This document shows, one piece after another, positions 1 to 64,000 of a stretch of DNA of 64,000 nt (position 1 is its first letter; the number at the start of each line of letters is the position of its first letter). The stretch is from Xenorhabdus ishibashii (GTDB lineage: Bacteria; Pseudomonadota; Gammaproteobacteria; Enterobacterales; Enterobacteriaceae), in contig NZ_NJAK01000001.1 of the NCBI RefSeq assembly GCF_002632755.1, positions 1,426,001-1,490,000 of the forward strand, read 5' to 3'. The notes under the pieces are model-generated. The model worked only from the letters and a program-made list of their open reading frames with translations. It did no database searches and was not told the DNA's origin. A program made the position numbers and the translations under genes.

Positions 1-321
1 ATACTATTTTGTTACGTAATATTTATTGCATAACATTGGCGACATAACATGTTCAATGCATCAGAAGCCCCCCTGTTATGCCAACTGTATAGACTACGTA
101 TATGGAAATTTGTTCCCTTGAATATCAGGTTTCAATCTCTGTTTTAATCTAACATAATGATATTAATAAGCATTATATTACGCACCTCTCTTGTTTACTT
201 ATACCTTATCCTGAATGTTATCAAATTGTTTATTTTCTTGAGGACAGACCAGTTAACAAACGCTATGCTGAATATGTCATTCCCTGATAACATGCCACAC
301 CATGATAGATAAGGAATAAAT
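1..321. other. Intergenic region upstream of ytfJ
   Basis: AT-rich sequence before ytfJ. I find no convincing gene, tRNA or strong terminator in it. A purine-rich AAGGAA lies just before the ytfJ ATG and serves as its ribosome binding site. The 70-residue reading frame on the minus strand overlaps the ytfJ start and resembles no protein I know. Confidence 0.5.
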
Positions 322-894
322 ATGTTAAAAAACAACATGTTAATAAAAATCGTGTTATCTGCAATATTGAGTATAACGCCAATATTTGCGCTCGCCCACA
401 ACATCACCTTAGAACAACCCGTTCCCGCTGTCAGTGTGACAGATAAAGGAGAACTGTTGTTAAACGATGGTAAGTTCAGTTACCAAAATTGGAGCAGTAC
501 TGAACTTCCGGGAAAAGTAAGAACGATCCAGCATATTGCCGGTCGTAGTTCCGCAAAAGAGATGAATGATCCCTTGATTCAGGCATTGAAGCATGCTGAT
601 TTCCCCAAGGATAAATATCAAACCACCAGCATCGTAAATACCGATGATGCTATTTTTGGTACGGCCGTTTTTGTTCGCAATAGCCTTGAAGACAGCAAAA
701 AACAGTTCCCGTGGTCACAATTCATTGTCGATAGTAATGGGCTGGTTAAAAAGGCCTGGGGACTGGAACCCAAAAGTTCGGTAATCATTGTGCTGGATAA
801 AGACGGTCATGTGAAATTTGTCAAAGATGGCAAGTTAAGTAACGAAGACATTACACATGTTATCAGCCTAATTAAAAAAGAATTGGAAAAATAG
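322..894 (+). CDS. ytfJ: YtfJ family periplasmic protein
   Basis: A 190-residue protein with a plausible Sec signal peptide: Lys-rich start, hydrophobic core at about residues 8-22, and an ALA-type cleavage site before HNITLEQP. The mature part matches YtfJ, a periplasmic protein with a thioredoxin-like fold and no firmly established role. The C-terminal stretch with VIIVLDKDGHVKFVKDG is typical of the family. AAGGAATAAAT precedes the chosen ATG; a second in-frame ATG five codons in is possible. The gene converges on cysQ, as in E. coli. Family assignment is good; function is unknown. Confidence 0.85.
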   Translation: MLKNNMLIKIVLSAILSITPIFALAHNITLEQPVPAVSVTDKGELLLNDGKFSYQNWSSTELPGKVRTIQHIAGRSSAKEMNDPLIQALKHADFPKDKYQTTSIVNTDDAIFGTAVFVRNSLEDSKKQFPWSQFIVDSNGLVKKAWGLEPKSSVIIVLDKDGHVKFVKDGKLSNEDITHVISLIKKELEK

Positions 895-912
895 TTTATT
901 CAATGCCTTACA

Positions 913-947
913 GTGATAATGGTTCTCCCATTGTGAGCCATTATCAC
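913..947. terminator. Hairpin between convergent ytfJ and cysQ
   Basis: Perfect 10-bp arms (GTGATAATGG and CCATTATCAC) separated by 15 nt lie between the two convergent genes. Neither strand has a long U-run, so this is a terminator-like hairpin, possibly bidirectional, not a classical intrinsic terminator. Confidence 0.5.
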
Positions 948-967
948 CTTAATATCGCGCTCCAGAA

Positions 968-1714
968 TCAAAAAATCCTGACTCTAAACCCTGGATTCAG
1001 GAAAGATTCACGCGGCGTGTAATCTAATGTCTTCCCTTCCCAATCCGTCACATGTGCCCCCGCAGCAATAGCAATGGCATGACCAGCTCCTGTATCCCAG
1101 ATGTTGGTCGGTCCAAAACGTGGGTAAAGTTGGGCTTTTCCCTCTGCAACCATGCAAAATTTGAGTGAAGAACCGACCGAAAGTGTATCGTGTACCCCTA
1201 GCTGGGAAAGATAGTCTTGCAACTCCTCATCGTCCTTGTGAGAGCGGCTGACAACCACGACTGGCGGCTTCGCTCGCATAACTTTAATGGGCAGCATCTG
1301 GCCATTGGCTTCTTTCCACGCCTGACGCCCTTGCCCTGAATATAAGACATTCTGTACCGGAACATAGATAACTCCCATCACAGGTACACCGTGTTCTACC
1401 AAGGCAATATTGACAGTAAACTCGCCATTGCGGCGAATAAACTCTTTCGTACCATCCAATGGATCAACCAGCCAATAACGCTGCCAATTTTTCCACTCTT
1501 CCCATGTCGGAGGTTCTTCTTCTGATAACAGCGGGATATCAGGTGCAATGCGCAACAATCCTGCTTTAATGATCTTATGGGCGGCAATATCCGCAGCAGT
1601 TACGGGTGAGTCATCCATTTTATGCTTTACTTGCAACGGTTGCTCAGCCTGATAGATCTCCATGATCGCCTTGCCTGCTTCTCGTGCTAATTGGCAGATC
1701 TGTTGTAGCATCAT
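968..1714 (-). CDS. cysQ: 3'(2'),5'-bisphosphate nucleotidase CysQ
   Basis: Member of the inositol monophosphatase superfamily. It hydrolyses PAP (adenosine 3',5'-bisphosphate) left from sulfate assimilation to AMP and phosphate. Metal-binding motifs are visible: SEEEPP near residue 65, [11 protein letters not shown] near 84, and a WDTGAGHA motif in the C-terminal half. The frame is open upstream, but AGAGGTG lies just ahead of the ATGATG pair at 1714/1711. A start there gives an N-terminus [13 protein letters not shown] that matches E. coli CysQ, so the longer start at 1726 is unlikely. It is transcribed towards ytfJ. Confidence 0.93.
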
Positions 1715-1820
1715 ACACCTCTGCATTTGTTGTTTGGCTATACCACTTGAAGCACCATTTTTAACGCATTTTTTACCGGAATGGCGAATATTTTATGCTG
1801 CCATAATTTCCAAATACATT

Positions 1821-1847
1821 AAAAAAATAGCCGGCTAACCGGCTATT
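1821..1847 (-). terminator. Intrinsic terminator of fklB
   Basis: On the minus strand AATAGCCGG and CCGGCTATT form a stem with a 4-nt loop followed by seven T. It sits 8 nt after the fklB stop codon. Confidence 0.85.
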
Positions 1848-1854
1848 CAATAAG

Positions 1855-2475
1855 TTACAGAATTTCCAGTAATTCCACTTCGAAAATCAGCGTGCTATAA
1901 GGAGGAATGGATGCACCTGCGCCACGCTCACCATAAGCCAGATTGTGAGGAATATAGAGTTCCCATTTGGAACCGACTGGCATTAAGGTTAGCGCTTCAA
2001 TCCAACCGGGGATCACGCCGCTAACAGGGAATTCTGCTGGTGTACCACGCTGTACTGAACTATCAAATACAGTGCCATCGATCAGGCGACCCGTATAGTG
2101 AACACGAACACGGTCGGTACGAGCTGGGATCACGCCATCACCTTGTGTCAGAACAGAAAATTGCAGACCAGACTCAGTGCTGCTTACGCCCTCACGCTGA
2201 ATGTTTTCTGCCAGAAATTTTTTGCCTTCTTCTGCCATCGCCTGCTGACGTTCACGACGAACGCTATCAGCACGTTCATGTATCTCACGTAGCGCACGAT
2301 GCAGTTCTTCTACCGGAATAGCAGGAGAACGGCTTTCCAGCGCATCACACAACCCCGCTAACAATGCCTCTGGCTCTAACCCTTGCAAACCAGATTCCTG
2401 TAGTTGTTGCCCAACCTGCAAACCAATACCGTAACTTGCCCGCGCTTCAATAGACTCAAAAGAAGGTTTTGTCAT
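1855..2475 (-). CDS. fklB: FKBP-type peptidyl-prolyl isomerase FklB (FKBP22)
   Basis: 206 residues, the same length as E. coli FklB. The N-terminal helical dimerisation part (about 1-85) carries the family signature [17 protein letters not shown]. The C-terminal FKBP domain (about 115-206) contains [30 protein letters not shown] and [13 protein letters not shown], covering the catalytic pocket. It catalyses cis-trans isomerisation of prolyl bonds and lacks a signal peptide, so it is cytoplasmic. It lies downstream of rplI, as in E. coli, but has its own terminator and a 260-bp leader region. Confidence 0.95.
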
Positions 2476-2680
2476 GAAAATACCTGTTATTAAATGAGTG
2501 AAGGCTCAAGCATAACAGCACTGTCTAGATGGGTAAACGCGTGAGAGGTGTCAAAGGAAGGTTTTACTTTTGAAAACCACAAATACGTTATTATGTTTTA
2601 GATAAGTAAGGATTCAGATCAGAAAAATTGCCACACTGTCTATTGGCTACTAAATCAAAATAACGTTCTATTTTAAATAC

Positions 2681-2711
2681 AAAAAACGCCGGCAATGCCA
2701 GCGTTTTTTGT
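2681..2711 (-). terminator. Intrinsic terminator of the rpsF-priB-rpsR-rplI operon
   Basis: On the minus strand AAAAAACGCTGGC pairs with GCCGGCGTTTTTT, a G/C-rich stem flanked by A- and T-runs on both sides. It lies about 26 nt after the rplI stop and could act in both directions. Confidence 0.9.
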
Positions 2712-2736
2712 CACATGTTCTTCAGCTAATCAATGA

Positions 2737-3189
2737 TTAAGCTTCTGGAACGATGTTAACGTTCAACTGTGCGAATACATCGCTGTGTACCTGGAAGTGA
2801 ACTTCGTGTTCACCCACAGTACGCAGAACGCCGTTAGGCAGGCGAACTTCGCTCTTAGATACTTCAACGCCAGCAGCAGTCACTGCATCAGCGATGTCAC
2901 GAGTACCGATAGAACCGAACAGTTTACCTTCATCACCCGCTTTAGAAGCGATAGTGACAGAACCCAGTGCACTGATTTTCTCTGCACGAGCTTCTGCTGC
3001 TGCCAGAACGTCAGTCAGTTTAGCTTCCAGTTCAGCACGGCGAGCTTCGAAGAATTCGATGTTTTTCTTAGTTGCAGGAACAGCTTTGCCCTGTGGTACT
3101 AAGAAGTTACGGGCATAACCCGCTTTAACGTTAACTTGGTCACCCAGGCTACCCAGGTTCGCTACTTTATCAAGCAGAATAATTTGCAT
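2737..3189 (-). CDS. rplI: 50S ribosomal protein bL9
   Basis: 150 residues, close to the usual 149. The N-terminal RNA-binding domain begins [19 protein letters not shown] and holds the family signature [14 protein letters not shown] long connecting helix (about residues 41-75) leads to the C-terminal domain with [12 protein letters not shown]. It binds 23S rRNA at the base of the L1 stalk. Last gene of the operon rpsF-priB-rpsR-rplI, 38 nt after rpsR and just before the operon terminator. Confidence 0.98.
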
Positions 3190-3227
3190 TACCTTATCCT
3201 CTCAAAGTCGTTAATGGACTGAGCCTA

Positions 3228-3777
<550 letters not shown>

Positions 3778-3782
3778 GGTAA

Positions 3783-4181
3783 TTACTCTTCAGAATCCCC
3801 AGCTTCATCAGCATCATCAATCAGGTCTTCTTCCAAGACCAGATCACGGCTGCGACGTTCGTCTTTAGCCTTAACCATTGGTGATGCTTCAGTTACTGCG
3901 TGCTTAACGCGCATAACCATGCTGCGGATAACGGCGTCGTTGAAGCGGAAGTTAGTTTCCAGCTCATCAATCGCTTCTTGTGGCGCTTCAACGTTCATCA
4001 GAACGTAGTGAGCCTTGTGCAGTTTGTTGATTGGGTAAGCCAGTTGACGACGACCCCAGTCTTCCAGACGGTGAATCTGACCTTGCGCGTTAGCGATAGT
4101 CGCACTGTAACGCTCGATCATGCCCGGAACTTGTTCGCTTTGGTCAGGATGGACCATAAAAACGATTTCGTAATGACGCAT
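3783..4181 (-). CDS. rpsF: 30S ribosomal protein bS6
   Basis: 132 residues. The S6 ferredoxin-like fold is evident in [19 protein letters not shown], the [14 protein letters not shown] motif and [18 protein letters not shown]. The tail is very acidic and ends in Glu-Glu, the place where RimK adds further glutamates in E. coli. First gene of the operon; a clear GGAGCAATCA precedes its ATG. The leader carries a hairpin matching the S6:S18 autoregulatory site. Confidence 0.97.
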
Positions 4182-4205
4182 TGATTGCTCCTTACGGATT
4201 ATTCA

Positions 4206-4240
4206 GCCTCCTGTCAGGGTCAGCCGTGGCCCATGGAGGC
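4206..4240 (-). promoter_or_regulatory. S6:S18-binding leader hairpin of rpsF mRNA
   Basis: On the minus strand GCCTCC pairs with GGAGGC around an internal segment containing GGGCCACGGCTGACCC, ending 24 nt before the rpsF start codon. Known biology: in many bacteria the S6:S18 complex binds a stem with a conserved CCG-type loop in this leader and represses translation. I see the position and outer stem directly; the match to the published motif is from memory. Confidence 0.6.
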
Positions 4241-4330
4241 AAGGAACGTGTTTAGTACGGCTGAAAAATCGACGCGTCACTATACCCGTACAATACAAAA
4301 AACTCAATAAAGAATTGCTGGAATAAAGAA

Positions 4331-5068
4331 TTACCGGACGCTTCTCTGACGTACGATTTCAAACAAGCATACCCCTGTTGCAACCGATACGTTCAAAGAA
4401 GAGACTGAACCCGCCATAGGAATACTGATCAATTCATCACAATGCTCGCGAGTCAATCGGCGCATACCTTCTCCTTCCGCCCCCATCACCAGAGCCATCG
4501 GACCAGTCAACTTGCTTTCGTATAAAGCATGGGTAGCTTCACCCGCGGTTCCGACAATCCAGACATTGTGTTCTTGCAGTAAACGCAGTGTCCGGGCAAG
4601 GTTAGTAACACGGATCAGCGGTACACTTTCTGCCGCACCACAAGCCACTTTTTTAGCTGTTGCATTCAATTGGGCAGAACGATCACGAGGAACAATCACG
4701 GCATCAACCCCCGCCGCATCCGCTGTACGCAAGCAAGCCCCCAAATTATGTGGATCGGTAACACCATCCAATACCAGCAGAAATGGACGCTCCAGCCGAG
4801 ATAACAAATCCGGTAGATCATTTTCCTGATACTGACGCCCTGGCTTGACTCGTGCAATAATCCCTTGATGGACGGCACCTTCTGCTTGGGCATCCAACCA
4901 TTGGCGGTTAGCGATTTGTACCGCAATACCGATACCTTCCAGCTCCTGCAATAATGGGGTTAAACGGCGATCTTCACGCCCTTTCAACACATAAACTTCC
5001 ATGAAACGTTGTGGATCGCGCTCCAGCAAGGCTTTAACGGCATGGATACCGTAGATAATTTCACTCAT
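4331..5068 (-). CDS. rlmB: 23S rRNA (guanosine-2'-O-)-methyltransferase RlmB
   Basis: 245 residues with the SPOUT (TrmH) architecture. The N-terminal substrate-binding domain (about 1-75) starts [17 protein letters not shown]. The C-terminal knotted methyltransferase domain has [20 protein letters not shown] (motif 1), [13 protein letters not shown] (motif 2) and [18 protein letters not shown] (motif 3). It methylates the ribose of G2251 in 23S rRNA. Last gene of nsrR-rnr-rlmB, 118 nt after rnr with a hairpin between. Confidence 0.96.
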
Positions 5069-5118
5069 GACTGACTGATACCTGACTCACTGATATCTTT
5101 AAGATACCGAAAAATAGC

Positions 5119-5136
5119 GGGCGGCAAAATCCGCCC
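5119..5136 (-). terminator. Hairpin between rnr and rlmB
   Basis: GGGCGG and CCGCCC form a perfect 6-bp GC stem with a 6-nt loop in the rnr-rlmB gap. On the minus strand it is followed by GCTATTTTTC, so it may attenuate read-through into rlmB. It could instead only mark an mRNA processing site. Confidence 0.45.
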
Positions 5137-5186
5137 TGTTTGATGATTGTATGGATTAATTTTTACTGATTAGTTTTTACTAACGA

Positions 5187-7622
5187 TTAGCTTGCGCTTT
5201 TCTTCGCGTGCTTCGCTTTCAGTTTTGTTGCAATTTTTTTAGTCTTGCTTGACGGTTTTTTCTTTTTGCTCGGCTTAGGCTTTTCCGTACTTTTCTTTTT
5301 ACGAAAAGTGCTATCTGGCTCAAAATTGGCGGACTTTTTATGATCACGGCCTTTTTTACCATTTTTACGTTCTGGTGTACCTTTTTTCGCCTTATCGCGT
5401 GCTGTTTTCCCCTGCTGACGTGCTTTGCGGGTTGTTGAAAGTAAGGTGAAATCAATATTACGTTCATCCATATGAACCGCTTCTACCCGAATTTCTACTT
5501 CATCACCGAGACGATAAGTTTTCCCCGAAGATTCACCAATCAAGCGCTGGCCGACATTATCATACCGATAATAATCGTTATCCAGCGTCGAAATATGTAC
5601 CAAGCCGTCAATAAACAGATCATTCAAACGGACAAAGAAACCGAATCCTGTCACGCTGGTAATCAGTCCGGTGAAAACATTACCCACCTGATCTTGCATG
5701 AAATCACATTTCAGCCAGTCTGCCACATCCCTTGTCGCTTCATCAGCACGGCGCTCAGTCATGGAACAGTGATCACCCAATTGCAGCATCTGTTCCATAT
5801 CGTTGTGCCAACCCCCTGTTGGCGTCCCGCGATGTTCAACTGCACCTTTTTCTTGCTCTTGTACCAATAAGTATTTGATCGCCCGATGCAAAGCCAGATC
5901 AGGGTAACGACGGATTGGCGAAGTGAAGTGAGAATAAGAGCGCAATGCCAAACCAAAGTGTCCCCGATTCTCCGGCTCATAGATCGCTTGCTTCATAGAG
6001 CGCAACAGCATCGTTTGCAGTAACTCGTGATCGGGTCGATCAGCAACTTGTTTCATCAATTGCGCATAATCTTTTGGTTCTGGCGTCATGCCACCCAACA
6101 AGCTCAATCCCAACTCATTGAAGACTGAACGCAGGTTCAGGATACTCTCTTCTCTTGGTCTATCATGGATGCGATATAACGCTGGCTCATGGTGTTTTTC
6201 AACAAAGCGAGCGGCGGCAATGTTCGCCAGGATCATACACTCTTCGATAAGTTTATGTGCTTCGTTGCGTACTACGGGTTCTATGCGCTCAATGCGACGC
6301 TCTGCATTAAAAATAAATTTAGCTTCTTCCGATTCAAACGAAATAGCGCCACGCTGTTCACGTGCCTGTTCCAGTGCCTGGTAAAGTTCATGCAGATGTT
6401 CAATATGTTGCACCAGCGGCTTGTAGTGCTCACGCAACTCTTGATCACCCTGTAAAATTTTCCAGACTTTGGTATAGGTTAAACGGGCATGTGAATTCAT
6501 CACCGCTTCATAAAACTTGTAGGAAGAGAGTTTGCCTTGGGCGGAAACAGTCATTTCACACACCATGCATAGACGATCTACTTCTGGATTGAGGGAGCAC
6601 AATCCATTAGACAGCACTTCCGGCAGCATAGGAACGACTTGGGACGGGAAATAAACCGAGTTACCACGGCTGCGTGCTTCTGTATCCAAAGCCGTTTGCG
6701 GGCGAACATAGTAGCTGACATCAGCAATTGCTACCCACAATCGCCAACCACCACCCCGTTTTCTTTCGCAATACACAGCATCATCAAAGTCTCGTGCATC
6801 TTCGCCGTCAATCGTCACCAATGGCAACGCTCGTAAATCTACACGACCTTGCTTAGCCGATTCCGGTACATGTTCATCCAAACCAGCGATCTGTTTTTCT
6901 ACTATTGGCGGCCAGCTATGTGGAATTTCATGGGTACGCAGCGCAATCTCAACCGCCATGTTCGTGCCCATCGTCTCACCCAGCACTTCAACAATTTTGC
7001 CGACGGCTTTAGTCCTGCGGGTCGGGCGATTTGTCAATTCAACCACCACGACGTTACCCATTCTTGCTCCGCAAGTTGCTTCTTTTGGGATCAAAATATC
7101 GAAACAGAGGCGGCTATCATCAGGGACGACAAATCCCATGCCTGCATCCATAAAATACCGGCCAACAATCTGGCTACTTTTTGGCTCTAAAACCCGCACG
7201 ATACGCACTTCAATACGACCTCTTCTGTCTGGTCGCAAGGGCTGTGCCAGTACCACATCACCGTGGATCGTCATTTTCATCTGATCGGCTGGCAGGAAAT
7301 AATCTTCTTTGTGGCCTTCCACACGCAGAAAACCATAGCCATCACGGTGTCCAATCACCGTACCTTTCAATAAATCCAGCCTTTCTGGCAACGCATAACA
7401 TTGCCGACGGGTAAAAACCAACTGTCCATCACGTTCCATTGCCCGCAAACGGCGGCGCAGTGCTTCCAGTGCATCTGGAGTGGTTAACTGAAGTTCCTGT
7501 GCTAATTCCTGACGGCTTACCGGAGTGGCGTGTTTAGAAATGATATCCAAGATGTATTCACGGCTTGGGATAGGAGATTCGTATTTTGCAGCCTCTCGTT
7601 CCTGAAAAGGATCTTTTGACAT
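5187..7622 (-). CDS. rnr: Exoribonuclease RNase R
   Basis: 811 residues from the chosen start. Order: N-terminal winged-helix region, cold-shock domains (about 60-225), RNB catalytic domain (about 250-600) with [16 protein letters not shown] carrying the metal-binding aspartates, S1 domain (about 630-715) with [10 protein letters not shown], and a long Lys/Ser-rich tail from about 715. It degrades structured RNA 3' to 5', aids rRNA and tmRNA-tagged mRNA turnover, and is induced by cold in E. coli. AGAGGA lies 6 nt ahead of the ATG at 7622, giving [10 protein letters not shown] as in E. coli; the frame extends to 7670 but that start lacks a binding site. It follows nsrR by 44 nt. Confidence 0.96.
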
Positions 7623-7666
7623 CGTCATTCCTCTATTGTCATCAGCAAGCTGTTTATCCCCTTGCT

Positions 7667-8086
7667 TCACTTAACTAAAAGTAATTGATAAAGGGGACGA
7701 TTGTCTCTGACCATATCGGCCACAGTATGTTTATCCAACTCTTCCAAAAAATGTTCTACCGCTTGATTCAAGACTGACTTTAAGCGACATGCAGGCGTGA
7801 TTTGACAGGCACTACAATCAACCAATGACAGAGGCTCCAATGAGCGAACCACATCACCAATTCTGATCTCGTTGGCAGGTTTTCCTAAACTAATGCCGCC
7901 ATTTTTTCCCCTGACAGCATTTACTAACCCTAAGTGACTCAGTTGGTTGATGATCTTTACCATATGGTTACGTGAGACACCGTAAACTTCAGTGACTTCT
8001 GTAATACTCGTCATTTGGCCTGCTGGTAGAGAGGCCATATAAATCAAGGCACGTAATCCATAATCAGTAAAGCTGGTTAACTGCAC
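7667..8086 (-). CDS. nsrR: Nitric-oxide-sensing Rrf2-family repressor NsrR
   Basis: 139 residues from a GTG start. AGAGG sits 5 nt before the GTG at 8086, which gives the N-terminus [14 protein letters not shown] as in E. coli; an upstream GTG at 8092 overlaps the binding site. The winged-helix DNA-binding domain (1-65) contains [15 protein letters not shown]. Asp8 and three cysteines at 91, 94 and 100 would hold the [Fe-S] cluster destroyed by NO. The first two cysteines are only two residues apart here, whereas in E. coli I recall four. It heads the nsrR-rnr-rlmB operon. Confidence 0.93.
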
Positions 8087-8211
8087 ACTCACCTCTGAGA
8101 GACTGAATATAACGGAGCTTATTTGGAACCAAAAATAATATATGTTTATTGGTTTTCGTTAGTTGAACATCATTATGTGGGTATTTTGAAAATTAAGCAA
8201 AACGGGAGAAA

Positions 8212-8238
8212 ACAAAAACCGGGCAATAAGCCCGGTTA
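8212..8238 (-). terminator. Intrinsic terminator of purA
   Basis: On the minus strand AACCGGGC-TTAT-GCCCGGTT is followed by TTTGTTTT, 27 nt after the purA stop codon. Confidence 0.9.
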
Positions 8239-8265
8239 TGTGTGCCTAAAAGATGAATCTATCGA

Positions 8266-9573
<1,308 letters not shown>

Positions 9574-9704
9574 TCACTCGGTTGCTTAAAAATGGATTCT
9601 ACCATCTCATTTAGCACCTTTCAGTATTTTTTATTACTTCTTGTTATTTCTTTTAGTTATATAAAAGGATTTATAAGTAACAAATTGGTAATTATAGCGG
9701 TATA

Positions 9705-9738
9705 TAAAAAAGCCACTGTCGTTTTTTACAGTGGCTTA
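9705..9738 (-). terminator. Intrinsic terminator of the hfq-hflX-hflKC transcript
   Basis: On the minus strand AAGCCACTGT and ACAGTGGCTT form a 10-bp stem around AAAAAACG, followed by TTTTTATATA, shortly after the hflC stop. Confidence 0.88.
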
Positions 9739-9756
9739 CAGTAGGTTAAGAAGATT

Positions 9757-10746
9757 TTACTTCGCAGGTGCTTTCATATAACGGAAGAAGTCAGTATCTG
9801 GACTGAGTACCATTATATCATTACCGTTATTCTTAAAGCTCTTCTCGTAAGCACGCAAGCTACGGATAAATGCATAGAACTCAGGATCTTGGTTAAATGC
9901 ATCCGCAAATAGTTTAGTGGCTTCCGCATCACCTTCACCACGTAATACCAATGCTTCGCTCTGTGCTTCTGCCCTGATTTCAGTTGCTGTTTTATCAGCA
10001 GCAGCCCGGATCTTTTCCGCTTCTTCCGAACCTTCTGAACGCAGGAGACGCGCTTCTGCTTCACGATCAGCACGCATACGTTGGTAAATAGCTTCTGAAA
10101 TTTCCTGTGGTAAGTTGATCTGTTTGATACGAACGTCAACAACTTCAATACCTAACGCAGCCATGCTGTTTGGATTAATAGCTGGTTGCTTGCCTTTGGT
10201 CTCTTTTTCTACCAAGGCCGCGGCAGAGGCAATCGCATTATCGACATCTGTTGCATCATCTTCTTCGTGGGTTCCCCGATTCAGGGCATCACGCACATCG
10301 GTAGTTAAACGACCGCGGGAGTCAGTCACGATACCGCGTACATCAAGGCGACCAATTTCAGAACGCAAACGGTCACTGAATTTACGTCTCAGCATCATTT
10401 CAGCTCGGTTAATATCACCGTTACCTGTTGCCAGATAGTAACGACTGAAATCATTAATGCGCCACTTTAAGTAAGAATCGACAATCAAGTCTTTATTTTC
10501 ACGTGTCAAGAAACGGTCAGCTTTGATATCCATAGTTTGGATACGGGCATCAAGGGTTTTAACTGTTTCCATAAACGGAATTTTGAAATGCAGACCCGGT
10601 TCATAAATGATAGGCTTATTCTCTGCATCACGTACAACCTTACTAAAACGCAACACAATGCCACGTTCGCCTTCTTTGACAGTAAAGATTGATGAATAGA
10701 GAACAACCAATACCGCAATAATCGCAATAATAAATGAATTACGCAT
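9757..10746 (-). CDS. hflC: Protease modulator HflC
   Basis: 329 residues. One N-terminal membrane anchor (about 4-20, FIIAIIAVLVVLYSSIF) is followed by a periplasmic SPFH/prohibitin domain beginning VKEGERGIVLRFSKV. The C-terminal part is a helical region rich in Ala/Glu (about 210-280). HflC pairs with HflK in a large membrane complex that encloses FtsH and limits its access to membrane proteins. It starts 2 nt after hflK ends, so the two are translationally coupled. Confidence 0.96.
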   Translation of the reverse strand: MRNSFIIAIIAVLVVLYSSIFTVKEGERGIVLRFSKVVRDAENKPIIYEPGLHFKIPFMETVKTLDARIQTMDIKADRFLTRENKDLIVDSYLKWRINDFSRYYLATGNGDINRAEMMLRRKFSDRLRSEIGRLDVRGIVTDSRGRLTTDVRDALNRGTHEEDDATDVDNAIASAAALVEKETKGKQPAINPNSMAALGIEVVDVRIKQINLPQEISEAIYQRMRADREAEARLLRSEGSEEAEKIRAAADKTATEIRAEAQSEALVLRGEGDAEATKLFADAFNQDPEFYAFIRSLRAYEKSFKNNGNDIMVLSPDTDFFRYMKAPAK

Positions 10747-10748
10747 GA

Positions 10749-11957
10749 TTATGGTCTCCCCATTCTGACCGTATCACCGCGCAGGTTATCACTACCACCA
10801 TAAGTGTTAGATTCCCGTTGTGGCGTAGATTGATTCTGACGAATCATCTTCTGTACTGCTGTATTGGAAGTATTTTGCTGAACTTGTGCCTGATCTCTCA
10901 CAATTTGATCTAACGGCAGTAACAGCATGTTATTACTCTTCTCGTTTGCAATGATTTTACGTGTATTACTTAACACACGTTCCATCGTCTCGATATACAG
11001 ACGTTCGCGAGTAATTTCTGGAGCTGCCTTATATTCAGGCAAGATTTTAGCAAAACTCGCCACTTCACCCTTAGCATTCAATACTGCGCTAACTTTATAG
11101 GCTTTAGCATCTTCGATAATACGCTGTGCTTCACCTTTCGCTTTAGGTAATACTTCGTTCTCGTAAGCTCTGGCTTCACGAATGGTTTGCTGCTTCTGCT
11201 CACGCGCTGCGATCACATCATCAAATGCAGCTTTAACTTCTTCAGGTGGACGAGCAGCCTGGAAGTTTACATCGACCACAGTAATGCCCATATTGTATGG
11301 ACGGATAGTCTCTTCCAATACTTTCTGGGTATCGTTACGGACAATAGTACGCCCTTCCGTCAGATTGGTTTCCATCGAATATTTGCCAACAACACCGCGT
11401 ACGGCACTGTCTGTAGCCTGACGCAAGCTATCATCAGGATTGGTAACACTGAAGAGATAAGCTGCTGGATCAGTAACACGGTATTGAACGTTCATTTCAG
11501 CCAATACCACGTTTTCATCTGAAGTCAGCATGGCACCCGTCGTTGCCAAATCGCGAACAGATTCAACGTTAACCGCCCTGACATTATCAATGAACGTCAT
11601 TTTCCAGTTCAAACCAGGCTGTACAACATGATTAAACTTACCAAATCGAGTTACTACACCACGTTCTGTTTCTTTAATCGTATAGAAACCACTGACAACC
11701 CAAACAGCAATTGCAGCAGCAGCGGCAAGACCAATAAGACGCCCGCCAAATTTAGGGTTCTGCTCAGAACCATTTCCACCTTTGTTTCCACCGAGACCAC
11801 CGAGTTTTTGACTCAGTTTACGGAACAGATCGTCGAGATCAGTTGCCCCACGGTTACGACCACCTTTATTGTTGCCGCCGGAGTTGCCGCCATTATTATT
11901 GCTGCTTCCCCACGGGTCGCGGTCCTGTCCGTTATTACCGGGCTGATTCCACGCCAT
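10749..11957 (-). CDS. hflK: FtsH protease modulator HflK
   Basis: 402 residues. A low-complexity Gly/Asn-rich cytoplasmic N-terminus (about 1-65, with runs such as NNNGGNSGGNN) precedes one transmembrane helix (about 76-94) and an SPFH domain starting YTIKETERGVVTRFGKF. It forms the HflKC complex around FtsH. It is separated from hflX by 321 nt, unusually long for this superoperon, and that gap holds a hairpin-rich segment described separately. Confidence 0.96.
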   Translation of the reverse strand: MAWNQPGNNGQDRDPWGSSNNNGGNSGGNNKGGRNRGATDLDDLFRKLSQKLGGLGGNKGGNGSEQNPKFGGRLIGLAAAAAIAVWVVSGFYTIKETERGVVTRFGKFNHVVQPGLNWKMTFIDNVRAVNVESVRDLATTGAMLTSDENVVLAEMNVQYRVTDPAAYLFSVTNPDDSLRQATDSAVRGVVGKYSMETNLTEGRTIVRNDTQKVLEETIRPYNMGITVVDVNFQAARPPEEVKAAFDDVIAAREQKQQTIREARAYENEVLPKAKGEAQRIIEDAKAYKVSAVLNAKGEVASFAKILPEYKAAPEITRERLYIETMERVLSNTRKIIANEKSNNMLLLPLDQIVRDQAQVQQNTSNTAVQKMIRQNQSTPQRESNTYGGSDNLRGDTVRMGRP

Positions 11958-12002
11958 GTTTTAGCTCCACTTTCTAGTTTTTACTGGTTTTTCAGAGGTG
12001 AC

Positions 12003-12115
12003 TGCTCTCCACCCAGATGGGTGAGGCTTCCCACTTCACAGGCCGTTGCCTGTCCCTGACAGGTTTGACAGCGGCCTCCGTGGGCAGAAACGACGAACTT
12101 CATCGTTTTTGTAAG
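12003..12115 (-). repeat. Hairpin-rich element (copy A), possible insertion-sequence end
   Basis: This occupies much of the 321-nt gap between hflX and hflK. On the plus strand it runs from TGCTCTCC to ATCGTTTTTGTAAG. Both edge words recur at 31446-31524, with hairpins and a CCTGACAGG between them in each copy. The CACCCATCTGGGTG hairpin next to GAGAGCA resembles the subterminal hairpins of IS200/IS605-type right ends, but I cannot confirm that. No gene is visible in the rest of the gap (11958-12278). A native hflK leader structure is the alternative. Confidence 0.35.
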
Positions 12116-12278
12116 CAACCAATATTATTGGGTGATAACTTTTGACAGTGCTGATCCTGTCACGCAATTCTGGCACAGTCATTTCATCACCGCCATTTCA
12201 TCTCTGCTACTCCATGACTATAAGCACCTTGAAATGACGGATAAAATGATACCTTGTTTGTTGTCTTGCGCCAATCAA

Positions 12279-13559
12279 TCAGACAACATAGTCGGGTAAT
12301 TTTGGTTCTTGTTTACACAGACGACGCCAATCGACCATTGGCATCCTGACTTCAACACCAACCTGACCATTTTCTTCCATCCATTCACGCTCAATGGCCT
12401 GAAGCTGATAAAAACGACTGCGCAAACGCCCTGCTCCAAGTGGAAGGTGCAATTTATAGTGCGCAATTTCACCTGAAAGATGCTCAGTCAACGCTTGTAA
12501 TAGCAGAGGAATTCCTTCGCCAGTTTGTGCAGACAACCAAACTCTGACCGGACGATTTTCTTCATCACGATCAATGCGGGGAATAAAATCTTCCAACATA
12601 TCGATTTTATTCATTACCATCAGAGAAGGGATCTCATTGGATTCAATCTCTTCAAGAACACTGTCAACCGCGATAATGTTTTCATCGAAGCGAGGGTCAG
12701 CCGCATCAACAACATGCAGCAATAATCTCGCTTGCCGAGTTTCCTGCAAAGTCGCCTTGAACGCTGCCACCAAATCATGGGGTAAATGGCGGATAAAACC
12801 GACTGTATCAGCCAAAACAACCGTACCAACATCATCCACCTCTATTCGGCGCAGTGTCGGATCCAGAGTGGCAAAAAGTTGGTCAGCCGCATAAACTCCA
12901 GCAGAAGTTATTTTATTGAATAAACTGGATTTTCCGGCATTGGTGTAACCAACAAAAGAGACCGTTGGGATATCAGCTTTATTACGTGCCTGACGCCCCT
13001 GTTCACGCTGTTTTTCAACTTTGTTAAGACGCCCCAAAATCTGTTTGATTTTGTCGCGCAGCATACGACGGTCACTTTCCAACTGGGTTTCCCCTGGCCC
13101 ACGCAGCCCGATCCCTCCTTTTTGGCGTTCAAGGTGAGTCCAGCCCCGAACCAGACGGGTGGACAAATGGCGCAATTGTGCCAATTCAACTTGTAACTTA
13201 CCTTCGTGCGTCCTTGCCCGCTGGGCAAAAATATCCAGAATAACCCCCGTGCGATCAACGACACGGCATTGACACAAGCGTTCAAGATTACGCTCTTGAG
13301 CAGGGCTAAGAGCATGGTTAAACAACACCACATCTGCACCGCTGTTTTTGACAGCTTCAGCAATTTCCTCTGCCTTGCCCTCTCCGACAAAATATTTCGG
13401 ATGAGGTGCCTTCCGGCTTCCCGTTACAATCTGCACAGGAGAAACACCTGCGGAAGTTACCAATGACTCGAATTCACTGAGATTTTCCGTATCTTTTTCC
13501 TGTGAGAAGAAAACATGCACCAGAACGGCTAACTCTCCGCCTTCATAACGATCAAACAA
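12279..13559 (-). CDS. hflX: Ribosome-splitting GTPase HflX
   Basis: 426 residues, matching the family. An N-terminal HflX domain (about 1-190) holds [23 protein letters not shown] sequence (here [18 protein letters not shown]) and the helical linker [18 protein letters not shown]. The G domain (about 198-365) has G1 [13 protein letters not shown]3 DTVGF and G4 NKID. It dissociates stalled or heat-stressed 70S ribosomes. It lies 97 nt downstream of hfq, after a strong terminator, as expected of the hfq superoperon where transcription partly reads through. Confidence 0.97.
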
Positions 13560-13596
13560 CGGTGCAACCCCTCAGGCTGAGTAAAAATCCAATAAG

Positions 13597-13632
13597 AAAA
13601 AACATAGGTAAAGTCTCCCTACCTATGTTTTT
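13597..13632 (-). terminator. Terminator between hfq and hflX
   Basis: On the minus strand AAACATAGGTA and TACCTATGTTT form an 11-bp stem with a 9-nt loop, followed by TTTTCTTATT. It lies 25 nt after the hfq stop and probably sets the ratio of hfq to hflX message. Confidence 0.85.
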
Positions 13633-13656
13633 ATTTTTATAGGCACGGCTGCTGAT

Positions 13657-13959
13657 TTACTCAGCGCCATCACTTTCCTGTTGTACTGCTGGGTTAGTGC
13701 CAGCATGATAATTTCCAACACCAGTCGGCACATTCTGGTTATTACCATGATGAGACACTGGGCGGGAAGGCACAACAGTAGAGATGGCATGTTTATAAAC
13801 CATCTGGCTAACCGTATTCTTCAGTAAAATGACAAATTGATCAAAAGATTCAATCTGACCTTGCAATTTGATGCCGTTAACCAAATAAATAGAAACCGGG
13901 ACCCTTTCACGCCGTAAAGCGTTCAGGAATGGATCTTGCAAAGATTGCCCCTTAGCCAT
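13657..13959 (-). CDS. hfq: RNA chaperone Hfq
   Basis: 100 residues. The Sm fold (about 1-65) contains [37 protein letters not shown] (Sm1, with the Gln-binding proximal face) and the [13 protein letters not shown] end (Sm2). The C-terminal tail is short, rich in Asn/Gly/His and ends in an acidic SDGAE. The hexamer matches small RNAs to mRNAs, including glmZ encoded at 54174-54384 in this window. Part of miaA-hfq-hflX. Confidence 0.98.
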
Positions 13960-14078
13960 TCTATATTTTCCTTATTTGTTGTTTTAACTAAGAACCGATT
14001 GGTTCGAAAAAGTAGCTACTCAAAAATGACACTTGGTACTGATCACTGATACTGATCAATTGTACACAATCAATGAAT

Positions 14079-15020
14079 TTATGTACCAATAACCTGTATG
14101 ACCGTGTTTAGATTTTGTTTAGGTTGATCGCTATCCAACCAAGTCACATTGTCCCAACTCCTGAGCCACGTGATCTGACGCTTCGCCAATTGGCGTGTCG
14201 CACAGATACCACGATAAACCATCTCATCATGAGATATTTCGCCCTCAAGGTAAGACCACATCTGACGATAACCAACACAACGAATGGAGGGTAAATCTAT
14301 ATGCAAATCACTACGAGCATAAAGCGCTTTCACCTCATCTTCAAACCCTGATTTGATCATTTGTTCAAAACGGGCTGCGATACGCTGATGCAAAATTTCA
14401 CGACTTGCTGGCGCGATCGCAAATTGATGAACCCGATAAGGCAATATTTCTCCAGACGTTTCAGTCAACTCAGTTAGAGTTTTACCCGAAATTCGAAAAA
14501 CTTCCAGTGCACGAGTAAGACGTTGTGGATCATTAGGATGAATCCTTGCCGCAGAAATGGGATCAATTTCCTGCAATTGTCGATGTAACCCATCCCATCC
14601 CAGCTCCGCTGCCTGCTGTTCAATCTGCGCCCTAACCTCAGGTACGGCGGAAGGCAAAGGCGATAATCCTTCCAACAATGCTTTGAAATATAGCATGGTT
14701 CCACCAACCAGGAGCGGAATTCTCCCAGCCGCCGTAATCTCTGCCATTTCTTTCAATGCATCGCGGCGAAAATCAGCAGCAGAATAGACTTCCGTAGGAT
14801 CAAGAATATCGATCAAACGATGAGGTGCCAGAGCCTGCTCTTGTGTGGAAGGTTTTGCTGTCCCGATATCCATTCCACGATAAATCAACGCAGAATCAAC
14901 ACTGATTAATTCAACCGGAAGATGCTGGCGCAAGGCGATCGATAACGCCGTTTTCCCTGAAGCCGTCGGCCCCATAATAAAAATGGCTGTCGGCAGATGT
15001 TGAGTTTTTAAATCACTCAT
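14079..15020 (-). CDS. miaA: tRNA dimethylallyltransferase MiaA
   Basis: 313 residues from the chosen start. It transfers a dimethylallyl group to N6 of A37 in tRNAs reading UNN codons. P-loop [28 protein letters not shown], the [19 protein letters not shown] motif and [16 protein letters not shown] are all present. The start ATGAGTGA overlaps the mutL stop by 8 nt and gives [10 protein letters not shown], like E. coli; the frame extends to 15053 but inside mutL. Coupled to mutL upstream, with hfq 119 nt downstream. Confidence 0.96.
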
Positions 15021-16878
15021 GATTAAGAAGTGCCACCACTGCTTGTAAATCAATTAATTGTAATAACCCATCCGGCGGCGATCCCACCAGTTGAGGGCAA
15101 AGGCGTTCGACATCAGCCAAAAGCTGGACGGCTTGCGCGATGTTCCACGTTTCATGCTCGCTACCCACGTGACGAGAAAGCCAACTGGCAACCTGCTCAC
15201 CAGAAGCGGCTGACTGTTCCCCAAGATAGCCCAATAGTTCCGGCAAGAGTTTCGGCAGGTTCTGTTGGCGCAAAGGCAACGATACCGCATGAATGGTTAC
15301 TTTTCCATGTGCGACTGTCGATTCAATGCCAAAAGTCTTTAATAAGTCACCATTCTGCTTCAAAGCACCCATTTCTGCCTGATTGAGAGCCAGTTTCAGC
15401 GGGATCAATAATGGCTGGGATTTAAGCCCCTGTTCTCCAGGAGTCAGTTGCGCTTGTTTCAGCCAGCGCTCAGCTATTGGCAGGGAAAGTAGCCCGATTC
15501 CCGATGAGGATTCGATCAAGGCATAGCAACCTGCGTAGATACACAATACTTTTCCAAAAGTGTATCTTTCCTGTCCCGATGGCACAGGTGTAGCGGGAAC
15601 AGATACACTTTTCTGCGCGCCCCGCTCTGGAAATAACGGGCGTTTTGCTTCCGGTGAGAATTGCATCATTTTTTGGTACAACTCCCCCTCTTTTTTCTGG
15701 TAGCTTTCCCCATAATGCATTTGCTGTGTACCACGATCATGATGCTCATAACGTCGTGAAGGTGCCTCATCTGCTTGCTCAACACGCTTGCGGGTAAAAT
15801 GGTTTTCTCCCGCAGAAGGGCGATTCTCCGGCACCCAGCTTGTAGCACGGTCCTGACAGTCAAACGCCAACTCCTCTCCCGTACCGCGTTGTTTCAATAC
15901 CGCTGCTACCCCCTGGTAAATAAAATCATGCACCAAGCGAGCTTGATGGAAACGTACTTCATGTTTGGCTGGGTGCACATTAACATCCACCTGACGCGGA
16001 TCGATTTCGAGATACAAAACATAAGCGGGTTGTTGCTCACCCTTAATCAAATCCTGATAAGCTTGACGAATCGCATGATTAATCAGGCGATCCCGCATCA
16101 TACGCCCATTGACATAGCAATATTGGATCTCGCTCACTGCCGTATTCACGGGATCAGCAACCCAGCCCTTAATGGACAACGCATCATGTTGCCATGACAA
16201 CGCCAGTGCCTGTTGTACAAAAGCGGTTCCACAAATGGCTGCCAAACGCCGTCCATGCTGAGATTCATCTTTAGCAGGACGGTACTGGCGCACCAGTTTT
16301 CCATTGTGATTCAGGTTAATGATGACATCCAACCGCGCCAAAGCTATCCGACGCACGATTTCATCAATATGACCAAACTCCGTTTTTTCTGTTCTCAGGA
16401 ATTTTCGGCGGGCAGGCGTGTTATAAAACAGATCCAACACTTCAACCGTTGTTCCCACAGGGTGAGCGGCAGGTTTCACTGTGATCTCCATATCACGGCC
16501 TTCGGCATAAGATTGCCACGCTTCTGCCTGACTTTCAGGGCGGGAAGTTAATGTCAGCCTTGAAACAGAGCTGATGCTTGCCAAGGCTTCTCCACGAAAG
16601 CCCATACTGACAATCGCTTCCAAATCATCCAGTGACGCAATTTTACTGGTTGCATGACGCGCTAGTGCCAGCATCAAATCTTGTTTGCTAATCCCGCAAC
16701 CATTATCGCGAATTCGTATCAGCTTTGCGCCACCTCGTTCAATATCAATATCAATACGGGTTGCACCGGCATCAAGGCTATTTTCCACCAACTCTTTCAC
16801 TACAGAAGAAGGGCGTTCAACCACTTCACCGGCAGCAATCTGGTTTGCCAATTGTGGGGGTAATATCTTGATAGCCAT
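15013..16878 (-). CDS. mutL: DNA mismatch repair protein MutL
   Basis: 621 residues. The GHKL ATPase domain (about 1-330) has [14 protein letters not shown] (motif I), DNGCGI (motif II) and [11 protein letters not shown] (motif III), plus [15 protein letters not shown] variable linker (about 340-430) precedes the C-terminal dimerisation domain. It lacks the endonuclease motif, as expected in organisms with MutH-directed repair. It links MutS mismatch recognition to MutH and to UvrD (40477-42642). It is 74 nt downstream of amiB and overlaps miaA. Confidence 0.97.
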
Positions 16879-16952
16879 AATTTGACCTTACTTACAATTC
16901 AGAACTTACAACTCAGAGCCTACCAAACCTATTCTGATAAGCGTATATTTGG

Positions 16953-18302
16953 TTACTTTGGTGCAGACTGCAACGGGTTAGCCAGAAAATAGTGACGTAA
17001 TCCCAAATGAATAGCTTGTGCCAGTCTTTCCTGATACTGATTGGTGCCTAACACTCCTTCTTCAGACAAGTTACTAATAAAGCCTGTTTCCACTAAAATG
17101 GACGGAATATCCGGCGAGCGCAAAACGCCAAGGCTTGCATGTTCTGGTGTACGCTTATGCAAGGAACCAATTTTAGATAGCTGGCGCAATACCTGCATGG
17201 CAACGTCATAACCAACCCGCTGTGAATGCCCAAATTGCAAATCCAGCACGGCCTTACTCAGATAAGGATCAGTACCATTGGCGAGAGCATCTCCTGCACC
17301 TCCCAGTAATTCCGATTGTTTTTCATGCTGTTCCAACCAATTCCCCAATTCACTGTTTGCACGGCGGTTTGAGAGCACCCAGACAGAAGCACCTTTGGCA
17401 CTGCGATTGGGAGCTGCATCGGCATGAATGGATACCAGCATATTGGCTTTATGTTTACGGGCAACTTCAGAACGCCCTGCCACAGAGATAAAATAATCGC
17501 CATTTCGCGTCAATACTGGTGTAAACATGGGATCATTGCGCAGAAGAGCTTCCAATTTACGGGCAACATTAATCGTGACATTCTTTTCTTTCAGCCCCCG
17601 TTGCCCAATCGCTCCAGGATCTTGCCCTCCATGTCCCGCATCAATAGCAACGACAATCGGGCGGGACACTCTTCCTTGCGCAGATTGGGCAGCTTGTTTC
17701 TTCACGCCTTGCTCACGGTGATTCGATACTGGCTGAGTTTCTTTTCCCGCAAGTTGAGCATCATTTGTAAGTAACCGCTTACTTTCGTTTTGTAAGGCAT
17801 GATTAGTCGATACAGGTGAACTGTTCGCTACTCCATTGGCTTTCAGTGTTATCACCACTTGCGATTTATTGCCGACATTTTTCACCGTAGACCTGTTCAC
17901 CGTAGATGTAGCTGTGGCCTTATGTGCTAACTCCAACACCACCCGCTGATGATGTGCATCGGGTGGCTGGCTGGAGCGTGCAAGTTTTACCAGATTCTGG
18001 CCGGATAAACGCATCGGTAGCCCAATAATTTTACTGGGTTGACGAATATCCACCACTAACCGTTCAGGAGAATGCAAAGGAAAAAATCGATAATCAGGAT
18101 GTCCGCCAATGAATTCCAATGTTACAACGGCCTCAGATGGACCATTCTTCACATGAATATTCGATAGCGTAGCCGCCGATGCGGCCGTCATCACCAACTG
18201 GATCAATATGAAAAACAAGGCACAAGCCATCACCCAATAGGCGCGCCATTTTTTTATCACATCCACGAAAAAGGCATTAATCATGGTCGGGTATTCCTTC
18301 AT
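16953..18302 (-). CDS. amiB: N-acetylmuramoyl-L-alanine amidase AmiB
   Basis: 449 residues from the first start, near the E. coli size of 445. The N-terminal hydrophobic segment (about 20-43) ends in AASA and looks like a signal peptide with an unusually long N-region. An AMIN domain (about 45-140) follows, then a variable linker, then the Amidase_3 domain (about 215-440) with [26 protein letters not shown] and [10 protein letters not shown], giving the zinc-binding His and Glu residues. It cleaves septal peptidoglycan during division under EnvC control. The ATG overlaps the tsaE stop (ATGA). A second ATG at 18284 has AAGGA 10 nt upstream and is equally plausible. Confidence 0.93.
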
Positions 18303-18763
18303 AAGGACTTCAAATTATCCAGCAGACTTTCACCATATTTAGATAACGCAACAAAACGTGCCTGTCGCCCTTCACCGTCATAACTCAGGTGCAACTCAAT
18401 ATCTGCATCAGGCAGAACGCCAGCACCCCGCTGAGGCCACTCTACTAAGCAAATAGAATCCTGCTGGAAATAATCACGTATCCCCATAAATTCCAGCTCT
18501 TCAGGATCAGCCAGACGATAAAGATCGAAATGATAAACAGGCCGAGGTTGTAAGGCATAAGGCTCAACTAACGTATAAGTCGGGCTTTTCACATGCCCCT
18601 GATGGCCGAGAGCTTGCAGAAAACCACGGCTGAATGTGGTTTTTCCCGCACCAAGATCGCCATATAGATAAATAACATAGCCGCGATCGCTAACTACCGC
18701 CACTGCATTACCCAAGGCAACTGTGGCATCTTCATTTGGAAGTGATAAAACGAGTTCTTTCAT
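18299..18763 (-). CDS. tsaE: tRNA threonylcarbamoyladenosine ATPase subunit TsaE
   Basis: 154 residues. Walker A is [19 protein letters not shown], followed by the conserved [12 protein letters not shown] and YHFDLYRL, and the W of CLVEWPQRG. It acts with TsaB, TsaC and TsaD in forming t6A37 of ANN-reading tRNAs. First gene of tsaE-amiB-mutL-miaA-hfq. In E. coli nnr sits directly upstream and overlaps it; here the upstream 194 bp lead straight to the divergent queG. Confidence 0.95.
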
Positions 18764-18966
18764 CGAAAAATATCTGTTTTGATTTATTGAATTAGAGACT
18801 AATCAGGTAGACATATCAGTTAATAGCTTAACCGATAACCATAACATAATTCAGACATTATCATTTAATATCTTCTGTGCCACTGTAATGTCCATAGATC
18901 GTATTTTTGTATTCAATCCCCTCTGTGTTAAGCTAACCATCCTCTTTCAGCAGTAATTTGTATTTC

Positions 18967-20124
18967 ATGACAACCCACCTCGATCTGAATCTTCTGGCAA
19001 CAAACATCAAACAATGGGGCCTTGCCCTTGGTTTCCAGCAAGTCGGCATCTGTGACACCGATTTATCGGCAGAAGAGCCAAGGCTACAGGAATGGCTTGA
19101 TAAGCAATATCATGGCGAAATGGACTGGATGGTTCGTCACGGCATGATGCGCGCCCGCCCCCATGAGCTTCTGCCGGGGACTTTACGGGTTATCAGTGTA
19201 CGCATGAATTATCTGCCTGCTAAAGCAGCGTTTGCCAGTACGCTTAACAACCCACAAATGGGTTATATTAGCCGTTATTCATTGGGTCGAGATTATCATA
19301 AACTGCTGCGTCAACGTCTCAAAAAACTGGGCGACAAAATCCAGGAATATTGTCGCGCTCACGAATATCAAGGAATTCTGAATTTTCGTCCTTTTGTCGA
19401 TTCAGCCCCAATTATGGAGCGTCCACTGGCAGAAAAAGCGGGGCTTGGCTGGGTTGGTAAACACTCACTTATATTAAATCGTGAATCGGGTTCTTGGTTT
19501 TTCCTTGGTGAATTACTGATTAACCTCCCCCTGCCCATCGATGCTCCGCAAGAGGAACAATGCGGACGCTGTGTGGCCTGCATGACAACTTGTCCAACGG
19601 GAGCCATTGTTGAGCCTTACACCATCGATGCCAGACGCTGCATCTCTTATCTGACCATTGAATTGGAAGGTGTCATTCCAGAAGAATTTCGTCCACTGAT
19701 GGGCAACCGGATTTATGGCTGCGATGATTGTCAGCTTATTTGTCCCTGGAACCGTTTTTCTCAATTAACAGATGAAGCTGACTTTAACCCACGTGCTGCG
19801 CTGCATACCCCTGATCTGCTAGCGTTATTCAATTGGAGCGAGGAAAAGTTTCTGCGTATCACGGAAGGTTCGCCAATTCGCCGTATTGGATATTTGCGCT
19901 GGTTACGCAACATTTCCGTTGCCTTGGGCAATGCCCCCTATCAAGATGACATCGTGTTAGCGTTGGAAAAACGGTTCGGCTTAAGTGAAATTTTGGATGA
20001 ACATATCCACTGGGCGATAACCCAACAAATGGCTCGACGGAATGCTGATGCCATCGAAGTTCAAACCTCACAACAAAAACGATTGATAAGAGCAATAACC
20101 AAAGGTTTACCCAGAGATGCCTAA
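18967..20124 (+). CDS. queG: Epoxyqueuosine reductase QueG
   Basis: 385 residues from the ATG. It reduces epoxyqueuosine to queuosine in tRNA, using cobalamin and two [4Fe-4S] clusters. RPFVDSAPIMERPLAEKAGLGW is near residue 140 (here split by its neighbours), and two cluster motifs follow: CGRCVACMTTCPTGAI near 198 and YGCDDCQLICPWNRF near 255. An in-frame TTG nine bases upstream extends the frame, but ATGACAACC aligns better with known starts. It diverges from tsaE and is followed by the datA-like region. Confidence 0.95.
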   Translation: MTTHLDLNLLATNIKQWGLALGFQQVGICDTDLSAEEPRLQEWLDKQYHGEMDWMVRHGMMRARPHELLPGTLRVISVRMNYLPAKAAFASTLNNPQMGYISRYSLGRDYHKLLRQRLKKLGDKIQEYCRAHEYQGILNFRPFVDSAPIMERPLAEKAGLGWVGKHSLILNRESGSWFFLGELLINLPLPIDAPQEEQCGRCVACMTTCPTGAIVEPYTIDARRCISYLTIELEGVIPEEFRPLMGNRIYGCDDCQLICPWNRFSQLTDEADFNPRAALHTPDLLALFNWSEEKFLRITEGSPIRRIGYLRWLRNISVALGNAPYQDDIVLALEKRFGLSEILDEHIHWAITQQMARRNADAIEVQTSQQKRLIRAITKGLPRDA

Positions 20125-20169
20125 TAATCGGGCAGCCAAATTTCTGGTAAAAAAAGTCTTTCATTTCCT

Positions 20170-20178
20170 TGTGAATAA
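20170..20178 (-). promoter_or_regulatory. DnaA box 1
   Basis: The minus strand reads TTATTCACA, a full match to the TTATNCACA consensus. Upstream-most box of the datA-like locus. Confidence 0.7.
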
Positions 20179-20262
20179 AATGAAAACACTTTACTGATCA
20201 ACTAACAGACAGAAAATAAATATTGATCATGCTATTTTTAAATTAGGTTAATTATCTTAATT

Positions 20263-20275
20263 AATCAATGAGTTA
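20263..20275 (+). promoter_or_regulatory. IHF site in the datA-like locus
   Basis: AATCAATGAGTTA fits WATCAANNNNTTR at every position and is surrounded by AT-rich sequence. It lies between DnaA boxes 1 and 2, where IHF is needed in E. coli datA. Confidence 0.65.
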
Positions 20276-20332
20276 AGTTTTATCTGTTGTTATGAATGGT
20301 AATTTCAAAAAACCAAAAGCAAAGAAGCCGCC

Positions 20333-20341
20333 TGTGGATAA
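20333..20341 (-). promoter_or_regulatory. DnaA box 2
   Basis: The minus strand reads TTATCCACA, the strongest DnaA-box sequence. A one-mismatch box (TGTGTAATA) follows at 20345-20353. Confidence 0.75.
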
Positions 20342-20399
20342 CTCTGTGTAATAAGTAGAGCGTCATCAGGTGACTCAATAAGGCGATAATGTTAAAAAC

Positions 20400-20408
20400 T
20401 GTGGATAA
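20400..20408 (-). promoter_or_regulatory. DnaA box 3
   Basis: A second perfect TTATCCACA on the minus strand, 67 bp from box 2 and in the same orientation. Confidence 0.75.
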
Positions 20409-20599
20409 AAATAAGAATTGAATTCTGGTAGTCAACACCAGAAATCAGCAGCGAAGTAATAGCCCACTCACACATTCTAGACGCTAGTGGAGAAATTTTC
20501 CTCTGCCTCTTCAAAAATGAGGCGGCATTATGGACTTGTTGAGGCAGGATAGCAAGCGCTTTATCGACAATTTATTTTGGATTGAGCTTGTAATATGTG

Positions 20600-20624
20600 C
20601 CAGCATTCAACGCTGGTATTTTTT
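20600..20624 (+). terminator. Terminator-like hairpin in the queG-tRNA gap
   Basis: CCAGC and GCTGG form a 5-bp stem with a 7-nt loop, followed by TATTTTTT on the plus strand. No plus-strand gene ends nearby; queG ended almost 480 nt before. It may end an unannotated short RNA, or be chance. Confidence 0.4.
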
Positions 20625-20794
20625 CCTTACTCACGGTTTCCTTGCCGACTTGTGATCTTCTCCTTCATGAATAAAAATGGTTGACCATTCTATGTAGTTG
20701 ATATAACAAGCCTTACTAGTCATTATTAAATAGATAAAATACAATCACAAACGCAGATATTCTTATGGAAGGAAGATAACAAAATAGAGGAAAT

Positions 20795-20870
<76 letters not shown>

Positions 20871-20938
20871 GTCGCTGACAGCTAATTATTAGCTTGAGAT
20901 ACCCGAATACTGATTTTAAACACCTGTTAACCGTATGA

Positions 20939-20944
20939 ATTATA
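20939..20944 (-). promoter_or_regulatory. Candidate -10 box for the isolated tRNA-Gly gene
   Basis: A perfect TATAAT on the minus strand, 69 nt before the tRNA 5' end. No good -35 hexamer is visible at 16-18 nt and the discriminator is not GC-rich, unlike the promoter of the other two copies, so support is weak. Confidence 0.3.
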
Positions 20945-21250
20945 GGTAATTCTTAGAACCTGCATATCAGGAATGGGCGCCATTATGAACGTGTTCAGAT
21001 AAAATGGCAAGCCCTTTGCTTTTACTACCGAGTTAAACGCTCAAAAGATATTCTCCTCAGTTTACGCAAAAATCTATGCCATAACCCCAACAGCTAGCTG
21101 GAATACCAAGCAGCATGGAGTTAACATTAAATAAACAATTAACTAACATCTAATAAGATTTATGCTTGTCCTAACGATTTTGTGGAAATAGATTAACAAC
21201 AATTTTCGTTGTTACTTAGATGATTATTCTCTTGAGAGAGGGTCTGGAAC

Positions 21251-24200
21251 ATGGCTCGATATTATCAATCTAAATTTGTCACGGGTACTGAGGCGCTGGT
21301 TGACCTTCTGCTCGCTCAAGCTGAGTTGGATGAAATCCACAGTCTCAACACAGCAGGGTTTGTTTCAGGTTATCGCGGCTCTCCTTTAGCCCGCTTAGAT
21401 CAAACATTATGGCAACACAGCAAAGAACTTATTCAAGCCAATATTCGCTTTCAACCTGCCGTCAATGAAGATCTCGCAGCCGATGCACTGATAGGAACAC
21501 AAAAAGTCGAAACAGATCCGGATAGACAGGTTAACGGCGTTTTTGGTATGTGGTACGGCAAAGGGCCAGGCGTCGATCGTTCCGGTGATGCACTTAAACA
21601 TGGCAATGCCTACGGCTCCTCTCCGCACGGTGGCGTGCTGGTGATCGTCGGAGACGATCACGGTTGCGTCTCTTCTTCCATGTCCCACCAATCTGACCTT
21701 GCGATGATGGCATGGAGTATGCCTGTTTTGCACCCAGCATCAGTTGACGATTATCTCAATGTTGGATTGTGGGGCTGGGCGGCATCACGTGTTAGCGGTG
21801 CATGGTTTGGCTTTAAAGCAATCAGTGAAGTCGTGGAAAGTGGTGCAGTCAGAGAAAGCAAACCATTTCCTGATTATCAATTTCCCCAAGTTGATCCTGG
21901 CCCCGATGGGCTTCACTGGCGCTGGCCTGATCTCCCTGGCCCACAAATTGAAAAGCGTTTGGCTTATAAACTGAAAGCCGTTGAAGAGTTCGCCAAACTT
22001 AACCCCATTGATTACCTGCTCACCCCCTGCAAACATCCACACGCTTTATTGGTAACGGTTGGCAAAGCCCATAAGGATGTTATGGAAGCCCTGCGGGTTG
22101 GGGGTCTAACGCCTTCTGAACTAGCCCAACAAGGCATCGCTTTTCTCCATATCCGTTTGGTTTATCCTTTATCACCGCTTCTCAGCGAGCTTGCTACCCA
22201 AGTCAGCCATATTTTTGTTATTGAAGAAAAAGCCGCCATCGTTGAAATGCTGCTGGCTCATCAGTTAGTTAGATTACAGAAAATGACCAACCTGATAGGT
22301 AAACATAACCATCTTGGTCAGAAATTGTTACCCACTGACATTGAACTACGCCCTTCACGGGTTGCTGCCCCACTTTCTGGCTGGTTACAACAATTCAATT
22401 TATTTCTTTCCGTGCCACCAGAATGGTCTACGGCTACCACTCAGCACAACGCAACGTTACCCAAACGTACACCTTATTTCTGCGCCGGATGCCCCCATAG
22501 CACTTCAACTCGCTTGCCAGACGGCAGCCAAGCCCAGATTGGTATTGGATGTCATGTCATGGCCGCGTGGATGGATCGCAACACCGGAAACGGCCTCTTG
22601 CAAATGGGAGGAGAAGGTATCGACTGGATAGGGCATGCTCCGTTTGTAAATCGCTCCCACGTCTTTCAAAATCTGGGAGATGGCACCTATTTCCATTCTG
22701 GTCACTTAGCCATTCGCCAATCAGTCGCTGCTGGGAGCCATATTACTTACAAGTTGCTGTTCAATGATGCTGTGGCGATGACAGGCGGGCAGCCGCTGGA
22801 TGGAAATATCACCCTAGTGCAAATGGTTTCTTTGATGCTGGCAGAAGGTGTGAAAGAAGTGGTTGTCGTGACGGATGACCTTGGTAAATACACAGGTAAA
22901 AACAGCCTTCCATCCAATGTGAAACTCTATGGGCGGGATTATCTTGAAGATGTGCAGAAACGTCTTCGAGATATCGTTGGTGTAACGGTACTCATCTACG
23001 ATCAAACCTGTGCCACAGAACTACGCCGTAAAAGAAAGCGTGGATTGACGCCAAAAGCAACGCGCCGTGCCGTTATCAACGAATGGGTTTGTGAGGGATG
23101 TGGTGACTGCCAAATACAATCAAATTGCCTTGCTGTTATTCCCGCCAAAACATCTTTAGGCACTAAACGCAAGATAGACCAACACGTTTGCAATTCAGAT
23201 CTGTCCTGTCTGAAAGGATTTTGCCCCAGCTTTATCACTGTCGAAAATGCCAACCCTCGCGCAGATCTCAGTAAAATCATCTCACAGGCTGAGTTAGATA
23301 CAATTATCCGCCAACTACCGCAGCCAGCATTGCCTTCTGCCGAAACACCTTATGAAATCCTGTTAGTCGGTATCGGCGGTACCGGTATTGTCACTGCAGG
23401 CCATTTACTTGCAAATGCCGCACAATTAGATAACTGTTTTGTCAGCCTGCTCAATTTTACCGGATTTGCTCAAAAAGGCGGAGAGGCCATAACCCATGTT
23501 CGGTTATGCCATGATAAAGATAAACTGCATCAAGTCAGGATTGATCGCGGGCGAGCTAATCTGGTTATCGCCGCTGATTTAGTGGCTGCAACAGGGCAAA
23601 ACTCACTGGAAGTGATGTCTAGAGGATCAACAAAATGCATACTGAACACCCATGAAACCCAAATAGGCACTATGCTCCGCTCCCCTACGCTGGATTTGGA
23701 TAATCCCAAAATGCTAGACATTCTGAATCAACACACACAGATATTATTCTCCATTGATGCAGAAATGATGGCTGCTCATCTAGTCGGTGACAGAGACCAA
23801 ACAAATATCATATTAATGGGTTATGCCTGGCAGCTCGGCAAACTCCCAATCACATTATCTGCCATCAACAATGCGATGCAAGAATTGGGAACTTCAGCAG
23901 ATAATGCTCGGCGAGCGTTCTGTATAGGCCGCATCGCGGCAGAACAACCCGATATTCTGCAAAAACACCTCAATATTGCTCCGCAAGAAAATATAAAAAG
24001 CCTGGATGATCTCATTATGCATCGGTATCAATTTCTGGTTGATTATCAAAATGAAAGATATGCGATGCGTTATCTCAGCCGTATTGCCCAGGTTCAAATG
24101 GTGGCTCAGCAGATCGATGCAGAAGAAATGACTAAATCCATTGCTGAGAACTTATTCAAATTAATGGCGTATAAAGATGAATATGAAGTTGCCCGACTCT

Positions 24201-24619
24201 ACGTCAAAACCGGTTTTTTCGATAAACTCCGCTCACAATTTGATAATACAAATACCATTCGTTTTCACCTTAGCCTTCCTCTCTTCAATCGCAAAGATCC
24301 CCGAACAGGCCAACGCGGAAAAAGAGAATATGGTTCATGGATCATTCCTGTATTCCATTTTCTTGCCGCATGTAAATCACTGCGTGGTACTGTTTTCGAT
24401 ATTTTTGGCTATCAGGAAGAGCGTAAACAGGAAAGAAATTTGCTGCTTGAGTATGAGCGATTAATTGATTTTTTAATCGAAAAAATGGAACGCAATAATT
24501 TGGCAATTTGCCTACAACTTGCTGAGCTACCTAATCAGGTGCGTGGTTTTGGTCATGTGAAGCAAAAAGCGATGAAACGCATGTTGGAAAGCAAAGAAGA
24601 GTTGTTGAAATCGTTATAA
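21251..24619 (+). CDS. Indolepyruvate ferredoxin oxidoreductase family protein (fused subunits)
   Basis: 1122 residues, the length of the single-chain 2-oxoacid oxidoreductases. An N-terminal pyrimidine-binding region (about 30-240) contains GFVSGYRGSPL. A thiamine diphosphate domain (about 430-600) has FCAGCPHS and LGDGTYFHSG with NDAVAMTGGQ. A ferredoxin-like stretch (about 640-690) has WVCEGCGDCQ and further cysteines. A gamma-type domain (about 720-900) has VGIGGTGIVTAGHLL, and a C-terminal domain of unknown function follows. The family oxidatively decarboxylates aryl or branched 2-oxoacids to acyl-CoA; the substrate here is unknown. GAGAGAGGG precedes the ATG. It lies inside the tRNA-Gly array on the opposite strand, with its own terminator. 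Confidence 0.9.
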   Translation: MARYYQSKFVTGTEALVDLLLAQAELDEIHSLNTAGFVSGYRGSPLARLDQTLWQHSKELIQANIRFQPAVNEDLAADALIGTQKVETDPDRQVNGVFGMWYGKGPGVDRSGDALKHGNAYGSSPHGGVLVIVGDDHGCVSSSMSHQSDLAMMAWSMPVLHPASVDDYLNVGLWGWAASRVSGAWFGFKAISEVVESGAVRESKPFPDYQFPQVDPGPDGLHWRWPDLPGPQIEKRLAYKLKAVEEFAKLNPIDYLLTPCKHPHALLVTVGKAHKDVMEALRVGGLTPSELAQQGIAFLHIRLVYPLSPLLSELATQVSHIFVIEEKAAIVEMLLAHQLVRLQKMTNLIGKHNHLGQKLLPTDIELRPSRVAAPLSGWLQQFNLFLSVPPEWSTATTQHNATLPKRTPYFCAGCPHSTSTRLPDGSQAQIGIGCHVMAAWMDRNTGNGLLQMGGEGIDWIGHAPFVNRSHVFQNLGDGTYFHSGHLAIRQSVAAGSHITYKLLFNDAVAMTGGQPLDGNITLVQMVSLMLAEGVKEVVVVTDDLGKYTGKNSLPSNVKLYGRDYLEDVQKRLRDIVGVTVLIYDQTCATELRRKRKRGLTPKATRRAVINEWVCEGCGDCQIQSNCLAVIPAKTSLGTKRKIDQHVCNSDLSCLKGFCPSFITVENANPRADLSKIISQAELDTIIRQLPQPALPSAETPYEILLVGIGGTGIVTAGHLLANAAQLDNCFVSLLNFTGFAQKGGEAITHVRLCHDKDKLHQVRIDRGRANLVIAADLVAATGQNSLEVMSRGSTKCILNTHETQIGTMLRSPTLDLDNPKMLDILNQHTQILFSIDAEMMAAHLVGDRDQTNIILMGYAWQLGKLPITLSAINNAMQELGTSADNARRAFCIGRIAAEQPDILQKHLNIAPQENIKSLDDLIMHRYQFLVDYQNERYAMRYLSRIAQVQMVAQQIDAEEMTKSIAENLFKLMAYKDEYEVARLYVKTGFFDKLRSQFDNTNTIRFHLSLPLFNRKDPRTGQRGKREYGSWIIPVFHFLAACKSLRGTVFDIFGYQEERKQERNLLLEYERLIDFLIEKMERNNLAICLQLAELPNQVRGFGHVKQKAMKRMLESKEELLKSL

Positions 24620-24650
24620 AAATAAGTTGGTAAACTATTATTTTATAATG

Positions 24651-24676
24651 AAAAAAGAGCCATAAGGCTCTTTTTC
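24651..24676. terminator. Bidirectional terminator between the oxidoreductase and tRNA-Gly genes
   Basis: AAAAAGAGCC-ATAA-GGCTCTTTTT is a perfect 10-bp stem with A- and T-runs on both sides. It can end the oxidoreductase transcript on the plus strand and the tRNA-Gly pair on the minus strand. Confidence 0.9.
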
Positions 24677-24716
24677 TATGGTTTGCAGACTTCTATCACA
24701 TCTACAGTCCTGAATT

Positions 24717-24792
<76 letters not shown>

Positions 24793-24846
24793 ATTTGGTA
24801 TGGCTTGTATTAAGCCTAATTTGATATACCCGAATAAATTTTAATT

Positions 24847-24922
<76 letters not shown>

Positions 24923-24974
24923 ATATATTCTGGCATGTCGTACTGTTGAAATTCTTCACCGGTACGGGGAGCGC

Positions 24975-25002
24975 ATTATACGAGAAATTATTCCTCTGAC
25001 AA
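24975..25002 (-). promoter_or_regulatory. Promoter of the tRNA-Gly pair
   Basis: On the minus strand TTGTCA and TATAAT are spaced 16 nt apart and followed by GCGCTCCCC, a GC-rich discriminator typical of stringently controlled stable-RNA promoters. The -10 box is about 53 nt before the tRNA 5' end. Confidence 0.8.
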
Positions 25003-25139
25003 GTCCCACAACCCAAAAAATTGTATTTTTTCTCCGATTGATGATTAAACCAGCAAACAATCCGCTTAATCATCAACACAGAGATTAATTTGTGTACAAA
25101 TATTGTACCAAATACCGCTCTTTATTTTTGGAGAATACG

Positions 25140-25685
25140 TTACTTCTGGATAAAGTGCTCACGGTAATACACCAATTCAGCAATGGATTCCCGAATATCA
25201 TCCAATGCCTGATGGGTATTTTTCTTACTGAACCCTGACAACATCTCAGGCTTCCAGCGACGCGCCAATTCTTTAAGCGTACTGACATCCAAATAACGGT
25301 AGTGAAAATATTTTTCCAACTCCGGCATATAGCGAAATAGGAAACGACGATCCTGCCCCACGCTATTGCCACAAATGGGTGATTTTCCTGCCGGCACCCA
25401 TCGTTCCAGAAATGCAATGGTCGCTTTTTCAGCTTGCGCATCATCAAACTGGCTCTGTTTGACACGTTCCACCAATCCGCTGGCCGTGTGCGTCCGTACA
25501 TTCCAATCATCCATCAATGCCAATTGCTCATCCGATTGATGAACAGCAATGACAGGCCCTTCAGCAAGGATATTCAATTCCGAATCGGTGACAATAGTCG
25601 CAATTTCAATTATGCGATCGCGCTCGGGATCTAACCCCGTCATCTCTAAATCTATCCAGATAAGATTGTTCTCACTTTTTGACAT
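25140..25685 (-). CDS. orn: Oligoribonuclease
   Basis: 181 residues, the E. coli length. DEDDh exonuclease motifs: [12 protein letters not shown] (Exo I, Asp and Glu), [12 protein letters not shown] (Exo II) and [13 protein letters not shown] (Exo III, His and Asp). It degrades short RNA oligonucleotides, including the pGpG product of cyclic-di-GMP breakdown. It sits between the tRNA-Gly pair and the divergent rsgA, as in E. coli. Confidence 0.98.
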
Positions 25686-25807
25686 GATATATCCTAGTTT
25701 CCTTCAAAAGAGGTAGTCTGTACCGTGAGGTATCATAACGTTTTTGATTACTCACAGCGATGACCAGCAAAATAAATGAAATATAAACGAAAAATAAGTG
25801 AGGTTCG

Positions 25808-26869
25808 GTGGCTAAAAGTAAACTATCCAAAGGGCAACAACGCCGTGTGCACGCCAATCATCAGCGTAAGCTAAATAATAAGGCCGATGTTCAAAAACCA
25901 GAAATGGATGACAGCCAGTTTGGTGAACCACAAGAAGGGCTGGTGATCAGCCGATTCGGGCAACATGCCGATATTGAAGCCGCAGATTCTTCCATACAGC
26001 GTTGCAATATCCGTAGGACAATACCCTCATTGGTCACTGGTGATCGCGTTGTATGGCGCCCCGCGCTACAACTCCAGTCTGATGTCAAAGTGAATGGTAT
26101 CGTAGAAGCGGTTCATGAACGTACTTCCGTTCTTACACGCCCTGATTACTATGATGGCATCAAACCCATTGCCTCAAATATCAATCAAATCGTGATTGTT
26201 TCCGCTATTTTGCCCGAACTTTCGCTGAATATTATCGATCGCTATTTAGTCGCATGTGAAACACTCAATATCGAGCCTCTGATCGTACTCAATAAAATCG
26301 ATATGTTGGATACTGAAAGTCGTGAATGGGTCAACGATATCATGGGTATCTACCGTCATATCGGCTATCGCGTACTGGAAGTTTCCAGCTATACCGGCGA
26401 GGGTATCCCTGAACTAACCGCTCTGCTGGCTAACAAAATCAGTATCTTTGCAGGCCAATCTGGTGTCGGGAAATCCAGCTTGCTCAACACCCTGTTGCCT
26501 GACATTAAAGAAGATATTCTGGTCAATAATGTCTCAGATAACTCAGGTCTCGGTCAGCATACTACTACCACCGCACGCCTTTACCATTTCCCACAGGGAG
26601 GAGATGTGATCGACTCTCCAGGTGTCCGTGAGTTTGGATTGTGGCATCTAACGCCAGAACAGGTTACGCAAGGTTTTGTCGAATTCAGCGAATATCTGGG
26701 AGGGTGCAAATTCCGTGATTGCAAACATCAAGATGATCCTGGATGTGCTTTAAGAGAAGCGTTAGAACAAGGTGCCATTGCTGAAGAACGTTTTGAAAAT
26801 TACCACCGAATTTTGGAAAGCATGGCACAAGTTAAACCACGCCGAAATTTCACAAACGCTCAAAAATAA
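25808..26869 (+). CDS. rsgA: Ribosome small subunit biogenesis GTPase RsgA
   Basis: 353 residues from a GTG start with GAGG eight nt upstream. The basic N-terminus [18 protein letters not shown] and an OB domain (about 40-115) precede a circularly permuted G domain: G4 LNKID, then G1 [12 protein letters not shown], then G3 [11 protein letters not shown]-terminal zinc knuckle follows, with C-x4-C-x-H-x5-C spaced as in [14 protein letters not shown]. It checks late 30S maturation by ribosome-stimulated GTP hydrolysis. It leads rsgA-psd-mscM. Confidence 0.97.
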
Positions 26870-26963
26870 GGCAATACTTAACGATACCCTGACATTAAAA
26901 ATAATGACAGGTACAATAGTCGACTTTTGTCCAATTTGCCAAGAAAAGATCCAAGAGGTTGAC

Positions 26964-27869
26964 GTGCTGGATAATTTTAAAATCAGTCTACAATATTTAC
27001 TGCTAAAACAATGTATTACGAATCTGGCAGGTTGGTTTGCCAATAAAAAGGCTGGCTGGCTGACACAACTTGCCATCAAGGCTTTCGCTAAGGCCTATAA
27101 AGTGGATATGAATGAGGCAAAAGATCCCTCATTCACTGCTTATTCAACATTCAATGAATTTTTTGTCCGCCCCCTTAAGGAAGGTATTCGTCCTATCGCC
27201 AATGAAGCCCACCAGTTGGCTCTGCCAGCAGATGGCACGGTAAGCCAGCTCGGTGCGATCCGTGAAGATCAGATTATTCAGGCCAAAGGACACTATTACA
27301 CAATAGAAGCCCTACTGGCAGGGCAGTATCAACTAGCTGAACAGTTCCGTAATGGCCAATTTATCACGACTTACTTATCGCCAAAGGATTATCATCGTGT
27401 CCACATGCCATGCGATGGCGTGCTCAAAGAGATGATCTACGTCCCTGGTGATCTGTTTTCAGTAAACCCGTTGACGGCAGCCAATGTGCCAAACTTATTT
27501 GCACGTAATGAACGCGTCATCTGTTTATTTGAGACGGCGTTCGGCCCCATGGTACAAATTCTGGTTGGTGCGACCATTGTTGGCAGTATTGAAACCGTCT
27601 GGAGTGGCTGTGTCACACCTCCGCGTGAAGGCATCATCAAACGCTGGACTTACCCTACAGAAGGGCAAGAAGGCATCATCTCCCTCAAAAAAGGAGAAGA
27701 GATGGGACGCTTCAAGCTGGGTTCAACAGTGATCAACCTGTTCGCTGCCAATCAGATTGATTTTGCCAACAACTTATACAGTGGTTCACAAACCCGTATG
27801 GGAACCATGATGGCGCAGGCTGTTACACCAGAAGAACTCGCAGTAAATAATGATGAATCAACGAATTAA
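26964..27869 (+). CDS. psd: Phosphatidylserine decarboxylase proenzyme
   Basis: 301 residues from a GTG at 26964 with AGAGG five nt upstream. This start gives [12 protein letters not shown], aligning with E. coli Psd; the frame is open further upstream but inside rsgA. The self-cleavage site LGST is at about residue 253 in [11 protein letters not shown], where Ser becomes the pyruvoyl group. [15 protein letters not shown] is the conserved core. It makes phosphatidylethanolamine at the inner membrane. The C-terminus is shorter than in E. coli. 94 nt separate it from rsgA. Confidence 0.95.
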
Positions 27870-27909
27870 AGATATCATCGACTAATTTATAACCAAGGAG
27901 CCCCTTATT

Positions 27910-30900
27910 GTGATTGTGCGCCTGATTATCAGTTTACTTCTCAGCTTCTTAATTGCGAGCTCAGCTTTTGCTTCCGTGCCCCTGCTGGATGAAATCCAAC
28001 TGAGACAAGAGCTAAAGCAGGTTGGAGGCAATAAAAGTTCACAAGATTCTGAAATCGCACATGCACTTCAAGGGGCAATAAATTGGATTAACGATGTAAA
28101 ATCCGCCAACGAGCGTACCCAGAAGTATCGACAAGCAATTGATGAATTTCCTAAAATCATCAAAGAACTACGCCAGAAAATTCTTACTGAAGACAATGCT
28201 GTCACGCCCATTCCCGCCAATCAGACTATCAGCAATTTAGAACAGCAAATTATTCAGTCAACTAACGAATTACAGGAACAAGGCCGCCAATTACAGCACG
28301 AACAGGATCAGCTTCGAGAAATCAGTGACTCTATGAGTCAATTGCCTCAACAACAAGCTGAAGCAAAGCGCTTGCTAGATGAGGCAACTTCTCGACTCCG
28401 GTCTCAGGACTCACCTTCCACGCCATTGGCCAAAGCGCAATTAGCGCTGGCGCAAGCAGAAGTCAGTGCCCGTAAAGCTATGACTGATGAACTGGAGATG
28501 GCTCAACTTTCTGTTAATAATCGTCAGGAGATTGCGCGCATACGCGCAGAATTATATAAAAAACGCTATCAACGGCTGGATCTTAAACTCCAGCAATTAC
28601 GCAGCCAGTTAAATACCCAACGCCAGCAAAAAACGGAATCTGCACTGGAATATACAGAAATGCTGGCGGAGCAAAGTGGAGAAAAACTACCAAAGTTTTT
28701 GCAAGATGAGCTTCAGAAAAACCGCCAATTGTCGCACATGCTGACTCAGCAAACCCAGAGAATGGAAGCCATTGGTTCAAAACAGCGTAAGGCCAATAGC
28801 GAAATTCTTTTTGTTCTCCAAACACTCAATACTATCCGTGAACAAGCACAATGGCTAAACGATTCCACTGCACTTGGCGAAACTTTAAGAGCGAGAGTCA
28901 CTCATATTCCTGATATGTCAAAATCCCAGCAAATTGACAGGGATATTGTCGAATTGCGGGTCGAAAGATTGAAATATGAGGAAATGCTGGAACTCCTGCA
29001 ACGGCCGCTTGAACAGACATTACCCTCATATCACACTCTGACTCCAGAGCAAAAAAAGGTCTACGAGTCACTTATTCGCACCAGGAAAGAGCTATTAAAC
29101 TCCCTGCTATCAGGATATGACAATGAGATACTGGAACAGACGCAATTCAAGGTAATCACCAACAAATTAAATGATGCCCTGAAAGAGGTTCAAGATGCTA
29201 CCCACCGCTATCTGTTCTGGGTTGCGGATATCAATCCTATATCGCTCAACTATCCCCTACTGGTGGTACAAAATCTGACGCGTCTGTTATCTCTGGATAC
29301 GTTCTCTCAGTTGGGTGCTGCCATTCACAGCATGTTGACCAAACAAGATACTCTGCTCTATTTACTGGGTACTTTACTATTGGTTATTTTTAGTATTAGC
29401 TCACACCGCCAGTATCATGCTTTTCTTGAACGTTCGAGCAATCGCATCGGTAAAGTGACACAAGATCATTTTTCTTTGACTGTGCGCACAGTTTTTTGGT
29501 CTGTCGTCGCAGCCTTACCGTTACCCATGCTCTGGTCTGCCATTGGCTATGGGTTACAAAATGCATGGCAGTATCCAATGGCTACCGCAATAGGCAACGG
29601 TGTACGTGAAACTACTCCCGTTTTGTGGGTTTTTATGCTTAGTGCAGCCTTTGCTCATCCCAATGGCTTGTTTATCGCTCATTTTCGCTGGCCAGAAGAA
29701 CGCATCAAGCGAGCAATGCGTTTCTATCGTCTTTCCATTTTTCTGATCGTGCCGCTCATGATGGCATTGATTACTTTTAATCATTACAAAGACCAGGATT
29801 TTATTGCAACTCTAGGCAGGTTATGCTTCATCATGCTCTGTATCTCGCTGAGTTTGGTAACCAGCAGCTTAAAACGTGCCGGCATTCCACTCTATATGGA
29901 CAAACATGGTTCAGGCGAGAACATTGTTAGTTCTGTTTTATGGTGGATATTGCTCTCGGCTCCAATTTTAGCGGCACTCGCTTCGATCCTGGGTTATCTG
30001 CAAACCTCTCAGGCGCTATTAGGTCGTCTGGAAACCTCTGTTGCTATCTGGTTCTTCCTGCTGGTCGTTTACCACATTGTACGTCGATGGATGCTGATCC
30101 AACGCCGCAAAATTGCGTTTGAACGGGCAAAACAACGCCGTGCTGAAATATTGGCTCAACGTGCCAAAAGTGAGGAGGATTCTGGCAATATTAATAGCAG
30201 TGTAGAAGGTTCAATTGAGGTTGAAGAGCCAGTCATCGATTTGGATGCCATCAGTGCCCAATCGTTAGGGTTAGTACGTTCAATCCTGACAATGATAGCG
30301 CTAGTTTCACTTATCCTATTATGGTCTGAGCTCCATTCTGCCTTCTCTTTCCTTGAGAATATCCGGCTCTGGAACGTGAGTACAACCATCAACGGTATTG
30401 ATAGCGTTCAGCCAATTACCCTCGGCTCCGTATTAATTGCAATCTTAGTTATTGTTATTACTACTCAACTTGTCCGTAACTTGCCAGCTCTGCTGGAACT
30501 CGCCCTGTTACAGCATTTAGTGCTGACTCCGGGAACAGGTTATGCCATTACGACATTGACCAAATACAGCATCACTCTCATTGGCGGCCTGGTAGGTTTC
30601 TCTTTGGTAGGAATTGAGTGGTCGAAACTACAGTGGCTGATTGCTGCAATGGGGGTTGGGCTTGGTTTTGGCTTACAAGAAATTTTTGCCAATATTATTT
30701 CCGGACTGATCATTTTATTTGAAAAACCGATCCGCATTGGTGATACCGTGACTATTCGTGGTCTGACAGGCAGTATCTCGAAAATCAATACACGGGCAAC
30801 AACTTTGTCCGACTGGGACAGAAAAGAGATTATTGTTCCCAATAAAGCCTTTATTACAGAACAATTCATCAACTGGTCACTGTCTGACACGATCACTCGT

Positions 30901-31260
30901 ATCGTCCTGACAATCCCTGTGCCGGCTGATGTTGACTCCGCAAACGCCACCGACATATTAATATCTGCCGCCAAAAGTTCACCATTTATTCTCGATAACC
31001 CGACGCCGGAAGTGTATTTAGTGGATTTGCAACAAGGCATTCAGATTTATGAACTACGCGCCTATGCCGCAGAGATGGGGCATCGTATGCCTGCCCGTCA
31101 TGAAGTGCATCAACACATTTTGCAGGAATTCCGCAAACATGATATCACCTTGCCATTCCCACCATTCCAGGCACGTGTTGATATTTTTGGCCAAGAGATC
31201 CGCAGTGCTACAACTAACTTCACGGGCCGTAATCCCCCACGCAGGCCTGGGGAACTGTAG
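27910..31260 (+). CDS. mscM: Miniconductance mechanosensitive channel MscM (YjeP)
   Basis: 1116 residues from GTG, with AAGGAG nine nt upstream. A signal peptide (about 1-22, ending SAFA) leads to a large periplasmic coiled-coil region rich in Gln/Glu (about 30-400). A series of transmembrane helices follows (about 480-860). The C-terminal MscS domain (about 850-1100) contains AAMGVGLGFGLQEIFANIIS and GLTGSISKINTRATTLSDWD. It opens under membrane tension to protect against osmotic downshock. It follows psd by 40 nt, the E. coli arrangement. This is the last gene of the left synteny block. Confidence 0.95.
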   Translation: MIVRLIISLLLSFLIASSAFASVPLLDEIQLRQELKQVGGNKSSQDSEIAHALQGAINWINDVKSANERTQKYRQAIDEFPKIIKELRQKILTEDNAVTPIPANQTISNLEQQIIQSTNELQEQGRQLQHEQDQLREISDSMSQLPQQQAEAKRLLDEATSRLRSQDSPSTPLAKAQLALAQAEVSARKAMTDELEMAQLSVNNRQEIARIRAELYKKRYQRLDLKLQQLRSQLNTQRQQKTESALEYTEMLAEQSGEKLPKFLQDELQKNRQLSHMLTQQTQRMEAIGSKQRKANSEILFVLQTLNTIREQAQWLNDSTALGETLRARVTHIPDMSKSQQIDRDIVELRVERLKYEEMLELLQRPLEQTLPSYHTLTPEQKKVYESLIRTRKELLNSLLSGYDNEILEQTQFKVITNKLNDALKEVQDATHRYLFWVADINPISLNYPLLVVQNLTRLLSLDTFSQLGAAIHSMLTKQDTLLYLLGTLLLVIFSISSHRQYHAFLERSSNRIGKVTQDHFSLTVRTVFWSVVAALPLPMLWSAIGYGLQNAWQYPMATAIGNGVRETTPVLWVFMLSAAFAHPNGLFIAHFRWPEERIKRAMRFYRLSIFLIVPLMMALITFNHYKDQDFIATLGRLCFIMLCISLSLVTSSLKRAGIPLYMDKHGSGENIVSSVLWWILLSAPILAALASILGYLQTSQALLGRLETSVAIWFFLLVVYHIVRRWMLIQRRKIAFERAKQRRAEILAQRAKSEEDSGNINSSVEGSIEVEEPVIDLDAISAQSLGLVRSILTMIALVSLILLWSELHSAFSFLENIRLWNVSTTINGIDSVQPITLGSVLIAILVIVITTQLVRNLPALLELALLQHLVLTPGTGYAITTLTKYSITLIGGLVGFSLVGIEWSKLQWLIAAMGVGLGFGLQEIFANIISGLIILFEKPIRIGDTVTIRGLTGSISKINTRATTLSDWDRKEIIVPNKAFITEQFINWSLSDTITRIVLTIPVPADVDSANATDILISAAKSSPFILDNPTPEVYLVDLQQGIQIYELRAYAAEMGHRMPARHEVHQHILQEFRKHDITLPFPPFQARVDIFGQEIRSATTNFTGRNPPRRPGEL

Positions 31261-31782
31261 TTACAAGGCAGTGAGTTGAAAACCAGACGTACAGGATAAA
31301 TGGTGATTGTGAACGTGGCAGGGCTATTGCTCTGCATGAATGATAAGCAGGTGCATAACGAGACCGAGAAACTTTTATCGCCAGACAATGGGTTAGATGT
31401 CCGACGATATCTGCTTCCAAAGGTGGGCAGGTGTACTGCAATGCATGCTCTCCCTTGCAGGCTACGGGAGTTTTCATTCGCCACCCGAAGGCGATCCTGA
31501 CAGGCGATGGATCGTTTTTGTAAGAAAAGATATTAACGGTTATCCAGGGCGAGTCAAACCGTGACAGTTCGTGCCATCTTTATTTTTACCTGTATTTTCT
31601 CACAAATTCCGCTAATTCCCTCATATTCGGTCAAAATCAGACAAAAACTGGATTTGATTCATTAATTAATTTTATTGATTAATGTGTAGAATAGATGTGT
31701 TTTCCTGTTCAACTACGCATTTTATCTTACTTATATTCAGCATGACACCGAAGCCCAATTGATAAAACATAAGTTAAATTTA
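31261..31782. other. Gene-free stretch after mscM, left side of the synteny junction
   Basis: No recognisable gene, tRNA or strong terminator. It contains copy B of the hairpin-rich element (31446-31524). The small frames on both strands here have no familiar composition and no binding site. The last 130 bp become very AT-rich before the broken gene at 31783. Confidence 0.5.
31446..31524 (-). repeat. Hairpin-rich element (copy B), possible insertion-sequence end
   Basis: It shares the edge words TGCTCTCC and ATCGTTTTTGTAAG, and the internal CCTGACAGG, with copy A at 12003-12115. On the minus strand CTCCC-GTAGCCTGCAA-GGGAG abuts AGCATGCA. The shape resembles the subterminal hairpin of an IS200/IS605-like right end. 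The two copies share short blocks only, so the relation is tentative. Confidence 0.35.
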
Positions 31783-32272
31783 ATGAAAAACAAAAAGGGA
31801 TCGCTTTATCTAAAAGAGCGCGCTTATCCGGCTATTGCCCCGTTATTGCACAACAACGAGGTGAAAGTAGAAACGTGGCAAAATAACCAGTTTTACCCGC
31901 GTAACGAGCTGGAACGTTTTCAAAAATAAGTAGCATCGGCGACAGTACTATATCGGGAAATCACCAATGACTGGTCTAAAGTAGTCATGTTGGTGATGCA
32001 GGATGCCGCACAAGAAGCTGGTGTAATTTTTGGTGAGCCTAATGCTGATGACAAAGATTACCAACTCTGTCCAGAACTTGCACCACTGGTGGAAAAAGCG
32101 ATAAATCAAGGACGAGCTGTTCGACAAGGCCAGTCATTAATTCCTTTTAACGCAGAAGAGTTAGCCTTGATCCAGACTAAATACGTCCATTGCTCATCAC
32201 ACTGGAATAGTGTGGTAATAAGAGATGAACAGATTCAAGGTGGTGTGAAGGCGGTAGAGTTAGTCAGTTTTG
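31783..32272 (+). pseudogene. Broken gene of unknown function
   Basis: An ATG at 31783 opens a frame beginning MKNKKGSLYLKERAYPAI. It stops at an in-frame TAA (31927-31929), then continues in the same frame with VASATVLYREITNDWSKVV and MQDAAQEAGVIFGEPN for a further 114 codons. It then runs into the IS3-family end at 32273, from which its last 16 codons come. The codons after the TAA look protein-like, so this is most simply a gene killed by a nonsense mutation and truncated by an insertion. I do not recognise the family. The downstream half could also be a separate gene starting at 31987. Confidence 0.6.
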
Positions 32273-32455
32273 TGAACCGCCCTTGTGATGTAGCGGTCAA
32301 GAACTTCCGGACACCATTTTAGCCTTCTCCCATTGCTTTTCGTACTCAACGGGAGAAATGCCTCCATTAAAACTATGGGGGCGAATGTAATTATAATATC
32401 TGCCCAAATATTGCGTGATATCTCTTATCGCTTCATGCATATCCTGATAGCCTTC
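32273..32455 (-). mobile_element. IS3-family transposase fragment (OrfB C-terminus)
   Basis: The minus-strand frame ending at the TGA at 32297-32299 reads GYQDMHEAIRDITQYLG, RYYNYIRPHSFNGGISP and VEYEKQWEKAKMVSGSS. This is the unmistakable C-terminal end of an IS3-family DDE transposase. Only about 52 codons remain. TGAACCGCCC at 32273 has the 5'-TG and sequence expected of an IS3-type terminal repeat. The other end is lost where the sequence switches to a group II intron fragment near 32455. Confidence 0.85.
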
Positions 32456-32546
32456 CGGTGACGCCCTTGCGTTTCGCTAGTCCTTCGCCACCATCAGGCT
32501 GGACAGGGGACTCTCACCCCCAAGCTGTCGGACATTCCCTGCACAC
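32456..32546 (-). mobile_element. Group II intron 5' fragment
   Basis: The minus strand starts GTGTGCAGGGAATG at 32546 and continues with TTGGGGGTGAGAGTCCCC and GGTGGCGAAGGACTAGCG. This is the characteristic GTGYG 5' end and early domain I of a bacterial group II intron. About 90 nt remain; the rest of the ribozyme and its reverse transcriptase are missing. It begins 2 nt after the yigL terminator stem, the usual target type for class C introns. The class itself is inferred from this position. Confidence 0.75.
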
Positions 32547-32548
32547 AT

Positions 32549-32577
32549 GAAACAGCATCACATCGGATGCTGTTTTC
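32549..32577 (-). terminator. Terminator hairpin of pldB-yigL
   Basis: On the minus strand AACAGCATC and GATGCTGTT form a 9-bp stem with a 6-nt loop, 30 nt after the yigL stop. The expected U-run is replaced after TTTCAT by the group II intron 5' end, consistent with insertion into the tail of the terminator. Confidence 0.7.
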
Positions 32578-32606
32578 AAACAATTAACTTCTTTAAGCCA
32601 TTCGTT

Positions 32607-33407
32607 TCAAACCTGATACATTTTCCGTAAATAACAAGAAACTGCATCATCTGCATTGGAACCAATGACTTCCATATCCGGTAAAATGTCTTTTAAGCGC
32701 TGGTGCGCTCCCTGCATGATGCAGCCCTTACCGGCCACACTTAACATTTCCCGATCGTTCATCCCATCGCCAAAAGCGATGCTGTCGTTTAATCGATATC
32801 CAATCAATTGACAAACTTGCTCCAATGCATGACCTTTAGAAACACTACCAGCCATCACTTCCAAACAATTCCTCAGTGAAAAACTGACATTAACCCTTTC
32901 CCCCCAACGTGCTTTAATCATCTCTTCTAAATCCACCAAATAATCATGATCTTCACTGGTGTAGTAAACCTTACATACGCCATCTGTGGGGAAATTATCG
33001 CGCTGAAAAAGTTGGTAATGGAAAACTGACTCCTGAAAAAACTCTTTCTGTTCAGGCGATTCTCTATTTATTAGCCAATCATCGTTATTGTAATAATTAG
33101 TCAGGATATTGGGATTATCAAACTCCAATAAACACAAATCATGAGCAATATCAGGATCTAAGTTATGGCTAAATACCAATTCATCCTGGGTATTGTGAAC
33201 CCTTGCACCGTTGGAAGTGATCATATAAGCATCAATACCCAATCCATCACGGATCTGTCCCACATCAATATGATGTCGCCCTGTTGCAAAAACAAAATGA
33301 ATCCCTTGTTCCGTCAATAAGTTCAACGTTTCCTTGGTATACGGGGTTAATTTATGGTCGGGAGATAACAAAGTGCCATCTAAATCTGAAGCAACAACAT
33401 GATACAT
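32607..33407 (-). CDS. yigL: HAD-superfamily phosphatase YigL
   Basis: 266 residues, as in E. coli. HAD motif I is VASDLDGTLLSPDH, the Cof-type cap lies at about 85-185, motif III is Lys in SVSKGHALEQV, and motif IV is AFGDGMNDREML. In E. coli YigL dephosphorylates sugar phosphates and pyridoxal phosphate and helps relieve glucose-phosphate stress. It is 21 nt downstream of pldB and ends next to the rearrangement junction; E. coli has yigM and metR at this side instead. Confidence 0.95.
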   Translation of the reverse strand: MYHVVASDLDGTLLSPDHKLTPYTKETLNLLTEQGIHFVFATGRHHIDVGQIRDGLGIDAYMITSNGARVHNTQDELVFSHNLDPDIAHDLCLLEFDNPNILTNYYNNDDWLINRESPEQKEFFQESVFHYQLFQRDNFPTDGVCKVYYTSEDHDYLVDLEEMIKARWGERVNVSFSLRNCLEVMAGSVSKGHALEQVCQLIGYRLNDSIAFGDGMNDREMLSVAGKGCIMQGAHQRLKDILPDMEVIGSNADDAVSCYLRKMYQV

Positions 33408-33428
33408 GGTTATGGTTCCTAAACTAAA

Positions 33429-34400
33429 TTAGTTCTGGTCAAAAAAATCACAAATTGCATTGAGAGCCTGCGCTCGCAATGCATCTTTTTCGAACAGGAT
33501 TTCGTGATGAGCCCCTTGGATAATCAGGGGATTTTGGTGAGATGCACAAAAAGCTAATAATTTTCGATTACTTACTATCTTATCTTCACTTGCTTGTAAT
33601 ACGATGAGTGGAGTTTGAATTTTGCCCGCATTTTCAATCAGATTATCGCCCATCAGCATACTTTCACGCATCCAATGGTAAGTTGGCCCCCCAAGGCGCA
33701 ATTCAGGGTAATCAGCATAGTAGCGTAAATAACGCTGATAACGCGCATAACTGTGCGTTAATAGGTTGATAAAATAGGGTAATGGCCGCCATTGCCCCGT
33801 TGATAGGGCATAAGCGTTACGTCTTTTGACATTGGGTTCCACTTGGTTGACCAGAAAATTTGCCAACCAGCGAGGCATTGGTAAGTTGATACCAAACATC
33901 GGCGCACATAACGCCACAGCGCGAAAAATCGGCTTCTGGTAACGTATCAGAAAACGGCTCAAAATCGCACCACCCATTGAATGGGCCAGAGCATAGCAGC
34001 GATGAGATTGACGAGGTACCACTTCAAGTTCAAGAAATTTAGCTAAGTCATCCACATAATGATCGAACTCTTCAACATGGCCTTTTTGTCGATCGTTCAA
34101 TAGTCGCCCTGAACGACCTTGCCCACGATGATCAATAATGAAAATATCGTAACCCAGATGATAAAAATCATAGGCCACTTCAGGATATTTCACGTAGCTT
34201 TCACTACGGCCAGGCAAAATAACGAGTGTTTTGTCATGTTGAGGAGAACAAAAGGAAACATAATGGATAGGAATATCATCAACTCCTATAAATTGCCGCT
34301 CTTCTCTTGTTTGCCAAAAATCCAGTAATAATCCATTCGTAAAGGCTGAGAACTGAGGTTCACGGTTTAACCAGCTAGCTTTCAATGTCTCAGGCACCAT
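33429..34400 (-). CDS. pldB: Lysophospholipase L2
   Basis: 323 residues, alpha/beta hydrolase. The nucleophile elbow is in CYALAHSMGGAIL (Ser near 141), an HRGQGRSGR oxyanion-side motif is near 92, an Asp follows in LQASEDKIVSN, and the catalytic His is probably in GAHHEILFEKD. It hydrolyses lysophospholipids at the inner membrane. The rhtB and rhtC genes that separate it from recQ in E. coli are absent; the gap to recQ is 60 nt. Confidence 0.93.
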   Translation of the reverse strand: MVPETLKASWLNREPQFSAFTNGLLLDFWQTREERQFIGVDDIPIHYVSFCSPQHDKTLVILPGRSESYVKYPEVAYDFYHLGYDIFIIDHRGQGRSGRLLNDRQKGHVEEFDHYVDDLAKFLELEVVPRQSHRCYALAHSMGGAILSRFLIRYQKPIFRAVALCAPMFGINLPMPRWLANFLVNQVEPNVKRRNAYALSTGQWRPLPYFINLLTHSYARYQRYLRYYADYPELRLGGPTYHWMRESMLMGDNLIENAGKIQTPLIVLQASEDKIVSNRKLLAFCASHQNPLIIQGAHHEILFEKDALRAQALNAICDFFDQN

Positions 34401-34460
34401 TCGTCATCCTCGGTTCTTTAATCCTCTGTTCACTGTTCTTTAGTTATTCAAATTTTTCAG

Positions 34461-36287
34461 TTACTCGAATTCTTCAAAATGCTCTCGGATTAATGTCATA
34501 AATGCATCACCAAAACGCTCCAATTTCCGCTGACCAACGCCATTAATCAGCAAAAGTTCATCTGGCGTTATTGGGCACTGTTCTGCCATCTCAATTAACG
34601 TGACATCATTGAAAACAACAAAGGGCGGAATATTGTTTTCATCAGCAATGGATTTACGCAATTTGCGCAACTTAGCAAATAATTTGCGATCATAGTTACC
34701 GCTGTACGATTTGTTTTGCTGATTGCGGCTTTTCAAGTTTTGGATACGCGGTACAGCAAGTTGTAGAGGCACTTCGCCACGTAATACAGGCCGCGCAGCC
34801 TCTGTTAATTGCAGAGCAGAATAGTTGGCAATGTTTTGGCTGATAAGCCCTAAGTGAATAAGTTGACGCAAGACACTCATCCAATGTTCCTGGCTTTGCT
34901 CTTTACCAATGCCATAAACAGGCAGCTTCTCGTGCCCAAAATCTCTAATCCGTTGGTTATTTGCACCACGCAGCACTTCTACAATATAGCCAATCCCAAA
35001 ACGTTGTCCAACGCGATAGATGCAGGATAGCGCCTTCTGTGCTTCCACCAGACCATCGTAACGTTTGGGTGGATCAAGGCAAATGTCACAGTTGCCACAG
35101 GCTGTTTGACGGCTTTCGCCGAAATAATTCAGCAAGACCAAGCGACGGCAAGTCTGCGCCTGCGCAAATGCACCCATAGCATTGAGCTTGTGCCGTTCAA
35201 TGTCCTGTTGTTCACCAGCGGGTTTTTCTTCCAGACAGCGGCGCAACCACACCATATCCGCAGGATCGTAAAACAGCACAGCTTCTGCGGGTAAACCATC
35301 TCGCCCAGCCCGACCTGTTTCTTGATAATAAGATTCGATATTGCGGGGAATATCAAAGTGTACGACAAAACGCACATTAGGCTTGTTAATTCCCATACCA
35401 AATGCAACCGTTGCCACAACGATCTGCAAATCATCCCGCTGGAAGGCATCTTGTACCCATGCCCGCTGGCTGTTTTCCAGCCCTGCATGATAAGGCGCAA
35501 CACTTAACCCACGCTTTTGCAAACGCTCTGCGGTCTCTTCCACTTTAGTACGACTATTGCAATAGATAATCCCGCTTTTTCCCTGCTGACCACGGACAAA
35601 TGACCAGAGCTGATCAAGCGGTTTGTATTTTTCAACTAAGGTATAGCGAATGTTGGGACGATCAAAGCTGCTGATATGGATAATTGGCTCACGCAACTCC
35701 AATAAACGTACGATATCCTGACGGGTCGTTTTATCTGCCGTAGCAGTTAGTGCGATCACTGGAAGATTGGGGAAATGATGACGAAGCTGCCCTAATGCTC
35801 GATATTCTGGGCGAAAATCATGCCCCCATTGAGAAATACAGTGAGCTTCATCGACAGCCAGTAAAACAGGCTGCCAATCGTGAAGTTGGTCAAGAAAGTT
35901 ATCCGTTACCAGCCGTTCAGGGGCGATATAAAGCAGTTTAATACTCCCTTTACGGCAACGTTGAATGATATCAAATTGCTGTTCACGATTTTGAGTTGAG
36001 TTCAGGCATTCCGCTTCAACGCCATTCGCACGTAGCTGATCAACCTGGTCTTTCATCAATGAAATGAGTGGAGACACAACCAAAGTCAGCCCATTTTTAA
36101 CCAATGCGGGGATCTGGTAGCACAGTGACTTACCGCCTCCCGTTGGCATAATCACCAGACAGTCACGTCCGTCAAGAACGGCATCAATAACTTGCTGCTG
36201 TCCCGGGCGAAATTGCTGGTATCCGAATGTTTTTCGTAATGCTTGTTCAGCCAGCGATGCCGTGCTGATGAGTTCTGCGGTAGACAC
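34461..36287 (-). CDS. recQ: ATP-dependent DNA helicase RecQ
   Basis: 608 residues, E. coli size. Helicase motif I is [12 protein letters not shown], motif [21 protein letters not shown], and motif VI is within [15 protein letters not shown]. The RQC domain carries the zinc-binding [12 protein letters not shown]...CGNCDIC cysteines (about 375-400). The HRDC domain occupies about 525-605. It unwinds 3' to 5' and acts in the RecF recombination pathway. It reads divergently from yigI; pldA, its usual upstream partner, is missing. Confidence 0.97.
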
Positions 36288-36664
36288 GCTTTTCCTCGAT
36301 CGTTAGAAGCTTAATCCCTGAAAAAACCTAAAAATAGGCTATAAAAAACACAGTCGCGATCCAAACGTCTGTATATTATGTTATTTCGCTGTAAGAGTAA
36401 TTACAGCATATCATTCAACATAACAAAGGTATTTCTGGTTTTCCTGTCTGTAATAATTTCGCACTAAAAAATTACCGTTTATTCTACACGCTATATGGTT
36501 ATTTTTTGTAGTCCGTTTTTTCCCTCATAAATTGTTTCTCAAAGCGCTTCGCAAACTGGCAAAGTCGATAATGAAAGCATAATATTAACAAGCGATTAAC
36601 TATATAACCCCATTTGACACCCGTTAATTTTACTTTTCATTATCAGATTATCAGGAAAATCACC
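36288..36664. other. Intergenic region recQ-yigI
   Basis: Divergent promoter region. The only notable structure is an inverted repeat GCTGTAA/TTACAGC with a 6-nt spacer at 36388-36407. It resembles a small dimeric-regulator operator but does not fit the LexA spacing. No gene is seen; phospholipase gene pldA would be expected near here by E. coli order and is absent. Confidence 0.45.
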
Positions 36665-37150
36665 ATGGAAAATATTCCGCCAGTAGATACCATACTAACC
36701 CCAGAAGAAGCTCGTAAATTTATTGGTGAAATCTTTGTTTATCATATGCCATTCAATCGTCTATTGGGGCTAGAACTGCTCCGCTTCGAACCCGACTACG
36801 CAGAACTGCAATTTTGCTACCAAGAAAAATTGATCGGCAATATGATCCATAAAATTCTGCACGGTGGTGCGATCGCTTCCATATTAGATGTTGCCGGAGG
36901 GCTGGTTTGTGCAGGCTATGCATTGACATCCATTGAAACGATTACCATCGCAGAGATCCAAAAACGTCTAACCACATTAGGCACTATTGATTTGCGCGTG
37001 GATTATCTGCGCCCCGGGCGTGGTGAAGTATTTACTGCCAATTGCAATCTTATCCGCGCCGGCAATAAAGTCTCTGTCGCCAGAATTGAATTGCATAATG
37101 AAAAACAAATGCATATCGCCAGTGCAACGGGAGCTTATTTGGTTGGTTGA
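36665..37150 (+). CDS. yigI: Hotdog-fold thioesterase family protein YigI
   Basis: 161 residues from the ATG preceded by AGGAAAATCACC; the frame is open back to 36614 but without a binding site. The PaaI-like hotdog core is visible in [15 protein letters not shown] (the HGG motif with the helix that faces the substrate) and [15 protein letters not shown]. YigI in E. coli is reported as a medium- to long-chain acyl-CoA thioesterase; activity here is inferred. The start [11 protein letters not shown] and length fit the family. Confidence 0.9.
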
Positions 37151-37458
37151 TGTTTTTGAACTGATAGGTTTCCTTATAAATGGAAGGTGCTGACAGGGAA
37201 TACACCATTTCCTGTCAGGAATGATCGGTATCCGTGCCCTCCGACAACATTAGTGAGACGATGCTCTTCTTTGTTGTAGACAAGTTTATTTTGTTGCGTG
37301 AATATAAAGCAAAGAAGCTGGTAACATAGTTCTCGACATGGTGTTCTCAAGGTAACCGTTTTTTGGCGAAAAGAAGGATACCAGATCATCATGCCGTTCA
37401 ACTTCCCTTCACAAAACGTCAACAGTTCCTAATTAACAGATCAATATGAGAACATATT
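37151..37458. other. Intergenic region yigI to the hydrolase-like gene
   Basis: 308 bp with no supported gene. A weak hairpin (TGACAGG...CCTGTCA, 37191-37220) may end the yigI transcript. An 82-codon minus-strand frame here has no binding site and resembles no family known to me. Confidence 0.4.
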
Positions 37459-38112
37459 ATGGACTCAAGAACCAAAGCTGAATCAGAAATCCTCGCCGGC
37501 AGGCCTGTGGATGCTGTCGTATATATTTGGTATCCCTGCCGGAGCTTCCCTTTTGGGCATGCTTCTATTTATATAGGCGGCGTGCCGCAATATCCTTGGC
37601 ACGATTTCAATTCAGATAATTCATATTTCCCAAATACTCCACAGCATTCAGCAAGAACAGATGATAACTATATGAGTTTCCTTGCAGAACCAGATATACC
37701 ACGAGGAACTTTGTCCTGTGCCGGTGCCCTTAATAGCCTTCAAGCTGATTTTGTCGCACCTCCCCATTTAGAATATTATCTGATTGGTTTAGATGTTGAA
37801 AAAATGCAACAGCAAAAGCGTGAAATTTATAATGGAAAAATGTATGGCAATCGGCGTATGAGCCATAGTTATAATTTCATTAATAAAAATTGCGCAACGA
37901 TGGTTGCCAAAATATTAAAAGCAGGTGGAGTAGAAAATTTATTAAATCTAGTTCAAAGAATAGGTTATACCAAAAATATATATTGGACACCTAAAGACAT
38001 AGCCCAATTGTGTAATGAATTAAGAAATAATGATAATGCTGTAAAAGTAAGAGCGCAGGATTGTCCAGATAAACTGAAATCACCATTTAAGACGTTAATG
38101 GGATTTAGATAG
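37459..38112 (+). CDS. Uncharacterised protein, possible permuted NlpC/P60-type cysteine hydrolase
   Basis: 217 residues, not recognised with certainty. Two short motifs stand out: FPFGHASIYIGG (His34) and FINKNCATMVAKIL (Cys145). A His-containing strand before a Cys at a helix start is the order seen in circularly permuted papain-like hydrolases. There is no signal peptide or membrane segment. Codons are AT-rich in the second half, unlike flanking yigI and rarD, which suggests acquisition. A 36-codon ORF with a good binding site follows by 20 nt and may be co-transcribed. Roles as an effector, amidase or acyl-transferring enzyme are all possible; none is shown. Confidence 0.6.
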   Translation: MDSRTKAESEILAGRPVDAVVYIWYPCRSFPFGHASIYIGGVPQYPWHDFNSDNSYFPNTPQHSARTDDNYMSFLAEPDIPRGTLSCAGALNSLQADFVAPPHLEYYLIGLDVEKMQQQKREIYNGKMYGNRRMSHSYNFINKNCATMVAKILKAGGVENLLNLVQRIGYTKNIYWTPKDIAQLCNELRNNDNAVKVRAQDCPDKLKSPFKTLMGFR

Positions 38113-38132
38113 AATAAAGCGGAGTTAAGTCA

Positions 38133-38243
38133 ATGCCATTCTTAAAAAATAAATCGCCCATTTTTCAACCTGCCAGAGTACATGCAAAATTTGAGATGGA
38201 GCAGGGATCAGGCTGTATAAACACAGGTAACTCTTTCATTTAA
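38133..38243 (+). CDS. Small ORF downstream of the hydrolase-like gene
   Basis: 36 codons beginning MPFLKNKSPIFQPARV and ending GCINTGNSFI. GGAG lies 8 nt upstream of the ATG, better than the site of the gene before it, and the gap is 20 nt, so co-translation is plausible. It has no hydrophobic helix and no family I know. It could be a tiny partner protein or the truncated start of a lost gene. The remaining sequence to rarD (38244-38419) holds nothing I can assign. Confidence 0.35.
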   Translation: MPFLKNKSPIFQPARVHAKFEMEQGSGCINTGNSFI

Positions 38244-38419
38244 ACATAACAATTCAGCATAAAATGCTATTTAGATAAGTAGAAAAATTTAATTTATTGC
38301 TCATGCCATTAACTGCTTGTAAATCATTCATCCCAATGACACATTGTATAGCTCTATGAGCTATCACCTTAACAAGCTCTTCTGATTTTCTGAACATTCT
38401 CTCAACATTCAAGGATATT

Positions 38420-39325
38420 ATGAGTAACCAACAGACTGCCAAAGGTATCTTGTATGCCTTAGGGGCTTATCTTATTTGGGGATTAGCACCCATCTACTTC
38501 AAGACCATACAATATGTGCCCCCCGATGAAATCGTGTCACATCGTGTTATATGGTCAGTTTTCTTTATGGTGCTAATGCTGACAATGACTCGTCACTGGC
38601 GCCAGGTTTGGGTTGTTGTCCGCCAGCCGAAGATACTGTTGCTGCTAGGCATTACAGCTTTCACTATTACCAGTAACTGGCTTACCTATATTTGGGCAGT
38701 CAATAATGGGCATTTGCTGGAAGCGAGCCTGGGGTATTTTATTAGCCCACTAGTTAATGTTCTGTTTGGTATGATATTTCTCGGTGAGCGTTTCCGCCGT
38801 ATGCAGTGGGTTGCCGTGGGATTAGCCTTTACTGGTGTATTGATCCAGCTATGGCAGTTTGGTTCTGTGCCGGTGATTGGTTTGTACTTAGCGACAACAT
38901 TTGCCGTCTATGGGCTTATCCGCAAAAAAATGGGGATTGATGCACAGACAGGTATGTTGATTGAGACAACCTGGGTATTTCCGGTCGCCCTGACTTATCT
39001 GTTATTCTTCACCCATAGCCCGACAAGTAATATGTTGGATAATACGTACTCTTTGAACCTCATGTTGATTGCTGCCGGTATTATTACGACAGTGCCACTG
39101 CTGTTCTTCACCGCAGCCGCTGCACATCTGCGTTTGTCTACACTGGGCTTCTTCCAGTATCTTGGCCCAACATTGATGTTCTTGCTGGCAACGTTAGTTT
39201 ATGGTGAGAAAATTGGGCCGGATCGTTTGATCACTTTTGGCTTTATTTGGGCTGCCTTGATTCTGTTTATACTGGATGCGCTCTATACGCAGCGCCGCTT
39301 GCGTAAAACAGCTAAAACCCCCTAA
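38420..39325 (+). CDS. rarD: EamA-family transporter RarD
   Basis: 301 residues with about ten transmembrane helices, a drug/metabolite transporter of the RarD subfamily. Family landmarks: AYLIWGLAPIYFK, DEIVSHRVIWS, AVNNGHLLEASLGYFI and LSTLGFFQYLGPTLMFLLA. AAGGA lies 5 nt before the ATG. E. coli RarD is linked to chloramphenicol resistance when overexpressed, but the natural substrate is unknown. It converges on corA across a strong terminator. Confidence 0.94.
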   Translation: MSNQQTAKGILYALGAYLIWGLAPIYFKTIQYVPPDEIVSHRVIWSVFFMVLMLTMTRHWRQVWVVVRQPKILLLLGITAFTITSNWLTYIWAVNNGHLLEASLGYFISPLVNVLFGMIFLGERFRRMQWVAVGLAFTGVLIQLWQFGSVPVIGLYLATTFAVYGLIRKKMGIDAQTGMLIETTWVFPVALTYLLFFTHSPTSNMLDNTYSLNLMLIAAGIITTVPLLFFTAAAAHLRLSTLGFFQYLGPTLMFLLATLVYGEKIGPDRLITFGFIWAALILFILDALYTQRRLRKTAKTP

Positions 39326-39352
39326 AACAAGATAAGCCCCTATCATATACCT

Positions 39353-39394
39353 GAACTGACCCAAGACATTATTAATAAATCGGGTCAGTTTTTT
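39353..39394. terminator. Terminator between rarD and corA
   Basis: AACTGACCC and GGGTCAGTT form a 9-bp stem around an AT-rich loop, followed by TTTTCG on the plus strand; the minus strand lacks a comparable U-run. It most likely ends rarD. Confidence 0.8.
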
Positions 39395-39437
39395 CGTTAA
39401 ATCGTGCGTGTTTTTTTATTGATAGCTGGTGAAATAG

Positions 39438-40388
39438 CTACAGCCAATTTTTGCGTTTGAAGTAGAGATATGGCGCCAAGCCCGCTGCTATCATCAACCC
39501 AATGGCCGCAGGATAACCAAATGTCCAATGCAATTCCGGCATAAATTCGAAGTTCATACCGTAGCTGGACGCGACTAGTGTCGGTGGCAGGAATACCACG
39601 GAAACAACGGAGAAGATCTTGATAATACGACTCTGTTCGATGTTGATAAAGCCCATCGCAGCTTGCATCAAGAAGTTAACTTTTTGGAACAGAGATTCGT
39701 TGTGCGGCAGCAAGGATTCAATATCCCGCAGAATCTCACGAGCCTGTTCCAATTGATTGGCAGGCAAACGAGCACGGCGCACAAGGAAGTTCAGGGCGCG
39801 CTGGCTATCCATCAAACACAAGCGGACTTTCCAGCCAATATCTTCCTGTTCAGCAAGGTTAGACAAAGCAGAATCAAATTCATCACCCTGTTTGCCGTTC
39901 ATAATGACCCGACTCAGGGATTCCAGCACGCTATAGATGTTTTCAATAACATCAGCCAGTTGTTCGATTTTAGTTTCGAACAAGTCCATCAACAGTTCAT
40001 AGGCATTTCCATCAACCATTGTCTGGTTACGGGCACGCATTCGGTATAATCGAAATGCAGGGAGTTCACGCTCTCGCAATGTGTAGAGACGACCGTCACG
40101 GATGGTAAACGCGACTGTCGAGTTGCCAGCATGGTCTTCGGCATCTTCAAAGTAGAAGAATGAATGGACGTGCATACCATCTTCATCTTCAAAAAAACGG
40201 GCTGATGCCTCAATGTCATCCAACTCGGTACGGGTTGCCAAGACTTGTCCCAGCTCATTTTGGACACGGAGGCGATCACTATCCCCCAAACCCACTAAAT
40301 CTACCCACATGGAGTCAGATAACTTATCACCTTCTTCAAGTTCAAGACGGAGCAGGCGATTATTCTCTAATTTAAATGCGTTCAGCAT
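39438..40388 (-). CDS. corA: Magnesium/cobalt transport protein CorA
   Basis: 316 residues, E. coli size. A large cytoplasmic funnel domain (about 1-250) with long helices precedes two C-terminal transmembrane helices. The signature [13 protein letters not shown] ends the first, giving the GMN filter of the pentameric channel. The tail YFKRKNWL is the typical basic end. It is the main Mg2+ uptake system. It follows uvrD by 88 nt on the same strand, whereas in E. coli corA is also next to uvrD. Confidence 0.97.
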
Positions 40389-40476
40389 GTACCATAAGTC
40401 TCCTTATACTCCCTACGTTTATCGTAAGGCGCGAATGTTACGCTTAGAAGAAAAAGCCTGTCAACATTTAACCGGA

Positions 40477-42642
40477 TTATTGGCCTGTTTCGAGTCTGGC
40501 ATAAGCGGCCACCAGCCATTTAATACCTTCACCCTGAAACGCGATTTGCAAGCGACAATGCTCCCCACTGCCTTCTATATTGATAATCGTCCCATCACCA
40601 AATTTAGGATGGCTCACACGTTGTCCAAGAGCATAACCACTATCATTAGCACTGACAGGCGTGCCCAGCCGTTTGTGACTGACCGGACGGGATACCGTTG
40701 CCCGCAAGCGAACTTCTGCCACGCATTCTGTCGGTAATTCGCCAATAAAACGAGATGGGCGGTGATGCACTTCCTTGCCATATAAACGACGGCTTTCCGC
40801 ATAAGTCAGCGTCAGTTTTTCCATTGCTCTGGTAACGCCTACATAGGCCAGGCGGCGCTCTTCTTCCAGCCGCCCCCCCTCTTCAATGGACATCTGGCTG
40901 GGAAACATGCCCTCTTCCATACCCACAATGAAGACTTGCGGAAATTCCAATCCCTTCGCTGAGTGTAAAGTCATCAGTTGCACCGCATCCTGATAAGCAT
41001 CCGCCTGACTTTCTCCCGACTCAAGCGCGGCATGGGAAAGGAAGGCTTGCAATGGCAGCAGGTTTTCATCCTCATCCTGATAGCTGAATTGGCGGGTTGC
41101 CGTGACCAATTCTTCAAGGTTTTCGATACGTGCCTGCGCCTTTTCACCTTTTTCCTGTTGATACATGGCCCATAGACCAGAGTCACGGATAATGCGATCG
41201 GTTTGCACATGCAATGGCATTTCTTGTGTTTCTGTTTCCAGCGCATCAACCAATTCTATAAAGCGTTGCAACGCAGATGCCGCACGGCCAGCCAGCACTT
41301 TTTCCTGTATCAATACCAGACTGCTTTCCCACAAAGTTTTTTGTTGATCCCGCGCCGCTTGGCGCACCACATCAAGCGTTCTGTCGCCAATGCCACGTGT
41401 GGGTGTATTTACCACACGTTCAAACGCAGCGTCATCGTGACGGTTTGCTACCAAACGCAAGTAAGATAAAGCGTCTTTAATTTCCTGACGTTCGAAGAAA
41501 CGCTGGCCACCATAAATGCGGTAAGGCATGGAAGCCTGTAACAAAGCTTCTTCCAAGACGCGGGATTGGGCATTGCTTCGATACAGGATCGCACACTCTT
41601 TCAATGCGCCACCATTATCCAGCCAATGCTTGATACGGCCGACAACATAACGGGATTCATCCAGTTCATTGAAGGCGCAATAAAGCGAAATTGGCTCACC
41701 CTCGCCGCCTTCTGTCCACAAATTTTTGCCCAAACGATCACTGTTATGGGCAATCAGGGCATTGGCAGCTCTAAGGATATTGCTGGTTGAACGGTAATTC
41801 TGTTCCAGCCGGATCGTCTCCGCTCCCTGAAAATCGTTGAGGAAACGTTGGATATTTTCTACCTGCGCACCACGCCAGCCATAAATGGACTGGTCATCGT
41901 CCCCGACAATCATGACTTTGCCACTCTCGCCCGCCAGAAGGCGGATCCAGGCGTATTGAATACTGTTCGTGTCCTGAAATTCATCCACCAAAATATTCGT
42001 AAAACGTTCACGATAATGTTGCAAGATCTGTGGCTTGTTCAGCCAAAGTTCATGGGCGCGTAGCAACAATTCGGCGAAATCCACCAGCCCAGCGCGATCA
42101 CACGCTTCCTGATAAGCCTGATAGATCCTCAGCCAAGTTGCCTCCACCGGATTGCCATAACTTTCAATGTGCTGTGGACGCAAGCCTTCATCTTTTTTGC
42201 CATTGATGTACCACATCCCTTGGCGGGCAGGCCACTGTTTATCATCCAGATTCATCGCTTTGACGATACGTTTGATGAGGCGGTGCTGATCTTCGCTATC
42301 AAGGATCTGGAAATCCTGCGGTAAATTGGCGTCAAGGTGATGAGCACGTAATAAGCGGTGAGCAAGACTATGGAATGTGCCGATCCACATTCCGCCCTGA
42401 CTGGTGCCAATCAGGCTTTCAATTCGGTGCCGCATTTCAGCAGCAGCTTTATTCGTAAACGTGACCGCCATGATGGAAAACGGCGAAGCATTTTCAACTG
42501 ACAGTAACCAAGCGATCCGGTGAACCAGCACGCGCGTTTTACCACTGCCAGCCCCAGCCAGCACCAGCATATTACTGCGGGATGCCGCGACCGCTTCGCG
42601 TTGTTTATCATTGAGGCTTTCAAGCAGATAAGAAACGTCCAT
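40477..42642 (-). CDS. uvrD: DNA helicase II (UvrD)
   Basis: 721 residues from ATG at 42642 (MDVSYLLESLNDKQREA, matching E. coli; an upstream TTG only extends the frame). SF1A motifs: Q motif and LAGAGSGKTRVLVHRI (I), VDEFQDTN (II), VGDDDQSIYGWRGA (III), LEQNYRS (IV), TLHSAKGLEFP (V), VGVTRAM (VI). It unwinds 3' to 5' in mismatch and nucleotide excision repair. No clear LexA box is seen in the 46 nt upstream. Last gene of the dapF-yigA-xerC-yigB-uvrD run. Confidence 0.98.
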   Translation of the reverse strand: MDVSYLLESLNDKQREAVAASRSNMLVLAGAGSGKTRVLVHRIAWLLSVENASPFSIMAVTFTNKAAAEMRHRIESLIGTSQGGMWIGTFHSLAHRLLRAHHLDANLPQDFQILDSEDQHRLIKRIVKAMNLDDKQWPARQGMWYINGKKDEGLRPQHIESYGNPVEATWLRIYQAYQEACDRAGLVDFAELLLRAHELWLNKPQILQHYRERFTNILVDEFQDTNSIQYAWIRLLAGESGKVMIVGDDDQSIYGWRGAQVENIQRFLNDFQGAETIRLEQNYRSTSNILRAANALIAHNSDRLGKNLWTEGGEGEPISLYCAFNELDESRYVVGRIKHWLDNGGALKECAILYRSNAQSRVLEEALLQASMPYRIYGGQRFFERQEIKDALSYLRLVANRHDDAAFERVVNTPTRGIGDRTLDVVRQAARDQQKTLWESSLVLIQEKVLAGRAASALQRFIELVDALETETQEMPLHVQTDRIIRDSGLWAMYQQEKGEKAQARIENLEELVTATRQFSYQDEDENLLPLQAFLSHAALESGESQADAYQDAVQLMTLHSAKGLEFPQVFIVGMEEGMFPSQMSIEEGGRLEEERRLAYVGVTRAMEKLTLTYAESRRLYGKEVHHRPSRFIGELPTECVAEVRLRATVSRPVSHKRLGTPVSANDSGYALGQRVSHPKFGDGTIINIEGSGEHCRLQIAFQGEGIKWLVAAYARLETGQ

Positions 42643-42688
42643 AATTACCGTCAATTGTTAGGATTTTTATATAGATTTCAATCTGAAA

Positions 42689-43405
42689 TTATATCAGTGC
42701 TACCAAAGAAGCTAAATCAGAAATCTCAACATGTGGAACCAAACGGCCTTCAGGTTCCTGCATCAAATTCTTATTTTCGATGTTGATCCAACAGGCCTGC
42801 ATACCACTGCAAAGTGCCCCTTCTACATCGGTATTCAGATTATCCCCCACATGCAGGATCTGACTTATCGGTAAGTTTAGCCGCTTTGCCGCTAGCTGAT
42901 ACATATCAGGATAAGGTTTAGAACGCCCATCTATACCCGCTTTCAATACAAAGTCAAAATAAGGAGAAAGCCCGCATGCAGCAGGTTCAGCGTTCCCATT
43001 AGTAATTGCCACTAACGGCATTTTTTCCGCCAATATGGACAAAGTCTTATGGGTGGATTCTGGAACAGTAATTTGGTTACGCCAGTACATAAAACAGGAC
43101 ATAATTTCATCCGTACCACGTACTGTCTCTTCATCATTGAAGCCGTGGTGGGTAAACATGAGTTCTGCGGATTGCCGACGCCATGAAGTCACATCATGAT
43201 AGATATCTGGCTTCTGTTCAAGAATCGCCTGACGGTATACATGCAAATCTTCATGTTCAAAATGACCGAATTTGGTATCGTACTGCCTGATAAAACACAA
43301 CACCTCTTTTTCGGTTTTATCGATTACAGGATGGTTATCGTAAAGCGTATCATCCAGATCGAATGTCATCGCAGCAAACGGCGCGATAGGCCGATAAAAA
43401 CGCAT
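42689..43405 (-). CDS. yigB: HAD-family FMN phosphatase YigB
   Basis: 238 residues. HAD motif I is MTFDLDDTLYDNHPV, motif II is VAITNGN, motif III Lys lies in DGRSKPYPDMYQLAA, and motif IV is LHVGDNLNTDVEGAL. In E. coli YigB hydrolyses FMN to riboflavin, completing the riboflavin route; that role is inferred here. The start codon shares one base with the xerC stop (TAATG), indicating translational coupling. Confidence 0.94.
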   Translation of the reverse strand: MRFYRPIAPFAAMTFDLDDTLYDNHPVIDKTEKEVLCFIRQYDTKFGHFEHEDLHVYRQAILEQKPDIYHDVTSWRRQSAELMFTHHGFNDEETVRGTDEIMSCFMYWRNQITVPESTHKTLSILAEKMPLVAITNGNAEPAACGLSPYFDFVLKAGIDGRSKPYPDMYQLAAKRLNLPISQILHVGDNLNTDVEGALCSGMQACWINIENKNLMQEPEGRLVPHVEISDLASLVALI

Positions 43406-44319
43406 TATGGTTTCCCTCGTTTGGCTCTGGGGTGAGCCACATCATAGACTTTGGTCAAATGCTGAAAGTCCAAATGGGTATAGATCTGGGTGGTCGACAG
43501 ATTCGCATGACCAAGTAATTCCTGCACTGCCCGCAGATCACCGCTGGATTCCAGAATATGTGTGGCAAAAGAGTGACGCAATTTGTGAGGGTTAACATGG
43601 CTGCTGATACCTTGCCGAACCCCCCACTGTGCAAACCGTTTCTGTACATTACGGGCAGAAATACGTTTTCCGCTCTTGGTGGAAATGAAAACCGCATCAT
43701 CTTCCGGCTCAAGTAATTCCCGCATTTCCAGCCAACGCTGGAGCCATTCCTGCGCCATACGACCAAACGGTACTTTACGCTCTTTGCTGCCCTTGCCATG
43801 TACCCAAACTTCCCCACTTCCTAAGTCTAAATGGCGACAATCCAGTCTTACCAATTCAGACAAACGCAATCCCGCTCCGTACATCACTTCCAGCATTGTT
43901 CTGTCACGCACTGACAACGGATCGTTCAAATTAATATTGAGCAGTTGGTTAACTTCATCCACATCCATGTTTTTAGGTAAGTGGCGTTTTTTACGGGGAG
44001 TACTGACTGTTTTAGCGGGATTGGCTGCCAGCTTATTTTGCATTACCATCCAATCGAGAAAACTACGCAAAGAGGAAAAGCGCAACGCAATGCTGGCAGA
44101 CTGCAATCCTGCCCGACGACTGCGGGAGGCAAACATTCTGACTTTAGTCGGATCTAACTCTTGCCACTCACGTATTCCCATTTCCAGTGACATTTCCGCC
44201 AAGACTGCCAAATGGTGTCGATAGTTCGTGATCGTGACGGGGCTTAAACGCCGTTCAACCCGCAAATAGCGCAAGAAATCTTCCACGGGCACTAGCAATA
44301 AATCTATCGGCTGCGTCAT
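43405..44319 (-). CDS. xerC: Site-specific tyrosine recombinase XerC
   Basis: 304 residues. The N-terminal SAM-like domain (about 1-100) precedes the catalytic domain. Active-site residues visible: Arg in [12 protein letters not shown], Lys in [13 protein letters not shown], His and Arg in [12 protein letters not shown], His in [14 protein letters not shown] and the Tyr nucleophile in IYTH. With XerD it resolves chromosome dimers at dif. The ATG overlaps the yigA stop by 4 nt (ATGA). Confidence 0.98.
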
Positions 44320-45020
44320 GCGCGTTCAACCCAATGGGACAACAAGCCTGGCAACAGCTTCGCCAAATGGTCGAGAATGTCAGTTCCCATACCGTCGTGA
44401 TAGTGCTGTTTATTATGACTATTGAAAATTACCATGCCCAAATCCCCTCGTGATCCTAAAAGGGAAATCGCCACTGAACCAACATGACGTGCCTGTGGCA
44501 TCAACAATAAAATCTCAGGACCATACAACCGGCCAAGATAATGATTTTTTTCCCCAAATCGTTTAATTCGAACAGATTCAAAGGCTTGACGAGAAATAGC
44601 CAGTTCCGGCACATTCAATGGTGCGCCAAGGTGCCATTTATCACTGAATAACCGAATATAACTGTTACTCAATCCCAATGTTTTTGACCATGAACTTAAA
44701 CAGGAAAGAAAGTCCTGTAAGCTCTTGGCACCAGAGAGATCTGACAGTAATTGCAATAAGCTACTGAACAACACTTCATTCTGTTTCGCCTGCTCTATCA
44801 AATGGTTCAGATCGTCTTCCAAATAACAGATGCGTTTCCTCTGGCGATTCATATGCCATTCCATCAAAGAGACACTTTCCCGCACCGGATGAGGAACTCT
44901 TATCTTATCGACCATATTGGCATTACGGATAAAAAAATCCGGATTATTCAATAAATAATCCACGACTGTCTGATCATCCAGCCTATTTTTGATGTGCAAT
45001 GGATCGTCTTTTTCACTCAT
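44316..45020 (-). CDS. yigA: DUF484 family protein YigA
   Basis: 234 residues from the ATG at 45020 ([14 protein letters not shown]); an ATG at 45035 is also possible. The family hallmarks are [19 protein letters not shown] and [20 protein letters not shown], with a GAF-like C-terminal part. Function is unknown in any organism I can recall. It is always placed between dapF and xerC in enterobacteria, here 33 nt or more after dapF and overlapping xerC. Confidence 0.9.
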
Positions 45021-45068
45021 TTTCCAATGCCCCATATTTCAAGAGAGACTCAATAAACACAGAGTCAA

Positions 45069-45893
45069 TCACAAATGAATCGTACCATCATAAACATGGG
45101 TTGCAGGTCCAGTCATAAAAAGTGGTTTGCCCGCCCCATCCCAGCGAATTTGCAGTGTCCCACCTGGCAGATCAACCCGAACCTGATTATCCAACAATTC
45201 CTGTTGGATACCGATGGCTACTGCGGCACATGCACCACTGCCACATGCCTGAGTTTCACCAGCACCACGCTCATAGACACGCAATCGGATATGGCCCCGA
45301 TTTATTACCTGCATGAAACCAATATTGGCGCGTTCAGGAAAGCGTTCATGGCTTTCCAACACGGGACCCAATATTTCCACTTCGGCAGTGTCTACATCCT
45401 CAACCTGTATAACACAATGAGGGTTTCCCATCGACACAACACCACAAAGCACAGTACGTTCGATAGCACGGATAATATAGGTTTTCTCAGCCTTATTAGC
45501 GCGAAAAGGAATTCGCTGTGGCTCAAAATCCGGCTCTCCCATGTTGACACAAACCTGGTCATCATTTGTGATGCTTAATATCATTCGTCCCGCTTGCGTG
45601 CTGACTTTGATATCACGTTTATTGGTCAACCCCTTGAGACGAACGAAACGGGCAAAGCAACGTGCCCCATTACCACACTGGGAAACTTCACTGCCGTCAG
45701 CATTAAAAATGCGATAGTGAAAGTCTAAGTCAGGATCATAAGGCGCTTCAACAATCAAAAGTTGATCAAAACCCACCCCAGTATTCCGGTTAGCCAGACG
45801 GCAAATTAACTCTGGAGAAAAATAAACATTTTGGGTCACTGCATCAACGACCATAAAGTCATTGCCAAGACCATGCATTTTGGAGAACTGCAT
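45069..45893 (-). CDS. dapF: Diaminopimelate epimerase
   Basis: 274 residues, the E. coli length. The two catalytic cysteines are in [20 protein letters not shown] (near 73) and [14 protein letters not shown] (near 217). It converts LL-DAP to meso-DAP for lysine and peptidoglycan. Start [17 protein letters not shown] is canonical. It follows lptM by 44 nt. Confidence 0.98.
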
Positions 45894-45937
45894 ATACGTA
45901 CGGCTCCAAGAAAAATCACATTACCGAGTCACTATCA

Positions 45938-46135
45938 TTAAGCATCCATCGATATATTGTCTTTTAATAAGCTATTGTTAAAAAGTTTTTCTGACGGTTT
46001 TTTATCCATTTTGTGCATAGGTACTTGTGTTGCAGATGTTTCCGCGGGAGGAAAATAGAGAGGGCCTTTCAAGCCACAACCCGCCAAAGAAAGTAATGTT
46101 ATGATAGCCAGTGACCAACGAAGTTGTTTTTTCAT
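45938..46135 (-). CDS. lptM: LPS assembly-linked lipoprotein LptM (YifL)
   Basis: 65 residues. A lipoprotein signal peptide ends in the lipobox LAGCGLKGPLYFPP, with Cys at about residue 20; the GCGLKGPLYFPP segment is the family signature. LptM stabilises the LptDE translocon at the outer membrane in E. coli. It is the first gene before dapF and reads divergently from cyaY, 78 nt away. Confidence 0.93.
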   Translation of the reverse strand: MKKQLRWSLAIITLLSLAGCGLKGPLYFPPAETSATQVPMHKMDKKPSEKLFNNSLLKDNISMDA

Positions 46136-46213
46136 TATATTAATACCTGTGATTCATGCGCCAATACTCTCTATAATCGCAGCTAGGCCCTGAAAAGCAA
46201 ATAGGAAATAAAC

Positions 46214-46534
46214 ATGAACGATAGCGAATTTCATCAATTAGCTGATCAATTGATGCTTCATCTTGAAGAGCAACTGGATAATTACGATGGTGATGCGGAT
46301 ATCGACTATGAAACAAACGGCGGTGTGATGACGCTGAGTTTTGAAAACGGCAGTAAAATCATTATCAACCGTCAAGAGCCTTTCCATCAGATCTGGCTGG
46401 CAACCAAAAATGGGGGTTACCATTTCGATTATCGGAATAACCAATGGATTTGTGACCGCAGTGGTAATGATTTTATCTCCATGCTGGCACAAGCCATTAC
46501 TGAGCAAAGCGGTGAATTATTCCAATTTTCGTGA
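46214..46534 (+). CDS. cyaY: Iron-sulfur cluster assembly frataxin homologue CyaY
   Basis: 106 residues. The acidic N-terminal helix with [20 protein letters not shown] and the beta-sheet motif [21 protein letters not shown], followed by [15 protein letters not shown], are those of frataxins. It binds iron and slows IscS-driven cluster assembly. It converges on cyaA across a terminator. Confidence 0.97.
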
Positions 46535-46546
46535 CTATATTTCAGC

Positions 46547-46574
46547 AAAAAAGCGCCTAATGAAACAGGCGCTT
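46547..46574 (-). terminator. Terminator of cyaA (also usable by cyaY)
   Basis: AAGCGCCT and AGGCGCTT form an 8-bp stem around an 8-nt loop. On the minus strand it is followed by TTTTTTGC, 17 nt after the cyaA stop. Confidence 0.88.
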
Positions 46575-46590
46575 AGGGCAATTGATAATA

Positions 46591-49203
46591 TCAATAGTGA
46601 TACAGCGAACCATAAGGTTCAGGCGCCCCACATGTTTTCTCAAGGCACTCTTCAGCATAGAGCTTTGTATTATTCGCTTCTATATTATCCACTGGGTACA
46701 CTCCTTCTATAAATGGAGTGACATGGATACGTTCACCTTTCTTAACGATTTGATAGAACTGCGGCAAGTTGAAATTGACAAAACTAGAACCATAAGTAAA
46801 ACGATCATGCGATGATGAATAAAATCGGCTGATATCTCGCACCAACTCTTCTTTACTGCCTTCACAATGGGAATAAATTTCCACCCGATTTGATTCATCA
46901 AGAATATAAATATTGAACCCTTGTTTATTTTCAATATTTTCGAAAAAAAACTGAATAATTCCTTCACAGGCAAAACCATCGATTACAGGCGGTAAATGTT
47001 TTTCTTTGGTATCAATCTTGACTGGCAGGCCATGCAATTTGGTATTGGAAATTGCACCATAAAATTCCACTGCATTTTCCAATTTTTGCACCGAAACGTT
47101 TAGCCGTTCAAAGAATAACCCCCATGTTTGCCCTGAAATCCGTAATGCCTTGAAACGGTTTGGGTCTTGTCGGTTGCTGGACAGGCGTAACTCTATGCAT
47201 TCCGAAACTAATTGCTGAATACGTGTGCGGATCAATCCCCGCAAATGTTTGCTATAACAGAATACTTCAACATCAGATGGCGGTGCCGCATCTCGATGCA
47301 TTTTTCCCAATATCGTCTTCAATGCTTCCAATACCGATTGTTCGCCACTGAAATGCAAGGTTCTCACTTCATTCCATGAATTGCGGTAAAGCAAATCAAT
47401 GCTACCTACCAAACACTGCTGCAATTCGCCAAAACTAAAAACATTGAGGTTCCTTAAGTCAAAATGGACGATTTGCTCAGAAAATGCAGCCGTTGGATCT
47501 TGCTCTAAATTGACAATGATCGCCAAATGGCGGATTTCACAAGGACTGTATAGTGCTTTTGGTGTGGGAGAAGGTAAACGGATTGGGAAATGAGCGGCAA
47601 TGTCACCCACCAAGTCACACAATTTCTGCTTGTCACACTGAGATCCCCCGTGATGAATGTGAAGACGGGTTTCTTTCGTCAGCAGGCCATTGAAATAGGT
47701 CCAGGAAACTAATTTATTCAGATAGCGGTTGTATTCTAATGGTCGATGACCAATGATCGATTCAATCGTGGGGGCTTTGTTGTAAAGATACCAGCCGCTG
47801 CGGTTTACTCGTCCTGGCGGAACATAAATGAAGGTCAGCTCCTTTTCTGACAGATCCGGTGATATTTGGGGATTCACCAAGGTCACTTTACCGGGCAATG
47901 CTTCAAAAGCCGCATACAATTTACGGGTCAAGACACCAATATCTTGTGGGCTGGCACTCACACTTAAATTATTGCGGCGGGCAAAGCGGATTAAGTTGCG
48001 ATAACTCTGCATCATGGTATCAAGCAATTCATTATGGGCGTCACGCACCTGCTCAATTTTCCAAGCATTACGGTTATCTAACATGGCCAATTTATTGTCA
48101 TCCCAACCCCATTCGCGCACCAACTGGGACATAACCTGACGACGCCATCCTATGCAGCCTTTGTCATTCTGGCCTGCCAATAATTTCTCACATACTTTCA
48201 GATAAAAACAACGACGCGCCAAATCAAGGCGCGCAAGATCGTTCGTGGCAGTAAGATAGCGCGTTACACGCTCCAGCATCATGCTATAGGCATCAAGGCC
48301 AAAAGAAACAATCGCGCCATCGTGAAAATATTGCTTCATTTCCATCGCCAGAAGTTTTCCATTGGGATATTCCCATGAATAAGCTTCCAACAGCAGGCTT
48401 TTTAATACGGCCTTATAAGGAGAGTCCACGCTCTTGTAAAGCTGCCAGAGACTCGCTCCAAAATATTCTTCTGCGGACAATTCACCCAAGCCGCCCAGAT
48501 CCAACCATTCATTTGGCGTCAACACACCTTGAGCATAGAGAGAAAGGACATATTCATCATAATGAGCTTCCTCTTCCACAGGCACCATTGCCCATAACAA
48601 GCGTTTGCCAGCCATACAAACCGCTGTGCGATAAAATTCATCAAGCAGAAGGATATGTTGGGTAGAACCACAATCTTCACCGTTCAAATTACCACAGGCA
48701 TTATGCCGAAAACGGTTTTCATCAATCAGAAAAAAAGTAACCTCAGTACCCAGTGAAGCCGCCCACTGTTCTATCAAGGTACATTTTTGTTCCAATAAGG
48801 CTTTCTCGTCGCTATCCAACCAGGATTGATGGCAAATCCAAATATCCAAATCAGAAGAGCAACTTTGCCCGATAGAAGAAGTACTGCCCATGGAGTAAAT
48901 TCCCGTAATCGGCAATTCACCATTAGATGTATGTGACGATACACCTGGCAGGACACCCATAAGCTGGCTATCCAGATCATTAATCCAAAACTGCTGTGCT
49001 TCATCTGGCATAAAAAAGCAAACGCCATGAGGAACATCGCTTTTGATATAACCTGGCATCATTGGATGATGATAATGTAATAATACTGGAATTAAACTAT
49101 AAACTTGCTTAAAAGCGCCACTCATTAATCTAGTGGCGCGCTCTAATCTAAGTTGGTTAATTGCATCCAGTCGCTGTTTCAGCGTTTCAATATAGAGATA
49201 CAA
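46591..49203 (-). CDS. cyaA: Class I adenylate cyclase
   Basis: 870 residues, slightly longer than E. coli CyaA (848), mainly at the end. The catalytic N-terminal half holds GVYTMGSTSS-like [20 protein letters not shown] and [21 protein letters not shown]. The C-terminal half, including [21 protein letters not shown], is the regulatory part acted on by EIIA-Glc. It makes cAMP for CRP. The initiation codon is TTG (TTG TAT CTC TAT), as in E. coli where it limits synthesis. The frame starts precisely there and the N-terminus [18 protein letters not shown] is conserved. Confidence 0.97.
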
Positions 49204-49312
49204 GAGTTTCGCCTGATATCAGTTCCAGTGCCTAAAGTAGTCCCCTGTTTCCGATAACGCGTGGTATTACAAGATTATTTAAAATTATTTTTACAAACTT
49301 ATTGTCGGAAAC

Positions 49313-49328
49313 GTGATCAATTTAACAC
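49313..49328. promoter_or_regulatory. Candidate CRP site upstream of cyaA
   Basis: CGTGATCAATTTAACA fits TGTGA-N6-TCACA at 8 of 10 positions, 110 bp before the cyaA start codon. CRP represses cyaA in E. coli, so a site here would make sense. One-sided evidence only. Confidence 0.3.
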
Positions 49329-49711
49329 CTTGCAACCAAAGCGTAAAGTACGCAATACCATCTTTTCTCTTTGTCTGCAATAGCAAAACTGTAATTAACT
49401 CTTTGTAAAATATTAAGTTAATCACGAAATAGACACAATAATATGCTTTTTGAACATGACTATTATCGTTGATTATTTTTCATATCGCGGTTGTAAAGCG
49501 TTGTAAATACATCACTCTTTTATAAATATTTAACCGAATAATATTTTTCTTATTGTTAAATATTTTCACCACTTTTTATCATCAAGCTAAGCACAACTTT
49601 TAATTTGCTTTTAAATCAATCTGTTTGTTTATTCTCTTCATTAAAATAAAATATTATTTTAATATTTAAAATTATTTTTATTTCACAACCTGTATATCCA
49701 TATACTATCTT

Positions 49712-49749
49712 GATTTTTTTCCGGCTTTTTCGTAACTGGAAAAAAAATC
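49712..49749. terminator. AT-rich hairpin in the cyaA-hemC gap
   Basis: GATTTTTTTCCGG and CTGGAAAAAAAATC form nearly perfect arms around a 12-nt loop. It could terminate a short upstream transcript on the plus strand, or simply be a replication or protein-binding palindrome. Confidence 0.4.
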
Positions 49750-49905
49750 ATTGAGATGTTAAAACTGGTACTATTTTCTCACTAATTGGTGACTAACTGG
49801 TGGCGAAAAACCATTATTTTCCATCGATTCAAATTGCATCGCAGTCAATCTGACGGTCAATAAAACAACAAAATTGAAAGATGAAAAATATAGAAACCAT
49901 TAGTT

Positions 49906-49944
49906 AATATAGTTACCCAATATACTTACCTAATATATTTATCC
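49906..49944 (+). repeat. Three 13-bp tandem repeats abutting the hemC start
   Basis: AATATAGTTACCC, AATATACTTACCT and AATATATTTATCC follow one another without gaps, and the last base is next to the hemC ATG. Seven to nine positions are constant. They displace any Shine-Dalgarno sequence from its usual position. Confidence 0.85.
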
Positions 49945-50886
49945 ATGACAATGAAAACCATTCGCATCGCTACCCGCCAAAGCCCATTGGCTATGTGGCA
50001 AGCACAATATGTTCAAAAGCAACTGAAACACTTTCACCCAGAACTGCAAGTAGAACTGGTTCCAATGGTGACACGCGGTGATATTATCCTCGATACCCCA
50101 TTAGCAAAGGTGGGAGGCAAGGGATTGTTTGTAAAGGAACTAGAGCTAGCTCTGCTTGAAAAACGGGCTGATATTGCCGTCCACTCGATGAAAGATGTCC
50201 CTGTCGGATTTCCTGATGGTTTGGGATTGGTCACAATCTGCGAACGGGATGATCCACGGGATGCATTTGTTTCAACAAAATACGCTTCGCTCGATGACCT
50301 ACCTGCTGGCAGTGTTGTTGGCACATCCAGTTTACGCCGCCAATGCCAAATCCGTCAGCTACGTCCTGATCTCGCCGTTCGTGACTTACGCGGTAATGTC
50401 GGTACCCGTCTGAACAAGCTCGATAACGGCGATTATGATGCCATTATTCTTGCAACAGCAGGTCTGAAACGGTTAGGACTGGAAGATCGCATTCGTATGC
50501 CATTAGAGCCTGAGTTATTACTGCCAGCCGTCGGCCAAGGGGCGGTAGGTATTGAGTGTCGGCTCGATGATTACCAAACCCGTGAGTTACTATCACCCTT
50601 AAACCATGCAAAAACAGAAGCCTGCGTTCTTGCCGAAAGAGCCATGAACACCCGCCTTGAAGGAGGCTGTCAGGTACCCATTGGCAGTTATGCCATCTGG
50701 CAGGGAGAGAATATTTGGCTGCGTGCGCTAGTCGGTGCTCCTGATGGCACGGTGATCGTACGCGGCGAAAAAGTGGTATCACCAAAAGAAGCCCGTCAAG
50801 CTGGTATCACATTGGCGGAAGAGTTATTGGAGAAAGGCGCACGCCAGATCCTGGCTAGCGTATACCAGAGGAACCTACCGGAATGA
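49945..50886 (+). CDS. hemC: Hydroxymethylbilane synthase
   Basis: 313 residues. Conserved blocks: [72 protein letters not shown] and the [13 protein letters not shown] loop carrying the dipyrromethane-binding Cys. It joins four porphobilinogens into hydroxymethylbilane. No Shine-Dalgarno is visible; three 13-bp repeats directly precede the ATG, and a second ATG lies at 49951. First gene of hemCDXY; its stop overlaps hemD by 4 nt (ATGA). Confidence 0.97.
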
Positions 50887-51623
50887 GCATTCTGATCACC
50901 CGCCCTGTCCCCGCAGGAGATGAATTGGTCAGGCGACTGCGGTCTATTGGAAAATTAGCCTTCAGTGCCCCCCTCATCGAAATCCAGCCAGGGACAGGTT
51001 TGCCATTCCTGTCACAAAAACTGCAATGGTTATCTGCGGGAGATCTGGTTTTTCTATTATCAAAAAATGCTGTTCATTATGCCAATGAACAGCTTATTCA
51101 AGCAGGCCAGTCATGGCCTGAACAGTTATCCTATTATGGGATTGGTAAATCAACTTCCCTGATGTTTCATCAACTAACTGGATTGGAAATCGTCTACTCT
51201 AAGCAAGGTGAAACCAGTGAAGATCTACTGCAACTCCCTACCTTACAGACAATGGATAATAAAAAGGTTTTATTGCTACGAGGCAACGGTGGCCGTGAAG
51301 TGATTGCCTCCACATTAAGGCTCCGTGGAGGAGAAGTAGATTACTGTGAATGTTATTCACGCCAGCCAGTCAAATATGATACAGCCGATTTCAGTCATCA
51401 ATGGCAGCAATGTGGTATAAAAACCATCGTTGTCACAAGTGGCGAAATGCTGCAACTGTTATATAACTTAGTAACTGATAGCGATGGGAAAGCATGGTTA
51501 CTGAATTGCAAGCTGATTGTGGTTAGCAAACGTCTTGCTGATATCGCCTTAACCTTGGGCTGGCAAACAATAAAAGTAGCCAAGAGTGCCGATAATGACG
51601 CCTTAATCCAGGCGCTGGAATAA
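50883..51623 (+). CDS. hemD: Uroporphyrinogen-III synthase
   Basis: 246 residues with the two-lobed HemD fold. The start [19 protein letters not shown], the [15 protein letters not shown] strand, [19 protein letters not shown] and [15 protein letters not shown] match the family, which is poorly conserved overall. It closes hydroxymethylbilane to uroporphyrinogen III. Translationally coupled to hemC. Confidence 0.93.
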
Positions 51624-51643
51624 ATTAATATGGGATGTCTACT

Positions 51644-52831
51644 ATGACGGAACAAAAACAATCTACCGATACGGTTGAGACAAAACGCCCTCAGCAACCT
51701 GCAACGGCTCCCCGCAAATCTAAGAGTTATGGATGGGTGGGTAATACGCTCTCAATTGCCATTTCTTTGGCAATAGGTGTTGGTGGTCTTTATATTTATT
51801 ATCATAATCAACAGCAGAATGCGGCATTAAAAGCCGAAAATCTCACTCTTCAACAAGAGGTTGCCTCTCTGACACAGCAGCAGTCTGCCGATAAGCAAAA
51901 CTTTGGCGCCAAACTCCAAGAATTGGAAGATTCCTTACAACAAGCCAACTCACAAAAACAGCGGCTGGATGGTAGCATTGCTGAGCTTCAAGACCGTGTT
52001 TCGGCACTTTCAAATACTGATATTGAAAACTGGCGACTGGCGCAGGCAAGCTCCCTCGTTAAGATGGCTGGTCGAAAAGTATGGAGCGAACAGGATATCA
52101 CCACCGCCATCGCCTTGCTGAAAGATGCTGACCAGAACCTTGCTGAAATGAATGATCCCAGCCTGCTTTATGCCCGTAAAGCTATCATGGCAGATATCGA
52201 TTCCCTGACCAAAATCAAACAGATTGATTTAGATGGTATTATCCTGATGCTGAATCAGCTATCAAACCAAGTCGATAACTTACATCTTGCCAATAAAGTG
52301 GAACAAGCCACATCGGAGAAGGCGAACGATCATGAGATCACGGCCTCCCTCTCTGATTGGCGCCAGAACCTGAGCAATAGCTGGCATAGCTTTATGGATA
52401 ACTTCATTACCATTACCCCACGTGATAACAGCAAAGAACCGCTGTTGGCACCCAACCTAGGTGTTTACCTGCGCGAGAATATTCGCTCCAAGTTGCTGAT
52501 CGCTGTGCAGGCGGTTCCTCGCCACCAAGTTAAAATTTATCAAGACGCATTGGGAGATGTTCAATCTTGGGTGAAATCCTATTTTGATACCTCTTACCCA
52601 GAGGCAGAAAACTTTTTAAAAAATGTTGTTTCACTACAAAAGAGACCGTTATCCATTGATGTTCCTGAACAACTAAGCAGCCAGCCAATATTGGCAGAGC
52701 TGGTTCGTAAACGTATCTATAACTTACCGAATGCTAACCAATCCCAAACGAGCCCCCAGCCTGAGACACAATCAAGCTCGACGACAAAAGAAACCACCGA
52801 TCAGGCAAAAACGCTCGTTGAGGAGAACTGA
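51644..52831 (+). CDS. hemX: HemX membrane protein
   Basis: 395 residues from ATG at 51644 (GGGA eight nt upstream); a start at 51635 is possible. One N-terminal transmembrane helix (about 35-52) after a basic cytoplasmic segment, then a coiled coil rich in Gln (about 55-125), then a periplasmic domain with VKMAGRKVWSEQDITTAIALL. Some databases call HemX a uroporphyrinogen methyltransferase, but no methyltransferase motif is visible. Function remains unclear. 20 nt after hemD. Confidence 0.9.
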   Translation: MTEQKQSTDTVETKRPQQPATAPRKSKSYGWVGNTLSIAISLAIGVGGLYIYYHNQQQNAALKAENLTLQQEVASLTQQQSADKQNFGAKLQELEDSLQQANSQKQRLDGSIAELQDRVSALSNTDIENWRLAQASSLVKMAGRKVWSEQDITTAIALLKDADQNLAEMNDPSLLYARKAIMADIDSLTKIKQIDLDGIILMLNQLSNQVDNLHLANKVEQATSEKANDHEITASLSDWRQNLSNSWHSFMDNFITITPRDNSKEPLLAPNLGVYLRENIRSKLLIAVQAVPRHQVKIYQDALGDVQSWVKSYFDTSYPEAENFLKNVVSLQKRPLSIDVPEQLSSQPILAELVRKRIYNLPNANQSQTSPQPETQSSSTTKETTDQAKTLVEEN

Positions 52832-52833
52832 AC

Positions 52834-54039
52834 ATGCTAAAAATATTCTCACTGTTCATTATCCTTATTGTGGGGATCGTAGTTGGCCCCTTGATGTCAG
52901 GTCATCAAGGATATGTTTTGATCCAAACGGACAAGTCCAATATCACCACCAGTATCACCGGTCTGGTGATTATTTTCCTTCTGCTGCAATTCCTGCTGAT
53001 TTTCATTGGTTGGTGTTATCGTCGCTTAAAACGTACCAGTACGTCCACCCATAGCTGGCTCTTTGGTGGATATAAACGTAATCGTGCTCGTTCACAAACC
53101 AAACAGGCACTGCTGAAATTCGCCGAAGGAGACTTCAGGCAAGTTGAGCGACTGATGGCGCGCAATGCTGACCATGCAGAACTTCCTGTCGTGAATTATC
53201 TGCTGGCTGCAGAGGCAGCCCAGCGACGCGGTGATTATTTCCGCACTAACCAATATATTGAACAAGCGGCAGAGGTTGCTGATAAAGACCAACTCCCCGT
53301 CGATATTACCCGTGCCCGTGTCCAATTGGCACAAGGTGAAATTCATGCCGCACGCGTTGGAGTAGACAAACTGTTGGAGCATGCCCCCCGCCACCCCGAA
53401 GTATTGCGGTTGGCGGAACAGGCTTACTCTCTTTCAGGTGCTTATCAATCCCTGATTGATATTTTGCCTTCCATGCTGAAAGCTAATCTACACAGTGAAG
53501 AAGAGATCCTTAAATTGCGTCAACAAGCCTATATCGGATTAATGAATCAGGTTATGGCAGAGAAGGGCTGTACGGGGCTGAAAATATGGTGGAAAGATCA
53601 AAGCCGCAAAATTCGCAATGACATTGTGCTGCAAGTCGCTATGGCTGAGCATTTGCTTGAATGCAATGATCACGAGACTGCCCAGCAAATCATTTTGGAC
53701 GGATTAAAACAGCAGTACGACGAACGTCTCCTGCTATTAATTCCCCATCTTAAGGCAACTCATTCTGAAACCATACAAAAGATCCTTTCTCACCTGTTAA
53801 AGCAGCATGGTGCAACTCCATTACTCAATAGTACACTGGGACAGGTTGCCTTACGCCAAGGTGAATGGGCGAATGCTGAATCGGCATTTAAAGCTGCGCT
53901 TGCACAGCGGCCAGATGCCCATGATTACGCATGGCTTGCCGATGCGCTGGACAGATTACAAAAGCGTGAAGAAGCTACCCAAACCCGCAATAAAGGCTTT
54001 ATGCTGACCTTGAAACGTGATAGCGATATCGAAGCATAA
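52834..54039 (+). CDS. hemY: HemY tetratricopeptide-repeat membrane protein
   Basis: 401 residues. Two N-terminal transmembrane helices (about 4-20 and 44-64) frame a short loop; the rest is helical TPR-like sequence beginning RNRARSQTKQALLKFAEGDF and including VNYLLAAEAAQRRGD. Despite its name it is not protoporphyrinogen oxidase; it belongs to the HemX/HemY pair of proteobacterial haem operons and its role is uncertain. Two nt separate it from hemX. Confidence 0.92.
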   Translation: MLKIFSLFIILIVGIVVGPLMSGHQGYVLIQTDKSNITTSITGLVIIFLLLQFLLIFIGWCYRRLKRTSTSTHSWLFGGYKRNRARSQTKQALLKFAEGDFRQVERLMARNADHAELPVVNYLLAAEAAQRRGDYFRTNQYIEQAAEVADKDQLPVDITRARVQLAQGEIHAARVGVDKLLEHAPRHPEVLRLAEQAYSLSGAYQSLIDILPSMLKANLHSEEEILKLRQQAYIGLMNQVMAEKGCTGLKIWWKDQSRKIRNDIVLQVAMAEHLLECNDHETAQQIILDGLKQQYDERLLLLIPHLKATHSETIQKILSHLLKQHGATPLLNSTLGQVALRQGEWANAESAFKAALAQRPDAHDYAWLADALDRLQKREEATQTRNKGFMLTLKRDSDIEA

Positions 54040-54054
54040 AAGCGCGTGACAACA

Positions 54055-54113
54055 CCTCAGTTAACGACGAATGTTGTATGTGAATATAAATGCGATTGAG
54101 TCGTTAACCGAGG
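54055..54113. repeat. Long inverted repeat after hemY
   Basis: Arms CCTCAGTTAACGAC and GTCGTTAACCGAGG (14 bp, one mismatch) enclose a 31-nt spacer. No U-run follows, so it is not a classical terminator, although it may protect the 3' end of the hem transcript. Confidence 0.65.
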
Positions 54114-54173
54114 TCATTCACCACTTGATCTAATGGCAAACTGCCTGAAGCCTACCCTCACCTTTCTACAGAC

Positions 54174-54384
54174 AAAAAAAAACACCTATCAAAAAAGACA
54201 GGTGTATAAATACAATCAGGTCTACAGACGGATAGTGCCTCACTCAACGTTGTGTCCGGTTTGCGATGAAAAGACAAATGCTAACTCATCTATAACGTGG
54301 ACCATAGGCACTGACAATCAGCTCTACATCATCCCGAGATTTATGAAGTCATATGCTGTCATAAGGAGTGGGATGAGCATCTAC
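54174..54384 (-). ncRNA. glmZ: Small RNA GlmZ
   Basis: About 211 nt on the minus strand. The 5' end GTAGATGCTCATCCCACTCC and the internal GGACACAACGTTGAGTGAGG match E. coli GlmZ; the latter is the block that pairs with the glmS leader. TGTAGACCTG follows, and the RNA ends in an ACACCT/AGGTGT hairpin with nine T at 54174-54205. Its place between hemY and the tRNA operon is that of E. coli glmZ. With Hfq it activates glmS translation for glucosamine-6-phosphate supply, and is cleaved by RNase E with RapZ unless GlmY intervenes. No other gene lies in 54040-54790. Confidence 0.92.
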
Positions 54385-54395
54385 GATTTTAATTT

Positions 54396-54411
54396 AGCAT
54401 TTTACGTGCCA
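54396..54411 (-). promoter_or_regulatory. Sigma-54 promoter of glmZ
   Basis: The minus strand reads TGGCACGTAAAATGCT, fitting TGGCACG-N4-TTGCW except one base. GG and GC are 10 nt apart as required, and GC falls within a nucleotide of position -12 relative to the predicted GlmZ 5' end. Confidence 0.8.
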
Positions 54412-54506
54412 ACTTTTTCAATTAGCATGAATTTTCCTTCCCCTAAGGTAAGGACTGGCTTTCCATAATAGATAACCCAATTTTCACCAAATACCGTTAA
54501 AAATAC

Positions 54507-54524
54507 CGTCTCTTATTTGAGACG
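54507..54524. promoter_or_regulatory. Candidate GlrR (QseF) binding site 1
   Basis: CGTC-N10-GACG, close to the TGTC-N10-GACA consensus of the sigma-54 activator GlrR, about 130 bp upstream of glmZ. The inner GTCTC/GAGAC gives a perfect inverted repeat. Confidence 0.6.
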
Positions 54525-54555
54525 CTATTCGAGTGATTTATATATAGTTAATATA

Positions 54556-54568
54556 AATCATATGGTTA
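54556..54568 (+). promoter_or_regulatory. Candidate IHF site upstream of glmZ
   Basis: AATCATATGGTTA matches the IHF consensus at all but one fixed position, inside an AT-rich stretch between the two GlrR-type sites. Confidence 0.4.
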
Positions 54569-54570
54569 AT

Positions 54571-54588
54571 AGTCTCCCATTGGAGACA
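54571..54588. promoter_or_regulatory. Candidate GlrR (QseF) binding site 2
   Basis: AGTC-N10-GACA with inner GTCTC/GAGAC, about 195 bp upstream of glmZ and 64 bp from site 1 (about six helical turns). Confidence 0.6.
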
Positions 54589-54789
54589 CTAAGTGATACG
54601 GTTTGTCGTTAAAATACAACACCAATACAAAAATAGCTTTTAAAGCATGATGTTAACGCATTAATAAAAACTATAACGTTCAATTTATTGAACAAATATC
54701 AAACAAAAATTAAGGGGAAATAAAAAGGGGAAATTTTTTATCAGTAGGAAAAATAGGAAAAAAGAAAGTAACCAAGAAGTCGTCAGAAA

Positions 54790-54815
54790 GAAAAAACCCC
54801 GCTATTGCGGGGTTC
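54790..54815 (-). terminator. Terminator of the Arg-His-Leu-Pro tRNA operon
   Basis: On the minus strand AACCCCGC-AATA-GCGGGGTT is followed by TTTTC, 11 nt after the tRNA-Pro CCA end. Confidence 0.92.
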
Positions 54816-54825
54816 TCTCAGAATT

Positions 54826-54902
54826 TGGTCGGCGAGAGAGGATTCGAACCTCCGACCCACTGGTCCCAAACCAGTTGCGCTACCAAGCTGCGCTACTCGC
54901 CG
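54826..54902 (-). tRNA. proM: tRNA-Pro (TGG)
   Basis: 77 nt with encoded CCA. The minus strand begins CGGCGAGTAGCGCAGC, anticodon TGG in the CTGGTTTGGGACCAG arm, T-loop GGTTCGAATCC. Last tRNA of the operon, in the place of E. coli proM. Confidence 0.98.
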
Positions 54903-54925
54903 AAATCTATTTTTTATCTTTCTTA

Positions 54926-55012
54926 TGGTGCGAAGGGGGGGACTTGAACCCCCACGTCCGTAAGGACACTAACACCTGAAGCTAGCGCGTCTACCAATTC
55001 CGCCACCCTCGC
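54926..55012 (-). tRNA. leuT: tRNA-Leu (CAG)
   Basis: 87 nt with encoded CCA and the long variable arm of class II tRNAs (TGTCCTTACGGACG). Minus strand begins GCGAGGGTGGCGGAATTGG; anticodon CAG in CTAGCTTCAGGTGTTAG. Position of E. coli leuT. Confidence 0.98.
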
Positions 55013-55027
55013 GTTTCATAAAAAAGA

Positions 55028-55103
55028 TGGGGTGGCTAACGAGACTCGAACTCGCGACAACTGGAATCACAATCCAGGGCTCTACCAACTGAGCTATAGC
55101 CAC
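55028..55103 (-). tRNA. hisR: tRNA-His (GTG)
   Basis: 76 nt with encoded CCA. Minus strand begins GTGGCTATAGCTCAGTTGG; the leading G is the extra -1 base of tRNA-His. Anticodon GTG in CTGGATTGTGATTCCAG. Position of E. coli hisR. Confidence 0.98.
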
Positions 55104-55211
55104 CATAACTGCTATCTTTTTATACTGTTTATAGCACTAATTTACATAGTGCTACATTACAACAACGTCCAACCACGATAACCCATTACCACTGCTCTTG
55201 CACGCTTTAAG

Positions 55212-55288
<77 letters not shown>

Positions 55289-55309
55289 TTAACGCCGTTG
55301 CGGTGGAGG

Positions 55310-55338
55310 ATAGTACGGATTTAATGTCGTACTGTCCA
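55310..55338 (-). promoter_or_regulatory. Promoter of the Arg-His-Leu-Pro tRNA operon
   Basis: On the minus strand TGGACA and TACTAT are separated by exactly 17 nt, with a C/G-rich discriminator CCTCCACCG after the -10 box, about 21 nt before tRNA-Arg. The GC-rich discriminator suggests stringent control. Confidence 0.8.
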
Positions 55339-55460
55339 GTGCTTTTTTAAAAGAAATGATGCGTTTGATTATGCTTTGCCCATTTAGCTGATAAAGACAG
55401 CACTTTTCCACCGCGCTATTACCATAAATCGTTTTTTAAATTAAAAACCAATCGATAAAA

Positions 55461-56834
55461 TCATATCGATTTTTTAGATGAATAAAATTTTATCAACCAA
55501 TAAATTAATGACACTACCGACAAAAATACTCCCCCTACTATCAGTGAGAAACGTGTATCCGTGTTAATTGCCATCCCCACTAATACACAGCACAGGAAAA
55601 TCAGTGTCAGATAATTGACATAAGGGAACAGGATCGATTTAAACCGGTGGTGTTTTATGGCTTCCTCATGATGCTGACGGAAACGCAATTGGCTGACCAG
55701 AATCACAAACCATGGAACCATACCAGGCAATACACTGGCACTATAAACGTAAACAAATACTGATTGTGGATTTGGTATCAGATAATTCAGGCTGGAACCT
55801 GCAATCAAGCAACCAATGGTAATTGCAATACATTTTACTGGTACACCATTTTTCGACAGCTTCAGCAATGATGCAGGCAATTGACGGTTCTGCGCCAAGG
55901 CATACAGCATTCTGCCACCACTGTACATTCCGCTGTTACAGCCTGACAACGCAGCAGTTAGCACAACGAAGTTAATCACCGCAGCCGCAGAAGCAATACC
56001 AACTTTAGAAAAAGTCATCACAAACGGGCTACTATGTGCACCAACCTCTGTCCACGGGAACAACGTCACAACAATAAAAATGGCACCAACATAAAAAATC
56101 AGGATACGCCACAAGATATTGTTGATCGCTTTTTTAAGGGTAACTTGTGGTTTTTTTGCTTCACCGGCAGTAATACCAACCAACTCTACTCCCTGATAGG
56201 AAGCAACCACAATACAAAGAGCAAACAAAAAGCCTTTCCAGCCACCGGAGAAGAAACCACCATGTGAGGTCAGGTTATCCAAACCAATTGGTTGCCAGTC
56301 ATTGCCTAAACCAAAGAAAATCAAACCAATGCCAATCAGGATCATCACAATAATCGTTGTGACTTTGATCATGGCAAACCAAAATTCCAACTCGCCATAC
56401 AGCCTTACCGCAGCCAAGTTTGCCAAGGCAACCAATCCAACCGCTACCAGTGCCGAAACCCATTGGGGCAGTTCTGGAAACCAGAATTCAGCATAGACGC
56501 CAACGGCAGTAATCTCTGAAATCCCGACAGAAACCCACATGAACCAATAACCCCATGCGGTCAGGCACCCCCAGTAAGGGCTTAGGTATTTATACCCAAA
56601 AGCAGCAAATGAACCCGTGACAGGTTCAAGGAACAACATTTCTCCCATGGAACGCATAATGAAAAAGACAAACAGCCCAGCAATAATGTAAGCCAGCAAC
56701 ACAGAAGGACCGGCCCATTTCAAGGTACTGGCTGATCCCATGAACAGCCCTACTCCGATTGTGCCACCCAGCGCAATCAGCTCAATATGACGTGCCTCAA
56801 GTCCCCTTTGCAGGCTCTGTTTTGAATCACTCAT
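55461..56834 (-). CDS. thrP: Amino acid permease, ThrP (YifK) type
   Basis: 457 residues with about twelve transmembrane helices, a member of the amino acid-polyamine-organocation superfamily. [20 protein letters not shown] and [20 protein letters not shown] at the start, then [15 protein letters not shown], are nearly identical to E. coli YifK/ThrP, a threonine/serine:H+ symporter; substrate is inferred. It lies between the tRNA operon and the ECA cluster, as in E. coli, and is transcribed alone. Confidence 0.92.
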
Positions 56835-57048
56835 AAAACTCCCTATCCACTTTTATGATGTCTATACTTGCAAACAGAAAAATACAGGAATTGATAATCA
56901 ATCGTTGTAAAAAAGGCTGGGATCAAAACACGTTTTGCCGATCAGTGAAATAAAAAAATGATAAAAATAAGGCTTGCAAGAGTGGGAGTTGGAAATCGAC
57001 AGGCAAATAACAAGCTATTGGTGAGCCAAAGACAGCAATAAAATAAAG

Positions 57049-57082
57049 CAAAAACCTGCTGCATATGCTCAATGCAACAGGT
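57049..57082 (-). terminator. Terminator of the ECA operon
   Basis: On the minus strand ACCTGTTGCAT pairs with ATGCAGCAGGT (one G-U pair), followed by TTTTGCTTTATTTT, 22 nt after the wecG stop. Nothing else is seen in the rest of the 56835-57103 gap. Confidence 0.85.
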
Positions 57083-57103
57083 AGAAACAGAGAAACTTCG
57101 GGA

Positions 57104-57841
57104 CTAGAGCTTGCCACCGTAATAATAGCCAAGGAATCTCAATAACTTTATCTGCCTACGGATACGGCTTGGCTGAGAGAGCAAGCGATACAACCACTCC
57201 AAGCCTAGATTCTGCCAAACTTTCGGTGCACGTTTAACGTGACCAGTGAAGGCATCATAGGTTCCTCCAACGCCCATATACAATGCATCTGGGTGTACCT
57301 TGCGGCAGTCACGCATAAAGATCTCCTGTTTGGGTGATCCCATTGCTACGGTAATAATCACAGCGCCACTGGTATGAATCCGCTCGAATACATCATCCCG
57401 TGTTTCTGGTGTAAAATACCCATCCTGGCTACCCACGATATTGACATTCCACTGGGTACGCAGTTTGTTCTCAGTCTGTGCCAAAATATCGGGTTTTCCT
57501 CCGATTAGAAAGACCGGTGTACCTTCACGTCCAGCCCGCTCCATCAAAGCTTCCCACAAATCAGCGCCCGCAATACGCGATACATCCGCATCGGAGTATT
57601 TACGGCGAATGGCACGTACGATACTAATACCATCTGCGTATAGGTATTCTGCCTCATCCAGCAAGGTATTCAGTGCATTGTCTTTCTCTGCCGTGAGTAC
57701 TTTTTCTGCGTTAATCGCAACCAATGTACCTGTCTTTACCTTTCCATCCAGAAAAAGGTGGTCGAGGAAATGCGACATACCGCGAAATCCCCAGATATTA
57801 AGACCACGAATGCGGTATTTAGGAATGTTACTCAACGCCAT
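57104..57841 (-). CDS. wecG: UDP-N-acetyl-D-mannosaminuronic acid transferase WecG
   Basis: 245 residues, WecG/TagA/CpsF glycosyltransferase family. Motifs: [47 protein letters not shown] and [18 protein letters not shown], ending [15 protein letters not shown]. It adds ManNAcA to undecaprenyl-PP-GlcNAc (lipid I to lipid II) in enterobacterial common antigen synthesis. It overlaps wzyE by 14 nt and has GTAAGGA as binding site. Last gene of the operon. Confidence 0.97.
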
Positions 57842-59255
57842 TTTTTTTCCTTACATCCAAAATAACAGATGTTTTTCGCGAAATAGTCAGATTACTGACC
57901 ACAAGCTTTCGAATCAGTCCGGCACTTTCAAACAGCCAATACAGCAATTTCGCCGCAACCAGACATAGGCCAAAGACAATACAAAAGAACACTACTCTGG
58001 AAACAAAAGAATCTACACCTTCACGGGCAAGCACAATTATGTTAAAGATGGCGCCAAAGCAGAAAGCTTGCAAAATTGCTGCCTTATAGCGATTGCTTTC
58101 CTGTTTTCCTGCTTCATAAATCCAGTCAAACCATTTAATAATAAAACCAACTGCAATCGCTCCCAGAGGGATAAAGAATACCCCCCCCATCACCACAAGA
58201 GAGCCAATCAGTGTTGGGGAAATCGCAAGGCCGGAGCGGTTATTCAATACATCCCAGGTGAAATAGTTAGCTGTATTCCAGACCAGGTTGGGTCTGTCCG
58301 GCCATACCCAACTGGGAATAAAAACATAAAAATCACGGATAATCGGTGCCAGCCCCTGAAAATCTATTTTGCTGTAATTATCCAGCAACAGTGCCAGATT
58401 TTCCCACGGCGAGAAAGTATCCCGCGTGAGATACAGGAAAGTATAAAATGCCTCTGCCCCGCTTACGTCCAGGCTATAGCGTTTCAACGCTAGCCAGAAC
58501 ATACCGACAATTCCCATTGCGCCCGCAGTAAACAGCATCCATAACGTGATCCAGCCACGGACAATCCCGATAAACAGGAACAATGCAAATGCGATAATGA
58601 TATTAGCTCGCGTCCCCCCAACGATCATATACGTCAGGATGCCAAATCCTACCGTTCCGACCAAGAAGCACAACCATCGTACTTTGGTTGGTTTTAGGAA
58701 AAAAACAACCAGCATGGCAGGAATGAAGAAATAGAAAAATCGCTTGAGCGCCACACCGGACACCTGGCTGGAAAATATCTGGCTATAGGACTGTAACTTA
58801 AACAGCAAAAATCCGTTTTGCATAAAGAACGAACCTACCGTAACGATAGCAATACCGGCAAGCAGTAACCACGTCAGATTAGTTTCCACTCGATTCATCG
58901 TAAATAAGGGTTTACGCGGCGTAGTCACCGTTAAGTTTTCAGGTTTTATATTATCGTTGAACCGTATTTGGTAAGTGAGCCGTGTTTTATAAGCCACATA
59001 GTAAATGGCATAAAAACAGCCAGACGCCAACATTGCATGTAGTAATGAATCGACCGGCACCACTACCACATCAAACTGAAAGACCAACAAGCTGGTCAAT
59101 GGAAAACCAAAATAAAATGTCAGCAGGTACAACAATGAGAAGAAAACATTAAAGTTAAAGCGGACACGTCGAAATTCCTGATACGTCAAGGTCAGGATAA
59201 AAGTCACCGAAATCACGTAAACAACAAAAAGCCCACCGAATTGTGTCAAGGTCAT
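57828..59255 (-). CDS. wzyE: ECA polysaccharide polymerase WzyE
   Basis: 475 residues from ATG at 59255, which overlaps the wecF stop (ATGA) and gives [15 protein letters not shown]. Many hydrophobic helices (about ten or more). [20 protein letters not shown] and [20 protein letters not shown] are highly conserved. It polymerises ECA repeat units on the periplasmic side. It is about 25 residues longer than E. coli WzyE, mainly in a loop near residue 105 and at the C-terminus. Confidence 0.95.
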
Positions 59256-60370
59256 TGCGACTCTCCAGATGCATCCAACAGGGCGGTTTTCCACCCCTCC
59301 ATGAAATTGGGATCAAAAAAAGCAATTGCCTTTTTATCGAGGGACAGCATCTGGCGCTGTGCTTCCTGCACCCAGTGTTTATTAAGCTCATCACCGTCAA
59401 ACAGAACAGGGATTTGCTGTTCCGTTAAATCATACCAGAATGGATTTTGCCGGCTCAGAACAAACGGAATACCAAGTTGAATCAGCAGACAGAATGTTCC
59501 AATACCCTGCTGACGATTGAAAATGAAATAACCCAAATCGCATTGGCGCAACAACGACAAATATTCATCAAAGGCTATTTGATCTTTTAAGATACGAACA
59601 TTTTGCACCGGAAATAATGACCATGCTGTGTGCTCCACGCTCTGGATATAAGCTTGGTTATTATCAGGATAGCCCATTGGAATTAACACCCTGGCCTCAT
59701 CGCCAAACTGGCGGTGGATCTTCTGCAAGGCTTCAATATGACGGTTGGATTGATCCCCCGAATTTCCCAGTAAGATGGTAATTCCTTCCGATGAGAATGT
59801 TTTCTCCGTCACCGTCAACGCCGACTCCATCCGAGTAGGGAAATAGAGCAATGATGATGGCACATCAGGTTTGGCCGGATTTGAACACAGGGCACCATAT
59901 TGGGAACCTTTCTGGAAAAAGTACCGGAGATCACCACGCGTGGCAAAAATATGCCCTACCCGCTTCTGAGCCAAACGACGAATCAAATAGAACAAACGGA
60001 ATTTCAGTTGGCGGGATTCTTCATAGAGATCGGCTCCCCAAACATGCCAGAAGAATTGGTGCCGCTTAATTTTGCCCATTAATAAAGCCAGCCATAAAGC
60101 AGCATTAAACTGCCCGTGGAAAAAGAAGCGGACTGTTCTGTTTGCCTTCGCTTTCTCTATTACTGCCCGCGACAAGGCAGATTTGCTGTTATAAAGAGAA
60201 ATAATCAAGTTAGGATAATTTGATAGCCATGTGTGGTCTTTAGACACCACCATAAAACACGGTTTGGCGGAAAAATGGATTTCCTTTGCCAAGACGTCAT
60301 TAAAAAAACGCAGTAACGTTTTATTGTGATGTGGGATATCCGATCCCAAAACGTGGATTAGGGTTGTCAT
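59252..60370 (-). CDS. wecF: TDP-N-acetylfucosamine:lipid II transferase WecF
   Basis: 372 residues, slightly longer than E. coli WecF (359). [20 protein letters not shown] and [40 protein letters not shown] and the [14 protein letters not shown] donor-site region fit the family (GT56). It adds Fuc4NAc to form lipid III. It overlaps both wzxE (4 nt) and wzyE (4 nt). Confidence 0.96.
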
Positions 60371-61617
60371 GCTCGCCTGCGGTAAATAATAAATACGCTA
60401 CAACAAAGAATGAAATAAACAATATAAGTTACCATATATGACTGTGCAGCGCCCAATGCACCATTGACGGGTATCAGCCAATGGGAAAACCCCGTCAGTA
60501 AAAGGAACTGACTCACTTCAGTCAATATATAAAAACGCAGTGCAGCTTTCGCTATCACCAGATAACCAAAGACATAAGCGCCAACTTTCAACACGTCGCC
60601 CACTAACTGCCACGCAAACAGCTCCCGCATGGCAATGAATTTGTCTGAAAACAACAGCCAAATCACGAAATCACGCAACAACCAGACAGAGAAACTAGCG
60701 ACAGCTACAGCAGGCAAAACGAATTTCAGCGCTTTAACAATTTCTCTGGTAACTTCTTGCTTACTCTCCAGACGAGAAAGGGTTGGCAATAGATAGACAG
60801 TGAAAGAGGCGGTGATAAATTGTAAATAAGCATCCGAAATACTGCTGACTCCCTGCCAAATCCCTACTTCTTCCCAACCATAACGCGCTGCCAGCAAATT
60901 TCGCATCATGACATAAGCAACGGGCAATGTAATGGAAGTCAGCAACGCCATAAGGGTAAATTTACCCAGATGGCTGGCACTCGCACGATCCCACATAGGT
61001 TTCAAGGCAGAAAAGGGAATAATTTTGCGATGCAGTATCAGCAGGCCAGCAGGTAAAACCACCAATGCCGGTACTAATGCCAAGCCTGCCAATGCCCCCT
61101 CATAGCTTCCCAGCCAATAGCAGAGACCATAAGCCAACATGCCTGTCAGGCTACCCAAAATAATGGCTAATGCGTTTCCCTTAGCATCCCTGAACCCTTT
61201 CAAGATTGCCAGAAAATAGTTGGCATAAGCGATGCCCATTTGAATAAATGCGAGCGCCTGCACAACCGTTTTGTAATGGGTGTGACCAAATAAGCCAATA
61301 CTGATGGCTTCACTGAACAAAAGGAAGATCACTGCCAATAAGGTCGAAAAACCCAGAATTATTAATGACGATGTGCCCAATATCGCCCTAAGTTTTTCCG
61401 GTTGCTGATGATGCTCTGCTACATATTTTGTGACACCATTAAAAATTCCCGCGCCAGAGAGTACTCCCAGTACAGTAATGAGTTGACGGAAATTACCTGC
61501 CTGCCCAACACCTGTTGGACCAAAAGACACCGCCAGAAGTTTAATGACTAGCAGCCCCACACCGATTTTGATCAGTGTAGAGCTTGCTGTCCAAACAGAA
61601 GCTTTAGCAAGTGACAT
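60367..61617 (-). CDS. wzxE: Lipid III flippase WzxE
   Basis: 416 residues from ATG at 61617 ([17 protein letters not shown]), the E. coli length; the frame extends upstream inside wecE. About twelve transmembrane helices of the MOP/Wzx type; [20 protein letters not shown] and [20 protein letters not shown] are conserved. It flips undecaprenyl-PP-trisaccharide across the inner membrane. It begins one nt after the wecE stop (TGATATG). Confidence 0.96.
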
Positions 61618-61618
61618 A

Positions 61619-62749
61619 TCAGGCGAAAAATTCCTTGATACGATCGATAACGATTTGCTGTTCTGCATCAGTGATGTTGTAGAACATCGGTAAGCGAACT
61701 AAGCGGTCACTTTCACGGGTCGTGAAGCGATCTTCACCGTGGAAACGGCCACATTTTTCACCGGCGGGACTGGTATGTAATGCCACATAGTGGAATACGC
61801 TGAGAATGCCATGCTCTTTCATGTACTTGTTGAATGCACTGCGCTCTTCCACGTTTTTGAGCTTGATATAGAGCATGTGTGCGTTGTGTTCCAAACCTTC
61901 TGGGACAATGGGTAAAGTCAAATGTCCCGCGTCTGCTAACGGTTTCAGGGCGTTATAGTAGTTATCCCACAAAGTCAGGCGGCGCTGGTTGATTTTCTCA
62001 GCAATTTCCAGTTGTGCCCACAGGTAAGCTGCTTGCAGGTCAGACAGCAAATAGCTGGAACCAATATCACGCCATGTGTATTTATCTACTTGTCCACGGA
62101 AAAATTGACTGCGGTTAGTGCCTTTCTCCCGAATGATCTCGGCACGGGCGATCATGGATTTATCATTGATTAATGTTGCCCCACCTTCACCACCAGCCGA
62201 ATAATTTTTGGTTTCATGAAAGCTGAAACAACCAATATGCCCAATTGTGCCCAATGCACGACCTTTATAGGTGGACATGACGCCCTGTGCAGCATCTTCC
62301 ACCACATACAGGTTATATTTTTTCGCCAGTGCCATGATGGTATCCATTTCACAGGCTACACCTGCATAATGCACCGGTACAATAGCACGGGTTTTCTCTG
62401 TAATGGCGGCTTCAATCTTGTTCTCATCAATGTTCATGGTATCAGGGCGAATATCCACAAACACAATGGTTGCACCACGCAGAACAAAGGCATTAGAAGT
62501 CGAAACAAAGGTATAGCTCGGCATGATAATTTCATCATCCGGCTGAATATCCAACAACATTGCCGCCATTTCCAGTGAAGCGGTACAAGATGGTGTCAGT
62601 AATACCTTTGGGCAATTAAAACGCTGTTCCATCCACGCTTCACAACGTTTGGTAAATTCACCATCGCCACACAACTTACCGCTGGCCATCGCCTGTCGCA
62701 TGTATTCAAGTTCAGTGCCGACTATGGGTGGTTTATTAAATGGAATCAT
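61619..62749 (-). CDS. wecE: dTDP-4-amino-4,6-dideoxygalactose transaminase WecE
   Basis: 376 residues from ATG at 62749, preceded by AGAGGACGAA, giving [17 protein letters not shown] as in E. coli; the longer frame overlaps wecD. PLP-dependent DegT/DnrJ/EryC1 family: SCTASLEMAAML, VVEDAAQGVMSTYKG, and GCFSFHETKNYSAGGEGG with the PLP-binding Lys. It makes TDP-Fuc4N. It overlaps the wecD end by 14 nt. Confidence 0.97.
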   Translation of the reverse strand: MIPFNKPPIVGTELEYMRQAMASGKLCGDGEFTKRCEAWMEQRFNCPKVLLTPSCTASLEMAAMLLDIQPDDEIIMPSYTFVSTSNAFVLRGATIVFVDIRPDTMNIDENKIEAAITEKTRAIVPVHYAGVACEMDTIMALAKKYNLYVVEDAAQGVMSTYKGRALGTIGHIGCFSFHETKNYSAGGEGGATLINDKSMIARAEIIREKGTNRSQFFRGQVDKYTWRDIGSSYLLSDLQAAYLWAQLEIAEKINQRRLTLWDNYYNALKPLADAGHLTLPIVPEGLEHNAHMLYIKLKNVEERSAFNKYMKEHGILSVFHYVALHTSPAGEKCGRFHGEDRFTTRESDRLVRLPMFYNITDAEQQIVIDRIKEFFA

Positions 62750-63464
62750 TTCGTCCTCTGTATAACCAATATGCAGTGCTCTCAATGATGGCACCACAGC
62801 GTGTATAAAGACGCAAGGCAGTGATGTTGCTGATTTGCGTAGCCACTCTCAGCCATTGTATCTGATGGTTATGGCACCACTGTTGCGCCGCCGACATTAA
62901 TTTTTTGCCAATTCCTTGATGATGATTGCCTGGTACAGTAGCCAATAAACCAATGCGCGCTTCACTGTTACCTATGTTCCTTAAGGTGACAAAGCCTGCT
63001 ATTTGACCATATTCATTATTGATAAGCAGGCATTGGTGATCAAATGTGCCCAAAACGGCTTTTTCAACCCAGGCAGCATAGAATTTTCCACTGTCATCCG
63101 GTTGATACCAAGGTGCACGGAAGCGGCTAGACGTAAATACACGGGCTGATACCTCCTTCAATACGGGGATATCTTCTTGTTTTGCAGAAATTAGTTCCTT
63201 TCCCGTATGAATGCCAGAAATATCCCCAGCTTCAATCGATAACCGTAAATCTACCTCACCTTCAACCAGAGAAAAGCCCAAGGCAGAAAGTTTATCGATA
63301 ATGCCCGTTTGTTGGGTGGCAACCTTGGCCTGCACCAATTCATATCGATCCAAATCAACAACCGTCAATGCCGCCGCTGCTGGCGAAAAATTCAGGCGAG
63401 CTGTGGATAAACCAAAAAATTGGCTATCCCAAGCCAAGGGTTCAAGGTTGGCGTGAATAGACAT
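62736..63464 (-). CDS. wecD: dTDP-fucosamine acetyltransferase WecD
   Basis: 242 residues, GNAT fold. [15 protein letters not shown] starts the N-terminal domain. The acetyl-CoA site is [20 protein letters not shown], and [21 protein letters not shown] is the typical end. It acetylates TDP-Fuc4N to TDP-Fuc4NAc. It overlaps rffH by 23 nt and wecE by 14 nt, so the operon is tightly packed. Confidence 0.95.
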
Positions 63465-64000
63465 TGAGCAAGTCCATCAGATAGTTACCGTAGCCTGTTT
63501 TCACCAAATCCACGGCCGCCGCTTTCAATTGTTCATCACTGAGCCAACTATTACGCCATGCGATCTCTTCCAGACAGGCAATTTTGAAGCCTTGCCGTTT
63601 TTCGACGGTCTGGACAAAAGTACTGGCTTCAATCAGGCTGTCATGAGTTCCTGTATCTAACCAGGCAAAACCACGCCCCAATAATTCAACATTCAATTCA
63701 CCGCATTCCAGATACATCTGGTTGATACTGGTGATTTCCAGCTCCCCGCGCGCAGAAGGTTTTACTTGTTTGGCAAAATCCACGACTTTGTCGTCGTAAA
63801 AATAGAGACCCGTTACCGCCCAATTGGATTTAGGCTGTACAGGTTTTTCTTCTATGGAAAGTACCCGATACTGCTCGTCAAATTCCACTACGCCAAATCG
63901 TTCTGGGTCCATCACTTGGTAACCAAATACTGTCGCTCCTGTTGTTCGGCCAGCGACATGTTGCAATTTCGGGCTAAATGCTTGACCAAAGAAGATATTA
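63442..64000 (-). CDS. rffH: Glucose-1-phosphate thymidylyltransferase RffH (5' end beyond window)
   Basis: Only the C-terminal 185 or so residues lie in the window; the frame is open to the right edge. [72 protein letters not shown] and [19 protein letters not shown] mark it as RffH/RmlA. It makes TDP-glucose for ECA. The internal Met at 63966 is not the start. Confidence 0.96.

Follow-up and report, generated by a model that had tools for sequence, protein, structure and literature searches.

In E. coli, the essential activity described for the datA locus is the IHF-dependent hydrolysis of DnaA-bound ATP (DDAH; PMC5742627, PMC5835720). Its minimal core is described as a 183-bp segment comprising DnaA boxes 7 and 2, an IHF-binding site (IBS) and box 3, with the essential boxes in one direction (PMC5742627); a length of 187 bp is given elsewhere (PMC10380432, PMC13036160). 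The essential box 7, which has two misfits, adjoins box 2 (PMC5835720), box 1 is reported to be dispensable for DDAH (PMC10950094), box 4 is reported not to be essential in vivo (PMC5742627), and datA as a whole can be deleted from cells that stay viable (PMC4585315). According to a 2024 report, transcriptional read-through from glyVXY is needed, although not sufficient, to remove IHF from datA, and the glyVXY tRNA terminator (T-glyVXY) overlaps box 1 (PMC10950094). Conservation of DARS2, not of datA, has been published for Photorhabdus and Vibrio cholerae (PMC8682772); we recognised no earlier report of datA outside E. coli, in a literature search in which datA could not be separated from the ordinary word 'data', and such reports may exist.

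The stretch analysed here, referred to as the window, comprises 64,000 nucleotides of the Xenorhabdus ishibashii genome. A first-pass annotation had placed a datA-like, DnaA-titrating locus between queG and tRNA-Gly, with three DnaA boxes in one orientation and an IHF site between boxes. These positions proved exact: the boxes lie at 20170, 20333 and 20400, all on the minus strand, and the IHF site at 20263, in a gap bounded by the end of queG at 20124 and by tRNA-Gly from position 20795 on. One further box (20345-20353) had not been listed. Box names were assigned by matching to published E. coli descriptions, and the features are as follows.

18958-20124, plus strand: queG, the convergent neighbour of datA
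20170-20353, no strand assigned: datA core, 184 bp (183 bp in MG1655)
20170-20178, minus strand: DnaA box 3, TTATTCACA, from a TTWTNCACA scan; same box and place as E. coli box 3
20263-20275, plus strand: putative IHF-binding site (IBS), AATCAATGAGTTA, from a consensus scan
20333-20341, minus strand: DnaA box 2, TTATCCACA, within the wider conserved word ACAGASTTATCCACA (20333-20347)
20345-20353, minus strand: equivalent of DnaA box 7, TATTACACA, CACA-type, 12 bp from box 2
20400-20408, minus strand: DnaA box 1, TTATCCACA, from the TTWTNCACA scan and E. coli spacing
20423-20443, minus strand: hairpin TTCTGGT/ACCAGAA, followed by a U-rich tract into box 1; a tentative candidate for an attenuator
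20527-20555, minus strand: predicted stable-RNA-type promoter, TTGCTA-N17-CATAAT, with discriminator GCCGCC at 20521-20526, directed toward datA
20795-20870, minus strand: tRNA-Gly(GCC), transcribed toward datA
20982-21010, minus strand: predicted tRNA-Gly promoter, TTGCCA-N17-CATAAT-GGCGCCC

In the MG1655 locus, reversed to the same orientation, the coordinates are 1587 for box 3 (TTATTCACA), 1680 for the IHF site, 1749 for box 2 (TTATCCACA), 1761 for a box with two mismatches (TTGTAAACA) and 1816 for box 1 (ATATCCACA). The distances from box 3 to the IHF site, box 2 and box 7 in turn, and then from box 2 to box 1, are 93/70/12/67 bp in the window and 93/69/12/67 bp in MG1655. Boxes 3 and 7 included, the core spans 184 bp in the window and exactly 183 bp in MG1655; TTGTAAACA was taken to be box 7 on the published description of a two-misfit box beside box 2 and of a 183-bp core, which fits these E. 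coli coordinates exactly. The two loci thus agree in their neighbouring genes, in which boxes they carry and how these are directed, in spacing (to within 1 bp), in a central IHF site and in an oriC-proximal position. The remark in the first-pass annotation that the spacing departs from that of E. coli was therefore mistaken; the predicted transcriptional input and the sequence class of box 7 do differ. In the window tRNA-Gly lies 454 bp from box 2 rather than 86 bp, a single tRNA-Gly is adjacent and a predicted stable-RNA-type promoter stands between it and datA, box 7 is of the CACA type and nearer to consensus than the E. coli TTGTAAACA, and box 1 is a full consensus box. Box 4, which is stimulatory in vitro in E. 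coli, was not recognisable in the window (best match, three mismatches); being non-essential in vivo, its absence does not decide whether the locus is a datA.

Boxes 1, 2 and 3 account for three of only four TTWTNCACA sites in the window. The 3.86-Mb assembly holds 434 such sites, so that the probability of three falling in a given 239 bp is about 3e-6. The geometry of boxes 3 and 2 occurs a single time in the genome, and its reversed pattern gave no match genome-wide. IHF consensus matches are by themselves not significant (7 in the window against 4.9 expected); the IHF site counts as evidence for its fixed position and not for its rarity.

Conservation of the boxes and of their spacing was looked for in the queG region of relatives, and was found. 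In an alignment of 44 regions (the window, MG1655 and 42 further loci) anchored on box 2, box 2 with its flank, TGTGGATAASTCTGT, was present in all 44, and box 3 was free of mismatches in 41 and had one in 3. The IHF site carried 0, 1, 2 and 3 mismatches in 18, 17, 6 and 3 loci; it is thus intact or nearly so (0 or 1 mismatch) in 35/44, compared with 2.9% of shuffles (0.1% for none, 2.8% for one), and degenerate in 9/44. Site columns were 78% identical and spacers 39% across the 44 loci, and 96% and 70% across six Xenorhabdus, figures which favour box 2 because the alignment was anchored there. Hence in the core, box 3-IHF site-box 2-box 7 in one direction, the sites are conserved and the spacers drift. 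The distance from box 3 to box 2 was 159-165 bp in 44/44 loci and 157-165 bp in 85/85 same-family cores, the search having covered only about 154-168 bp in both data sets. In 25 of the 44 loci (e.g. L009) a further motif, CAANNGATC, mostly CAAGYGATC, stands between boxes 3 and 2 at +48 from box 3 of Enterobacterales datA; its GATC falls at exactly +53 in 22 loci, and the window has a GATC at +55 with no CAAG.

Box 7 of the window, TATTACACA, has one mismatch with CACA intact. The ten alignment rows that come from Xenorhabdus, Photorhabdus, Proteus and Morganella all show this type, and none of the other 34 does; the 85 same-family cores comprise 76 AACA-type and 9 CACA-type boxes. Since DnaA is reported to read TnCACA (PMC5742627), box 7 probably has a higher affinity here than the low-affinity E. 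coli box.

The family sample comprised 149 genomes, 92 of them with a queG match, of which six with a partial or interrupted queG were handled apart. A core, called when box 3 had at most one mismatch, lay beside queG in 85 of the 86 genomes whose queG is near full length, a set to which this genome belongs; G069 had no core beside queG, nor a match to the pattern anywhere in its genome. At locus L206, whose boxes are 165 bp apart, the core was missed through the position cut-off of the script alone. The core was also kept in 6/7 genomes with lost or partial queG (five by the genome-wide pattern and G104 by boxes 154 bp apart), none being found in G032. Six of the family's genomes besides G031 have a partial or interrupted queG; in G031 itself the gene is gone, and the order reads tsaE, nnr, datA, three tRNA-Gly, orn, rsgA (names by resemblance; L236, positions 2594-3545). 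We therefore rejected the idea that conservation of the core merely hitch-hikes on queG. The loci were found through queG and genomes lacking it were barely sampled; of the 57 same-family genomes with no queG match, the pattern was run on G031 (one match) and on eight small genomes (none).

The proteins on which DDAH would depend are encoded in this genome. DnaA is identical to that of E. coli at 420/459 aligned residues and throughout its DNA-binding domain IV (93/93), and it keeps K178, R281, R285 and R334, the residues needed for DDAH. Both IHF alpha and IHF beta are encoded, above curated cut-offs, and both HU proteins are present. oriC lies at C1:1712317, placing datA 266 kb away, or 6.9% of the assembly; the corresponding distance in E. 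coli is 467 kb, or 10%. The sequence TGTGGATAACTCTGT is common to datA box 2 and to E. coli oriC, where it would be box R4, which belongs to the origin and not to a hydrolysis site. The whole 15-bp word TGTGGATAASTCTGT likewise stands on the minus strand of the E. coli oriC locus (L129), but is absent from the oriC locus of this genome (L131).

Together these comparisons indicate that, on sequence evidence, the locus is an orthologue of datA by every defining feature tested. We assign a probability of roughly 0.87 to the reading that it is a Xenorhabdus datA of E. coli-like core geometry at which IHF-dependent DDAH is opposed by incoming transcription. As in E. coli, IHF would bend the DNA between boxes 2 and 3, ATP-DnaA would form a head-to-tail assembly over boxes 7, 2 and 3, and hydrolysis of its ATP would leave less initiation-competent DnaA after oriC fires; transcription from the tRNA-Gly side would keep IHF off datA, as reported for E. 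coli, and here would come mainly from the predicted promoter at 20555-20527. To the E. coli picture the present analysis would add that predicted promoter, a different class of box 7, constraint on the locus throughout the family and a Vibrionaceae variant.

The distance between datA and tRNA-Gly varies widely. Among 43 loci, box 2 lies 86-241 bp from tRNA-Gly in 26, 454-507 bp in four (the window, X. beddingii, Proteus and Morganella) and 2.4-5.2 kb in five; six have no tRNA-Gly within roughly 6 kb, and two contigs were too short. A conserved and presumably HpaB-like ORF, 477-507 codons long, separates datA from tRNA-Gly in four loci (L010, L012, L013 and L052). In the window just one tRNA-Gly stands beside datA; the other two follow 3.8 kb further on, past a 1122-codon gene. 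This gene, of the indolepyruvate ferredoxin oxidoreductase family (21251-24619), splits the tRNA-Gly(GCC) cluster, and the junction is occupied by different genes in other Xenorhabdus and in Photorhabdus, suggesting an insertion hot spot.

Two predicted minus-strand promoters, at 21010-20982 and 20555-20527, point to datA. The second, predicted from consensus matching and conservation, lies 118 bp from box 1. It was found in 7/7 Xenorhabdus loci, and a matching element in 16/16 aligned loci of the group that contains Xenorhabdus, three of which (L017, L093 and L100) have poorer -35 boxes and fail a stricter filter. In the seven Xenorhabdus, promoter and leader (20470-20520) are each 91% conserved and the A+T-rich stretch just upstream of the promoter 87%, against 58-73% for the rest of the measured spacer. 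Both promoter filters are coarse. Under the stricter one the 64-kb window had 11 matches, two of the others being upstream of the window's tRNA-Gly genes; it matched 2.5% of shuffled window spacers, and failed to pick up the upstream region of glyV in E. coli. A terminator-like hairpin with a T run lies on the plus strand at 20597-20619, about 470 bp downstream of queG and beyond datA.

A looser filter, which admits poorer -35 boxes, was applied to loci in which the 300 bp next to box 2 contain no tRNA, whatever its kind, a class in which the sequence often ends about 0.6 kb past box 2, so that a tRNA may lie beyond. A predicted promoter was present in 30/40 such loci, three of them duplicate sequences (29/37 distinct), against 5.5% of shuffled segments, which keep single-base composition only, and 3/40 on the opposite strand; five loci were too short and L115, which has no box 2, was left out. 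It was absent from 8 of the 37 distinct loci, namely Pragia, Limnobaculum and six others. None of 83 loci with a near tRNA gave a promoter match, a class that offers no fair contrast because its gaps are mostly too short. Promoter-bearing loci with tRNA-Gly about 450 bp to kilobases away, or not found, include Xenorhabdus, Photorhabdus, Proteus, Morganella, Pectobacterium, Brenneria and Sodalis. A putative promoter, PyjeV, is reported at about the same place in E. coli (PMC10950094), and a promoter at that position is therefore not wholly new. What appears to be new is the stable-RNA class of the predicted promoter and its presence where tRNA is not adjacent, of which no description was found in the literature searched.

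Remnants of tRNA-Gly were sought in 39 loci, with 200 shuffles each. Behind the promoter, the last 11 bases of tRNA-Gly, TTCCCGCTCCA, persist in the Photorhabdus locus L014 (0/200 shuffles) and the last 10 in L015 (p 0.015); L114 has a 16/17 match to the 3' part (0/200 shuffles); L014 and L015, being close relatives, count as one lineage. L092, a relative of L014, matches at 10/11 letters (p 0.13), and L144 has an inner tRNA piece (p 0.04) and no promoter. The other 34 of the 39 loci, the window included, yielded no remnant below p 0.1. A value of 0.015 among 39 loci is unsurprising by chance, but 3' ends in the right direction at 0/200 in two lineages would be surprising. In Photorhabdus and L114 the promoter may thus be the ghost of a tRNA-Gly promoter, of whose tRNA only the 3' end has survived decay; since Xenorhabdus has no remnant, such an origin is conjecture for the promoter of the window.

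The predicted promoter stands between tRNA-Gly and datA, where it would have been retained, and it recurs in relatives with tRNA-Gly genes kilobases distant. We reasoned that transcription through datA may itself be under selection, and that the promoter, not the tRNA, may be what datA needs, a reading which we hold tentatively and at a little under even odds. An alternative, which we regard as less likely than not, is that the promoter at 20555 serves an unannotated small RNA gene whose end lies close to box 1, any effect on datA being incidental. The 91% conserved leader would suit such a gene, as would the hairpin and U-rich tract that precede box 1; however, the hairpin (20423-20443) has a fold z of just -1.57 and was not called as a terminator, its stretch is 64% conserved in Xenorhabdus, and the sequence downstream of the promoter varies between lineages that share it. 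No Rfam family matched in the datA spacer, on which ground a known RNA family there was rejected, and the tRNA-Gly 3' ends behind the promoter in Photorhabdus and L114 point to a former tRNA transcript instead. The hairpin and U-rich tract might conceivably act as an attenuator like E. coli T-glyVXY. Elsewhere in the window, Rfam matches were obtained for the GlmZ small RNA (54176-54384) and an RpsF leader (4179-4261).

With regard to the boxes themselves, the first-pass annotation had spoken of a DnaA-titrating locus. Its identification as datA is borne out by position, sites, orientation, spacing, conservation and proteins, whereas titration reflects an older view of datA. A plain titration cluster, whose boxes bind DnaA with no IHF-dependent ATP hydrolysis, is improbable: three consensus boxes alone would bind DnaA, and hydrolysis is invisible in sequence, but titration demands neither a fixed IHF site nor fixed spacing, and DnaA keeps R281, R285 and R334.

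More improbable still is a DARS-type site, which would reactivate ADP-DnaA. The 12-bp spacing of boxes 2 and 7 does equal that of the same-direction boxes in the E. coli DARS1 and DARS2 cores, and IHF is reported to be involved in DARS2 (PMC4245941). A DARS core, however, has a facing box 14 bp away; no facing pair within 30 bp was found in the window, and a relative of DARS2, taken as such from its likeness to the E. coli region upstream of mutH, sits elsewhere in the genome (C1:722515-722881). A DARS identity was accordingly rejected. The 12-bp unit of boxes 2 and 7 (20333-20353), common to datA and the E. coli DARS cores (L248, L244), suggests a shared DnaA dimer unit. Finally, DnaA also regulates transcription, and the transcription units on either side of the boxes converge on them, but a chance cluster, which the first-pass annotation too had thought unlikely and which the 3e-6 probability and the single genome-wide match reject, or boxes serving the queG or tRNA-Gly promoter, can be dismissed given a geometry unique in the genome, conserved across the family, and kept after queG loss and with tRNA-Gly far off.

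Beyond the family, the survey took in a further 20 families of the order, represented by 48 loci. The canonical spacing recurred in two of these families (f5, 1/1 loci; f11, 2/2), a third (f21, 8/8) showed the pattern of the Vibrionaceae loci and would on that basis be Vibrionaceae, and the box 2 word was found in 0/37 loci of the remaining 17. The best 80 of at least 598 queG loci comprised 42 Enterobacterales in the narrow sense, 22 Vibrionaceae and 16 other gammaproteobacteria; among these 80 best matches, the QueG of five Xenorhabdus loci is 92-94% identical to that of the window. In the 16 other gammaproteobacteria no consensus box was present within 700 nt after queG (90 nt counted for L084).

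A datA-like cluster was present in 30/30 Vibrionaceae-type loci (among L051-L089, plus L223-L225 and L231-L235), within about 420 bp after queG. Like the Xenorhabdus locus, it stands beside queG and has the same 15-bp box 2 word and an IHF-like site between the outer boxes, with 0, 1 and 2 mismatches in 9, 15 and 6 loci (0.4%, 5.7% and 35% of shuffles). It differs in a box 3-to-box 2 distance of 262-281 bp, in a box 3 of the TTTTCCACA kind (30/30, 28 exact) and in two plus-strand boxes, one TTAANCACA-like and exactly 48 bp past box 3 (28/30 exact), the other facing box 2 from 18-19 bp before it (an exact match in 23 loci, one mismatch in 7). Facing pairs are characteristic of DARS, although those of E. 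coli are spaced by 14 bp. Taken jointly with selection on the promoter, and as tentatively, we propose that the Vibrionaceae carry a rearranged relative, a second architecture of datA to which a facing box has been added.

The constraint on datA across the family, outlasting both the loss of queG and the distance of tRNA-Gly, suggests that the locus is important in nature. The timed removal of IHF from datA is an open question in the field, for which lineages with a tRNA-type promoter and no adjacent tRNA are natural tests of the read-through model; such lineages suggest the promoter class, with its growth-rate and stringent control, as the key input. If this is true, the promoter would couple the inactivation of DnaA to growth rate and to ppGpp.
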